A DNA stretch of 33,362 bases from a virus. Within the stretch, counting starts at the first letter, position 1, and the number at the start of each line of letters is the position of its first letter. The stretch lies in IMG/VR virus record IMGVR_UViG_3300037258_000223, positions 1 to 33,362 of that record. One strand, 5' to 3'. The position numbers and the translations under genes were made by a program. Shown piece after piece: positions 1-33,362 of this stretch. A model generated the notes under the pieces. It saw only the letters and a program-made list of their open reading frames with translations. It was not told the origin of the DNA and made no database searches.

Positions 1-134
1 GCGCTCGTTTCGTGCTGGCCGATGACCGGCAGCACCACGTTATCGACCATATGCACGGCAGATTCTTCCCAGCCCGTATCCTTGCCGATGGCCTCGATGA
101 GCCGGTCTCGTAGGGTTTGTTGACTCGTCACCAC
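1..134 (-). CDS. Small unknown protein, C-terminus beyond window edge
   Basis: The reading frame opens with tandem GTG codons (GTG GTG ACG) that overlap the stop of the upstream gene (ATG TGG TGA), so translation is probably coupled. The visible 44 residues begin MVTSQQTLRDRLIEAIGK and contain an amphipathic helical stretch. The frame stays open to the left edge. No family is recognised. It is the fourth gene of the minus-strand block that starts with the replication initiator, so a role in plasmid replication or maintenance is possible but only by location. Confidence 0.55.
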   Translation of the reverse strand, partial: MVTSQQTLRDRLIEAIGKDTGWEESAVHMVDNVVLPVIGQHETS

Positions 135-379
135 ATGGCCCCCCTCTCTTCAAGCGCATAGATTTCATCCTCACTCGCGGGGAACCTCGGTTCATCCGCC
201 GCAATGCCCTGCGCCCGCCCATACTCCGCCAGCGCCGCCTCGTTGCTTATGGCGCAATCGCGCAGCCTTCCCCACCAGAAGCGTCCGAACGCCAGGCCGG
301 TGAAGCGTTGCCAGCGGAGAGAGCCGTCTGGGTGGACGTTCATGGTGAGGGTGTTGAGGTGGAGGGAGGGAAGGATCAT
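128..379 (-). CDS. Unknown 83-residue protein downstream of the HerA-like ATPase
   Basis: The ATG overlaps the stop codon of the ATPase gene as ATGA, and its own stop overlaps the GTG of the next gene, so it fits a tightly packed operon. The protein has an aromatic centre (FGRFWWGRLRD) and an acidic C-terminal half (ASEDEIYALEERG). No signal peptide or membrane segment is evident and I do not recognise a family. An internal ATG at residue 13 (MNVHPDGS) is an alternative start, but the ATGA coupling favours the longer form. Its operon position suggests it works with Rep or the ATPase; this is inference. Confidence 0.6.
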   Translation of the reverse strand: MILPSLHLNTLTMNVHPDGSLRWQRFTGLAFGRFWWGRLRDCAISNEAALAEYGRAQGIAADEPRFPASEDEIYALEERGAMW

Positions 380-2034
380 GCGGCTTGCTCTCCGACATCA
401 AGAAACAGTGTTTGACTCGCCTTAATCTTCCTTCCCTGCACTTCAACAAGCCCATTCGTCTTAAGCAGCGATAGGTAATTGGCGAATGTCCCACCGCTTG
501 CCGTCATGTTTATGCGGTCGGCCAGATTGGCGCGGTCAATCGCCCGCGGGTAGTTCTCGATGAGGACATCGATCATCTTCGCCGGGCCGGTGCCCAACGC
601 TTCCTTCCATTGCCTGATAACGCTGCCGGGCGCGGGACTCTCGACTTCACCCGCCGCAGCCATACCGGCGGCAGTCAACCCAACCGTGTCATCCCATTCA
701 TCCAGATAACCCGCCCTGCGCAAAAGACTCACGTAGTTGGCCCACGTACCGCCAGTCCTTTTCATGCGCGCGAGAGTAGCCCATTGTGCTTTCGTGAACC
801 GCGCAGGATGGCGCGCTGCCAGCACCCGAAGCACGCGCAATTCCGCCCCGCCATTTCCCTTTGGAACAGTCGCGCTCATTTTCATCGCGGGCTTGGGCAT
901 TTTTGAAGGCGCTGCTTCCGCCGTCTTCTCTTCTGGAACCGGCGCACAACGCTCCGCAACCTTTTGGATCGCCTCCATGGAATCAAATAACCCTGCTGCG
1001 TGACCAGAAACAAAACCTTGCTTCACTCCGCGATCAAAGCCACGTTTTTCCGCTTCTACAAGCGCCGCTTCACTTACTGCCGCAGAGCCCGCCGATTCTC
1101 CACGCTTCTTTGTTTCCACCTTGATACTGAGCGCGCCCTTAATCCCGTCAATATCAATCTCCGCCAAATTGCCAGGAGCGCTTATAATCTCCCCGTCCTC
1201 CGGCGCCCGCGAGCTATCGAACGTCCTTATCTTCGGAAAGGCGATACGCTCCAACATCCCCACTTCCGGCGACCATAGCCAGCCCTCCCCGCGCGCAAGT
1301 GATGGCAATGATGTGATGATTTCGCGCCCCTGTTTTGCATCGGCCCATTCGCCTATCCACGCCTCTACGGCAGCGCGATCCTGGGGAGCAATCAGGCGCA
1401 TGGCAATGAGCGTTTCCACTTGTGTTAGCGAATCTTTATGAAGTTTTGCCGGACGCTGCGAGATAAGCATGATACGAAGCCCCCGCGAACGGCCGCCGCT
1501 GACAAGATTGTTGGCGGCGTGAAGCATCTTCCCCGATTCCGGATCGGGAACCCGCCCTTGTGGTGCAAACATGTGCGCCTCGTCGATGACCAGGTGCAGT
1601 GGTTTCTTGTTCGCCCGGAACAGCGACTCCGCGAATTGAGTGAACAGCCTAGTGCGCGCGCCCACCGTCATCAACGACGTGTCGATCACGCATGAAAAGC
1701 CGCCCGTGGCGATAATCTCCGCCAGTCGCGCGCCGGAATGTTCATCCAGCGGCACGTCCGCATGATCGCCTCCGAATATCACTACCGGGTAGCCCTCGGA
1801 TGTTCCATCGGCGAGCAGCCGAAGCCCCCACCATACGCCCGTAGGATCGATGGCGCATACGCGTTTCCCGGCGTCGAGCAGCCTTTCTGCTATCCCTTTG
1901 GCGGTTGTGGTCTTTCCGCTTCCGGTTTTGCCAAGAATGCCGATGTGTTGGGCGAGCGCTTCAGGGGGCAGAACAAATTTCTTGTGAGCAGTCTTGCCCG
2001 AAACCTTGGGCGCGGGTATATCGGATTCAACCAT
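376..2034 (-). CDS. HerA/DUF87-like ATPase with tandem C-terminal winged-helix-like modules
   Basis: A 552-residue P-loop ATPase of the HerA/FtsK-like class, hexameric motors that pump or translocate DNA. The Walker A motif GKTGSGKT is at residues 35-42 and Walker B VIDEAH at about 149-154. It is followed by GGRSRG (180-185) and an ISQRP segment typical of HerA/DUF87 proteins. After a hydrophilic linker come two similar modules, about 395-482 and 483-552, each ending in a related helix (WANYVSLLRRAGY and FANYLSLLKTNGL) like duplicated winged-helix DNA-binding units. A strong AAGGAG Shine-Dalgarno precedes the ATG. It lies directly downstream of the Rep gene in the same orientation. Role in replication, segregation, transfer or packaging is unknown; the HerA-fold call is firm, the function is not. 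Confidence 0.85.
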   Translation of the reverse strand: MVESDIPAPKVSGKTAHKKFVLPPEALAQHIGILGKTGSGKTTTAKGIAERLLDAGKRVCAIDPTGVWWGLRLLADGTSEGYPVVIFGGDHADVPLDEHSGARLAEIIATGGFSCVIDTSLMTVGARTRLFTQFAESLFRANKKPLHLVIDEAHMFAPQGRVPDPESGKMLHAANNLVSGGRSRGLRIMLISQRPAKLHKDSLTQVETLIAMRLIAPQDRAAVEAWIGEWADAKQGREIITSLPSLARGEGWLWSPEVGMLERIAFPKIRTFDSSRAPEDGEIISAPGNLAEIDIDGIKGALSIKVETKKRGESAGSAAVSEAALVEAEKRGFDRGVKQGFVSGHAAGLFDSMEAIQKVAERCAPVPEEKTAEAAPSKMPKPAMKMSATVPKGNGGAELRVLRVLAARHPARFTKAQWATLARMKRTGGTWANYVSLLRRAGYLDEWDDTVGLTAAGMAAAGEVESPAPGSVIRQWKEALGTGPAKMIDVLIENYPRAIDRANLADRINMTASGGTFANYLSLLKTNGLVEVQGRKIKASQTLFLDVGEQAA

Positions 2035-2102
2035 TGCAACTCCTTCAAACCGATTGCAGTGTGCCAGGGAACGCAGCGCGCGAACGCTGCCAGTACCCCC
2101 GG

Positions 2103-2972
2103 TTATAAAGCATTCGCCGTTGAAGTCAACGACTTCTGCGCATTTGCCTTTAGCCGGGCCATTCTGCCGACTTTACTGCGGTTGCGCTCCGCCATCGCCG
2201 CCTGAAATTCCTCCACTGACTTGCGCCACCACTTCAGCTTGAACCCGCTTACTCGCGCCCGCGCATTGCGCCGCAATATCTCCACCTTGACACTCATGTC
2301 AGAAAGCCCGTTCACTTGCCATATAGCCGGTTCCACTACTTTCCGAACCAAGTTGTCGGCGCGTTTATGAACATCTGGATCGACGCCCAACAATTCCCGA
2401 AGCCGCTCTACTGAAAACTTCTCTTCTTTCCGTTCCAGATTCGCCCGCAACTGAGTTAGCTCATAAAGCGCAATTCCATACTTGCTTGTCATGGAACAAA
2501 CAATTTCCGCTTTTATCCGGCCCCATTTTCCTGACGTTTCGATGATGGGGGTCAAGTCACGCGGTAGACGATATGCCAGCGTCGTTTTGTTCTTGAACTC
2601 ATTGGCCGTAATCTTGAAGAAGTCGAGCAAAACCATGCTTTCGCGTGACGTTATCTTGGCCCCGTTCCCATTTATTTCCGTCTTGCAGATTTGGACTTTC
2701 ACGCTCTGAAGCCGATTCAAGCTTGCCCATAGCCTGTCACTTCCCTCGTGCTTCGATAACGCTTGCTTGATCTGGGCGACCGGAACCTCCCACTTCGCCG
2801 CCGGGTCTAAAATATTCCCGCTGTCATGCGCATGCTGGTACAACAGATTGAAAATTGCTCTGTCCGGCGCCTCAAGTTGGTGCGCGCCCACCATTTCAAT
2901 GATTTCCCCCGGTTTCGGAAACCCGGAGAGATTGGACTTGACTTCGACGGCTCTAACGGAGGGCAATGCCAT
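2103..2972 (-). CDS. Rep_3/RepB-family plasmid replication initiator
   Basis: A 289-residue protein with the layout of iteron-binding initiators of the Rep_3 superfamily (RepE of F, RepA of pPS10): an N-terminal winged helix containing SKYGIALYELTQLRANL (about 165-181), then a second basic winged-helix region ending FKLKWWRKS. Such proteins bind iterons as monomers, open the origin together with DnaA, and repress their own gene as dimers. The call is supported by the adjacent iteron array immediately upstream. A promoter and an inverted half-iteron lie just before the ATG. The basic C-terminal tail (KVGRMARLKANAQK) may add DNA contacts. This gene is the main evidence that the phage replicates as a plasmid. 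Confidence 0.9.
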   Translation of the reverse strand: MALPSVRAVEVKSNLSGFPKPGEIIEMVGAHQLEAPDRAIFNLLYQHAHDSGNILDPAAKWEVPVAQIKQALSKHEGSDRLWASLNRLQSVKVQICKTEINGNGAKITSRESMVLLDFFKITANEFKNKTTLAYRLPRDLTPIIETSGKWGRIKAEIVCSMTSKYGIALYELTQLRANLERKEEKFSVERLRELLGVDPDVHKRADNLVRKVVEPAIWQVNGLSDMSVKVEILRRNARARVSGFKLKWWRKSVEEFQAAMAERNRSKVGRMARLKANAQKSLTSTANAL

Positions 2973-2981
2973 GCTGCCGAG

Positions 2982-3009
2982 ACTTAAATCCGCTTCTACC
3001 TGATGTCAA
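2982..3009 (-). promoter_or_regulatory. Probable rep promoter
   Basis: On the minus strand TTGACA (3009-3004) is followed after 16 bases by TTAAGT (2987-2982), ending 9 bases before the rep ATG. The -35 is perfect and the -10 is weak. Transcription would begin very near the start codon, so the leader is short or absent. The inverted repeat at 3016-3034 lies just upstream and could control it. Confidence 0.5.
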
Positions 3010-3015
3010 GAACAA

Positions 3016-3034
3016 GTAGGAATAGCTCTCCTAC
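3016..3034. promoter_or_regulatory. Inverted half-iteron, probable Rep autoregulatory operator
   Basis: GTAGGA (3016-3021) and TCCTAC (3029-3034) form a perfect 6-bp inverted repeat with a 7-base spacer. GTAGGA is the right-hand core shared by the iterons. In characterised Rep_3 plasmids, Rep dimers bind an inverted repeat related to the iterons in the rep promoter and repress transcription. Position and sequence fit that model; binding is inferred. Confidence 0.6.
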
Positions 3035-3040
3035 AGCCTG

Positions 3041-3167
3041 CCCAATGGGTAGGAGACATTCTGTGGATAAGTCGTATTTCGCCTATCCCAATGGGTAGGA
3101 AACAATCGCCCAATGAGTAGGAAGCGGCCAGCCCAATAGGTAGTAGACCTATGCCCAATAGGTAGCG
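3041..3167. repeat. Iteron array of the plasmid origin (five copies)
   Basis: Five direct repeats with core CCCAATRGGTAGGA start at 3041, 3087, 3109, 3132 and 3154. The last four are 22-23 bases apart, about two helical turns; the first two are 46 apart, exactly double, with a DnaA box in the gap. Copies 1 and 2 read CCCAATGGGTAGGA, copy 3 CCCAATGAGTAGGA, copies 4 and 5 CCCAATAGGTAG plus a divergent end. The repeats sit directly upstream of the Rep gene, the standard arrangement of an iteron-controlled theta replicon. Confidence 0.9.
3062..3070 (-). promoter_or_regulatory. DnaA box (perfect)
   Basis: TGTGGATAA on the plus strand is TTATCCACA on the minus strand, the consensus DnaA box. It lies between iterons 1 and 2, in the space where a phased iteron would otherwise be. 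Confidence 0.8.
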
Positions 3168-3169
3168 CA

Positions 3170-3250
3170 ATGGTCAGCTATCCATTTGTTTGTTAATGCC
3201 AATTATTCGCCTAACTTGAACTATAAGACAGAACTTGAAGATAGGCTGTG
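3170..3250. other. AT-rich stretch, candidate duplex-unwinding element
   Basis: Between the last iteron and the second DnaA box the sequence becomes visibly AT-rich (for example TTTGTTTGTTAATGCC and AATTATTCGCC). This is where an iteron plasmid origin would be expected to melt. No open reading frame with a start signal is evident here. The unwinding role is inferred from position and composition only. Confidence 0.45.
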
Positions 3251-3263
3251 ACAAGCCTCTAAA

Positions 3264-3272
3264 TGTGGATAA
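3264..3272 (-). promoter_or_regulatory. Second DnaA box (perfect)
   Basis: A second perfect TGTGGATAA lies on the far side of the AT-rich stretch, in the same orientation as the first box. The two boxes therefore bracket the iteron cluster and the candidate unwinding region. Confidence 0.75.
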
Positions 3273-3328
3273 CCCACACCCCCAACCCTACACACGAGCC
3301 GCCTTCAGTAAAGCGCTCCCTTTTTGTG

Positions 3329-3355
3329 TTGACAAGCGTCACTTGTCACTATACT
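3329..3355 (+). promoter_or_regulatory. higBA promoter with operator palindrome
   Basis: TTGACA (3329-3334) and TATACT (3350-3355) are separated by 15 bases, a short spacer. Between and overlapping them lies a perfect 7-bp inverted repeat TGACAAG / CTTGTCA (3330-3348). It is well placed as the binding site through which HigA represses its own operon. The predicted transcription start falls at or just after the toxin ATG, so the toxin mRNA may be leaderless. Confidence 0.6.
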
Positions 3356-3358
3356 GCT

Positions 3359-3640
3359 ATGCTCGTGATTAAGGGATTCAAAAGCAAGAGCCTCAAAAAA
3401 CTGCATGCGGGAGATCGCAGCGGCATTCGCGGCGACTTGCTGGAGAAAACCGAACGCGTGCTTTTGATTCTCGACGGCATGGAAAATACGGAAGCCCTCA
3501 ATCTTCCGGGTTACAGACTGCATAGCCTGAAAGGCGACTTGAAGGGCTTCTGCTCAGTCTCGATACGGGCGAACTGGCGGATAATTTTCCGCTTTGAAGG
3601 CGGCCACGCCTATGACGTTGAACTTATCGACTACCACTGA
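3359..3640 (+). CDS. higB: HigB-family toxin (RelE/ParE-fold mRNA interferase)
   Basis: A 93-residue toxin with the conserved HigB C-terminal half: [26 protein letters not shown], then DVELIDYH at the end. HigB toxins cleave mRNA in the ribosomal A site and are neutralised by HigA. The frame is open further upstream to 3263, but the ATG at 3359 is chosen because family members begin near this point and the promoter overlaps the longer version. No Shine-Dalgarno is seen; an in-frame GTG at 3365 is a possible alternative. The toxin-first order is typical of higBA. On a plasmid-like element it would stabilise inheritance by killing cured cells. Confidence 0.88.
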
Positions 3641-3651
3641 AGGAGATTCCC

Positions 3652-3948
3652 ATGATAAAACCCATTCATCCCGGCGTTTTTGTCCGCGAAGACTGCCTTA
3701 AGCCTCTCGGCCTCTCCATCACCGAGGCCGCTAAAGTTTTGGGCGTCTCGCGCCAAGCCTTAAATAATCTCGTGAACGGCAAAGCGGCCATAAGCCTCGA
3801 TATGGCGATCCGCCTCACCAAGGCTTTCGGCAGTACCGTTGAAACGTGGCTCAAGCTTCAGATGAACTATGATCTGACGCAGGCCAGCAAGCGGGAAGGC
3901 GCGATCCGCGTGAAACGCTATAAACCCGAGGAGCGCCCGAGCCACTAG
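3652..3948 (+). CDS. higA: HigA-family antitoxin (XRE helix-turn-helix)
   Basis: A 98-residue antitoxin starting [14 protein letters not shown], the usual HigA/VapI opening. Its XRE-type helix-turn-helix spans about residues 22-60 ([22 protein letters not shown]). The C-terminal region ([13 protein letters not shown]) is the conserved dimerisation and toxin-contact part. A strong AAGGAG lies before the ATG, 11 bases after the toxin stop. It should bind HigB and repress the operon through the palindrome at 3330-3348. The C-terminus overlaps the convergent small gene by 4 bases. Confidence 0.9.
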
Positions 3949-4202
3949 CCCCGCTCGAACTGCCTTTCCTGGTACTCCTGCCGCTCCCGCTGCACGCGCG
4001 CCGTATACAGCCCTTCCGAAACCAGCGCCGTCGCCACGGAAGCAATCCGCGTCCAGCGCCATCGCTTGTCCATATCCTTCACAAATTCCCCGATTATAAG
4101 CGGGGCGAGGATACCCGCCGTCCGTATCCAGTGCGCCGCGCCCATCGACGTATGCGCGTGATGGAATTGCTGGCGCTCATGCTGCGGGGCTGGCTGTTGC
4201 AT
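3945..4202 (-). CDS. Small putative membrane protein
   Basis: An 85-residue protein convergent with higA, overlapping its stop by 4 bases. The N-terminus is rich in Gln and His. Two moderately hydrophobic segments follow, [16 protein letters not shown] (about 26-41) and [16 protein letters not shown] (53-68), separated by a basic [11 protein letters not shown] stretch, and the tail is strongly charged ([16 protein letters not shown]). This suggests two membrane-associated helices with a cytoplasmic charged tail. No good Shine-Dalgarno is visible; ATG at 4145 is an alternative start. No function can be assigned. Coding potential is plausible but not certain. Confidence 0.5.
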
Positions 4203-4271
4203 CCCGAGAGAGTAGCTAAACGGGCTACGAAATCAATCAAAAGTTGAGAAGCAAGCTGACCAACACCGCGC

Positions 4272-4300
4272 TTGACACCCGTTCACTGTTGCACTAATTC
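4272..4300 (+). promoter_or_regulatory. Probable parA promoter
   Basis: TTGACA (4272-4277) is followed after 17 bases by TAATTC (4295-4300). The predicted start point lies on the first CTTCAATACTGAAG element at 4305-4318, so binding of the partition protein there would repress transcription, as in many par operons. Confidence 0.6.
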
Positions 4301-4359
4301 ATTACTTCAATACTGAAGCCGCGCATTACTTCAAGGCTTCACAGCTTCAATACTGAAAG
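4301..4359. repeat. Candidate centromere/operator upstream of parA
   Basis: CTTCAATACTGAA occurs twice (4305-4317 and 4345-4357), each an inverted repeat CTTCA/TGAA. Between them CTTCA recurs at 4329, 4337 and 4345, exactly 8 bases apart, and ATTACTTCAA occurs at 4301 and 4325. Short tandem motifs of this kind are what ribbon-helix-helix partition proteins bind. A near copy of the octad tract lies at 4971-4993. Confidence 0.65.
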
Positions 4360-4368
4360 TATGCAGCC

Positions 4369-5019
4369 GTGAAAATTATCACTATTGCAATGCAAAAAGG
4401 CGGAGGGGGTAAGAGTACCATGGCCGCTAACCTCGCTGTTGCCTCCGGCGTGAAGACCGCGCTCTTTGACCTTGATCCCCAGGAGAGTGTCACTGTCTGG
4501 GCCGAGCGGCGCGCGCAGGAAACGCCCCACGTCGAATTCCTGACCGAGCGCCGCCTGCCTGCCGCGCTTAAGGCCGCCGAGGATAACGGCTTCGAGCTTG
4601 TCATCATCGACACGCCGCCCGCAGCTGGGCCGCAAGCCTATGCCGCTGCACAATGCGCCGACCTCATTCTCATCCCGTGCAGGCCAAGCAAGATAGACCT
4701 CGACGCGCTCCGGCGCACGGCCAATCTTGTCAAGACACTCAATGTCCCGGCCTTCGTCGTCATCAATGCCGCGCCGCCCACCGCTACGTTGCTGCTTGAC
4801 GAGGCCCGGACGCTCATCGCCAAGGAGGGCCTTGACATCTGCCCCGCCGTGCTTCGTGAGCGCAGCGCTTTCCGCGTCTCATGGGCCTACCGCAAGGGCG
4901 TGACGGAATACGAGCCTAGGGGCAAAGCCGCAAAAGAGATTGTCGCCCTGAAGGAATGGGCCTTTTCACAACTTCAAGACTTCACAACTTCACGGATGAA
5001 AGGTAAAGCGCATGGCTAG
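4369..5019 (+). CDS. parA: ParA-family partition ATPase
   Basis: A 216-residue ParA of the short type without an N-terminal DNA-binding domain. The deviant Walker A KGGGGKST is at residues 10-17, Walker A' DLDPQ at 34-38 and Walker B VIIDTPP at 79-84. ParA binds nucleoid DNA in its ATP form and moves plasmid copies by interaction with the centromere-bound partner. It starts at GTG; no strong Shine-Dalgarno is seen. The next gene starts 8 bases before its stop, so the two are translationally coupled. The C-terminal tail (QLQDFTTSRMKG) is encoded by the second CTTCA octad tract, so its sequence may be shaped by the DNA site. Confidence 0.9.
   Translation: MKIITIAMQKGGGGKSTMAANLAVASGVKTALFDLDPQESVTVWAERRAQETPHVEFLTERRLPAALKAAEDNGFELVIIDTPPAAGPQAYAAAQCADLILIPCRPSKIDLDALRRTANLVKTLNVPAFVVINAAPPTATLLLDEARTLIAKEGLDICPAVLRERSAFRVSWAYRKGVTEYEPRGKAAKEIVALKEWAFSQLQDFTTSRMKGKAHG
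4971..4993. repeat. Second CTTCA octad tract inside the parA 3' end
   Basis: CTTCA recurs at 4972, 4980 and 4988, again 8 bases apart. This 23-base tract matches 4328-4350 upstream of parA at 20 of 23 positions. It lies in the last codons of parA just before the ribbon-helix-helix gene. It could be a second partition site or an internal operator. Confidence 0.55.
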
Positions 5020-5266
5020 GCGGTCACTGTTAATAGCGGAGGAGGAGCCGGAAGTAGTTGCGCCCGTTACGGAGCCGGTGCGGCCAATAGAGCCGAGAAA
5101 GCGCTCATCCAGGATTCATATCGGGGCCTATTACCCGCGCGGCGATCAGACTATTATCGCCTTCCAGCAGCTTGCGTTCGAGATAGAGAAAACCCAGCAG
5201 GAAATGCTCTACGAGGCCATCGGTGACTATTTGGCTAAGGTGAAGGCGGGTAGGGCGTTCAGGTGA
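5012..5266 (+). CDS. Ribbon-helix-helix centromere-binding protein (ParB/ParG-like)
   Basis: An 84-residue protein with an acidic and proline-rich N-terminal tail (about 1-30) followed by a ribbon-helix-helix-like core: SRIHIGAYYPRGDQTII as the beta strand and turn, then AFQQLAFEIEKTQQEMLYEAIGDYLAKV as two helices. Small ParA partners such as ParG and Omega share this design, with a flexible tail that stimulates ParA. Its ATG overlaps the parA stop in a different frame, typical of a parAB operon. The likely targets are the CTTCA octads. The role rests on context and fold; I cannot name a specific family. Confidence 0.75.
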   Translation: MARRSLLIAEEEPEVVAPVTEPVRPIEPRKRSSRIHIGAYYPRGDQTIIAFQQLAFEIEKTQQEMLYEAIGDYLAKVKAGRAFR

Positions 5267-5298
5267 CGAAGTAGCGTAACTATCTATCTGGAGGATGT

Positions 5299-5445
5299 AT
5301 GGCTGTAGACAAAGAAAAAATTACCGAGCTTGCCATAGCGATGCACGAAAAGAACGCGGCCATGCAACAGCTTCACCAGATGCGCCAACAGAGTCAAGCC
5401 GGGACATGGACGGCGCGGTCGGAAGCGATGTATCAGGTAGCGTAG
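5299..5445 (+). CDS. Small unknown 48-residue protein
   Basis: A strong GGAGG lies 5 bases before ATG. The peptide starts MAVDKEKITELAIAMHEK and is mostly helical and rich in Gln and Met, with no membrane segment. It follows the partition pair by 32 bases on the same strand and is probably co-transcribed with it. No family is recognised. After its stop, another frame shows a short open stretch (5466-5528) with similar composition, so the gene may once have been longer. Confidence 0.55.
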   Translation: MAVDKEKITELAIAMHEKNAAMQQLHQMRQQSQAGTWTARSEAMYQVA

Positions 5446-5575
5446 CTCGTCGCGCTGGAACGTAGGTTGCGAGAATCGTAACGATGCGGGCAGAATATTA
5501 CGAAGCCAAAAACGCATTAGAGCGCGTTGTTAATGGAACTGAATGAGCTTAACCAACAATCAATCTGAGGAAGTT

Positions 5576-5737
5576 ATGAAATATCTTACAGGATTCATTG
5601 CCGGAAGTCTTGTAATGTGCGGCTTACAGTCGAGCGCGGGCATCGTTTCGCATGTTGCCGCCTATGAGTATGGCAAGCATGTAGCCCGGCAGGAGCTAAA
5701 ACACAGCGCCTCTCCATGCGACAAGAAACAACCCTAG
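5576..5737 (+). CDS. Small protein with N-terminal signal/membrane segment
   Basis: A 53-residue protein starting MKYLTGFIAGSLVMCG, preceded by GAGG at a 5-base spacing. This start is preferred over an upstream in-frame ATG at 5543. The first 20 residues form a hydrophobic segment, either a membrane anchor or a signal peptide; the cysteine after LVM is not a canonical lipobox. The rest is polar and basic and ends CDKKQP. No function can be assigned. Confidence 0.55.
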   Translation: MKYLTGFIAGSLVMCGLQSSAGIVSHVAAYEYGKHVARQELKHSASPCDKKQP

Positions 5738-5757
5738 AGCACTAGACGGAGAAACAT

Positions 5758-5946
5758 ATGGATAATGGCTGGTTTATTCCCGATGAAATGGTCGGTCCCG
5801 TTTCGCAGAAAACCTTCATGGAGATGATGAATATTATCTGCCGTGGCGGCATGGTCAACGTGGTTGCCCGTGTAGATGGCAAGGAATACTATTGGCAATG
5901 CGATGGCTTGAAATACGCTACGCGCATCGCTCACCCGAACAACTGA
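5758..5946 (+). CDS. Unknown 62-residue protein
   Basis: GGAG lies 6 bases before ATG. The protein starts MDNGWFIPDEMVGPVSQ and has a central NIICRGGMVNVVARVDGKEYYWQ stretch that reads as a small beta-rich fold. No signal peptide or known motif is seen. It is the last plus-strand gene before the convergent late operon, and its stop is about 20 bases from the terminator of that operon. Confidence 0.55.
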   Translation: MDNGWFIPDEMVGPVSQKTFMEMMNIICRGGMVNVVARVDGKEYYWQCDGLKYATRIAHPNN

Positions 5947-5965
5947 TCCCGCAGACGCAAAAAAA

Positions 5966-5989
5966 GCCCCACCGCCGAAGCGGTGAGGC
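5966..5989 (-). terminator. Intrinsic terminator of the late operon
   Basis: On the minus strand a 10-bp GC-rich stem with one mismatch encloses a UUCG tetraloop closed by C-G, followed directly by seven T residues (complement of 5959-5965). It lies 34 bases after the last minus-strand gene, between convergent transcription units. The run of T is only on the minus-strand side, so it ends the late operon and not the par-side operon. Confidence 0.9.
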
Positions 5990-6023
5990 CAGATGTCGCC
6001 AGAACGCAATCGTAGAACTCGCG

Positions 6024-6179
6024 CTACTCTCGATACCCGTCCAGGTTGACGGATATGCCGGGCAGCGATTCCTTGTATGCCAGCTCGAAGTCGGTTGTCC
6101 TATCGTCCCTATCGGGGTACTCGTAGGCCGCCGGAGCACAGGCGCTCAGCAGCAGGCAGGCTAATATCGCAATCCGCAT
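6024..6179 (-). CDS. Small lipoprotein, last gene of the late operon
   Basis: A 51-residue protein starting MRIAILACLLLSACAP after a strong GGAGGG Shine-Dalgarno. The LLSAC sequence is a canonical lipobox with the acylated Cys at residue 14. The mature part is short and acidic (YEYPDRDDRTTDFELAYKE). It follows the nested spanin-like pair, so it may belong to the lysis functions or alter the outer membrane of the lysogen. No family is recognised. Confidence 0.65.
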   Translation of the reverse strand: MRIAILACLLLSACAPAAYEYPDRDDRTTDFELAYKESLPGISVNLDGYRE

Positions 6180-6188
6180 GTTCCCTCC

Positions 6189-6392
6189 TTACCAGCCACA
6201 GTAATCGTGGCCGTACAGGTCCATCGCCCGCACTTTCCTTGCGTTCACATCGTCCAAGTGCTCATCCGGCCCCAGGCCGATGTCAAAGCCGTGCTGGCAG
6301 AACGTGTCAGTTACCGGGCTTATGGTTGTGCAGCCATTGCTCAGCAGCGCCAGCAGGCTCAGAAAGCACCCGGTTTTCAATCTTGCTCCCAT
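6189..6392 (-). CDS. Putative o-spanin lipoprotein (Rz1-like)
   Basis: A 67-residue lipoprotein with signal sequence and lipobox SNGC (Cys at residue 21), followed by TTISPVTDTFCQHGF. It starts inside the preceding i-spanin-like gene in another frame, after GGAGTTACAGG. This is the nested Rz/Rz1 architecture. The outer-membrane lipoprotein would contact the inner-membrane partner across the periplasm and fuse the membranes in the last step of lysis. It is less proline-rich than lambda Rz1, so the call rests on lipobox, size and nesting. Confidence 0.75.
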   Translation of the reverse strand: MGARLKTGCFLSLLALLSNGCTTISPVTDTFCQHGFDIGLGPDEHLDDVNARKVRAMDLYGHDYCGW

Positions 6393-6540
6393 CCTGTAAC
6401 TCCTTTACTTCGGCTTTGAGATCGATATTCTGCACCTCTGCGCGCCCGAGTTTCTGTGCCGTGGACATGCCGAACAGCCCGAGCACACCCTGCACCAAGC
6501 CGGACACCGCGCCGGTTACTGCAGCCCAGAGCCAACTCAT
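6307..6540 (-). CDS. Putative i-spanin (Rz-like)
   Basis: A 77-residue protein with an N-terminal membrane helix (MSWLWAAVTGAVSGLVQGVLGLFG broken by small residues) and a following coiled-coil region (KLGRAEVQNIDLKAEVKELQDGSK). This is the topology of an inner-membrane spanin subunit, though short. Its 3' part overlaps the lipoprotein gene in a different frame. Its ATG overlaps the stop of the upstream membrane-protein gene (ATGA-type). Confidence 0.7.
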   Translation of the reverse strand: MSWLWAAVTGAVSGLVQGVLGLFGMSTAQKLGRAEVQNIDLKAEVKELQDGSKIENRVLSEPAGAAEQWLHNHKPGN

Positions 6541-6758
6541 GTGCGCGGGCCTTTCTTAAGTCCCGGCCGGAAGAGATGCCTGACATCCTTCCACTTGAGA
6601 GCCGCAAACCACAGCATGATCGGCCAGAGAAACGGGCGATAGAACAATCCCTTGATGAAATCCGGCGGACCCATGTACGCCACGAAAGTGCGGATGCACC
6701 AGCCCCACACGATGAAGCCGATGGTGTAGTAGAGAAGCAGGTCCAGCAGCGCCGTCAT
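6537..6758 (-). CDS. Small multi-pass membrane protein of the lysis region
   Basis: A 73-residue protein beginning MTALLDLLLYYTIGFIVWG. It has a first hydrophobic helix at about 3-25 and a second aromatic one at about 44-58 (RPFLWPIMLWFAALK), with a basic C-terminal tail (RPGLKKGPRT). The ATG at 6758 is chosen because AGGAGG precedes it; the frame extends to 6887 but there covers the lipoprotein ORF. Two helices with a charged tail would fit a class II holin, but other small membrane proteins nearby are equally possible. Confidence 0.6.
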   Translation of the reverse strand: MTALLDLLLYYTIGFIVWGWCIRTFVAYMGPPDFIKGLFYRPFLWPIMLWFAALKWKDVRHLFRPGLKKGPRT

Positions 6759-6865
6759 GGCCAGCAATCCTCCTGTCGAACCTGAGTGCACCGGGTATCC
6801 ATCAGCACGCAACCCGTGAGGGCAAGAACCGCCCCCACGAGCGCGGCGATGAGGATGGGGCGCAT
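6755..6865 (-). CDS. Tiny lipoprotein (36 residues)
   Basis: The ATG overlaps the preceding stop as TAATG and the stop overlaps the next start as ATGA. The peptide MRPILIAALVGAVLALTGC shows a canonical lipobox LTGC with Cys at residue 19, leaving a mature peptide of 18 residues with two more cysteines. Perfect coupling at both ends supports translation. Its role is unknown. Confidence 0.55.
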   Translation of the reverse strand: MRPILIAALVGAVLALTGCVLMDTRCTQVRQEDCWP

Positions 6866-7248
6866 TAGGCGGACGGAGCAGCGGCAACCGGTGCGGCAGT
6901 CGTACCAGACGCGGGTGCCGTTGCCAGCGAGTTGACCACGGATGTCACCAGCGTGCTCGTAGTCTTCGTGCTGATGTCCTTGCCCGCTGCCTCGAATGCG
7001 GCAGGAGCAGCTGCAATGCCTGCGGCGATAGCGCCGGAGGTGCCGCCCGTGGACAGGCCGCCCAGTGCAGCAACGCCGATGGTCGTGACGGCGGCCTTCA
7101 GATCCGTCTCGCTTATGCTCTCCAACTCCGCGAGCGCGGCCTTTACGTCCGCTTCAAGCTGCTGCCCGAGAGTAGTGCCTTCAACAAACGTGATTATCTT
7201 CTCGAAAGGCGCTTCGATATCGTCGCGGATAGCGGTCCATGTGGACAT
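6865..7248 (-). CDS. Unknown Ala-rich 127-residue protein
   Basis: Starts MSTWTAIRDDIEAPFEK after GGAGATTTCT. The N-terminal half is amphipathic helical (GQQLEADVKAALAELESI). A central small-residue stretch (VAALGGLSTGGTSGAIAAGIAAAPA) and a Ser/Thr/Ala-rich end (PASGTTAAPVAAAPSA) follow. The central segment is weakly hydrophobic and could associate with membranes. No family is recognised. It lies between the endolysin/holin candidates and the spanins. Confidence 0.65.
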   Translation of the reverse strand: MSTWTAIRDDIEAPFEKIITFVEGTTLGQQLEADVKAALAELESISETDLKAAVTTIGVAALGGLSTGGTSGAIAAGIAAAPAAFEAAGKDISTKTTSTLVTSVVNSLATAPASGTTAAPVAAAPSA

Positions 7249-7339
7249 AGAAATCTCCAAACTTGAGGGTGAAAGCCCGCACGGAATGCGCGGGTAAATT
7301 GGGCAAGAGCCGCACAAGCGGCGGGAAGCACGGCGGGGC

Positions 7340-7534
7340 TTAAGGCTTGCGCTTGTACTTGGCCGCGATGAACCTCGGGGCATGCTGGTGGATGACGCGC
7401 ACGAGAATCAGCAAGGCGATGCCGCCGGCGAGAGGGAAGGGGTCAAAGACGCCCAGGAACACCAGTTGGTATTCCGCCATCAAGATAAGGCCCAGGACCG
7501 CAGCGCCTATGAGCCAGTCGAGCCATTTGGACAT
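7340..7534 (-). CDS. Putative holin, two membrane helices
   Basis: A 64-residue protein with two clear hydrophobic helices (LDWLIGAAVLGLILMAEYQLVF and FPLAGGIALLILVRVI) and a basic C-terminal tail (APRFIAAKYKRKP). This is the size and topology of a class II holin. It lies two genes after the endolysin. The Shine-Dalgarno is weak, but the ATG is 3 bases after the stop of a 24-residue peptide gene, so re-initiation is likely. Confidence 0.65.
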   Translation of the reverse strand: MSKWLDWLIGAAVLGLILMAEYQLVFLGVFDPFPLAGGIALLILVRVIHQHAPRFIAAKYKRKP

Positions 7535-7537
7535 GGG

Positions 7538-7612
7538 CTACATCCACACCGCTGTAAGGAACAAAAGGAATGCCAGGAGGCCCATGAGAATAAGCGCCAG
7601 TTTCGCCTTCAT
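7538..7612 (-). CDS. 24-residue membrane peptide
   Basis: MKAKLALILMGLLAFLLF continues with a few residues to a stop and is a single membrane helix. GAGGGG, overlapping the endolysin stop, provides a Shine-Dalgarno 10 bases upstream. It may act with the holin or only couple translation between endolysin and the next gene. Tiny, so less certain. Confidence 0.45.
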   Translation of the reverse strand: MKAKLALILMGLLAFLLFLTAVWM

Positions 7613-7625
7613 TGGGACGAACCCC

Positions 7626-8045
7626 TCAACTGATGTCATTGAAGAATAACTGTCCCTGGATCGTAGCGCAGGGAACATGCCCCACGGCCCAATGCGGCCA
7701 CGCAGGCATGGATTGGGCGAAGTAGTAGGTTGCACCATGTGTCAGGTCGATAAGCGTCCCGGCGAGTGCTTTCTGCGCTATATCCAGGGCATCTGAGTAG
7801 GCGGGATTGCTATCGTTCAATTCCGTAATGACCTCGTAATTCGGATCTGTCGGAATCCAGCAATCAAATTGCTTCGGCTTAAGACATACGGCACGCGGAG
7901 TATCGCCCCACCAGCCGGGAGCATTGGCCCTGTTCATAATAGTGTTGGCGACAGACTGCATGCCCTCTATACCCCCTCCACGGTTTTCGCCGTAGATGGT
8001 GCGGGCGACGATGCCCATGTCAGAGAATTGTGATAAATCGATCAT
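7626..8045 (-). CDS. Endolysin, SleB-type cell wall hydrolase (Hydrolase_2)
   Basis: A 139-residue enzyme with the Hydrolase_2/SleB signature: VARTIYGENRGGGIEGMQSV followed by VANTIMNRA, then FDCW. The Glu of GENR (residue 20) is the expected catalytic acid. The family cleaves peptidoglycan glycan strands. The ATG at 8045 overlaps the stop of the upstream gene (ATGA); the frame extends further upstream but this start gives the usual family length. There is no signal peptide, so release needs a holin, matching the small membrane proteins downstream. Confidence 0.88.
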   Translation of the reverse strand: MIDLSQFSDMGIVARTIYGENRGGGIEGMQSVANTIMNRANAPGWWGDTPRAVCLKPKQFDCWIPTDPNYEVITELNDSNPAYSDALDIAQKALAGTLIDLTHGATYYFAQSMPAWPHWAVGHVPCATIQGQLFFNDIS

Positions 8046-8398
8046 TTGTGAAGCACCAGAAATGCCGCCAGGACTCCAAGCGCCGAGATCGCGGTGCTGA
8101 TAAGGCATGCCTGCCATCTTGCTATAGCCTTAATGACCCTAAGTTCCGTCTCATGCGATTGCAGTTTTTTCTCGTGGGCATCTCTCTCGGCCGTGCAATC
8201 ATCCTGGTATTTCTGTGCCGTTGACTTCATGTCAGCCTGAACCGTCTTGATGATCGCAAGCTGCTCGATGGTCTGCATGTAATGCTGAGACCGTTCCTGT
8301 GCGGTTTTCTCGTTCCATCCATTTTGACCGGCAAGCGTTCCCTGGATCGTCGATAAGGTCGTTTCAATGCTTGACAGCCGCTCGATTACTTCCGCCAT
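8042..8398 (-). CDS. Coiled-coil protein with C-terminal membrane helix
   Basis: A 118-residue protein starting MAEVIERLSSIETTLSTIQ, with a long helical, heptad-like region and a C-terminal hydrophobic helix (WQACLISTAISALGVLAAFLVLHK). The layout resembles XhlA-type phage membrane proteins that assist lysis. The start at 8398 has GGAG at a 7-base spacing; longer in-frame starts exist at 8440 (ATG) and 8464 (GTG) without clear signals. It is coupled to the endolysin by ATGA. Confidence 0.65.
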   Translation of the reverse strand: MAEVIERLSSIETTLSTIQGTLAGQNGWNEKTAQERSQHYMQTIEQLAIIKTVQADMKSTAQKYQDDCTAERDAHEKKLQSHETELRVIKAIARWQACLISTAISALGVLAAFLVLHK

Positions 8399-8481
8399 GT
8401 CATTGCTCCGTATGTCAATAAGCCTGAGCCGTCTTTCCATAGATGCTTCACTTGCCCGCTCCACGAGGTTGCCCGTTTTTC

Positions 8482-9711
8482 TTAGTAACTCCCGAAGTAT
8501 TTCTGAACGTAGAAAGCGTCCACAGGCAATGCCGTGGCGATGGTGTTTGCAGAGGATAGTACGACATTCCCCGAGCAGACATTGCAGTTCGGGAAGAAAG
8601 CGTTATTGATGGTCAGGTTTGTCGCCTTGAACCAATAAAGCTGATTGCTTTCAATGTTGTTGCCGAAGAACACGGAGCCGGATTGGCCGTATTCGTTCCA
8701 TACGTAGGCCCCGACATTCTGAGCGAAGACAGGCAGGCTGCCGCCTACGACGCCGGAGGAGACGACGGTATTGCCTGAGTCCGTAATATTGTTACCGGCG
8801 GCGATGGCGACGCCGTAATTGGTGGTGTCGAGAACGACGTTGCCGGTGACGTTTATGTATTGCGACGTGTTCAGCGCAGTGTCACCGCTGCTGCCGTCTA
8901 CGATAATCCCTCCGCCGCTATAGCCGTTAAGCGCGGGGTCAAGCGGGTATGCCCCAAGGATCAGGTTACCGCTGACCGTAATGGGGCTGCCCGACGTTCC
9001 TACGGCCTGATAGAGATTGATGACATCGTTGACGTTGCTCGCATAGGGCGCGTCTATGAAGGCGTTGTTGGTGATGGACGATCCGGCAAACGTACCGCCG
9101 TTGAACTGCACGGCATGCACCGCGCCGGAGCCGTTGTGATTGACCCCGATATTGGCGTTTACGCTGACAATCGTCGTGCCGTTCGTCTGGTTGAAGTAAA
9201 TGCCGGACGTGTTGGAATAAACGTTGTCATGGAGGTTGTTATAGGTTCCTGTCCCAGCGGCAACGTAGAAATTCTGAGGATTAGAGCTTGTACCCCAAGC
9301 CCGGTTGTCGCTGACCTCTACGCTGCCGGTCCCGTTGTTCTTGATGATTATGCCCGGACCATCGAGAATGCAGCCGGTAATCAGGACCGGTGTGGATACT
9401 CCGCTCCCGATAGTGATGACCGGCGTGCCGGAACTCAGGGAGTGGAAGTCCCCCGTGTAAGTCCCTCCGCTTGAGATGGTAAGTGGGCCAGAGAAAGTAA
9501 TGCCCGCTTCAGAGTGATCTACCAGCGTATTTTGGCAACTTGCCCAAGGCTCATTCTTCTTGCAGAAGGCGACGGCGAGGTTGTTCCAGTTAACGACCGG
9601 AATCTGGGCATAGAGGACATAGCCTCCTGCCGTGGGATAGCCACCTATCGCTATGGCGCCCGACGCGAATAGCGCCAGGAGCGCCGTCAGGAGATATAGA
9701 ACCCTCCTCAC
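8482..9711 (-). CDS. Beta-helix (pectate-lyase-like) protein with Sec signal peptide
   Basis: A 409-residue protein starting at a GTG that overlaps the stop of the large fibre gene (GTGA). Residues 1-21 form a strong signal peptide (RRVLYLLTALLALFASGAIA, cleavage after AIA). The rest is Asn/Gly/Val-rich with repeating short strands (VEVSDNRAW, ITNNAFID, INVTGNVVLD, ISDSGN-type turns), the hallmark of right-handed parallel beta-helices used by tailspikes and polysaccharide lyases. It may bind or degrade surface glycans. An exported tailspike is unusual; it could instead be a secreted surface-modifying enzyme of the lysogen. Confidence 0.75.
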   Translation of the reverse strand: MRRVLYLLTALLALFASGAIAIGGYPTAGGYVLYAQIPVVNWNNLAVAFCKKNEPWASCQNTLVDHSEAGITFSGPLTISSGGTYTGDFHSLSSGTPVITIGSGVSTPVLITGCILDGPGIIIKNNGTGSVEVSDNRAWGTSSNPQNFYVAAGTGTYNNLHDNVYSNTSGIYFNQTNGTTIVSVNANIGVNHNGSGAVHAVQFNGGTFAGSSITNNAFIDAPYASNVNDVINLYQAVGTSGSPITVSGNLILGAYPLDPALNGYSGGGIIVDGSSGDTALNTSQYINVTGNVVLDTTNYGVAIAAGNNITDSGNTVVSSGVVGGSLPVFAQNVGAYVWNEYGQSGSVFFGNNIESNQLYWFKATNLTINNAFFPNCNVCSGNVVLSSANTIATALPVDAFYVQKYFGSY

Positions 9712-12710
9712 CGGCCGACCGCCTGCAACTGCGAAAGCGAGAATGTGGAGTTGTAGATTTCAATATCCTGCATCCATCCGTCCAGGGTCTGTGCCGCCGC
9801 GCCGTCATCGCCTATAGTTTCCTGCGTGATGCCGGAGGGAAGCGCGGCCGCTGCGAACGTGCCTGCCGTATCCGCCGTGCCGTTCGCCACGAAGCTGTTT
9901 GCGCCCGAGCTATAGGACAGGGCCGCTTTAAAGACCGTGCCGGGGGTCACTGCCGAGAGCGCGCCGCCGGAAGTATAGGCCGTGCCGCTGATGACGATCT
10001 GCGCTTCCGGGACGCCCGTGGCGCTCAGGATGATCTTTATCTGGTTGCTGGCCGTGCCGTCATTGAAAGATACAAGCGTCGTCGCGCGGCAGGTATTGAT
10101 GTAGGGAATCACCGCCTGCACGTAAATCGTGCCGTTGGCGGAACTAAACCAGGGGATGCTGGTGACAGTGGCGGAATCGATATTGCGCGTGACCGAACTT
10201 GCGGTCGTGGGGATGTAGGAAGTGGGGACGCAACCAAGTTCAACGTCCATCCCCCAGTCATTCCATGTCTCGGAAGTGCCGGTGTAGCTGTTGCCCAGTG
10301 AAGTGCCGGTAGCCGGAGCGGTGGCGACATTGTTTCCGGCTATTAATGGTCCTGTGTTGGTTTGGCTTGAATCGACCGAATACGCCATGTAGGCGCGATA
10401 CCAGCCGTTGTTGATGGGCCGCACGCCAAAGGTGGAGACTAAGCCGTTGGCCTGCACCGCCCCCGCCGTAGTATCAAGGGTAATCCATGGGTCGCCTCCG
10501 GAATTTCCTATGCCGCGAAGTGACTGATAGCGCTGCGTGCCTCCTTGCCCGAAGAATGAGAAAGCATAGGTGTTGGTCGCGGTGAGATTGGTGCCGGCCA
10601 CATAAATAGAATGGTGCGTCGTCGCGACCGTTCCCTCATTGATTTGCGTAGCTGTCGCCGTTCCATCGGGGGCCGTAGAACTATTGTTGGTAATTGTGGC
10701 ATTTAAACCACCCCATCCAGCCGTTCCAAAAGTGGAATAGAGCCCGATATTCGTGCGCGCCTCTTCAATCTCCAGCCCGTTCAAGGCAAGCGTAGCCGGG
10801 TTGTAATCGAAGCGCGGAGTATTCGCCAGTACACCCGTGACCAGCGTGCCGGAAGAGTTGTATTCCGTGGCCGTTGTTCCCGAGCGCGTGAACGTGACGC
10901 TCGACGGCAGGCTGGCGTTCATGAAGTATTGGGAGGCGATGGGGAGCAATCCTACGCAGGAAGACACCTGGTAAACACCTGCGCTCAAATAGCTGATGGT
11001 GCAGCCCTGATTGCTTTGCAGTGTTATATCGTTGCCGTTGCCGATCTGACTGGTGGAGGAAAGCTTGACGGGGCCGGTGCAATTATTCTGTGCGACGAAC
11101 GAAAAGCCGCTCCCGAAGCCCGAGGTGCTGGTGGGCGGAAGCGTTGCCGCGACGCCCGTGGCGTTGCAGAAGGGGATGATTTGCCCGGCATATGTTGCGA
11201 GGATGGTGGCGGTGGACGAAGTTATGGGTGGGTTAAGAACGGGCTGCGCAAGGCTGAATTGGCCGCCAGAATTCGTGAAATTGGGGCCGAGCGACGTTGC
11301 ACCCGTGCCTCCGACAGTTGTGGCCGCCAAACCTGTAGCGGCCGTAAGGTTCGGTGCCGCACCGGGGGGCGCTACCCAAGTTCCATCGCCGCGCCAGAAA
11401 GTGCTGCTCGACGCGGACGTACCGCTATTCATCTGATTGACCGATACATTCCCGCTCAAGTCGGAGAAGCCAAGCTGCGCCAGGACTTGTTGCCCGGTTG
11501 CGTTGATATATTGCACGACTTGGTGTGCGGTGGCCGACGCCAGCGAGAGAAGGCCGCCCAGGTTCGATGTGGTGGGCGCGGGAATTGTGCTGGCGGGCAG
11601 GGTGCCCGTCACATTGGCGGCAGGGATGTTCGTAAGGGTATTGCTGGAGCCATTTATCGTCTTGTTCGTAAGGGTCTGGCTATCCGTCGTGCCGACAATA
11701 TTGCCCGTAGGGCCATTCTGGAAGGCGGCGCTTCCGAACAGGGAGCCGTTGGATTTTGTGCATGTCGTCGCCACTGCCCCGGCTGTGGTCGTGCAGTCGC
11801 CCGTTAGAGCAGGCATTTGCGCCGCCGTAGCCGCTCCGCTCAAATCAGAAAATCCAAGCTGGACAAGTACCTGCTGACCGCTGGAATTGATATACTGCAC
11901 GACCTCATGGGCTGTGCTGGAGGCCAGGGAAAGCAGGCCGCCCAACGCCGAGGTTGTCGGCGTGGGAATCGACGCGGAGGGTACGGCGCCGGTCAAATTT
12001 GCCGCGGGGATATTAATGAGACCGTTGACCGAGCCGCTGATTGTTTTGTTGGTAAGTGTTTGTGTGTCGCTTGTGCCTACAATGGCCCCTGATGGCCCCG
12101 TATCAAACGCCGCTGTGCCAAAAAGCGTGCCATTTGACTTCGTGCACGTGGTCGCTGCTGTCCCGGACGCGGCAGTGCAATCGCCGGTAAGAACGGGTAG
12201 GCGACCCGCAGCGAGCGTGCCGCTACTAATATTCGCCGCATTGGTCGTATCGGTCGTAGCCGATGCCACCAAGCCAAGATTGGTGCGCGCCGTGCCGACA
12301 TTTGGCAAATCGGACAAATTGCTTGATGCTTGCAGCGCCCCGCTTACGCTACTGGATAAGCCTGAAATTACGCCTGCCGTGACGAATTGCCCGACCTGCG
12401 CCCCGGCGGAATGCGCCGCCGCCGTGGTTCCTTCAATTCCCCTTGTGATGGTGTAGATATTTCCGGATATGGCGGTCACCATCACGATCTCAGGCGGCGA
12501 GCCGGAAGAGTCCTGAATTGTCAGGCGAAAGGGCGTTGTGCCGGGGAAGTTTGTCGTCGAAGCGAGCGTTAACGTGGTATCGGTCGAGCCTATCGAGGTC
12601 GCAAGCGTGCTGAGGGCAAAGTTCGAGTATTGTTCCGCATCCGACAGCGTTGAGAATAGCGCCACAGCGCCCGCCATGACAGCAAGCATTGCAAGCCGGA
12701 TACTGCGCAT
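9708..12710 (-). CDS. Large tail-fibre/adhesin-like protein with signal peptide and LamG-like C-terminus
   Basis: A 1000-residue protein with GAGGA before ATG. Residues 1-25 look like a Sec signal peptide (RLAMLAVMAGAVALFSTLSDA). Residues about 171-298 and 299-420 are two copies of a 128-residue repeat (LTGDCT, TTCTKSNG, TLTNKTI, IPAAN, LGGLLSLAS, QLGFSDLSG). The central part resembles fibre-shaft sequence. From about 600 a DUF-like carbohydrate-binding region with FTRSGTTATEYNSSG and a C-terminal LamG/concanavalin-like jelly roll (about 845-1000, ending DIEIYNSTFSLSQLQAVGR) follow. These are receptor-binding designs. Five or more paired cysteines are in the repeats, consistent with an oxidising compartment. 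Confidence 0.8.
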   Translation of the reverse strand: MRSIRLAMLAVMAGAVALFSTLSDAEQYSNFALSTLATSIGSTDTTLTLASTTNFPGTTPFRLTIQDSSGSPPEIVMVTAISGNIYTITRGIEGTTAAAHSAGAQVGQFVTAGVISGLSSSVSGALQASSNLSDLPNVGTARTNLGLVASATTDTTNAANISSGTLAAGRLPVLTGDCTAASGTAATTCTKSNGTLFGTAAFDTGPSGAIVGTSDTQTLTNKTISGSVNGLINIPAANLTGAVPSASIPTPTTSALGGLLSLASSTAHEVVQYINSSGQQVLVQLGFSDLSGAATAAQMPALTGDCTTTAGAVATTCTKSNGSLFGSAAFQNGPTGNIVGTTDSQTLTNKTINGSSNTLTNIPAANVTGTLPASTIPAPTTSNLGGLLSLASATAHQVVQYINATGQQVLAQLGFSDLSGNVSVNQMNSGTSASSSTFWRGDGTWVAPPGAAPNLTAATGLAATTVGGTGATSLGPNFTNSGGQFSLAQPVLNPPITSSTATILATYAGQIIPFCNATGVAATLPPTSTSGFGSGFSFVAQNNCTGPVKLSSTSQIGNGNDITLQSNQGCTISYLSAGVYQVSSCVGLLPIASQYFMNASLPSSVTFTRSGTTATEYNSSGTLVTGVLANTPRFDYNPATLALNGLEIEEARTNIGLYSTFGTAGWGGLNATITNNSSTAPDGTATATQINEGTVATTHHSIYVAGTNLTATNTYAFSFFGQGGTQRYQSLRGIGNSGGDPWITLDTTAGAVQANGLVSTFGVRPINNGWYRAYMAYSVDSSQTNTGPLIAGNNVATAPATGTSLGNSYTGTSETWNDWGMDVELGCVPTSYIPTTASSVTRNIDSATVTSIPWFSSANGTIYVQAVIPYINTCRATTLVSFNDGTASNQIKIILSATGVPEAQIVISGTAYTSGGALSAVTPGTVFKAALSYSSGANSFVANGTADTAGTFAAAALPSGITQETIGDDGAAAQTLDGWMQDIEIYNSTFSLSQLQAVGR

Positions 12711-12809
12711 AAATCCTCTTCAGTTTTATAGGTTGCGACGAGCGTTAGAAGCAGGGCCGCCTCGGCCATTCCCGCCTAACGTCTTGTGAAATGCGAGTCA
12801 GAGCAACCA
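12711..12809. other. Structured intergenic segment between fibre genes
   Basis: Three nested inverted repeats: GGTTGC (12731-12736) with GCAACC (12803-12808), CGTTAG (12743-12748) with CTAACG (12776-12781), and GGCCG/CGGCC (12755-12767) with a 3-base loop. No T run follows, so this is not a standard terminator. The end near 12711 carries the Shine-Dalgarno of the large fibre gene. Confidence 0.4.
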
Positions 12810-14540
12810 CTAGCCCAACACCACTAGGTTGAGAACAGTTTCGCCCGCGGAACTGCTCGTAGTGGATTGCCATGTGGATGTCCCCGAATTGGTCATGCCA
12901 AGCAACGTTGCGTAATGTAGAGCTTCCGTCAGACCGGACTTGTTGCCAGCGATTGCTACGGTCCCGTTAGATGTCGTTCCCACGCCGATAGATGAAGTTT
13001 CAGGCTCCGCTGATGTCCCATCAAACCCTATTCCCGTGACATTCGTGCCGGTGCTGGAATTCGATACTCCGCCGGTAATGAAATAATCGACGAGATCCCC
13101 GGACCATGGCGCGACGAAATTGCGAATTTCCGTGTTCGGTTCGACAAAACTGCTGCTTGAGGTGGACCGGGGCGCGGTAAAGTTTGTGCGGGAGCGTTTG
13201 CGCTGCTTGTTAAACCATGAATAGACCTGCCTGAAACCATCTTGATCAAGGAATTGCCCCGATCCGTTTGTCACCAGACGCCCCACCAGGACGCGGGCGG
13301 CATCGCCGGTTTTTATGTTTATCCCGCTCGTTGAGTCTACGCTGTATGCGGTCGTGGAAAAGTCTAAGAACGGGCTGCTCCCGGCCACGAGATAGGCATA
13401 GTAAAGCGTGCTGGCCGCCAGCGTCTGTCCGCTTGTTCCGTTTATCGAGCAATTGTTGTAAGTGGCCGTGACTCCGCCACCGATAGACTGCATCGTGCCG
13501 TTGGGGAACGCTACGCGGTTGCCGTTTTTGGGCGCAAGCGTGACCACGGTGGCCGATGTGTATTGAAAAACGCACTGTCCGACCGCGAGATCTCCGCCCT
13601 GCGGTGCCTGGAATTGCCAGGAGGCCCCGTCGTAGATGAATGTATATACGCCATTCGCTTTCACGGCTCCGGGCGGCAAGGGGTTGCCATCCTGGGTTAT
13701 CGCTGCGACGTTGCCGAGGCCGTTTGTATTTATAACCGTGGCCCCCGTGTTGGTGTTCGCCACTTTTACATTGATTCTCTGGCCGGCAGCGAGCGCCGAA
13801 ACCGCAGGACTGAGGCTTATCGTTATAGTGTTTGCCGCACCGCTGCTGTCGGCGGCATAAATGGCCGCGCCGCTTTGAAGCGCAGCCAATATGCCCGTCA
13901 GTTTGGGGGTGATCAGCGATCCCGTGAATTGAAAAATGCTTCCACTGGTGATCGTGCTCTGCCCGTTGGCTACGGTTATCACGGCGACGGAAACGGCGCC
14001 AACGTCGGTTGCGGGCGTGATCTGCGTGCCTGTAGCGGCGGCAGTACCCGCTTTAAGCGTCAGCACGCATACGCCCTTACGAACCGTATTCTGCGACGTG
14101 CCGCTATTATTCGGGCCATTGTAGGCCACTGCCGGATTGGAGGCGTTGTAATAAGGCAACACCGTGGAACCGCCATCCTGATCCTGGTAGCTCGCTTCGA
14201 TCAGGTAGGCGACGGAGAAGCCTGATGTCGCCGGGGCCGGGCAACTAAAGTTCGTTTCACCGAAGACGATCCCCTGCTTAACGATTTGGTCTGTCGTGTC
14301 GGGCGCAAGGCTGCCGTAGGCCGATCCGTCAATGTTCTGCTGGCTGTAAATCGATCCCGGTCCAACATTGACCGTCATTGTTGCGGGTGCCGTAGGCGCG
14401 CAGATAAGGCCGTCATATACCGTGGTCGTGCCCAGGATCGCCTGCGCGAACATGCCGAGACCGATCATTGCATCCTTATTGGTGTTGAGCAGGTCGGTAT
14501 CCTGCGGGATTGCTCCCGCATAGACAATAGGACGGTCCAT
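12810..14540 (-). CDS. Tail fibre / baseplate-attached fibre protein
   Basis: A 576-residue protein with AGGAAA before ATG and no signal peptide. It starts MDRPIVYAGAIPQDTDLL, a common opening for fibre proteins that attach to the baseplate. It then alternates Ser/Thr/Gly/Asn-rich beta segments, including NVKVANTNTGATVINTNG and PNGTMQSIGGG. It directly follows the tail protein I-like gene, the normal place for the first fibre. It probably links the baseplate to the distal receptor-binding part. Confidence 0.8.
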   Translation of the reverse strand: MDRPIVYAGAIPQDTDLLNTNKDAMIGLGMFAQAILGTTTVYDGLICAPTAPATMTVNVGPGSIYSQQNIDGSAYGSLAPDTTDQIVKQGIVFGETNFSCPAPATSGFSVAYLIEASYQDQDGGSTVLPYYNASNPAVAYNGPNNSGTSQNTVRKGVCVLTLKAGTAAATGTQITPATDVGAVSVAVITVANGQSTITSGSIFQFTGSLITPKLTGILAALQSGAAIYAADSSGAANTITISLSPAVSALAAGQRINVKVANTNTGATVINTNGLGNVAAITQDGNPLPPGAVKANGVYTFIYDGASWQFQAPQGGDLAVGQCVFQYTSATVVTLAPKNGNRVAFPNGTMQSIGGGVTATYNNCSINGTSGQTLAASTLYYAYLVAGSSPFLDFSTTAYSVDSTSGINIKTGDAARVLVGRLVTNGSGQFLDQDGFRQVYSWFNKQRKRSRTNFTAPRSTSSSSFVEPNTEIRNFVAPWSGDLVDYFITGGVSNSSTGTNVTGIGFDGTSAEPETSSIGVGTTSNGTVAIAGNKSGLTEALHYATLLGMTNSGTSTWQSTTSSSAGETVLNLVVLG

Positions 14541-14552
14541 TGAATTTCCTAA

Positions 14553-15215
14553 TTAATTTGAAAGTTGTGTCCAAGCCGTACTTCCTGCCGGCATGGTCGA
14601 ATCGATGGCCGCGAAAATGTTGGCATCCGTCACCGCGCCCTGAATCTGACTTAGATCTCCGTACTCAGCCTCGCTGGCGGTGTTATAGGCTCCGGTCGAA
14701 ATGCCATACCCAGCCACATTCGGGATGCCGGAACTCGATGAGCGATAGGCAATCACGAAGCACTGGCACTGGAGTTGAAGCGAGCCGTATCCTCCCGCCA
14801 CTCCATAACCGAGGGTGTTGGTATTGTATGCTCCCGTGTCAAGCGGCAGCGCGGGCTCAAATATCTTCGGCGTACGCCCCGTCAGCAGTTGCAGAACCCT
14901 GATCAAGCCCTGTCGCGTTCCTCGCTCAAGGAATAGTTCCGCCTGAATGCGCGTCCTGAAGGCAGTGTCCGATTCCTGTTGCTGTCGGGGTAGCGTCGAT
15001 CCGAAGAAATCGAAAGAAATCAAGTCGAGAAAGCCATCGGTCGCCGTGGCGATTCTTGTTTGAAGGCGTGCATAGGCAATAAGATCATATGTAAAAGCCA
15101 ACGCCCAACCGATGCCGTTCAATACGCCATCGAGTATCGGAGTATCGTCCGCAAACCAGCCGTTCGGCAGCAGCGCTTTGATTCGCGCTACAAAATCCGC
15201 CTGGTCACCTGTCAT
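14553..15215 (-). CDS. Baseplate tail protein (P2 gpI-like position)
   Basis: A 220-residue protein following baseplate J with an overlapping start. The N-terminal part (QADFVARIKALLPNGWF) and the segment TAFRTRIQAELFLERGTRQGLIRVLQLLTG resemble baseplate proteins of the gpI/YmfQ class that connect the wedge to the fibres. ATG at 15215 is preferred; a TTG at 15230 is possible. Gene order J, I-like, fibre is the P2/Mu order. Family assignment is by order and partial similarity. Confidence 0.7.
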   Translation of the reverse strand: MTGDQADFVARIKALLPNGWFADDTPILDGVLNGIGWALAFTYDLIAYARLQTRIATATDGFLDLISFDFFGSTLPRQQQESDTAFRTRIQAELFLERGTRQGLIRVLQLLTGRTPKIFEPALPLDTGAYNTNTLGYGVAGGYGSLQLQCQCFVIAYRSSSSGIPNVAGYGISTGAYNTASEAEYGDLSQIQGAVTDANIFAAIDSTMPAGSTAWTQLSN

Positions 15216-15222
15216 GCCTTCT

Positions 15223-16347
15223 TCAGGCAACCGTCACGGTGCCCGCCTTTATAAGTTGTTTTTTGTTCGCAGCGAGATCGGAAGTCCCTGAGTTCAGCAG
15301 CACCGAAGAGGCGTTTTGTACGCCTGGCACGCCGTAGGCGATGGCCGCCAGCTGCGTATAGGGCAGACTCACACCGAGAGTCAGACTATTGATGAAATTC
15401 GTAATTGCCGTACCGACCGCCCCTACGACTATGGAATGGATATAACCCGATACGCTTGTGATTGTCAGAGAGACGTTCGCGGTTTCGACACTCGGGCCGA
15501 ATACCGCGAAGCGGATCGTCAGGGCTCTTACCGCGTCAATCGCAGAGGAAATATTATTCAAGAGAGTGGAAGAAGGGCTTCCGCTTCCGTCGTCCACTAC
15601 GACATAAAACAGGCCATCATCGGTCGCGCCGTTATAATCCTGATTCTCCGTGATCGTGTAGTTTAATCCCTGCTGCACGCCGGTGATTGCATACGCTACC
15701 GCCGCTTTCGTTCCCTTTGACAGCGAGGCAAGGTAAAGCATGAAGCGCGCGCGGAACGCCGGGTCCGTCTCTGCGTTTATGCCGTTGGTGAACGCCGAGG
15801 CGTTTGTAACCGTGTCCACGCCCGGAATTGGCGTCGTAATCACGCCGATGGCGGCCGCCTGAACATTTCCACCTGTGCCGCCCACCGTATCCTGCACCGT
15901 AACGGTCACGCTTGCCGTATTTGCCGGAAGCACATATCCGCCGAGACTCGCGCTGTATGCGGAGTTCGTCGTATCCAGTAGCACCGTGAAATTCTGTGTC
16001 CCGTCCGAGGACTGGACAGTCGCGCCTACCGGCACGACAGCCTGTTGCGTCGCGGTAAAGCGCGAGAACGTCACCTGCCCGGTAGCGGCCACGGCAGGTA
16101 GGCGCGTGAAGTTGTAATCCGCCATCCAGCTATCGACATCGCTGCCGACGCTGGTTGCCGCACGCGTCACCGTCAGCAGTTGGAGAATGATGGCTTGCAG
16201 CCAGAGCACCACCCCGGATACGGCTTGAGTGATGGCTAAAAGCACCGACCCGACCGTGAAATCGAGCAATGCCGTCGCCGCGCCCTGGATAGCCGTGGCG
16301 ATGTTCGAGGCAAGCGCCGAGAGGGTATATGTCTGGAGAGTGGCCAT
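15223..16347 (-). CDS. Baseplate J-like protein
   Basis: A 374-residue baseplate wedge protein of the gpJ/gp47 (JayE) family. Characteristic parts are GSVLLAITQAVSGVVLWLQ at the N-terminus, GATVQSSDGTQNFTV, TDPAFRARFMLYLASLSKGT and YVVVDDGSGSPS. The ring of J-like proteins changes shape when the tail contacts the host and triggers sheath contraction. It lies directly after the gp25-like gene, as expected. Confidence 0.92.
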   Translation of the reverse strand: MATLQTYTLSALASNIATAIQGAATALLDFTVGSVLLAITQAVSGVVLWLQAIILQLLTVTRAATSVGSDVDSWMADYNFTRLPAVAATGQVTFSRFTATQQAVVPVGATVQSSDGTQNFTVLLDTTNSAYSASLGGYVLPANTASVTVTVQDTVGGTGGNVQAAAIGVITTPIPGVDTVTNASAFTNGINAETDPAFRARFMLYLASLSKGTKAAVAYAITGVQQGLNYTITENQDYNGATDDGLFYVVVDDGSGSPSSTLLNNISSAIDAVRALTIRFAVFGPSVETANVSLTITSVSGYIHSIVVGAVGTAITNFINSLTLGVSLPYTQLAAIAYGVPGVQNASSVLLNSGTSDLAANKKQLIKAGTVTVA

Positions 16348-16348
16348 G

Positions 16349-16714
16349 CTACGGCGTCACCTGGAAGCTGAGGGTTGCTGGCTGGCTCGAATCGGCCTCG
16401 ACATATTGAATCTGCACGTCAAATCCGCTTGGAATCGCATTCGTCGTTATCTGCGGGGCGGGATTCTGCACCACGCTCTGCTCCAGGTACATCTGCGACC
16501 GGATCAGGCTGTCCATCTCCGGCTCATCAATAGGATCTCCTACCAAACCGGGAAGGCCCGCACCGTAATTCGGCTCCCAGATGTAATCGCCTTGGTTCGT
16601 GAGCAGTCTGCGCAGCACGCGCTGGGTGCTTTCAAGAAGGCTGTCGGCGGCAAGCAGATCACCGGTTGCGCCTAGTTGCAGATCGCTGCCGAAATAATGC
16701 CCAACGTCTGCCAT
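16349..16714 (-). CDS. Baseplate wedge protein, gp25/gpW-like
   Basis: A 121-residue protein in the position of T4 gp25/P2 gpW. It contains SLLESTQRVLRRLLTNQGDYIWEPNYGAGL and a mixed alpha/beta remainder, matching the family that seeds sheath polymerisation on the baseplate. The stop is one base before the J start. The contractile sheath gene in the same operon supports the assignment. Confidence 0.88.
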   Translation of the reverse strand: MADVGHYFGSDLQLGATGDLLAADSLLESTQRVLRRLLTNQGDYIWEPNYGAGLPGLVGDPIDEPEMDSLIRSQMYLEQSVVQNPAPQITTNAIPSGFDVQIQYVEADSSQPATLSFQVTP

Positions 16715-16728
16715 ATGCTCATCACACC

Positions 16729-17325
16729 CTACATTTGCTGATTGGGAGCGCCTGACGTGCCATCTGGCGTAGGATGCGTATGAGTGTTGTAAATGATCCT
16801 CATGCCAGCCATGGATTCGGCAGCGCCGTTCAAATCCGACACATCTCCCGTGACGACCAAATCTCCTATCACCTTGAGATTTCCGTTAAAAGTTCCAGAA
16901 CCGTCGGCATTCAGCGTCAGGAAAGAACCCGCGCTGTCCCGCACCGTAGCCATGCCGTCGTTCGTGAGCTTAATGAGCGAGCCGGACTTGTGGACTAGCC
17001 AAAACTCCCCTGACGCCACCGCAACAGGTCTCGCTTTGTTGCCGAAGAAGCGCAGGGAAATGTAGGCGGCGTTTTTCCCGCCCTCCTGGAAATGGACATC
17101 CACTTCGTCTCCAGGTGTGGGAGGGCAGAACATTCCCCACAAATTCCCGACCCAGGACGAGGCTATTGGCAGAAAGCCCGTCTCAAAACCCTCCGGCTGA
17201 ATGATGACTTTCGCGGCATAATTATTAAAATCGAATGCGCTGACAGTACCTCGCCGCGGCAGCGACTTTGTTCCCGCCGCGCGCTGGCCTTCGCCGCGCA
17301 TGACGTTCATGATTCGCTGCATCAT
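16729..17325 (-). CDS. Baseplate spike protein, gpV/gp5-like
   Basis: A 198-residue tail spike. An OB-fold region (about 25-95, RGTVSAFDFNNYAAKVIIQ and PTPGDEVDVHFQEGG) is followed by a beta-helix-like part (SGSLIKLTNDG, FLTLNADGSG, NLKVIGDLVVTGDVS). A tip motif THTHPTPDG has His182 and His184, the HxH pair that binds iron at the point of P2-type spikes. It pierces the outer membrane during contraction. Its ATG overlaps the hub stop. Confidence 0.9.
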   Translation of the reverse strand: MMQRIMNVMRGEGQRAAGTKSLPRRGTVSAFDFNNYAAKVIIQPEGFETGFLPIASSWVGNLWGMFCPPTPGDEVDVHFQEGGKNAAYISLRFFGNKARPVAVASGEFWLVHKSGSLIKLTNDGMATVRDSAGSFLTLNADGSGTFNGNLKVIGDLVVTGDVSDLNGAAESMAGMRIIYNTHTHPTPDGTSGAPNQQM

Positions 17326-18476
17326 CCTAAAACGACCGTGCTTTGAGTGCTGTGATTCTTGGCGCGTAGTTCCATCGTGTAGCCGCCGTCAAAGGAAATG
17401 TGCCGTGTCACGGTGTCGGGGTAGTAATTCTGGTCCCACGCCGTACCCGTTCCGGTAAGCTGCACCTGCGCGCGCGTCGTGAGCAGGTTGTCACCCGGAA
17501 GACGCGCCGTCAGCACGCGCTCATGCCTTGTGATGTCTTCCGCCGTCGATTTAGCGAGAGCCAGCGCCTGATCGCGCGTTAAATTCGGCACTACGTAGCT
17601 ATAGGTCTGGCTCACCCCACCGCTGCGCTGGCTCTTGAAGGCTTGCGAGACGTGATAGGTAACAATGAAGGATTTCTGCTGCTTCTGGTTCCAACTCTGG
17701 ATTTTGACAATGACATCCTTCGCCAGCGTTTGCGAACGGCAGACTTTTATATCTACCGCTCCCGAGCTAAGATTTCCCGCGCCGAGCGGGGGCGCTATCA
17801 ACTTATAAGGCGCTGCGGTCGCAACCGGGGAGGACTGGAAATACAGCGTCTGCCCGCTTACCCAGACATCGAATCCTTCCTGTTTCGCCAGATAAACCAG
17901 CAAATCCCATTCGGTTTGCTCCTGCGTGAGCATTACATTGTCGATGTTGTAATAGGTGCCCGCCTTCGTCGTGGTGGTCTGAATACTCGATGTCTTTTTT
18001 CCGTTCTGAACCGTTGTCGTCAGCAATCCCCGGCGCTGCGCAAGCTGAGCAGCAATCTGACTCGATGAGATGTTCTGGAACTTTTCGGCGGTCTTCGTAT
18101 CAAGCAGGGGAGCAGACAAATCCCGCCCCGTGAATGTCACGGTGCGCCGGATCGGGTCGTACTCTACGTCGTCAACCTGTCCGAGAATGAGTTGGGTTGA
18201 ATTTCCTATCTTGCCCGTCGCGTCCGCTAAACCGACCGAAATGCCAAGTTGATCGCCCGCAGACAGCGCCCAGTAAGCCGGGCCATATTGCTTCGGCAAT
18301 CCTGTGGCTGACGCCACCGCGTGGAACGTATCCGCCGTGAAGTGACTCTCATTCGTCACCTCAGCCTCAAGAAAGCCCGTAACGGATGCGCCGTTGAGGG
18401 TCACCAGCAGCCTGGGCTGCCTTACCGTGCCTGCGGGAATGTGCGCGTTATTGAGGCTCGTCGCTAATAACCCCAT
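17322..18476 (-). CDS. Baseplate hub protein, gpD-like (late control D family)
   Basis: A 384-residue protein of the P2 gpD / T4 gp27 type that forms the hub on which the spike sits. Typical parts are RQPRLLVTLNGASVTGFLEAEV at the N-terminus, QVDDVEYDPIRRTVTFTGRDLSAPLLD, and EQTEWDLLVYLAKQEGFDVWV. Neighbours gpX (LysM) upstream and gpV downstream are the standard partners. The Shine-Dalgarno is weak. Confidence 0.88.
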   Translation of the reverse strand: MGLLATSLNNAHIPAGTVRQPRLLVTLNGASVTGFLEAEVTNESHFTADTFHAVASATGLPKQYGPAYWALSAGDQLGISVGLADATGKIGNSTQLILGQVDDVEYDPIRRTVTFTGRDLSAPLLDTKTAEKFQNISSSQIAAQLAQRRGLLTTTVQNGKKTSSIQTTTTKAGTYYNIDNVMLTQEQTEWDLLVYLAKQEGFDVWVSGQTLYFQSSPVATAAPYKLIAPPLGAGNLSSGAVDIKVCRSQTLAKDVIVKIQSWNQKQQKSFIVTYHVSQAFKSQRSGGVSQTYSYVVPNLTRDQALALAKSTAEDITRHERVLTARLPGDNLLTTRAQVQLTGTGTAWDQNYYPDTVTRHISFDGGYTMELRAKNHSTQSTVVLG

Positions 18477-18492
18477 GGAACGCTACCCGATT

Positions 18493-18693
18493 TTATGAAC
18501 TGCTGGTATTCGGGACGTAGATGCCGCCGCCGGCGCTCGCATCTACCGAAGGTATTTGCAGCGTGACCAGCCCGTTAAGCATCGGGTCGATCAGGTTATT
18601 CAATTGCGCGATGCGGTTCCATTGATCCGCCGTACCCAAATATTGAAGCGCAAGCTGATATAGGTTCCCACCCGCAACCGTGACCGTCTGCAT
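18493..18693 (-). CDS. LysM-type tail protein X
   Basis: A 66-residue protein consisting of one LysM-like domain (TVAGGNLYQLALQYLGTADQWNRIAQLN, then LVTLQIPS), as in P2 gpX. In contractile tails this small protein helps attach hub and tube initiator, and it may contact peptidoglycan. It lies 4 bases after the previous gene, with a weak Shine-Dalgarno. Confidence 0.85.
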   Translation of the reverse strand: MQTVTVAGGNLYQLALQYLGTADQWNRIAQLNNLIDPMLNGLVTLQIPSVDASAGGGIYVPNTSSS

Positions 18694-18697
18694 TGGC

Positions 18698-19492
18698 CTA
18701 ATGCCCCGCGTTTGAAGTGTTCGTAGCCATCCTCCCCAGCACGCTCGAAAGCTGCGTCAGCGAGCTTAATTGGCTGAAACCGGATGCCGTATTGGTCAAG
18801 GATGCCGCCATAGTCGTCGGTGATCCGCCCGCCACCACCGGCGTCGTATTGATGCCTGCCGTCGTACTCACAATCCCCGCCTGCGTCGCGCTTTGCGCTC
18901 CCGCGATGGAAGACTGAAGGCTGTTAAGCAATGGGCCTTCAGAAGCCGCCGTTACACCGGCAATGGCATTCGTAGTATTCGGCACGCCCGCCTGATAGTT
19001 GCTTGCCGCAGTTGCCACGCCCGTCACCGCCGTATTAATCGTGCTGCTGCTTATCGCGCCGCTTAAACCCAGCGCGCTCACAACATCGCTTGCCAGAGCT
19101 TCCACGAAGCCGACGGCCAGCGATGCCAGCGCCTGCGTCTCGTCGAGCACCACCGCGCAGGCGATGGTGTAGGGAATTTCAAGGCCGCCATATTGGAAAT
19201 CCGCCTCAAACCGCGATACCACCACCTGGTAGCGGTGAAGGCTGTAGCTCAAAAGCTGCTGCTGCCCCTGCCTGCGCATGAGATCCAGAAGAAGCGCGCG
19301 CGTCTCCGCGCTCGATCCGCGGAATTGCCCGGACCAGCGGATCTCCGAATCGTCCGGCCCCATGGCGTCAATCGTGCGGTTGCCGCCCGGCATCTTATGA
19401 ATGGCGAGCATTTGATCGCCGCCGGAGTTTATCGTTTCCGGAATCTCGAATCCCTGAAAGACCACGCCGCCGAGTGTGAGAGTGACGGCCAT
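18698..19492 (-). CDS. Tail protein similar to DNA circularisation proteins
   Basis: A 264-residue protein whose ATG overlaps the tape-measure stop as TAATG. The first 130 residues (FQGFEIPETINSGGDQ, RWSGQFRGSSAETRALLLD, YQVVVSRFEADFQYG) match the N-terminal domain of phage Mu-type circularisation/tail-initiator proteins that bind the tube end. The second half is low-complexity Ala/Ser/Thr. It probably joins the tail tube and baseplate. The domain call is by memory of family features. Confidence 0.75.
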   Translation of the reverse strand: MAVTLTLGGVVFQGFEIPETINSGGDQMLAIHKMPGGNRTIDAMGPDDSEIRWSGQFRGSSAETRALLLDLMRRQGQQQLLSYSLHRYQVVVSRFEADFQYGGLEIPYTIACAVVLDETQALASLAVGFVEALASDVVSALGLSGAISSSTINTAVTGVATAASNYQAGVPNTTNAIAGVTAASEGPLLNSLQSSIAGAQSATQAGIVSTTAGINTTPVVAGGSPTTMAASLTNTASGFSQLSSLTQLSSVLGRMATNTSNAGH

Positions 19493-21294
19493 TACCAAGC
19501 CCCTGAAATACCCGTTGGCATGAAGGATTGACGTGGGTCGAAGCCCGCGCCCGAGGTTGACGGGCCGCTCATCGACTGTTCCTGGTGGTACGTCACCCCC
19601 TTAGCAACGGCACGGCCGTCCATGTTGAGGGTCGAATTCACCTGCACAGTCTTTCCGGAAGCAGGCGGAGCGTATGATACTCCGTCTAGCTTGTTAGGCA
19701 AAGTGTCATTGAATGAGAAATTTTTCGCCGCAAGCAGCTTGTCGCCTATCCACTGGCCCCAGGATGTTTTGTCGATGGCGTCGGCGAGTTGCTGGTGATA
19801 GATAACCGGCAGTAGCGCGGCCAGAGCGATGCCTATCGCTGTGAGGCCGCTTGCGACGCCCACGAGCGGGAGCATTGATATCCCCGAAAGAGCCAGCCGC
19901 AGTGGGCCCAAACCGATGCCCATCAGTTTCAGCCCGGCCGCCGCTATCATAAGCGTGCCACCGATAGCCGCCAGGGAGGAGAGCGCCGTAAAAGTTAATG
20001 TTAAGACCGAAGCAATAGTTGGATGCCGCGCCATAAACTGTCCGAGCGCATTGAACGCCAAAGTCAGGCCATGCAGCGCCGGAAGTATCACCGGGATAAC
20101 CGTGATGCCCATGGCGGTCTTCAGGTTTTCCCATTGCGAGGAAAGCGCCTCGAAGGCCATCTTTGGGTCTTTGCGGATAAGTTCGTCATAAGAAGATAGG
20201 CCGCTCGCTTGGCCGATGAGCCGCTGATCTCTTTCAAATTTCCATCCTTGCAACGCCATCTGGCTCATGATGAAGCCCGCAGTGCGATTCGGGAAGAGGT
20301 ATTGCAGCGCCTGCCGCTGTTTCGCCTCGTCCGTATATCCATGGGCTCGCAGAGCAGGCAACAGTATCTTCTGCGTCCAGGCGTAGGGATTGGCCTGGAA
20401 TAATTCCGAATCGCTTATGCCGCCGGGAGCCACGCCTTTGGCGCTTCCGACGCGGTCATAGATGATCTTGTGAGGATCGAGCAGGCCCAGCCGTTGCCAG
20501 ACCTTGAGCGATTTCTGCGGTACAGTGCCCCCAACCACTGCTGCATAGGCGGACATTAGGGCATTGCCAGGTCCACCTGTGCCGCCTGTGCCGCCAGAAG
20601 ACTTCATTTCCTGAATCAGTGTTGGCAGGATACCGTAGGTGAAGCGCTGATCCCATCCGATAGTTGCCGCACGGCCGTATTTAAAGGTTGACAGAAAATC
20701 CGATGCGCCAACCTTGCCGCCCGAGGCGATGATTGCCTTCGTCATCAGGTTTGCGGCCGAATCGAATTGACCGACATTCTTGACGTCACCCTTCATTTCA
20801 AGGGCCTTCGCCACGGTATAAGCTTCGTCATGACCGCTGCCGCCGCGCACATTCTGTAGGACCGCTTGTAGTCGCTGCACGGTGGGCATGTGCTCCATGG
20901 CCTTGCCTGTATCGCCGAAGACCATGCGCAGTTCGCGGATCGCCGCTATATTCTGCGTGGCGGTCGTCGTCATGACCGTCCCTGTTGCTTTCCATGCCGC
21001 GCCGGTCGCTTGGGCTATTTCAAGTTGCGACATGCCTGCGGTCTTGGCAAGTTCGAGTTGGTGCACATACTCACTTGCGGGCTTCACCATCTTGCCGATG
21101 AGGCCAAGGCCGAGGAAACCCATGCCGCCGATGATGGCACCGCCCATGCCGAGCAGCTTGATTTCTTTCAGCGATGCCTTAAGTGCCTTCGTCTGGGCAT
21201 TGACCTTCATGAAGTCGCGCGCGATGAAGCCAAGCACTCCGCTGACCTGGTTCTGAAGCGCAAGCGTCACGCCAACTTTGTACGCTTCAAACAT
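19492..21294 (-). CDS. Tail tape measure protein
   Basis: A 600-residue protein with an N-terminal helical and hydrophobic region (LGMGGAIIGGMGFLGLGLIG, about 48-67) and a second hydrophobic tract near 430-490 (SLAAIGGTLMIAAAGLKLMG), typical of tape measures that set tail length and enter the host membrane. Position between chaperone and hub genes agrees. The usual rule of about 1.5 angstroms per residue gives a tail near 90 nm; that figure is inference. AAGG precedes the ATG. Confidence 0.9.
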   Translation of the reverse strand: MFEAYKVGVTLALQNQVSGVLGFIARDFMKVNAQTKALKASLKEIKLLGMGGAIIGGMGFLGLGLIGKMVKPASEYVHQLELAKTAGMSQLEIAQATGAAWKATGTVMTTTATQNIAAIRELRMVFGDTGKAMEHMPTVQRLQAVLQNVRGGSGHDEAYTVAKALEMKGDVKNVGQFDSAANLMTKAIIASGGKVGASDFLSTFKYGRAATIGWDQRFTYGILPTLIQEMKSSGGTGGTGGPGNALMSAYAAVVGGTVPQKSLKVWQRLGLLDPHKIIYDRVGSAKGVAPGGISDSELFQANPYAWTQKILLPALRAHGYTDEAKQRQALQYLFPNRTAGFIMSQMALQGWKFERDQRLIGQASGLSSYDELIRKDPKMAFEALSSQWENLKTAMGITVIPVILPALHGLTLAFNALGQFMARHPTIASVLTLTFTALSSLAAIGGTLMIAAAGLKLMGIGLGPLRLALSGISMLPLVGVASGLTAIGIALAALLPVIYHQQLADAIDKTSWGQWIGDKLLAAKNFSFNDTLPNKLDGVSYAPPASGKTVQVNSTLNMDGRAVAKGVTYHQEQSMSGPSTSGAGFDPRQSFMPTGISGAW

Positions 21295-21303
21295 GCTGAA
21301 ACC

Positions 21304-21813
21304 TTATATTTTTATGCCGCCGGAAACAACACCATCGCCGAGGAGTGCCGTCTCAACATTCGTTACCGTCAGCATGCCGACGAGAGAATCGGCCAGCACC
21401 GCCTTGATCTCCGGCAGGCTTTCGGCCATCGCTCCGCCCAGAAATGAGCGGGGAGGCATTTTCGATGTTCCAAGCTCCTGGAATACCGCAATATCGCTGT
21501 CCGATCCGATTTGCGCCTCAAGGCCGGATGTCGAGAGCGAGCGGCTGATGCTTTCCCGCATATCACCCGTGCGCAGCAACGGCTCGTTTTCCGGGAAGCC
21601 CTTGCTTTCGCGATCTGCTTTGGTGGAGTCCGCCAGTTCCTGCCAAGCGATGAAAGGCCCAGCCTGTGCCTGATACTCGCCGATCTTCTCCTTTGCGCGC
21701 TTCTCCACGATGCGCGCGCACTTATCGAGAGCCTTGCGGGCAAATAGCACTTCCGTCGCGGCCACTTTCGTAAGATGCTCGACAAAGGATTCGATATTGC
21801 CGAACTCCTTCAT
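21304..21813 (-). CDS. HK97 gp10-like tail completion/connector protein
   Basis: A 169-residue protein with the gp10-type layout: a helical N-terminus with ARKALDKCARIVEKRAKEKIG, a central PLLRTGDMRESISRSL and a C-terminal ELGTSKMPPRSFLGGAMAE. These proteins close the tail or connect it to the head and usually lie before the sheath genes. Here it lies between the chaperone and the tape measure. Its ATG overlaps the stop of the frameshift extension (ATGA). Confidence 0.82.
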   Translation of the reverse strand: MKEFGNIESFVEHLTKVAATEVLFARKALDKCARIVEKRAKEKIGEYQAQAGPFIAWQELADSTKADRESKGFPENEPLLRTGDMRESISRSLSTSGLEAQIGSDSDIAVFQELGTSKMPPRSFLGGAMAESLPEIKAVLADSLVGMLTVTNVETALLGDGVVSGGIKI

Positions 21814-21983
21814 TCACGTTTCTCCCAAGCCATGCACGACCAGTTGAATTTTTGGCCATCCATTTCTCCGAAGATGATGGAATAGGCCGCCACATCCGCT
21901 TCTCCGAGACTGAATGCTACGTCGTAAGGCACCCCGTTCTTCACCAGCCAGAGCCGATCCTTCAGGCCGGGGTGCCGTCCGCG
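21810..21983 (-). CDS. -1 frameshift extension of the tail assembly chaperone
   Basis: This frame has no credible start codon of its own but is open from the slippery site to a stop that overlaps the next ATG. It encodes 57 residues, including DRLWLVKNGVPYDVAFSL and MDGQKFNWSCMAWEKRE, resembling small proteins encoded after chaperones in related phages. If ribosomes slip at A AAA AAC (21989-21983) the product is the chaperone's first 128 residues plus these 57. As for lambda gpGT, the longer form would bind the tape measure. Confidence 0.8.
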   Translation of the reverse strand, partial: RGRHPGLKDRLWLVKNGVPYDVAFSLGEADVAAYSIIFGEMDGQKFNWSCMAWEKRE

Positions 21984-22366
21984 TTTTTTATCTTTTCCTT
22001 GAGATCTTCGGCGTTGCCGCTGAAATGCGTTCCGATGCCTTCAACCACGGCCAGAAAGCCTTCCTGTCCGGCCCACTGAATCAGCGCCTCGATGGCGCGC
22101 TTGTTGTGGGGAATCTCGACGGGAATATTGTCTATTTCCGCCAGGTAAAGCAGCGGATTGAGCATGCTCATATAGGTTGTGTTTGCAGCCAACTCGGGGC
22201 CAGCCGCTTCAATGATGCGGAATTCCTCAAGGAAAGGCAACTTTCGCAGACCGAGCTTGCGGCCTTTCTTGTCGATGACGTATACCAACTGGTTGGCGGC
22301 TTTTGCCACGGATTCAGACGGCGCGTCGCCCCCTACCGTGTTTTTGATAGTGACTTTCGGTGCCAT
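21962..22366 (-). CDS. Tail assembly chaperone (short form)
   Basis: A 134-residue helical protein (KGRKLGLRKLPFLEEFRI, NPLLYLAEIDNIPVEIP, LIQWAGQEGFLAVVEG) between the tube and tape-measure genes, the standard place of tail assembly chaperones. Near its end, codons ATA AAA AAC form the canonical slippery heptamer A AAA AAC, and the -1 frame downstream is open for 57 codons. Short and long forms would guide tape measure folding and tube assembly. Confidence 0.88.
   Translation of the reverse strand: MAPKVTIKNTVGGDAPSESVAKAANQLVYVIDKKGRKLGLRKLPFLEEFRIIEAAGPELAANTTYMSMLNPLLYLAEIDNIPVEIPHNKRAIEALIQWAGQEGFLAVVEGIGTHFSGNAEDLKEKIKNADGTPA
21983..21989 (-). promoter_or_regulatory. Programmed -1 frameshift site A AAA AAC
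   Basis: On the minus strand the heptamer A AAA AAC is in the right phase for -1 slippage. About 10 bases downstream CCGGCC and GGCTGG can pair (one wobble), a possible stimulatory stem. The -1 frame continues without stop into a protein-like sequence. Confidence 0.82.
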
Positions 22367-22370
22367 AGGG

Positions 22371-22802
22371 CTAACTCAGTTGCGTCCGGCGGGAACACTT
22401 CGCTCGAAGACTCTGGGGCACGAAAGAGTCGCCCTTGTAATTCCCCGCATCCTCCAGTGTGTAGCTTACGCCGGTATATTGGAACTTCGTCACCGATCCA
22501 CTGACTTCCGTAATATTTTCGGAAATCGTGCCGCCCGTGATGTTCGTGCCGGCGAAATACGCCGCTTCCAGCGCCGCGAACAAAACGTCGAGCGTATTGT
22601 CTTGCCTGTCGAGCTTGATACTGATCTCCCAGCCCCTCGGTATCGCTGCGAATTCCGTACCCCCGTCGATGCCGTCATGCTCAAGATCCTTGAACATGGG
22701 CTTCGTCGTATAGTCAGTCACACCGCTCAACGTGATATTGCCGTTCGGTCCAACGAGCGTAAACGTAAGGTCCTTGCCTACTGTAAAGCTATTGACGGGC
22801 AT
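22371..22802 (-). CDS. Tail tube protein
   Basis: A 143-residue beta-rich protein directly after the sheath gene, the normal place of the tube. It contains VGKDLTFTLVGPNGNITLSGV, IPRGWEISIKLDRQDNTLD and SFVPQSLRAKCSRRTQLS. Hexameric rings of this protein form the inner tube that is driven through the envelope. No domain is cut; the length is normal for P2/Mu-like tubes. Confidence 0.85.
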   Translation of the reverse strand: MPVNSFTVGKDLTFTLVGPNGNITLSGVTDYTTKPMFKDLEHDGIDGGTEFAAIPRGWEISIKLDRQDNTLDVLFAALEAAYFAGTNITGGTISENITEVSGSVTKFQYTGVSYTLEDAGNYKGDSFVPQSLRAKCSRRTQLS

Positions 22803-22815
22803 TTACTGACTCCTG

Positions 22816-24342
22816 TTATTGCTGTGTGGTGGAAAGGCGGCTTATCTGGACTGATTGCCCTCCTTCGAGGTCGATCAAGAAGATCTCATTGATCGCGAGA
22901 TATTGCACCTTGACCTTCGCCTGCTGGATGCCGAGCGCGGTCATGGACTGCGGGTTGTTTGAGGCATCAAGGACGACCTGCCAGGGGATTGTGCCCTGCG
23001 TGTTCCCGATCATCTCTTCGTCATACATATTGAAGAAGAAGCTATCGAGGGTAGCCTTCGCTTCGGCAAATTCGTCCACGGTCATCGTTTCGCCGATATA
23101 GATGCCCATGCCCGCGTTGATCGTCTGCGAGATGTAATTCGTCATGCGCGTGTAATTGTCGCCGTGAATTACCGCGTTGCTGGAGGTGTTGTGACCGATG
23201 CGCGCGCCGAAGTAGCTGCCGCCGGGCACGGGGTTCGTGATGACATCGATGCCAGCCTGGGCGAGCGCCTGCAAGTCCGCGTTGCTGTATTTCTGGTTGG
23301 AATACGACTTCTGCGTACCGACAATGCCCTGAAGCTGTTTATTGAGGCTCGACTGCTCGGGCGATAGGTTCGCCAGTTTGCCCGCCGAGAAGCCTTGGGG
23401 GGAAATCAGGCGCAGAACATTGTTGATATTGTCATTGATGTAAATCCAGTCTCCGAACAGCAGCTTGGCCGCATAACTATCTATCCCCGCAGTCGCCTTC
23501 GCGCTGACGGCATTGCTTATCGTGTCGCCCGCCGGTCCGGTCATGATCATGTATAGGCCCTCAGAAAGCCCGAAGGCGACCTGAGTGGTCCACTCCGTCG
23601 AATCGTCCGCGTCCGCAAGCACGCCGATGCTGGCGCCGGTGGTGCGTAGCGCGTACATGCCCTTGCGGGGGATGGTGTCCTGACCGATAAGTACCGAAGC
23701 GGTGATTGTCGCCGCTCCGTCCGTTCCGCCGCTTAAGGTGACAGAGCTTGCGGATGCAGCGGTGACGCCTACATTGTTGAACGTCTCCGGCACCAGGCCG
23801 GGCAGCGAGAGCGTAATAAGGCTGGAAGTCGCAGCCGATCCCGGCCCCACCGCAGTCACGAGGCTATTGCCGAGAGAGCCTGTGTAGATGGCAGTAAGTG
23901 TCAGTGTCGTCGTGCTGGTAGTCGCCACCACAAGCCGCGACGGGCCGCGCAATCCGCTGATCCCGTTATTGATGGCATTGGCAAACGCCGTCGCCAGGGC
24001 AGAATTCGCACAGGTAATGGTAGCGCTTGCCGCCGTGTCCGTGCCATCCGTCACGCGCACAAGCCGGAAATTCGCCGCGCCTTGAAGGGCGGACGCCGCG
24101 ACAACTGTGCCAAGATCGTACTTCCTTGCCTGCATCGGCCCGAATTTCTGGGTGGTGTCGGCAACGCCGCTGGCAATCGTCGGGCTGTTGACCGGACCCC
24201 AGGTCGCCGTGCCGACGATGCCCAAGATGTTCGTCGGGACGCCATTGAGGATCGTGGTTGATGGCGGCTCGATGATTGTATAAAGGTCCGGAACCAGCAA
24301 TGCCGTCGGATTGATGCTGTTGCTTTGGACAATCTGCCCCAT
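22816..24342 (-). CDS. Contractile tail sheath protein
   Basis: A 508-residue sheath subunit. Features include an N-terminal assembly arm (PDLYTIIEPPSTTILNGVPTN), GIVGTATWGPVN, and a conserved C-terminal domain with QKYSNADLQALAQAGIDVITNP, SNAVIHGDNYTRMTNYI and KVQYLAINEIFLIDLEGG. It identifies the virion as a myovirus. The start lies about 25 bases after the small preceding gene. Confidence 0.92.
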   Translation of the reverse strand: MGQIVQSNSINPTALLVPDLYTIIEPPSTTILNGVPTNILGIVGTATWGPVNSPTIASGVADTTQKFGPMQARKYDLGTVVAASALQGAANFRLVRVTDGTDTAASATITCANSALATAFANAINNGISGLRGPSRLVVATTSTTTLTLTAIYTGSLGNSLVTAVGPGSAATSSLITLSLPGLVPETFNNVGVTAASASSVTLSGGTDGAATITASVLIGQDTIPRKGMYALRTTGASIGVLADADDSTEWTTQVAFGLSEGLYMIMTGPAGDTISNAVSAKATAGIDSYAAKLLFGDWIYINDNINNVLRLISPQGFSAGKLANLSPEQSSLNKQLQGIVGTQKSYSNQKYSNADLQALAQAGIDVITNPVPGGSYFGARIGHNTSSNAVIHGDNYTRMTNYISQTINAGMGIYIGETMTVDEFAEAKATLDSFFFNMYDEEMIGNTQGTIPWQVVLDASNNPQSMTALGIQQAKVKVQYLAINEIFLIDLEGGQSVQISRLSTTQQ

Positions 24343-24366
24343 ATCGATTCCTGATTTTTTAGAGGG

Positions 24367-24528
24367 TTAAGAATGCTGCGCGGGGGTATCGAGATCCGTG
24401 TGATCCGACTGGATGACGTGATGGGCCTGCTCACCGGCCAGTACCTTCTCGATTTCTGCCGGATCGGTTATGCGGTCGCCCTTTTCGTGGCCGCCGAACG
24501 GATTGATAACCACGAGGACTCTCGCCAT
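24367..24528 (-). CDS. Small unknown 53-residue protein before the sheath gene
   Basis: AAGGAGA lies about 8 bases before ATG. The protein starts MARVLVVINPFGGHEKGDRI and has an acidic His-rich end (AHHVIQSDHTDLDTPAQHS). It is mostly polar with a short strand-like start. It sits between the terminator-like tail gene and the sheath, a place where many phages carry small proteins. Function unknown. Confidence 0.7.
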   Translation of the reverse strand: MARVLVVINPFGGHEKGDRITDPAEIEKVLAGEQAHHVIQSDHTDLDTPAQHS

Positions 24529-24542
24529 GGACCGTCTCCTTT

Positions 24543-25574
24543 TTAGAGTGAGAATTTTTCGATGAGCGGCGCTTTCGGATCGAGGCCGCCGCTGATGCTG
24601 AATATCTGCGCAACAATCTGTGCCGCGCTGCCGCTTTGCGTCGTGCCGTATTCGACCGAATAGAACAGATCCCTGCGGTATAGCCCCTGCTTTTCTGCCC
24701 TGTCGCTTATCGCGCTGCGCTCATAGAGCAGCCTGCCGGCCGTCCCGTCGGGCAGCGTGAGAAAATCCGTACTTGCAAGCGCCAAGTCGCAGGGTGGCAC
24801 GATGGCATCGCGCACCGCCGGGGTCGGGCACCAGAAGGTGATCTGAAAACCGCGCTTCTGCCTTTTGATCTCGCGCACGATAGGCACGACCGCTCCCACG
24901 CGCGCCGCCAAATGCGCGGAAGGCGTAGGAAAATACGCCGCCATGCTCGATTCGATGACGCCTCCGAACCGCTTGCGCCAGAACCCGGAAAGGCCAAGGT
25001 TCACTTTGCTGAAAGGCCAATATGCGGCCATGCTGCCCAGAATTGACCCACCGAATCTCCTTGAAAGCGATTCTGAGATGGAAAGCTCGACCGGGCTGTT
25101 CTGGGGTATGGCGTCGTCAATGGAAATAACTGCGCCGTCGCTCGTGGCCGGGGTATTCACGTTAATCAAGGCCGCAAGGCCAGTGGCTATCGAAACCAGC
25201 GTGTCGGAAAGCTGCACCGGGTAGACATAGGCCACGCGATTCACTATCGCCGCCGCATTCAGCGGTGAACTTGGTATCCCGGCAACCGTTATCGTGTTGC
25301 CTGCGACGATTAACTCCAGGCGCGGCTCTGTAAAAGGCAGCGTGTACCATTTCTGCGGATATTTCGTCGTGCGCTTGTCGTTGTCCTGCGGGAAGACCGT
25401 CACATTGACCATGCCGTTCTTCAGATCCGCATCAAGATCAGCCGGCACCGGCCAGCCGCGGTAAGGAATCCTAACCAGACTGCCTATGACGGAGGGGTTA
25501 CCCGTGCCATTTGGATAGATGGCCTGAGTAAGCGCGGATACCAGGACGTTCTCGACATCGCTGACATCCGCCAC
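24543..25574 (-). CDS. Structural tail/neck protein with internal duplication
   Basis: A 343-residue protein. The flanks look like a conserved phage tail protein: YPNGTGNPSVIG, RIPYRGWPVPADLDADL and, later, HLAARVGAVVP, QITFWCPTPAVRDAI, LPDGTAGRL, YRRDLFYSVEY. Residues 172-187 and 201-216 are near copies ((R/K)RFGG then SMAAY(W/F)P), 29 residues apart, in a segment (about 163-217) that looks inserted between the conserved parts. The likely role is tail terminator or minor tail protein by position before the sheath; I cannot name the family firmly. Confidence 0.7.
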   Translation of the reverse strand: MADVSDVENVLVSALTQAIYPNGTGNPSVIGSLVRIPYRGWPVPADLDADLKNGMVNVTVFPQDNDKRTTKYPQKWYTLPFTEPRLELIVAGNTITVAGIPSSPLNAAAIVNRVAYVYPVQLSDTLVSIATGLAALINVNTPATSDGAVISIDDAIPQNSPVELSISESLSRRFGGSILGSMAAYWPFSKVNLGLSGFWRKRFGGVIESSMAAYFPTPSAHLAARVGAVVPIVREIKRQKRGFQITFWCPTPAVRDAIVPPCDLALASTDFLTLPDGTAGRLLYERSAISDRAEKQGLYRRDLFYSVEYGTTQSGSAAQIVAQIFSISGGLDPKAPLIEKFSL

Positions 25575-25584
25575 ATTGCCTCTC

Positions 25585-26211
25585 CTACGTCATTGCGAGC
25601 ATCGCCGTAAGCCGATAGCCGAGGCTTGTCAGCTCTGAAGAGCTGACAATATAGCGCCGCTCCATGTCATCGATAATCAGGTCTCCGAAAATCACCGCGC
25701 CGACCGACGCGGGCATCAGGATGTTCCACCAGGGCATGCGCGTATCCGCCGGAAGGCCGACATCGCCTTTTTCGCCCTTCGTGCCTTGCAGGATGCTGCA
25801 CGGAACGCCCGTCGCATAGGCGACTTCATTCTGCATGCCGCCGTAGGAAGGGGCGTTTATTCCCGACAGCGCTGCCACACGCGACAGCGATACCGTGCGG
25901 TTGCATTCGACCACAAGTATCGGCAACAATGGCTGCAACCCGGCAACGAAGAATGTCCCTTGCGGCCCGATGAAATAGTCACCCGCCTGTAAACTCGTAC
26001 CGTCTACCAGCGCATACCAGGTCGCCTTGCCGTATTTCTGCGGCTTGGAATATTTCATGTCTTCCGCGTTGAGCGAAACCGGAAGGCTGATGACCGCCGC
26101 GCCCGGATAGCTCCCGGCAGGGCGGTAAAACTGATAACTCACCCCTAATCGTTTAGCGGCCTGTGCATAGCCATTCCAGACCTTAGCCTGAATCAGCGCC
26201 TGGTTGGTCAT
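25585..26211 (-). CDS. Neck/connector-region structural protein
   Basis: A 208-residue protein starting MTNQALIQAKVWNGYAQAAKRLG. It contains QAGDYFIGPQGTFFVAGLQPLLPILVVECN and a collagen-like GTKGEKGDVGLPADTRMPWW. The C-terminal half includes a FGDLIIDDMERRYIV strand-rich segment. It lies between head and tail genes, the place for head-closure or neck proteins. No family is recognised with confidence. Confidence 0.65.
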   Translation of the reverse strand: MTNQALIQAKVWNGYAQAAKRLGVSYQFYRPAGSYPGAAVISLPVSLNAEDMKYSKPQKYGKATWYALVDGTSLQAGDYFIGPQGTFFVAGLQPLLPILVVECNRTVSLSRVAALSGINAPSYGGMQNEVAYATGVPCSILQGTKGEKGDVGLPADTRMPWWNILMPASVGAVIFGDLIIDDMERRYIVSSSELTSLGYRLTAMLAMT

Positions 26212-26215
26212 GGGT

Positions 26216-26605
26216 CTAGGCTCTCAAAACACGGTTTGCGCCCGCAAGGTCAGGCCCAGGAGGGAAGCCCAGGAATCTACATAGTTCGCGGCGCGTGTAA
26301 TTGAAAAGATTGATGCGGTCGCTGATTTCGCTGGCATTGCGCTTCCACACGGCGGCTTGGTCGGTATCGAGATTACCCGCAGCCGTCTGGATATCCGCCT
26401 CGCGTCCATTCAGGTTCGTCAGATACGTGGTGACGACGGTTTCTTCGTCCGATGTGAGATTTGCCAGCCGCGTATCAAGCGAAAGGCTTGCCAGCGTCAC
26501 GTCCGAATAGACGGGCTCGCGATATTGAGAATATTGCGTGTTGCCGGATAAAGAATAGCCCATATATCGGCGGCAATCAACCTGTTGTGCCGACGACAGC
26601 GTCAT
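26216..26605 (-). CDS. Putative head-tail connector protein
   Basis: A 129-residue mainly helical protein: DCRRYMGYS near the start, LDTRLANLTSDEETVVTTYL, then a helix rich in Asp and Gln and an end FNYTRRELCRFLGFPPG. Many phages encode such a helical connector (gp6/gp15-like) after the capsid gene. The length and position fit; sequence family is not certain. The start is 4 bases after the previous stop. Confidence 0.65.
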   Translation of the reverse strand: MTLSSAQQVDCRRYMGYSLSGNTQYSQYREPVYSDVTLASLSLDTRLANLTSDEETVVTTYLTNLNGREADIQTAAGNLDTDQAAVWKRNASEISDRINLFNYTRRELCRFLGFPPGPDLAGANRVLRA

Positions 26606-26609
26606 GGGA

Positions 26610-26810
26610 TTAGACCAACTTCCAGCCGTTGCTTTCGTGATGTTTCACCACGCTCGGATGGGCATGGATATGCCTGCCGTCCTTGTGCATCTTCACGAGA
26701 CCGCTGAGATCTGTACCTGCCGGTTCCGTCACTTCAGCGGCCTCGGCTACGGCTTCCGAGTCGATTTCCTCGAATTTCTCATCCATCTGGTTTCGGTCTT
26801 TTCTTGCCAT
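26610..26810 (-). CDS. Small acidic protein after the capsid region
   Basis: A 66-residue protein starting MARKDRNQMDEKFEEID, with an acidic middle (EAVAEAAEVTEPAG) and a His-rich end (KDGRHIHAHPSVVKHHESNGWKLV). The ATG at 26810 has GGAG at a 5-base spacing, and this Shine-Dalgarno overlaps the stop of the homing endonuclease gene. The C-terminal GW(K)LV motif is seen in small proteins next to head genes. No function is known. Confidence 0.6.
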   Translation of the reverse strand: MARKDRNQMDEKFEEIDSEAVAEAAEVTEPAGTDLSGLVKMHKDGRHIHAHPSVVKHHESNGWKLV

Positions 26811-26818
26811 GGGAACTC

Positions 26819-27490
26819 CTAACTTCTGTTTTCTGCTTTGAGTCGTTTGGTCTGCCAAGCCTTAATTGCCATTGCACTTCTCTGCTCTTGGGTCATGGCA
26901 CCAAGGTGATCTCGTATTTTCTGCTTGGTAGCTTCCGTATGTTTTCGCTTCTTTGCAGAAGCACGGATCTTTTCTATACTCTCAGGAAGATGCTTCCGAC
27001 CAGACATTCCGCTACTGTTGCGGCCCTTCAAGGCTGCGCTGACTTTAGCCACATGTTCTGACGTCTTTTTCCTACCCTTTAGCGCCGCTCGTATTTTCTG
27101 TTTGTGCTCTTCTGTATGCGAACAGCCTTTATTGCGATTCCACATTTTCTCCATGATCCATTTCGGCCTTGGCTTGCCTCGCTTACTATCGCCCATGATC
27201 TTGCCGTATTTACGGCGCACCCACCCAAATAGCTTGTTGTTGAGACGCACGCCATCTCTGTCCATGCACATAGCAACAAGCGCGTAAACCAACCCTCTTA
27301 TTCCTGGGTGCATTTTCACGAGAAGTTGATGAGCTACGAAATGCTCTTCGGGTGTAAGTCGGACAAGGTTATCGGGGTTGTTCGTCCCACCCATACACTT
27401 GGGCAATATGTGATGTGATTCCGAATACCCCTTGATAACCCGATGCTTTGCCCGTGAAATCAGTGCCTCATAAGCTTTCGCATAATCCAT
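26819..27490 (-). CDS. HNH homing endonuclease with NUMOD3 repeats
   Basis: A 223-residue free-standing endonuclease. The HNH module is at residues about 22-55 (SHHILPKCMGGTNNPDNLV, then EEHFVAHQLL). From about 120 there are repeated NUMOD3-like DNA-binding segments (HTEEHKQKIRAALKGRK, SEHVAKVSAALKGRN, HTEATKQKIRDHL) and a basic C-terminus. Such enzymes cut a cognate empty site and copy themselves into it. The gene is visibly more AT-rich than the surrounding genes and sits between capsid and a small gene, a common insertion spot. No good Shine-Dalgarno is seen. Confidence 0.9.
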   Translation of the reverse strand: MDYAKAYEALISRAKHRVIKGYSESHHILPKCMGGTNNPDNLVRLTPEEHFVAHQLLVKMHPGIRGLVYALVAMCMDRDGVRLNNKLFGWVRRKYGKIMGDSKRGKPRPKWIMEKMWNRNKGCSHTEEHKQKIRAALKGRKKTSEHVAKVSAALKGRNSSGMSGRKHLPESIEKIRASAKKRKHTEATKQKIRDHLGAMTQEQRSAMAIKAWQTKRLKAENRS

Positions 27491-27494
27491 CTAA

Positions 27495-27539
27495 CTGCCC
27501 GGCAAAAGAATGGTTTAAACTCCACTCTTTTACCGGCAG
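27495..27539. other. Long imperfect hairpin between capsid and homing endonuclease genes
   Basis: CTGCCCGGCAAAAGA (27495-27509) pairs with TCTTTTACCGGCAG (27526-27539) apart from a bulge and one mismatch, with a 16-base loop containing GTTTAAAC. It lies just before the endonuclease start codon. It may be a terminator for capsid transcription, a fold that limits endonuclease translation, or a relic of the insertion site. Confidence 0.5.
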
Positions 27540-27565
27540 TTCTAGTAGATAGCAAGCGCTTTCTA

Positions 27566-28735
27566 TTAGCCGATAAGCGTTGCTATGTTGTTGGCTTTTA
27601 TAACGTTTGCGCCCCAGGCTAAGGCAACATAATAGACCACCTGACGATATTGTTTATACATCGAAATCTCGAAGCTGATGCCGGATACCGGGTCAGTCAC
27701 CATCAGCACGTCTTCCGCGAGATCGGCGGCCTTGCCGTCAGGGCCTATCGGCATGGCCGGTGCGCGGGTGATGAGTTGGATGGCCGAGCGATGGAAAGCG
27801 ATATTCGGCGTGTAGCTGTTGCCAATCGTCATCGCGTTAGCGGTCGGAACATCGGCGATCGTGCCGGGCGCGCCGATGGCGATGGGGCCTGGCGCAGCGA
27901 CGCCGGTATTCACCACGAACTTATCGGTGCTGTCGGCCGCGAAGGTGACAACATCGCCGGCGAGAACGGTGCCGGAGCCCGTCGCAAGGACGATGGAAGT
28001 GGTGCCTGCCGGAGAATCTCCGGAGGTGACGTAACTGCTGCCCGTACCCTTCGTCACCTGCTTGATGGCGTTACTGTTATGCAGCGCGAAACCGTCAAGC
28101 GGGATCTCGGTCAACTGGCCGGTGCGGCGGAAGTCATCGGAGCCCTTCTCATTCGCCTTGAGCAAAATCGTCTGAAGACCGCGCAAGTTTGCCACGGCAG
28201 AAGAACCCAGCACCAGGTGCAGATCGCTCTGCGGACAGCCGTTATCGTCCAGAATCTTGCGCACATTCGCAGCCGCCGAAATATCTCCGGCGGTGCCGAA
28301 CGGAGCGGTGCCGGCCGTACCGTAGGCGCGGGAAGCACCCTGATATGCCGCGATAAAGCAGTCGCTTTCAACATAGTTTGCGAGCGTACGGAAACCCTGG
28401 GCGAACTGATCGCGCAGCGTCTTTTCGTAAGTGCCGCTACTCATGAAGCCTTTCTGCTGCTCGCCGTTCCAGCGGATGGGAACCATTTTGCTGCGCTGGA
28501 TCATCATTGGAACATTGCCGATGGCTTGGTCGCCGGTATCCGGAGGCACTACGCCGGGGGTTACATCCTGCGCTGCCTGAGCCTGCGTGATCGGAACCAG
28601 TATCTGCTGGCCGACCGCGGCACGTTCCGCCGAGGAATCCTTCGCCACAGCGGGGATAAATCCGATCATCTCTCGGGACACAACGTCCAGAGCTTCATAG
28701 AGGGTCGGAATCAAGCCAGTCAAAGTATTCGACAT
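27566..28735 (-). CDS. Major capsid protein, P22 coat-like
   Basis: A 389-residue capsid protein of the P22-type HK97-fold group. Key segments: IPTLYEALDVVSREMIG near the N-terminus, ESDCFIAAYQGASRAYGTAG, AANVRKILDDNGCPQSDLHLVLG, DGFALHNSNAIKQVTKG, an inserted beta-rich domain (about 230-290) and a C-terminal DPVSGISFEISMYKQYRQVVYYVALAWG. The inserted domain is in the place of the P22 I-domain. It lies directly after the scaffold gene, and scaffold plus P22-like coat fits a procapsid assembly pathway. Confidence 0.9.
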   Translation of the reverse strand: MSNTLTGLIPTLYEALDVVSREMIGFIPAVAKDSSAERAAVGQQILVPITQAQAAQDVTPGVVPPDTGDQAIGNVPMMIQRSKMVPIRWNGEQQKGFMSSGTYEKTLRDQFAQGFRTLANYVESDCFIAAYQGASRAYGTAGTAPFGTAGDISAAANVRKILDDNGCPQSDLHLVLGSSAVANLRGLQTILLKANEKGSDDFRRTGQLTEIPLDGFALHNSNAIKQVTKGTGSSYVTSGDSPAGTTSIVLATGSGTVLAGDVVTFAADSTDKFVVNTGVAAPGPIAIGAPGTIADVPTANAMTIGNSYTPNIAFHRSAIQLITRAPAMPIGPDGKAADLAEDVLMVTDPVSGISFEISMYKQYRQVVYYVALAWGANVIKANNIATLIG

Positions 28736-28749
28736 CTGTCTCTCCTATA

Positions 28750-28779
28750 AAAAGAAAAACCCCGCCAGAATTGACGGGG
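28750..28779 (-). terminator. Terminator-like hairpin between scaffold and capsid genes
   Basis: On the minus strand CCCCG and CGGGG (28760-28779) with extra inner pairs form a stem followed by TTTTTCTTTTT. It lies between the scaffold stop and the capsid ATG. It could cut off part of the transcription so that capsid has its own promoter, or read-through may be needed. The plus-strand counterpart is at 28798-28812. Confidence 0.65.
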
Positions 28780-28797
28780 AGTTGCGGGTCAATAAGT

Positions 28798-28812
28798 CCC
28801 GCACCATGCGGG
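28798..28812 (+). terminator. Opposite-facing hairpin
   Basis: CCCGCA-CCA-TGCGGG is a perfect 6-bp stem, followed on the plus strand by GTTTTCC. It would act against antisense transcripts or form a pair of structures in the leader of the capsid mRNA. Function is uncertain. Confidence 0.4.
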
Positions 28813-28819
28813 GTTTTCC

Positions 28820-29605
28820 TTAATCCACGAGCACGGCTTCGCGCGCGGCCCTAATCTTCTCGACCGGTTCCATCGCATCGAATTGCGCACGGGTGACTTG
28901 TCGCTTGCCACCCGCGCCGCCACCGGCTCCGCCTGCGCCACCACCGGAAGCCCCCGAGCCCTTCAGGATGCTGTCGCGGTACGGATAGGAATCGACCATG
29001 ATCTCCATGGCTTCATCAAACTCTGCGGGATTCCCGGGATTTGCACGGCTGTAGATGAGGTTGCCATCCACGCTTTTCGCGCGGATTTTGCCGTCCTCGA
29101 TATAGAAGGCGTCTCCGAAACGCGCCTGCGCGAGGTCCACCGGGATCGCCAGCTTATCCTGGATGAATTTTGACCGGCTGAACGCGGTACTTAACTTCTC
29201 GTGATGGAGCTGACTCCTAAACGAATCCCGCTCTTTCGTCAGGTCTTCCACCACCGGCTTGTATTTCCGTTCCTGCTGCTTCAACTGCTCATCGAAAGCC
29301 GTCTTGGCCTCCAGCTTGACTTTCTCCACCTCACCCGCATCTATCAGCTTCTTATCGTCGAGGTTTTTCACTGTCTCCAGCGCTTTTCGCGCCTTTTCCG
29401 GGTCTTCGATGCCTTCATATTCTTTGAACTTGGTTTCCGCAGCTTCAGCGCGTTCACGATGGGTCTGGGCTTCCTTATTAAGCCGCGTAATCGTATCGCG
29501 CGTCGCCGGGGCGTCGAAGGCAATTTCCTTTCCATCGTCAGCCACGTAGACCGGCTTGCCATCCTGTATGACTACGGCATTCTTTTCATCAAACTTGAGC
29601 TTCAT
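28820..29605 (-). CDS. Capsid scaffolding protein
   Basis: A 261-residue protein starting MKLKFDEKNAVVIQDGKPVYV. A long charged helical region follows (EAQTHRERAEAAETKFKEYE through KPVVEDLTKERDSF), then a more conserved AIPVDLAQARFGDAFYIEDGKIRAK, a Gly-rich linker (GGGAGGAGGGAGG) and a helical C-terminus that probably binds the coat protein. This fits scaffold proteins that lie before P22/DUF4055-type capsid genes. ATG at 29605 is chosen; an ATG two codons upstream is possible and a longer frame reaches 29662. Confidence 0.78.
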   Translation of the reverse strand: MKLKFDEKNAVVIQDGKPVYVADDGKEIAFDAPATRDTITRLNKEAQTHRERAEAAETKFKEYEGIEDPEKARKALETVKNLDDKKLIDAGEVEKVKLEAKTAFDEQLKQQERKYKPVVEDLTKERDSFRSQLHHEKLSTAFSRSKFIQDKLAIPVDLAQARFGDAFYIEDGKIRAKSVDGNLIYSRANPGNPAEFDEAMEIMVDSYPYRDSILKGSGASGGGAGGAGGGAGGKRQVTRAQFDAMEPVEKIRAAREAVLVD

Positions 29606-29696
29606 ATGCATCGCTTTCCCGGCCATCCAGCCGATAGTTGGGACCATCCGGCCCCGTTGCACCGTTTCGCATCCGCGTCACGGCTGTTTCGTCAGA

Positions 29697-31106
29697 TTAG
29701 ATATTGTCGTTTTCCTTGCGCTGTATCGCGGCATCCGCTTGGGCTTTTTCGGCGTTCGCAACCTTCATCTCTTTCTCGATGTCCACGTCCGGGCTGATAA
29801 TGCTCCGGCGCTTCATCTCGTTGAGCAAGGTCTTATGACTCAATGACCCATCCACTTTCATCTCGAAAAGAAGTTGCGCCGATGCCTCGGCCAGGCTTGA
29901 TACGCCGAAGTCACTATAGATCGATACGTTTCCATCCTCCGGCTGTTTTATCCAGCGGGCCATCAGGCGAATGGCCTGATCCAGCGCATTTTCCAATGCC
30001 TGAGTGATGCGTTGCAGGTCGCACACGGCCTGTTCGTTATCCGAGATAGTCTGGACTTGAGTCGTATTGGCCGACTTGATGACCAAAAGCTCCGCGCCCA
30101 CCTGCCGCATGAGGTCTTCGAGATCAAGCAACGACATGCGTCCTGCCTCAATTGCTTTGCCGCTATGTTCGACATATTTCACGTCGGAATCTGGGGCAGT
30201 CGCATTGATCATCGCGCCCGCGCCCACCACGACTTGCGTGTCCGATCCGATATTCTTGGCAAACAGCATCGGCACGCGCGCCACATGCAGAATTGTCTGC
30301 TGATCGCTCTTGCTCTGCCAGTGCTCCACATTCAGGTGCGCCAGTTCCAGCATGGGAGGCACACCAATCATGAAATCCTTGCGAGAGCCATAGACGGGTA
30401 TAAACGGGATTACATCAATCGTCGTGACGCCGCTTTCATGCTCCTGCCATGGCGTCCCTGTCGTCGAGTCTTGCTTGCGATAAGTCATCCATTTGCCCGG
30501 CTCAAGGACGCGCACTTGCTGGATCGTCTTTGTTTTGAAAGGCCCATCCGGCTCCTCAACGGACTCCATCAGGCGAAGTTGCGTAAGAACGATTCTGCCA
30601 CCGCGCTTCTCCGAGCGCCAGCCGAGTATCGCGTCTTGCCTCACATGCACGAAATACGGCCTGACACCCAGCTTTGCCTCATCAGCGGCAGTCCTTACCC
30701 CTTGCGCGGGAGGACAGTCAACGAGGATTCCGCATATGCCGTAGGCGAGCGCATTGGCGAAGAGATCGGCGGCAAACGCGTGAAGGTTACGGCCCTCAAG
30801 ATCGATGTTCTCAAGCAAATCCTTCAGTTTCTGGGAGTATTCCTCGCCTATGGTGATGGGCTTACCGAAAGGTTTCCCCGTCAGCACAGCCACCGTTCGC
30901 GCATATGCCGGGAAAAGCGTGGCTGTTTTCAACCTTGCCTGGTAGGACTTCAAATCTTCCGCCGGCCAGATGGGCAAGTGGCGCTGCCCGGCGCGGCGCA
31001 TCGCCTTTGTGCCGCCCATCAGATCGACAATCAGCGTCCAGTCCTCCGCCATTTTGGAGACGGCGTCGGATTGCGCAGCAACGTCGCTGTTATTGGTATC
31101 GGTCAT
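29697..31106 (-). CDS. Portal protein, DUF4055 type
   Basis: A 469-residue portal. Recognisable parts are DWTLIVDLMGGTKAMRRAGQ, LPIWPAEDLKSYQARL, AYARTVAVLTGKPFGKPIT, PYFVHVRQDAILGWRSE, IDVIPFIPVYGSRKDFMIG and a C-terminal helical region rich in acidic and Gln residues. Twelve copies form the ring through which DNA enters. It lies after terminase and before scaffold, the standard order. Confidence 0.88.
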   Translation of the reverse strand: MTDTNNSDVAAQSDAVSKMAEDWTLIVDLMGGTKAMRRAGQRHLPIWPAEDLKSYQARLKTATLFPAYARTVAVLTGKPFGKPITIGEEYSQKLKDLLENIDLEGRNLHAFAADLFANALAYGICGILVDCPPAQGVRTAADEAKLGVRPYFVHVRQDAILGWRSEKRGGRIVLTQLRLMESVEEPDGPFKTKTIQQVRVLEPGKWMTYRKQDSTTGTPWQEHESGVTTIDVIPFIPVYGSRKDFMIGVPPMLELAHLNVEHWQSKSDQQTILHVARVPMLFAKNIGSDTQVVVGAGAMINATAPDSDVKYVEHSGKAIEAGRMSLLDLEDLMRQVGAELLVIKSANTTQVQTISDNEQAVCDLQRITQALENALDQAIRLMARWIKQPEDGNVSIYSDFGVSSLAEASAQLLFEMKVDGSLSHKTLLNEMKRRSIISPDVDIEKEMKVANAEKAQADAAIQRKENDNI

Positions 31107-31129
31107 AACAGCGTAACCGCCTACATCCG

Positions 31130-31678
31130 TTAGTTATTGGCCTTCACCACGAACATGTTGAGCGTAATATCCGTCGCGGCAGTCGTGGCGTTGCCAGTGA
31201 CAACGATATTAGTGGTCAGCCCCTCATTGAGGGTCAATGCCGCCGGGGTGAGCAGCGCCGCGCCCGCGCTGCCATTCTGAGCGCCGGTATGGATACCGTT
31301 CTGCGTATTCGATCCAGCGGCACCGTACTTTTCGATTGTGGCGCCGAGCTTCCACCCCGCCCCGTTCGTCGCAACCGCGGCTGAATCCGCGATCTTAGTG
31401 CCTCCGGAAACCGCTGAACCGACGACCGCAGTGGTAGCACCTACAAAAATCTTCACCTGCTTGGTGTTGCCGTTCGCTGCGTAAGCACCTGCGGCACTGA
31501 TTTCGAGTTGGCGGCCGGCTTGGTCGAAAAAGTTTGCGGGAACACTGTACACGGCAAGCACGTAATCGCCGCCCGTGGATGCCGGATTGACCCCTGCGCT
31601 CGGCTGCGTATTGAGAACGCCCGAAAGGCCGAATTGCGCCGAACTGTTGCCGCCTTCCTCAAACATTGAAGCAGTCAT
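31130..31678 (-). CDS. Unknown beta-rich head-region protein
   Basis: A 182-residue protein between terminase and portal, starting MTASMFEEGGNSSAQF after AAAGGATT. The composition is high in Ala, Gly, Thr, Asn and Val with strand-like stretches (DYVLAVYSVPANFFD, KQVKIFVGATTAVVG, LTTNIVVTGNATTAATDITLNMFVV), like a jelly-roll or decoration protein. No charged catalytic motif is seen. It may decorate or reinforce the capsid; this is inference. Confidence 0.65.
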   Translation of the reverse strand: MTASMFEEGGNSSAQFGLSGVLNTQPSAGVNPASTGGDYVLAVYSVPANFFDQAGRQLEISAAGAYAANGNTKQVKIFVGATTAVVGSAVSGGTKIADSAAVATNGAGWKLGATIEKYGAAGSNTQNGIHTGAQNGSAGAALLTPAALTLNEGLTTNIVVTGNATTAATDITLNMFVVKANN

Positions 31679-31712
31679 AAGATGAATCCTTTCTGGTTAC
31701 ATATGAAACGCA

Positions 31713-33362
31713 TTAAAGGCGCAATGGCTTGACTGTCGCGGTGCCTCCTGAGATCAGAAGCTCCGTCGCTCCCCATACCAGCGCGTCAACTCTGTTCGGG
31801 CTGTCTGTGCTTTCCAGCGGAACCCATGTCACCATTTCGTCTTCAAGGCCGATGAATGTGCCGCAGTGATGCATGCACCCCTTCTCGTACAACGCCGCAA
31901 CCGGCTCCGCCCGCGCATGCTTTCCACGCGAGGCATGCACCAGCTTTACCGGCGCGTTCGGGTCCGAAACTCGTATGGTGCTCTCCACCATCGCGCCTCC
32001 GAAATTCGCCTCCGCGATGATTCGATCCGCGCTATATTTCCGATAAAGCGCAACGGCCAGGTCGCCCCATTGTTTCGGGCTATACCTTCCAGAATGGTCG
32101 GCCAGAACATAACCGTGCTTCTGCGCGTCCACACCCTCGACTACGAGTCCAACTTCATCGTTCTTGGCTTTGTCTCCGCCCGACGGGTCCACCGCGACCA
32201 CGATCCGCTTAAGCGCAGGAGCTTCTTTTACGCGAAGATTCTCAATCTGGTCTCGCTTCCACAGAGCGCCCGGCACTTCCGCGCTGAACGCCTCCTCCGG
32301 AGTTGCCGGATATTCCCGGCGGAAGTTGTGGACGCCATTAAGCTCGACAATCTTTGCTCGACGCCAGGCGATTTGCTCCAGGTCCAAGCGATAGAGTTGC
32401 TGGTATGCGAGTTCATCCGCCGTCGGCGTGAATCCCTGCGGCAATGTCTTGCGGTAATCCGGCTGCCAGAACCAAGGGATGAAGACGAGGATATATTCGC
32501 CCTCTCCCCGCATGGCCGCAGCGCACATATCGTAGAACAAGCCCTGACGGCCAGCCGACGTACTCTCAAGAATGACCTCCGTGCCAGGCTCATCCGGTAC
32601 CGCCTGCAATGCGCCTGCAACGTGTGTTGCCGCATTCGGCCAATATGCCACCTCGCTGTTGTGAGAGCCGCCTTGTAGAACGCAGTACGAGTGGTCAGCG
32701 TGATCTATCTCGAAATCGCGCACTATCTGCTCGCCGACATGCTCAATCGAAACTATCGGCACCCACGCATAGCCATTGGAAACCTCTACTGCGCCATAAT
32801 TCCCGTCGCGCTTACGTGGCGGGCTTCCCTTTCCTATTTCTTTTGCAAGGACATCAACGCCTGGCCCGGTAAGCCGAAGCGTCCACGCCTCACGCTCATT
32901 TCGGCCATGACGAATCGCTGCCGCTCTGTAACTTATGGAAGCCCACCCATATCCCAAGGAGGCCAGGGCTGAGCGCAGACCTGTAATCGTCGCCGATCGG
33001 ATGGATGTCACCGATATACGGCGATCACACTCCGGCGACGAGTGTCCATCTCCTGAAATATAGCCATGAACCAGACCGCGAACAAAGTCCTCCCCCATGC
33101 GGCTCCAGTCGCAGGGAAATCGCTTGTCATCTTTCCTTCCGACAAAGGATTCCAGCCATAGAGCCAGCGAGCGACCATAAGCAACCACGTTCACCGACTT
33201 GCTGTCCGGACGCGGAGAGACTTTAACGGAAGTGTATATTTTGGGCACGCACGCAAGCCATTCAACAGTTCGCCGCACCTCATCTTCGTGCACGGTAAAC
33301 GCAACCGCGCTTGCCTGGCGACGACTGCCAGATTGGCGCAGTATGCAGCCCTCGGCTAGATA
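31713..33362 (-). CDS. terL: Terminase large subunit with intein (5' end beyond window)
   Basis: The frame is open from the right edge. The C-terminal extein (31713-32657) starts SEVAYWPNAATHV, the ATPase Walker B region of TerL. It continues with GTEVILESTSAGRQGLFYD (coupling motif) and the RNase H-like nuclease: VAVDPSGGDK, RIIAEANFGG and PNRVDALVWGA supply the acidic residues. The region before it is an intein ending in His-Asn, followed by extein Ser (HN/S). Spliced TerL would package DNA and cut it. The N-terminal extein and the intein start are beyond the window. Confidence 0.9.
   Translation of the reverse strand, partial: YLAEGCILRQSGSRRQASAVAFTVHEDEVRRTVEWLACVPKIYTSVKVSPRPDSKSVNVVAYGRSLALWLESFVGRKDDKRFPCDWSRMGEDFVRGLVHGYISGDGHSSPECDRRISVTSIRSATITGLRSALASLGYGWASISYRAAAIRHGRNEREAWTLRLTGPGVDVLAKEIGKGSPPRKRDGNYGAVEVSNGYAWVPIVSIEHVGEQIVRDFEIDHADHSYCVLQGGSHNSEVAYWPNAATHVAGALQAVPDEPGTEVILESTSAGRQGLFYDMCAAAMRGEGEYILVFIPWFWQPDYRKTLPQGFTPTADELAYQQLYRLDLEQIAWRRAKIVELNGVHNFRREYPATPEEAFSAEVPGALWKRDQIENLRVKEAPALKRIVVAVDPSGGDKAKNDEVGLVVEGVDAQKHGYVLADHSGRYSPKQWGDLAVALYRKYSADRIIAEANFGGAMVESTIRVSDPNAPVKLVHASRGKHARAEPVAALYEKGCMHHCGTFIGLEDEMVTWVPLESTDSPNRVDALVWGATELLISGGTATVKPLRL
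32658..33362 (-). mobile_element. Intein with LAGLIDADG homing endonuclease (partial)
   Basis: At least 235 codons lie upstream of the splice junction and show intein features. At the window edge is YLAEGCI, a probable first LAGLIDADG motif. FVRGLVHGYISGDGHS is the second, with its acidic Asp. The C-terminal intein blocks read VRDFEIDHADHSY, CVLQGGSHN and then extein Ser; Asn is the cyclising residue and Ser the +1 nucleophile. The intein sits at the TerL Walker B motif, a place where inteins are known to lodge. Confidence 0.88.

Follow-up and report, generated by a model that had tools for sequence, protein, structure and literature searches.

What does a HerA-class motor do in a tailed phage, and does its position directly behind a plasmid replication gene reveal its role? 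The question is raised by the window analysed here, the entire IMG/VR record IMGVR_UViG_3300037258_000223 (33,362 bases, classed linear). An initial annotation of this DNA described a HerA-like ATPase after rep, with two duplicated C-terminal DNA-binding modules, no NurA nuclease nearby and no obvious place in a standard characterised family. It further proposed that the motor belongs with the plasmid replicon and may form a module with rep and two small genes that follow. Our analysis bears out the description and turns against the proposed affiliation.

A plasmid replicon on a phage record

The record has no end repeats in its 33,362 bases and is therefore probably a partial phage genome. 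A plasmid maintenance region is recognisable by a Rep_3-family initiator, iterons, ParA with an RHH-type partner and a HigBA pair (Table 1); the iterons, spaced 22-23 bp apart with the exception of one 46-bp gap, make up an iteron origin for Rep. The remainder is given over to tailed-phage structural genes, with a large terminase of its own (Terminase_6C Pfam match, 1e-11), and this combination makes it most likely that the record is part of a phage-plasmid. The nearest relatives of the window Rep are found on plasmids of Acidisoma and Acidibrevibacterium (Acetobacteraceae, 47-48%), suggesting an acetobacterial host for the window phage. A search of viral contigs for close relatives of this Rep confirmed none. 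An Acidibrevibacterium plasmid (L137) likewise has a RelE/HTH pair by its rep-parA genes.

On the minus strand the gene order is rep, ATPase, an 83-aa ORF and a gene that runs off the left end of the record. The stop codon of rep and the start of the ATPase gene are separated by 68 bp, so that a single operon is likely, and the start of the 83-aa ORF overlaps the stop of the motor gene as ATGA. The gene at the left edge, when checked, proved to be a small ORF with a GTG start. At the other end of the record, ~220 residues that precede the terminase in frame and end in ...YCVLQGGSHNS look like the C-terminal portion of a homing-type intein, a call made by reading the sequence. An ORF resembling an HNH-type endonuclease lies among the structural genes (26819-27490, minus strand).

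Table 1. Features of the window, with positions counted from its first base.
Feature	Position	Strand	Evidence
Start (GTG) of a small gene, truncated after 43 codons at the left end of the record	1..131	-	
Small ORF, 83 aa, not conserved with the motor family	128..379	-	
ATPase of the HerA/DUF87 family, 552 aa, with tandem winged helices at the C-terminus	376..2034	-	
Winged helix 2, residues 471-540	415..624	-	alignment, profile, model
Winged helix 1, residues 397-461	652..846	-	alignment, profile, model
Helix/coiled-coil linker, residues 295-363	946..1152	-	AlphaFold2 model
ASCE/RecA-type motor core, residues ~22-290	1165..1971	-	alignments, structural match
Rep_3-family (RepM-like) replication initiator	2103..2972	-	Pfam and NCBIfam profiles, relatives
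Five iterons CCCAATRGGTAG, each 12-14 bp, upstream of rep	3039..3165	+	
Toxin-antitoxin pair (HigB-like toxin, HTH antitoxin), situated between rep and parA	3263-3948	+	
ParA partition ATPase and small RHH-type partner	4369..5266	+	profile matches
Phage large terminase C-terminal part and apparent intein C-terminal part, cut by the right end	31713..33362	-	

A HerA motor core without a HAS barrel

The AlphaFold2 model of the motor protein (mean pLDDT 88.6) consists of a motor core, a long helix (residues 322-363), a disordered linker (365-396) and two winged helices. The core matches the DUF87/HerA Pfam profile over residues ~22-290 (1.7e-8, over the cut-off). NCBIfam HerA matches at 2e-15, yet far below its equivalog cut-off. 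In PADLOC, the HerA models give 5e-22 and mad8 gives 1e-20, and the FtsK_SpoIIIE Pfam match to the motor is below cut-off (E 0.026). The core carries Walker A (GKTGSGKT, 35-42), Walker B (LVIDEAH, 148-154) and SQRP (192-195) motifs, and the segment IDPTGVWWGLR that follows Walker A (62-72) is a family signature. K41 of Walker A, D63, E152 of Walker B and R194 are invariant across 72 diverse relatives, and G40 of Walker A is also invariant in the family alignments. Because the Walker A lysine, the Walker B glutamate and R194 do not vary, the protein is expected to be an active ATPase.

In structural comparisons, the modelled core aligns with HerA 8xau at Z 26.2 (243 residues, 2.7 A), with the HerA of HerA-NurA (4d2i, 9x1m) at Z 25, with the compact Sulfolobus (STIV) virus packaging ATPase B204 at Z 19, with TrwB at Z ~18 and with FtsK at Z ~15. 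There is no N-terminal HAS barrel and no room for one, the motor starting at residue ~22. From residue 15-16 on, the model aligns to HerA from residue 128-164 onward, the earlier part of HerA, which contains the barrel, is without a counterpart, and residues 1-17 mostly have pLDDT <50. The model also holds no nuclease domain, a C-terminal RNase H-like domain included, and ends in the two winged helices.

These features set the protein apart from each of the systems that it resembles. With the HerA of HerA-NurA it shares the RecA-like core, Walker A and B and the conserved Q-R motif, but it has neither the HAS barrel nor a NurA gene, its core is shorter and two winged helices are added. NurA was found in none of 50 family-bearing records, which may be fragments, by a search that recovered 7 of 14 positive controls; its absence from the window thus extends to the 49 other records. 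The anti-phage HerA proteins (SIR2-HerA and DUF4297-HerA; 8xau, 8wof, 8zit) and MADS mad8 have the motor core in common with the window protein, which differs in having no HAS barrel for effector docking. FtsK is ordered as motor, linker and C-terminal winged helix. The window protein resembles FtsK/SpoIIIE in this order, in having a C-terminal winged-helix domain and, distantly and by structure (Z ~15), in its motor; unlike FtsK/SpoIIIE, its motor is nearer HerA, it has two MarR-like winged helices where FtsK has one gamma domain, and it has no membrane domain.

The winged helices are duplicated and can be lost

Local alignment of the two C-terminal modules with each other gave a score of 80, which was reached by none of 2000 shuffles (mean 22.3, sd 4.3), and profile-profile comparison gave a probability of 99.6% (E 5e-24). 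By these sequence comparisons the modules are a genuine, ancient duplication, and both fold as winged helices in the model, as the initial annotation had supposed. The pair modelled alone reached pLDDT 93.5 and pTM 0.85, and the modules are therefore predicted to pack in a defined arrangement. Module 1 aligns with MarR-type winged helices (Z 10.5, 67 residues, 1.9 A; VIA-align) and with the C-terminal winged helix of RuvB (Z 9.2), and module 2 with similar regulators (Z 9-10). TubR, a plasmid partition protein, is also among the winged-helix matches (Z 9.6). Sequence profiles find MarR/ArsR/DtxR/CRP regulators independently and weakly (best E 3e-4), and a Foldseek search in which the two C-terminal modules were treated as one unit had no hit with E below 0.001.

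At least two modules are kept by 100 of 106 family members (99 with two, one with three); of the others, one has a single module and five have none. The ATPase-only members L025, L095, L055 and L058 (353-419 aa) have motors 57-60% identical to that of the window. In the ATPase tree, members without winged helices are close neighbours of the window; the pair can thus be lost, and the winged helices are not strictly required. No standalone winged-helix gene that would complement the ATPase-only members was found in their loci. L058 additionally carries a second, truncated motor copy (9887-10255).

The motor gene usually lies with phage recombination and integration genes

We searched 50 family-bearing viral records whole, most of which are fragments, with neighbouring genes called by a simple longest-ORF script, so that some neighbour ORFs may be wrong. 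RecT was found in 13 of these records, YqaJ in 17, Erf in 5, a DUF3799 nuclease in 6 and a tyrosine integrase in 26. At least one of RecT, YqaJ, Erf and DUF3799 is recognisable in 29 of the 50; the window, a partial record, has none of the four. RecT or YqaJ is encoded on the strand of the motor in all 23 records that have them, and the nearest of them is within 8 kb of the motor in 19 of the 23. When the motor gene was moved randomly within the same record, 7.6 such records were expected and 19 were never reached in 20,000 random placements, a test that cannot separate the motor from other early-region genes. The integrase is within 8 kb of the motor in 20 of 26 records (8.5 expected by random placement), and 19 of the 26 have it downstream on the strand of the motor. 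Typically the genes are arranged as recT/yqaJ, herA, int, and this succession of recombinase, motor and integrase recalls the lambda pL operon. In L068, which the ATPase tree places nearest to the window, RecT is encoded 4.1 kb upstream of the motor. SSB, a DnaB-like helicase and RecE-like exonucleases are further neighbours, and DNA methylases and DUF5131 recur. DUF5131 (phage Gp37/Gp68) clusters near the motor in 17 loci, always on the same strand and sometimes directly adjacent (for example L026:1089-2120).

The plasmid genes of the window do not recur in this way. Rep_3 occurs in one of the 50 family-bearing records, which is the window itself, and ParA in three (the window and two others). 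The nearest Rep relatives are on plasmids with no such ATPase next to rep, and no ORF similar to the small 83-aa ORF downstream was found in the family loci. These results speak against the earlier proposals that the motor belongs with the plasmid replicon and that rep, the ATPase and the two small genes together make up one module. The conserved neighbourhood is a phage recombination and integration region.

Distribution of the family

Members of the family are encoded mostly by temperate phages. Scanning IMG/VR with an alignment of these proteins confirmed at least 297 contigs, of which 80 were kept, and a family scan of 84,980 species genomes found at least 22 loci; both counts are lower bounds, as the scans needed exact short patterns, and the pattern sets differ between them. 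In the GenBank phage collection the family was found in 1 of 50,697 records, from a spring metagenome, with the same outcome for three different queries. On plasmids, 81 records matched, mostly partially or distantly, and the good matches are mainly actinobacterial. The HerA-like/DUF87 proteins of actinobacterial plasmids (Mycolicibacterium, Tsukamurella) are 35-41% identical to the window motor, and those that were aligned have both winged helices; unlike the phage loci, their carriers are large plasmids without a shared neighbourhood. PHROG 2666 and 7035 and the 'HerA helicase' of Caudoviricetes sp. MW202482, which is 35% identical to the window motor, probably represent the same family, under names that are automatic only. 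Among 13 records of phages that share the window's portal, several of them short fragments, none has the motor, and we therefore regard the gene as accessory and mobile between phages. Literature searches, which did not extend to the 2004 FtsK-HerA survey of Iyer and colleagues, turned up no paper on this phage family and thus no functional study of it.

A proposed translocase for phage recombination and its alternatives

The preserved active site and the HerA core together support an ATP-driven double-stranded DNA motor. We tentatively propose, with slightly less than even confidence, that it is a double-stranded DNA translocase loaded by its own winged helices and acting in early phage DNA recombination or replication. 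On this proposal, the protein would assemble into a HerA-class ring ATPase in which the HAS barrel, the dock for the nuclease in HerA, was lost or never present. The two winged helices on their flexible linker would be the DNA-binding part, loading the ring or positioning it; they probably replace the HAS barrel as the way to reach DNA, a form of addressing that resembles FtsK with its gamma domain instead of HerA with its docked nuclease. The ring would then translocate along double-stranded phage DNA early in infection or upon prophage induction, sharing a pathway with the exonuclease (YqaJ/RecE type), the annealase (RecT/Erf) and the integrase, and its task might be processing, branch migration or concatemer handling in recombination-dependent replication. 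The window would be an exception, its phage-plasmid having placed the motor behind an iteron rep gene and not beside recombination genes.

That the gene lies in the early recombination and integration region speaks for such a role rather than for segregation or packaging. Unrelated accessory genes are found in the early regions of temperate phages as well, so what co-location shows is that the genes are expressed as a unit, not that they act in one pathway; it further counts against a role in recombination that no single partner gene is constant across the 50 records. To our knowledge, the textbook scheme of YqaJ/RecE plus RecT contains no ring translocase. It is conceivable, though we rather doubt it, that these proteins constitute a phage DNA motor class of their own, in which tandem winged helices direct a compact HerA ring to DNA and the ring serves recombination with YqaJ/RecE and RecT.

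The same early position would suit a motor for host takeover or superinfection exclusion, which would attack or block competing DNA or counter host defence much as the SIR2-HerA, DUF4297-HerA or MADS (mad8) ATPases do, but would be recruited by its own winged helices. Temperate phages often carry such genes in their early accessory regions. Among the neighbours are methyltransferases, reverse transcriptases and DUF5131, all PADLOC candidate defence families, and the PADLOC HerA and mad8 matches point the same way. However, the structure and sequence matches span the common motor core only, the barrel on which an effector would dock is missing, and no SIR2, DUF4297 or nuclease effector partner is among the 25 most frequent PADLOC families listed for 134 upstream and 131 downstream neighbours. 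We consider this role fairly unlikely. A lower probability still attaches to an FtsK-like motor for segregation or dimer resolution of the phage-plasmid, whose winged helices would recognise the replicon. The probable operon with rep, the domain order known from FtsK, the TubR match and ParA in two other records are in its favour, but 47 of the 50 family records have no ParA match and 49 have no Rep_3, the 26 with a tyrosine integrase are presumably integrating, and the motor is absent beside rep on the plasmids of the nearest Rep relatives.

That the protein is a DNA-packaging ATPase, as the label of PHROG 2666 (terminase large subunit) implies, is very improbable. The window motor does match PHROG 2666 (6e-23), and its core resembles STIV B204. 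The terminase family phrog_2 alone, however, is matched in 18 of the 50 family records, MW202482 included, and the record of MW202482 annotates a separate large terminase; the motor gene sits in the early region, and its model shows no nuclease domain. For the window motor, the terminase label is contradicted by the separate large terminase that is present.

Implications

The PHROG terminase label on proteins of this family needs review, as it probably spreads a wrong annotation. With at least 297 viral contigs compared with 1 of 50,697 GenBank phage records, the family has largely been missed by culture-based phage work. A HerA-class motor that, as predicted, carries its own DNA-binding domains is useful for asking how such rings load. 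Lambda Red and RecE/RecT are understood as a nuclease and an annealase only. If the motor acts with phage recombinases, it would add a double-stranded DNA translocase to phage recombination.
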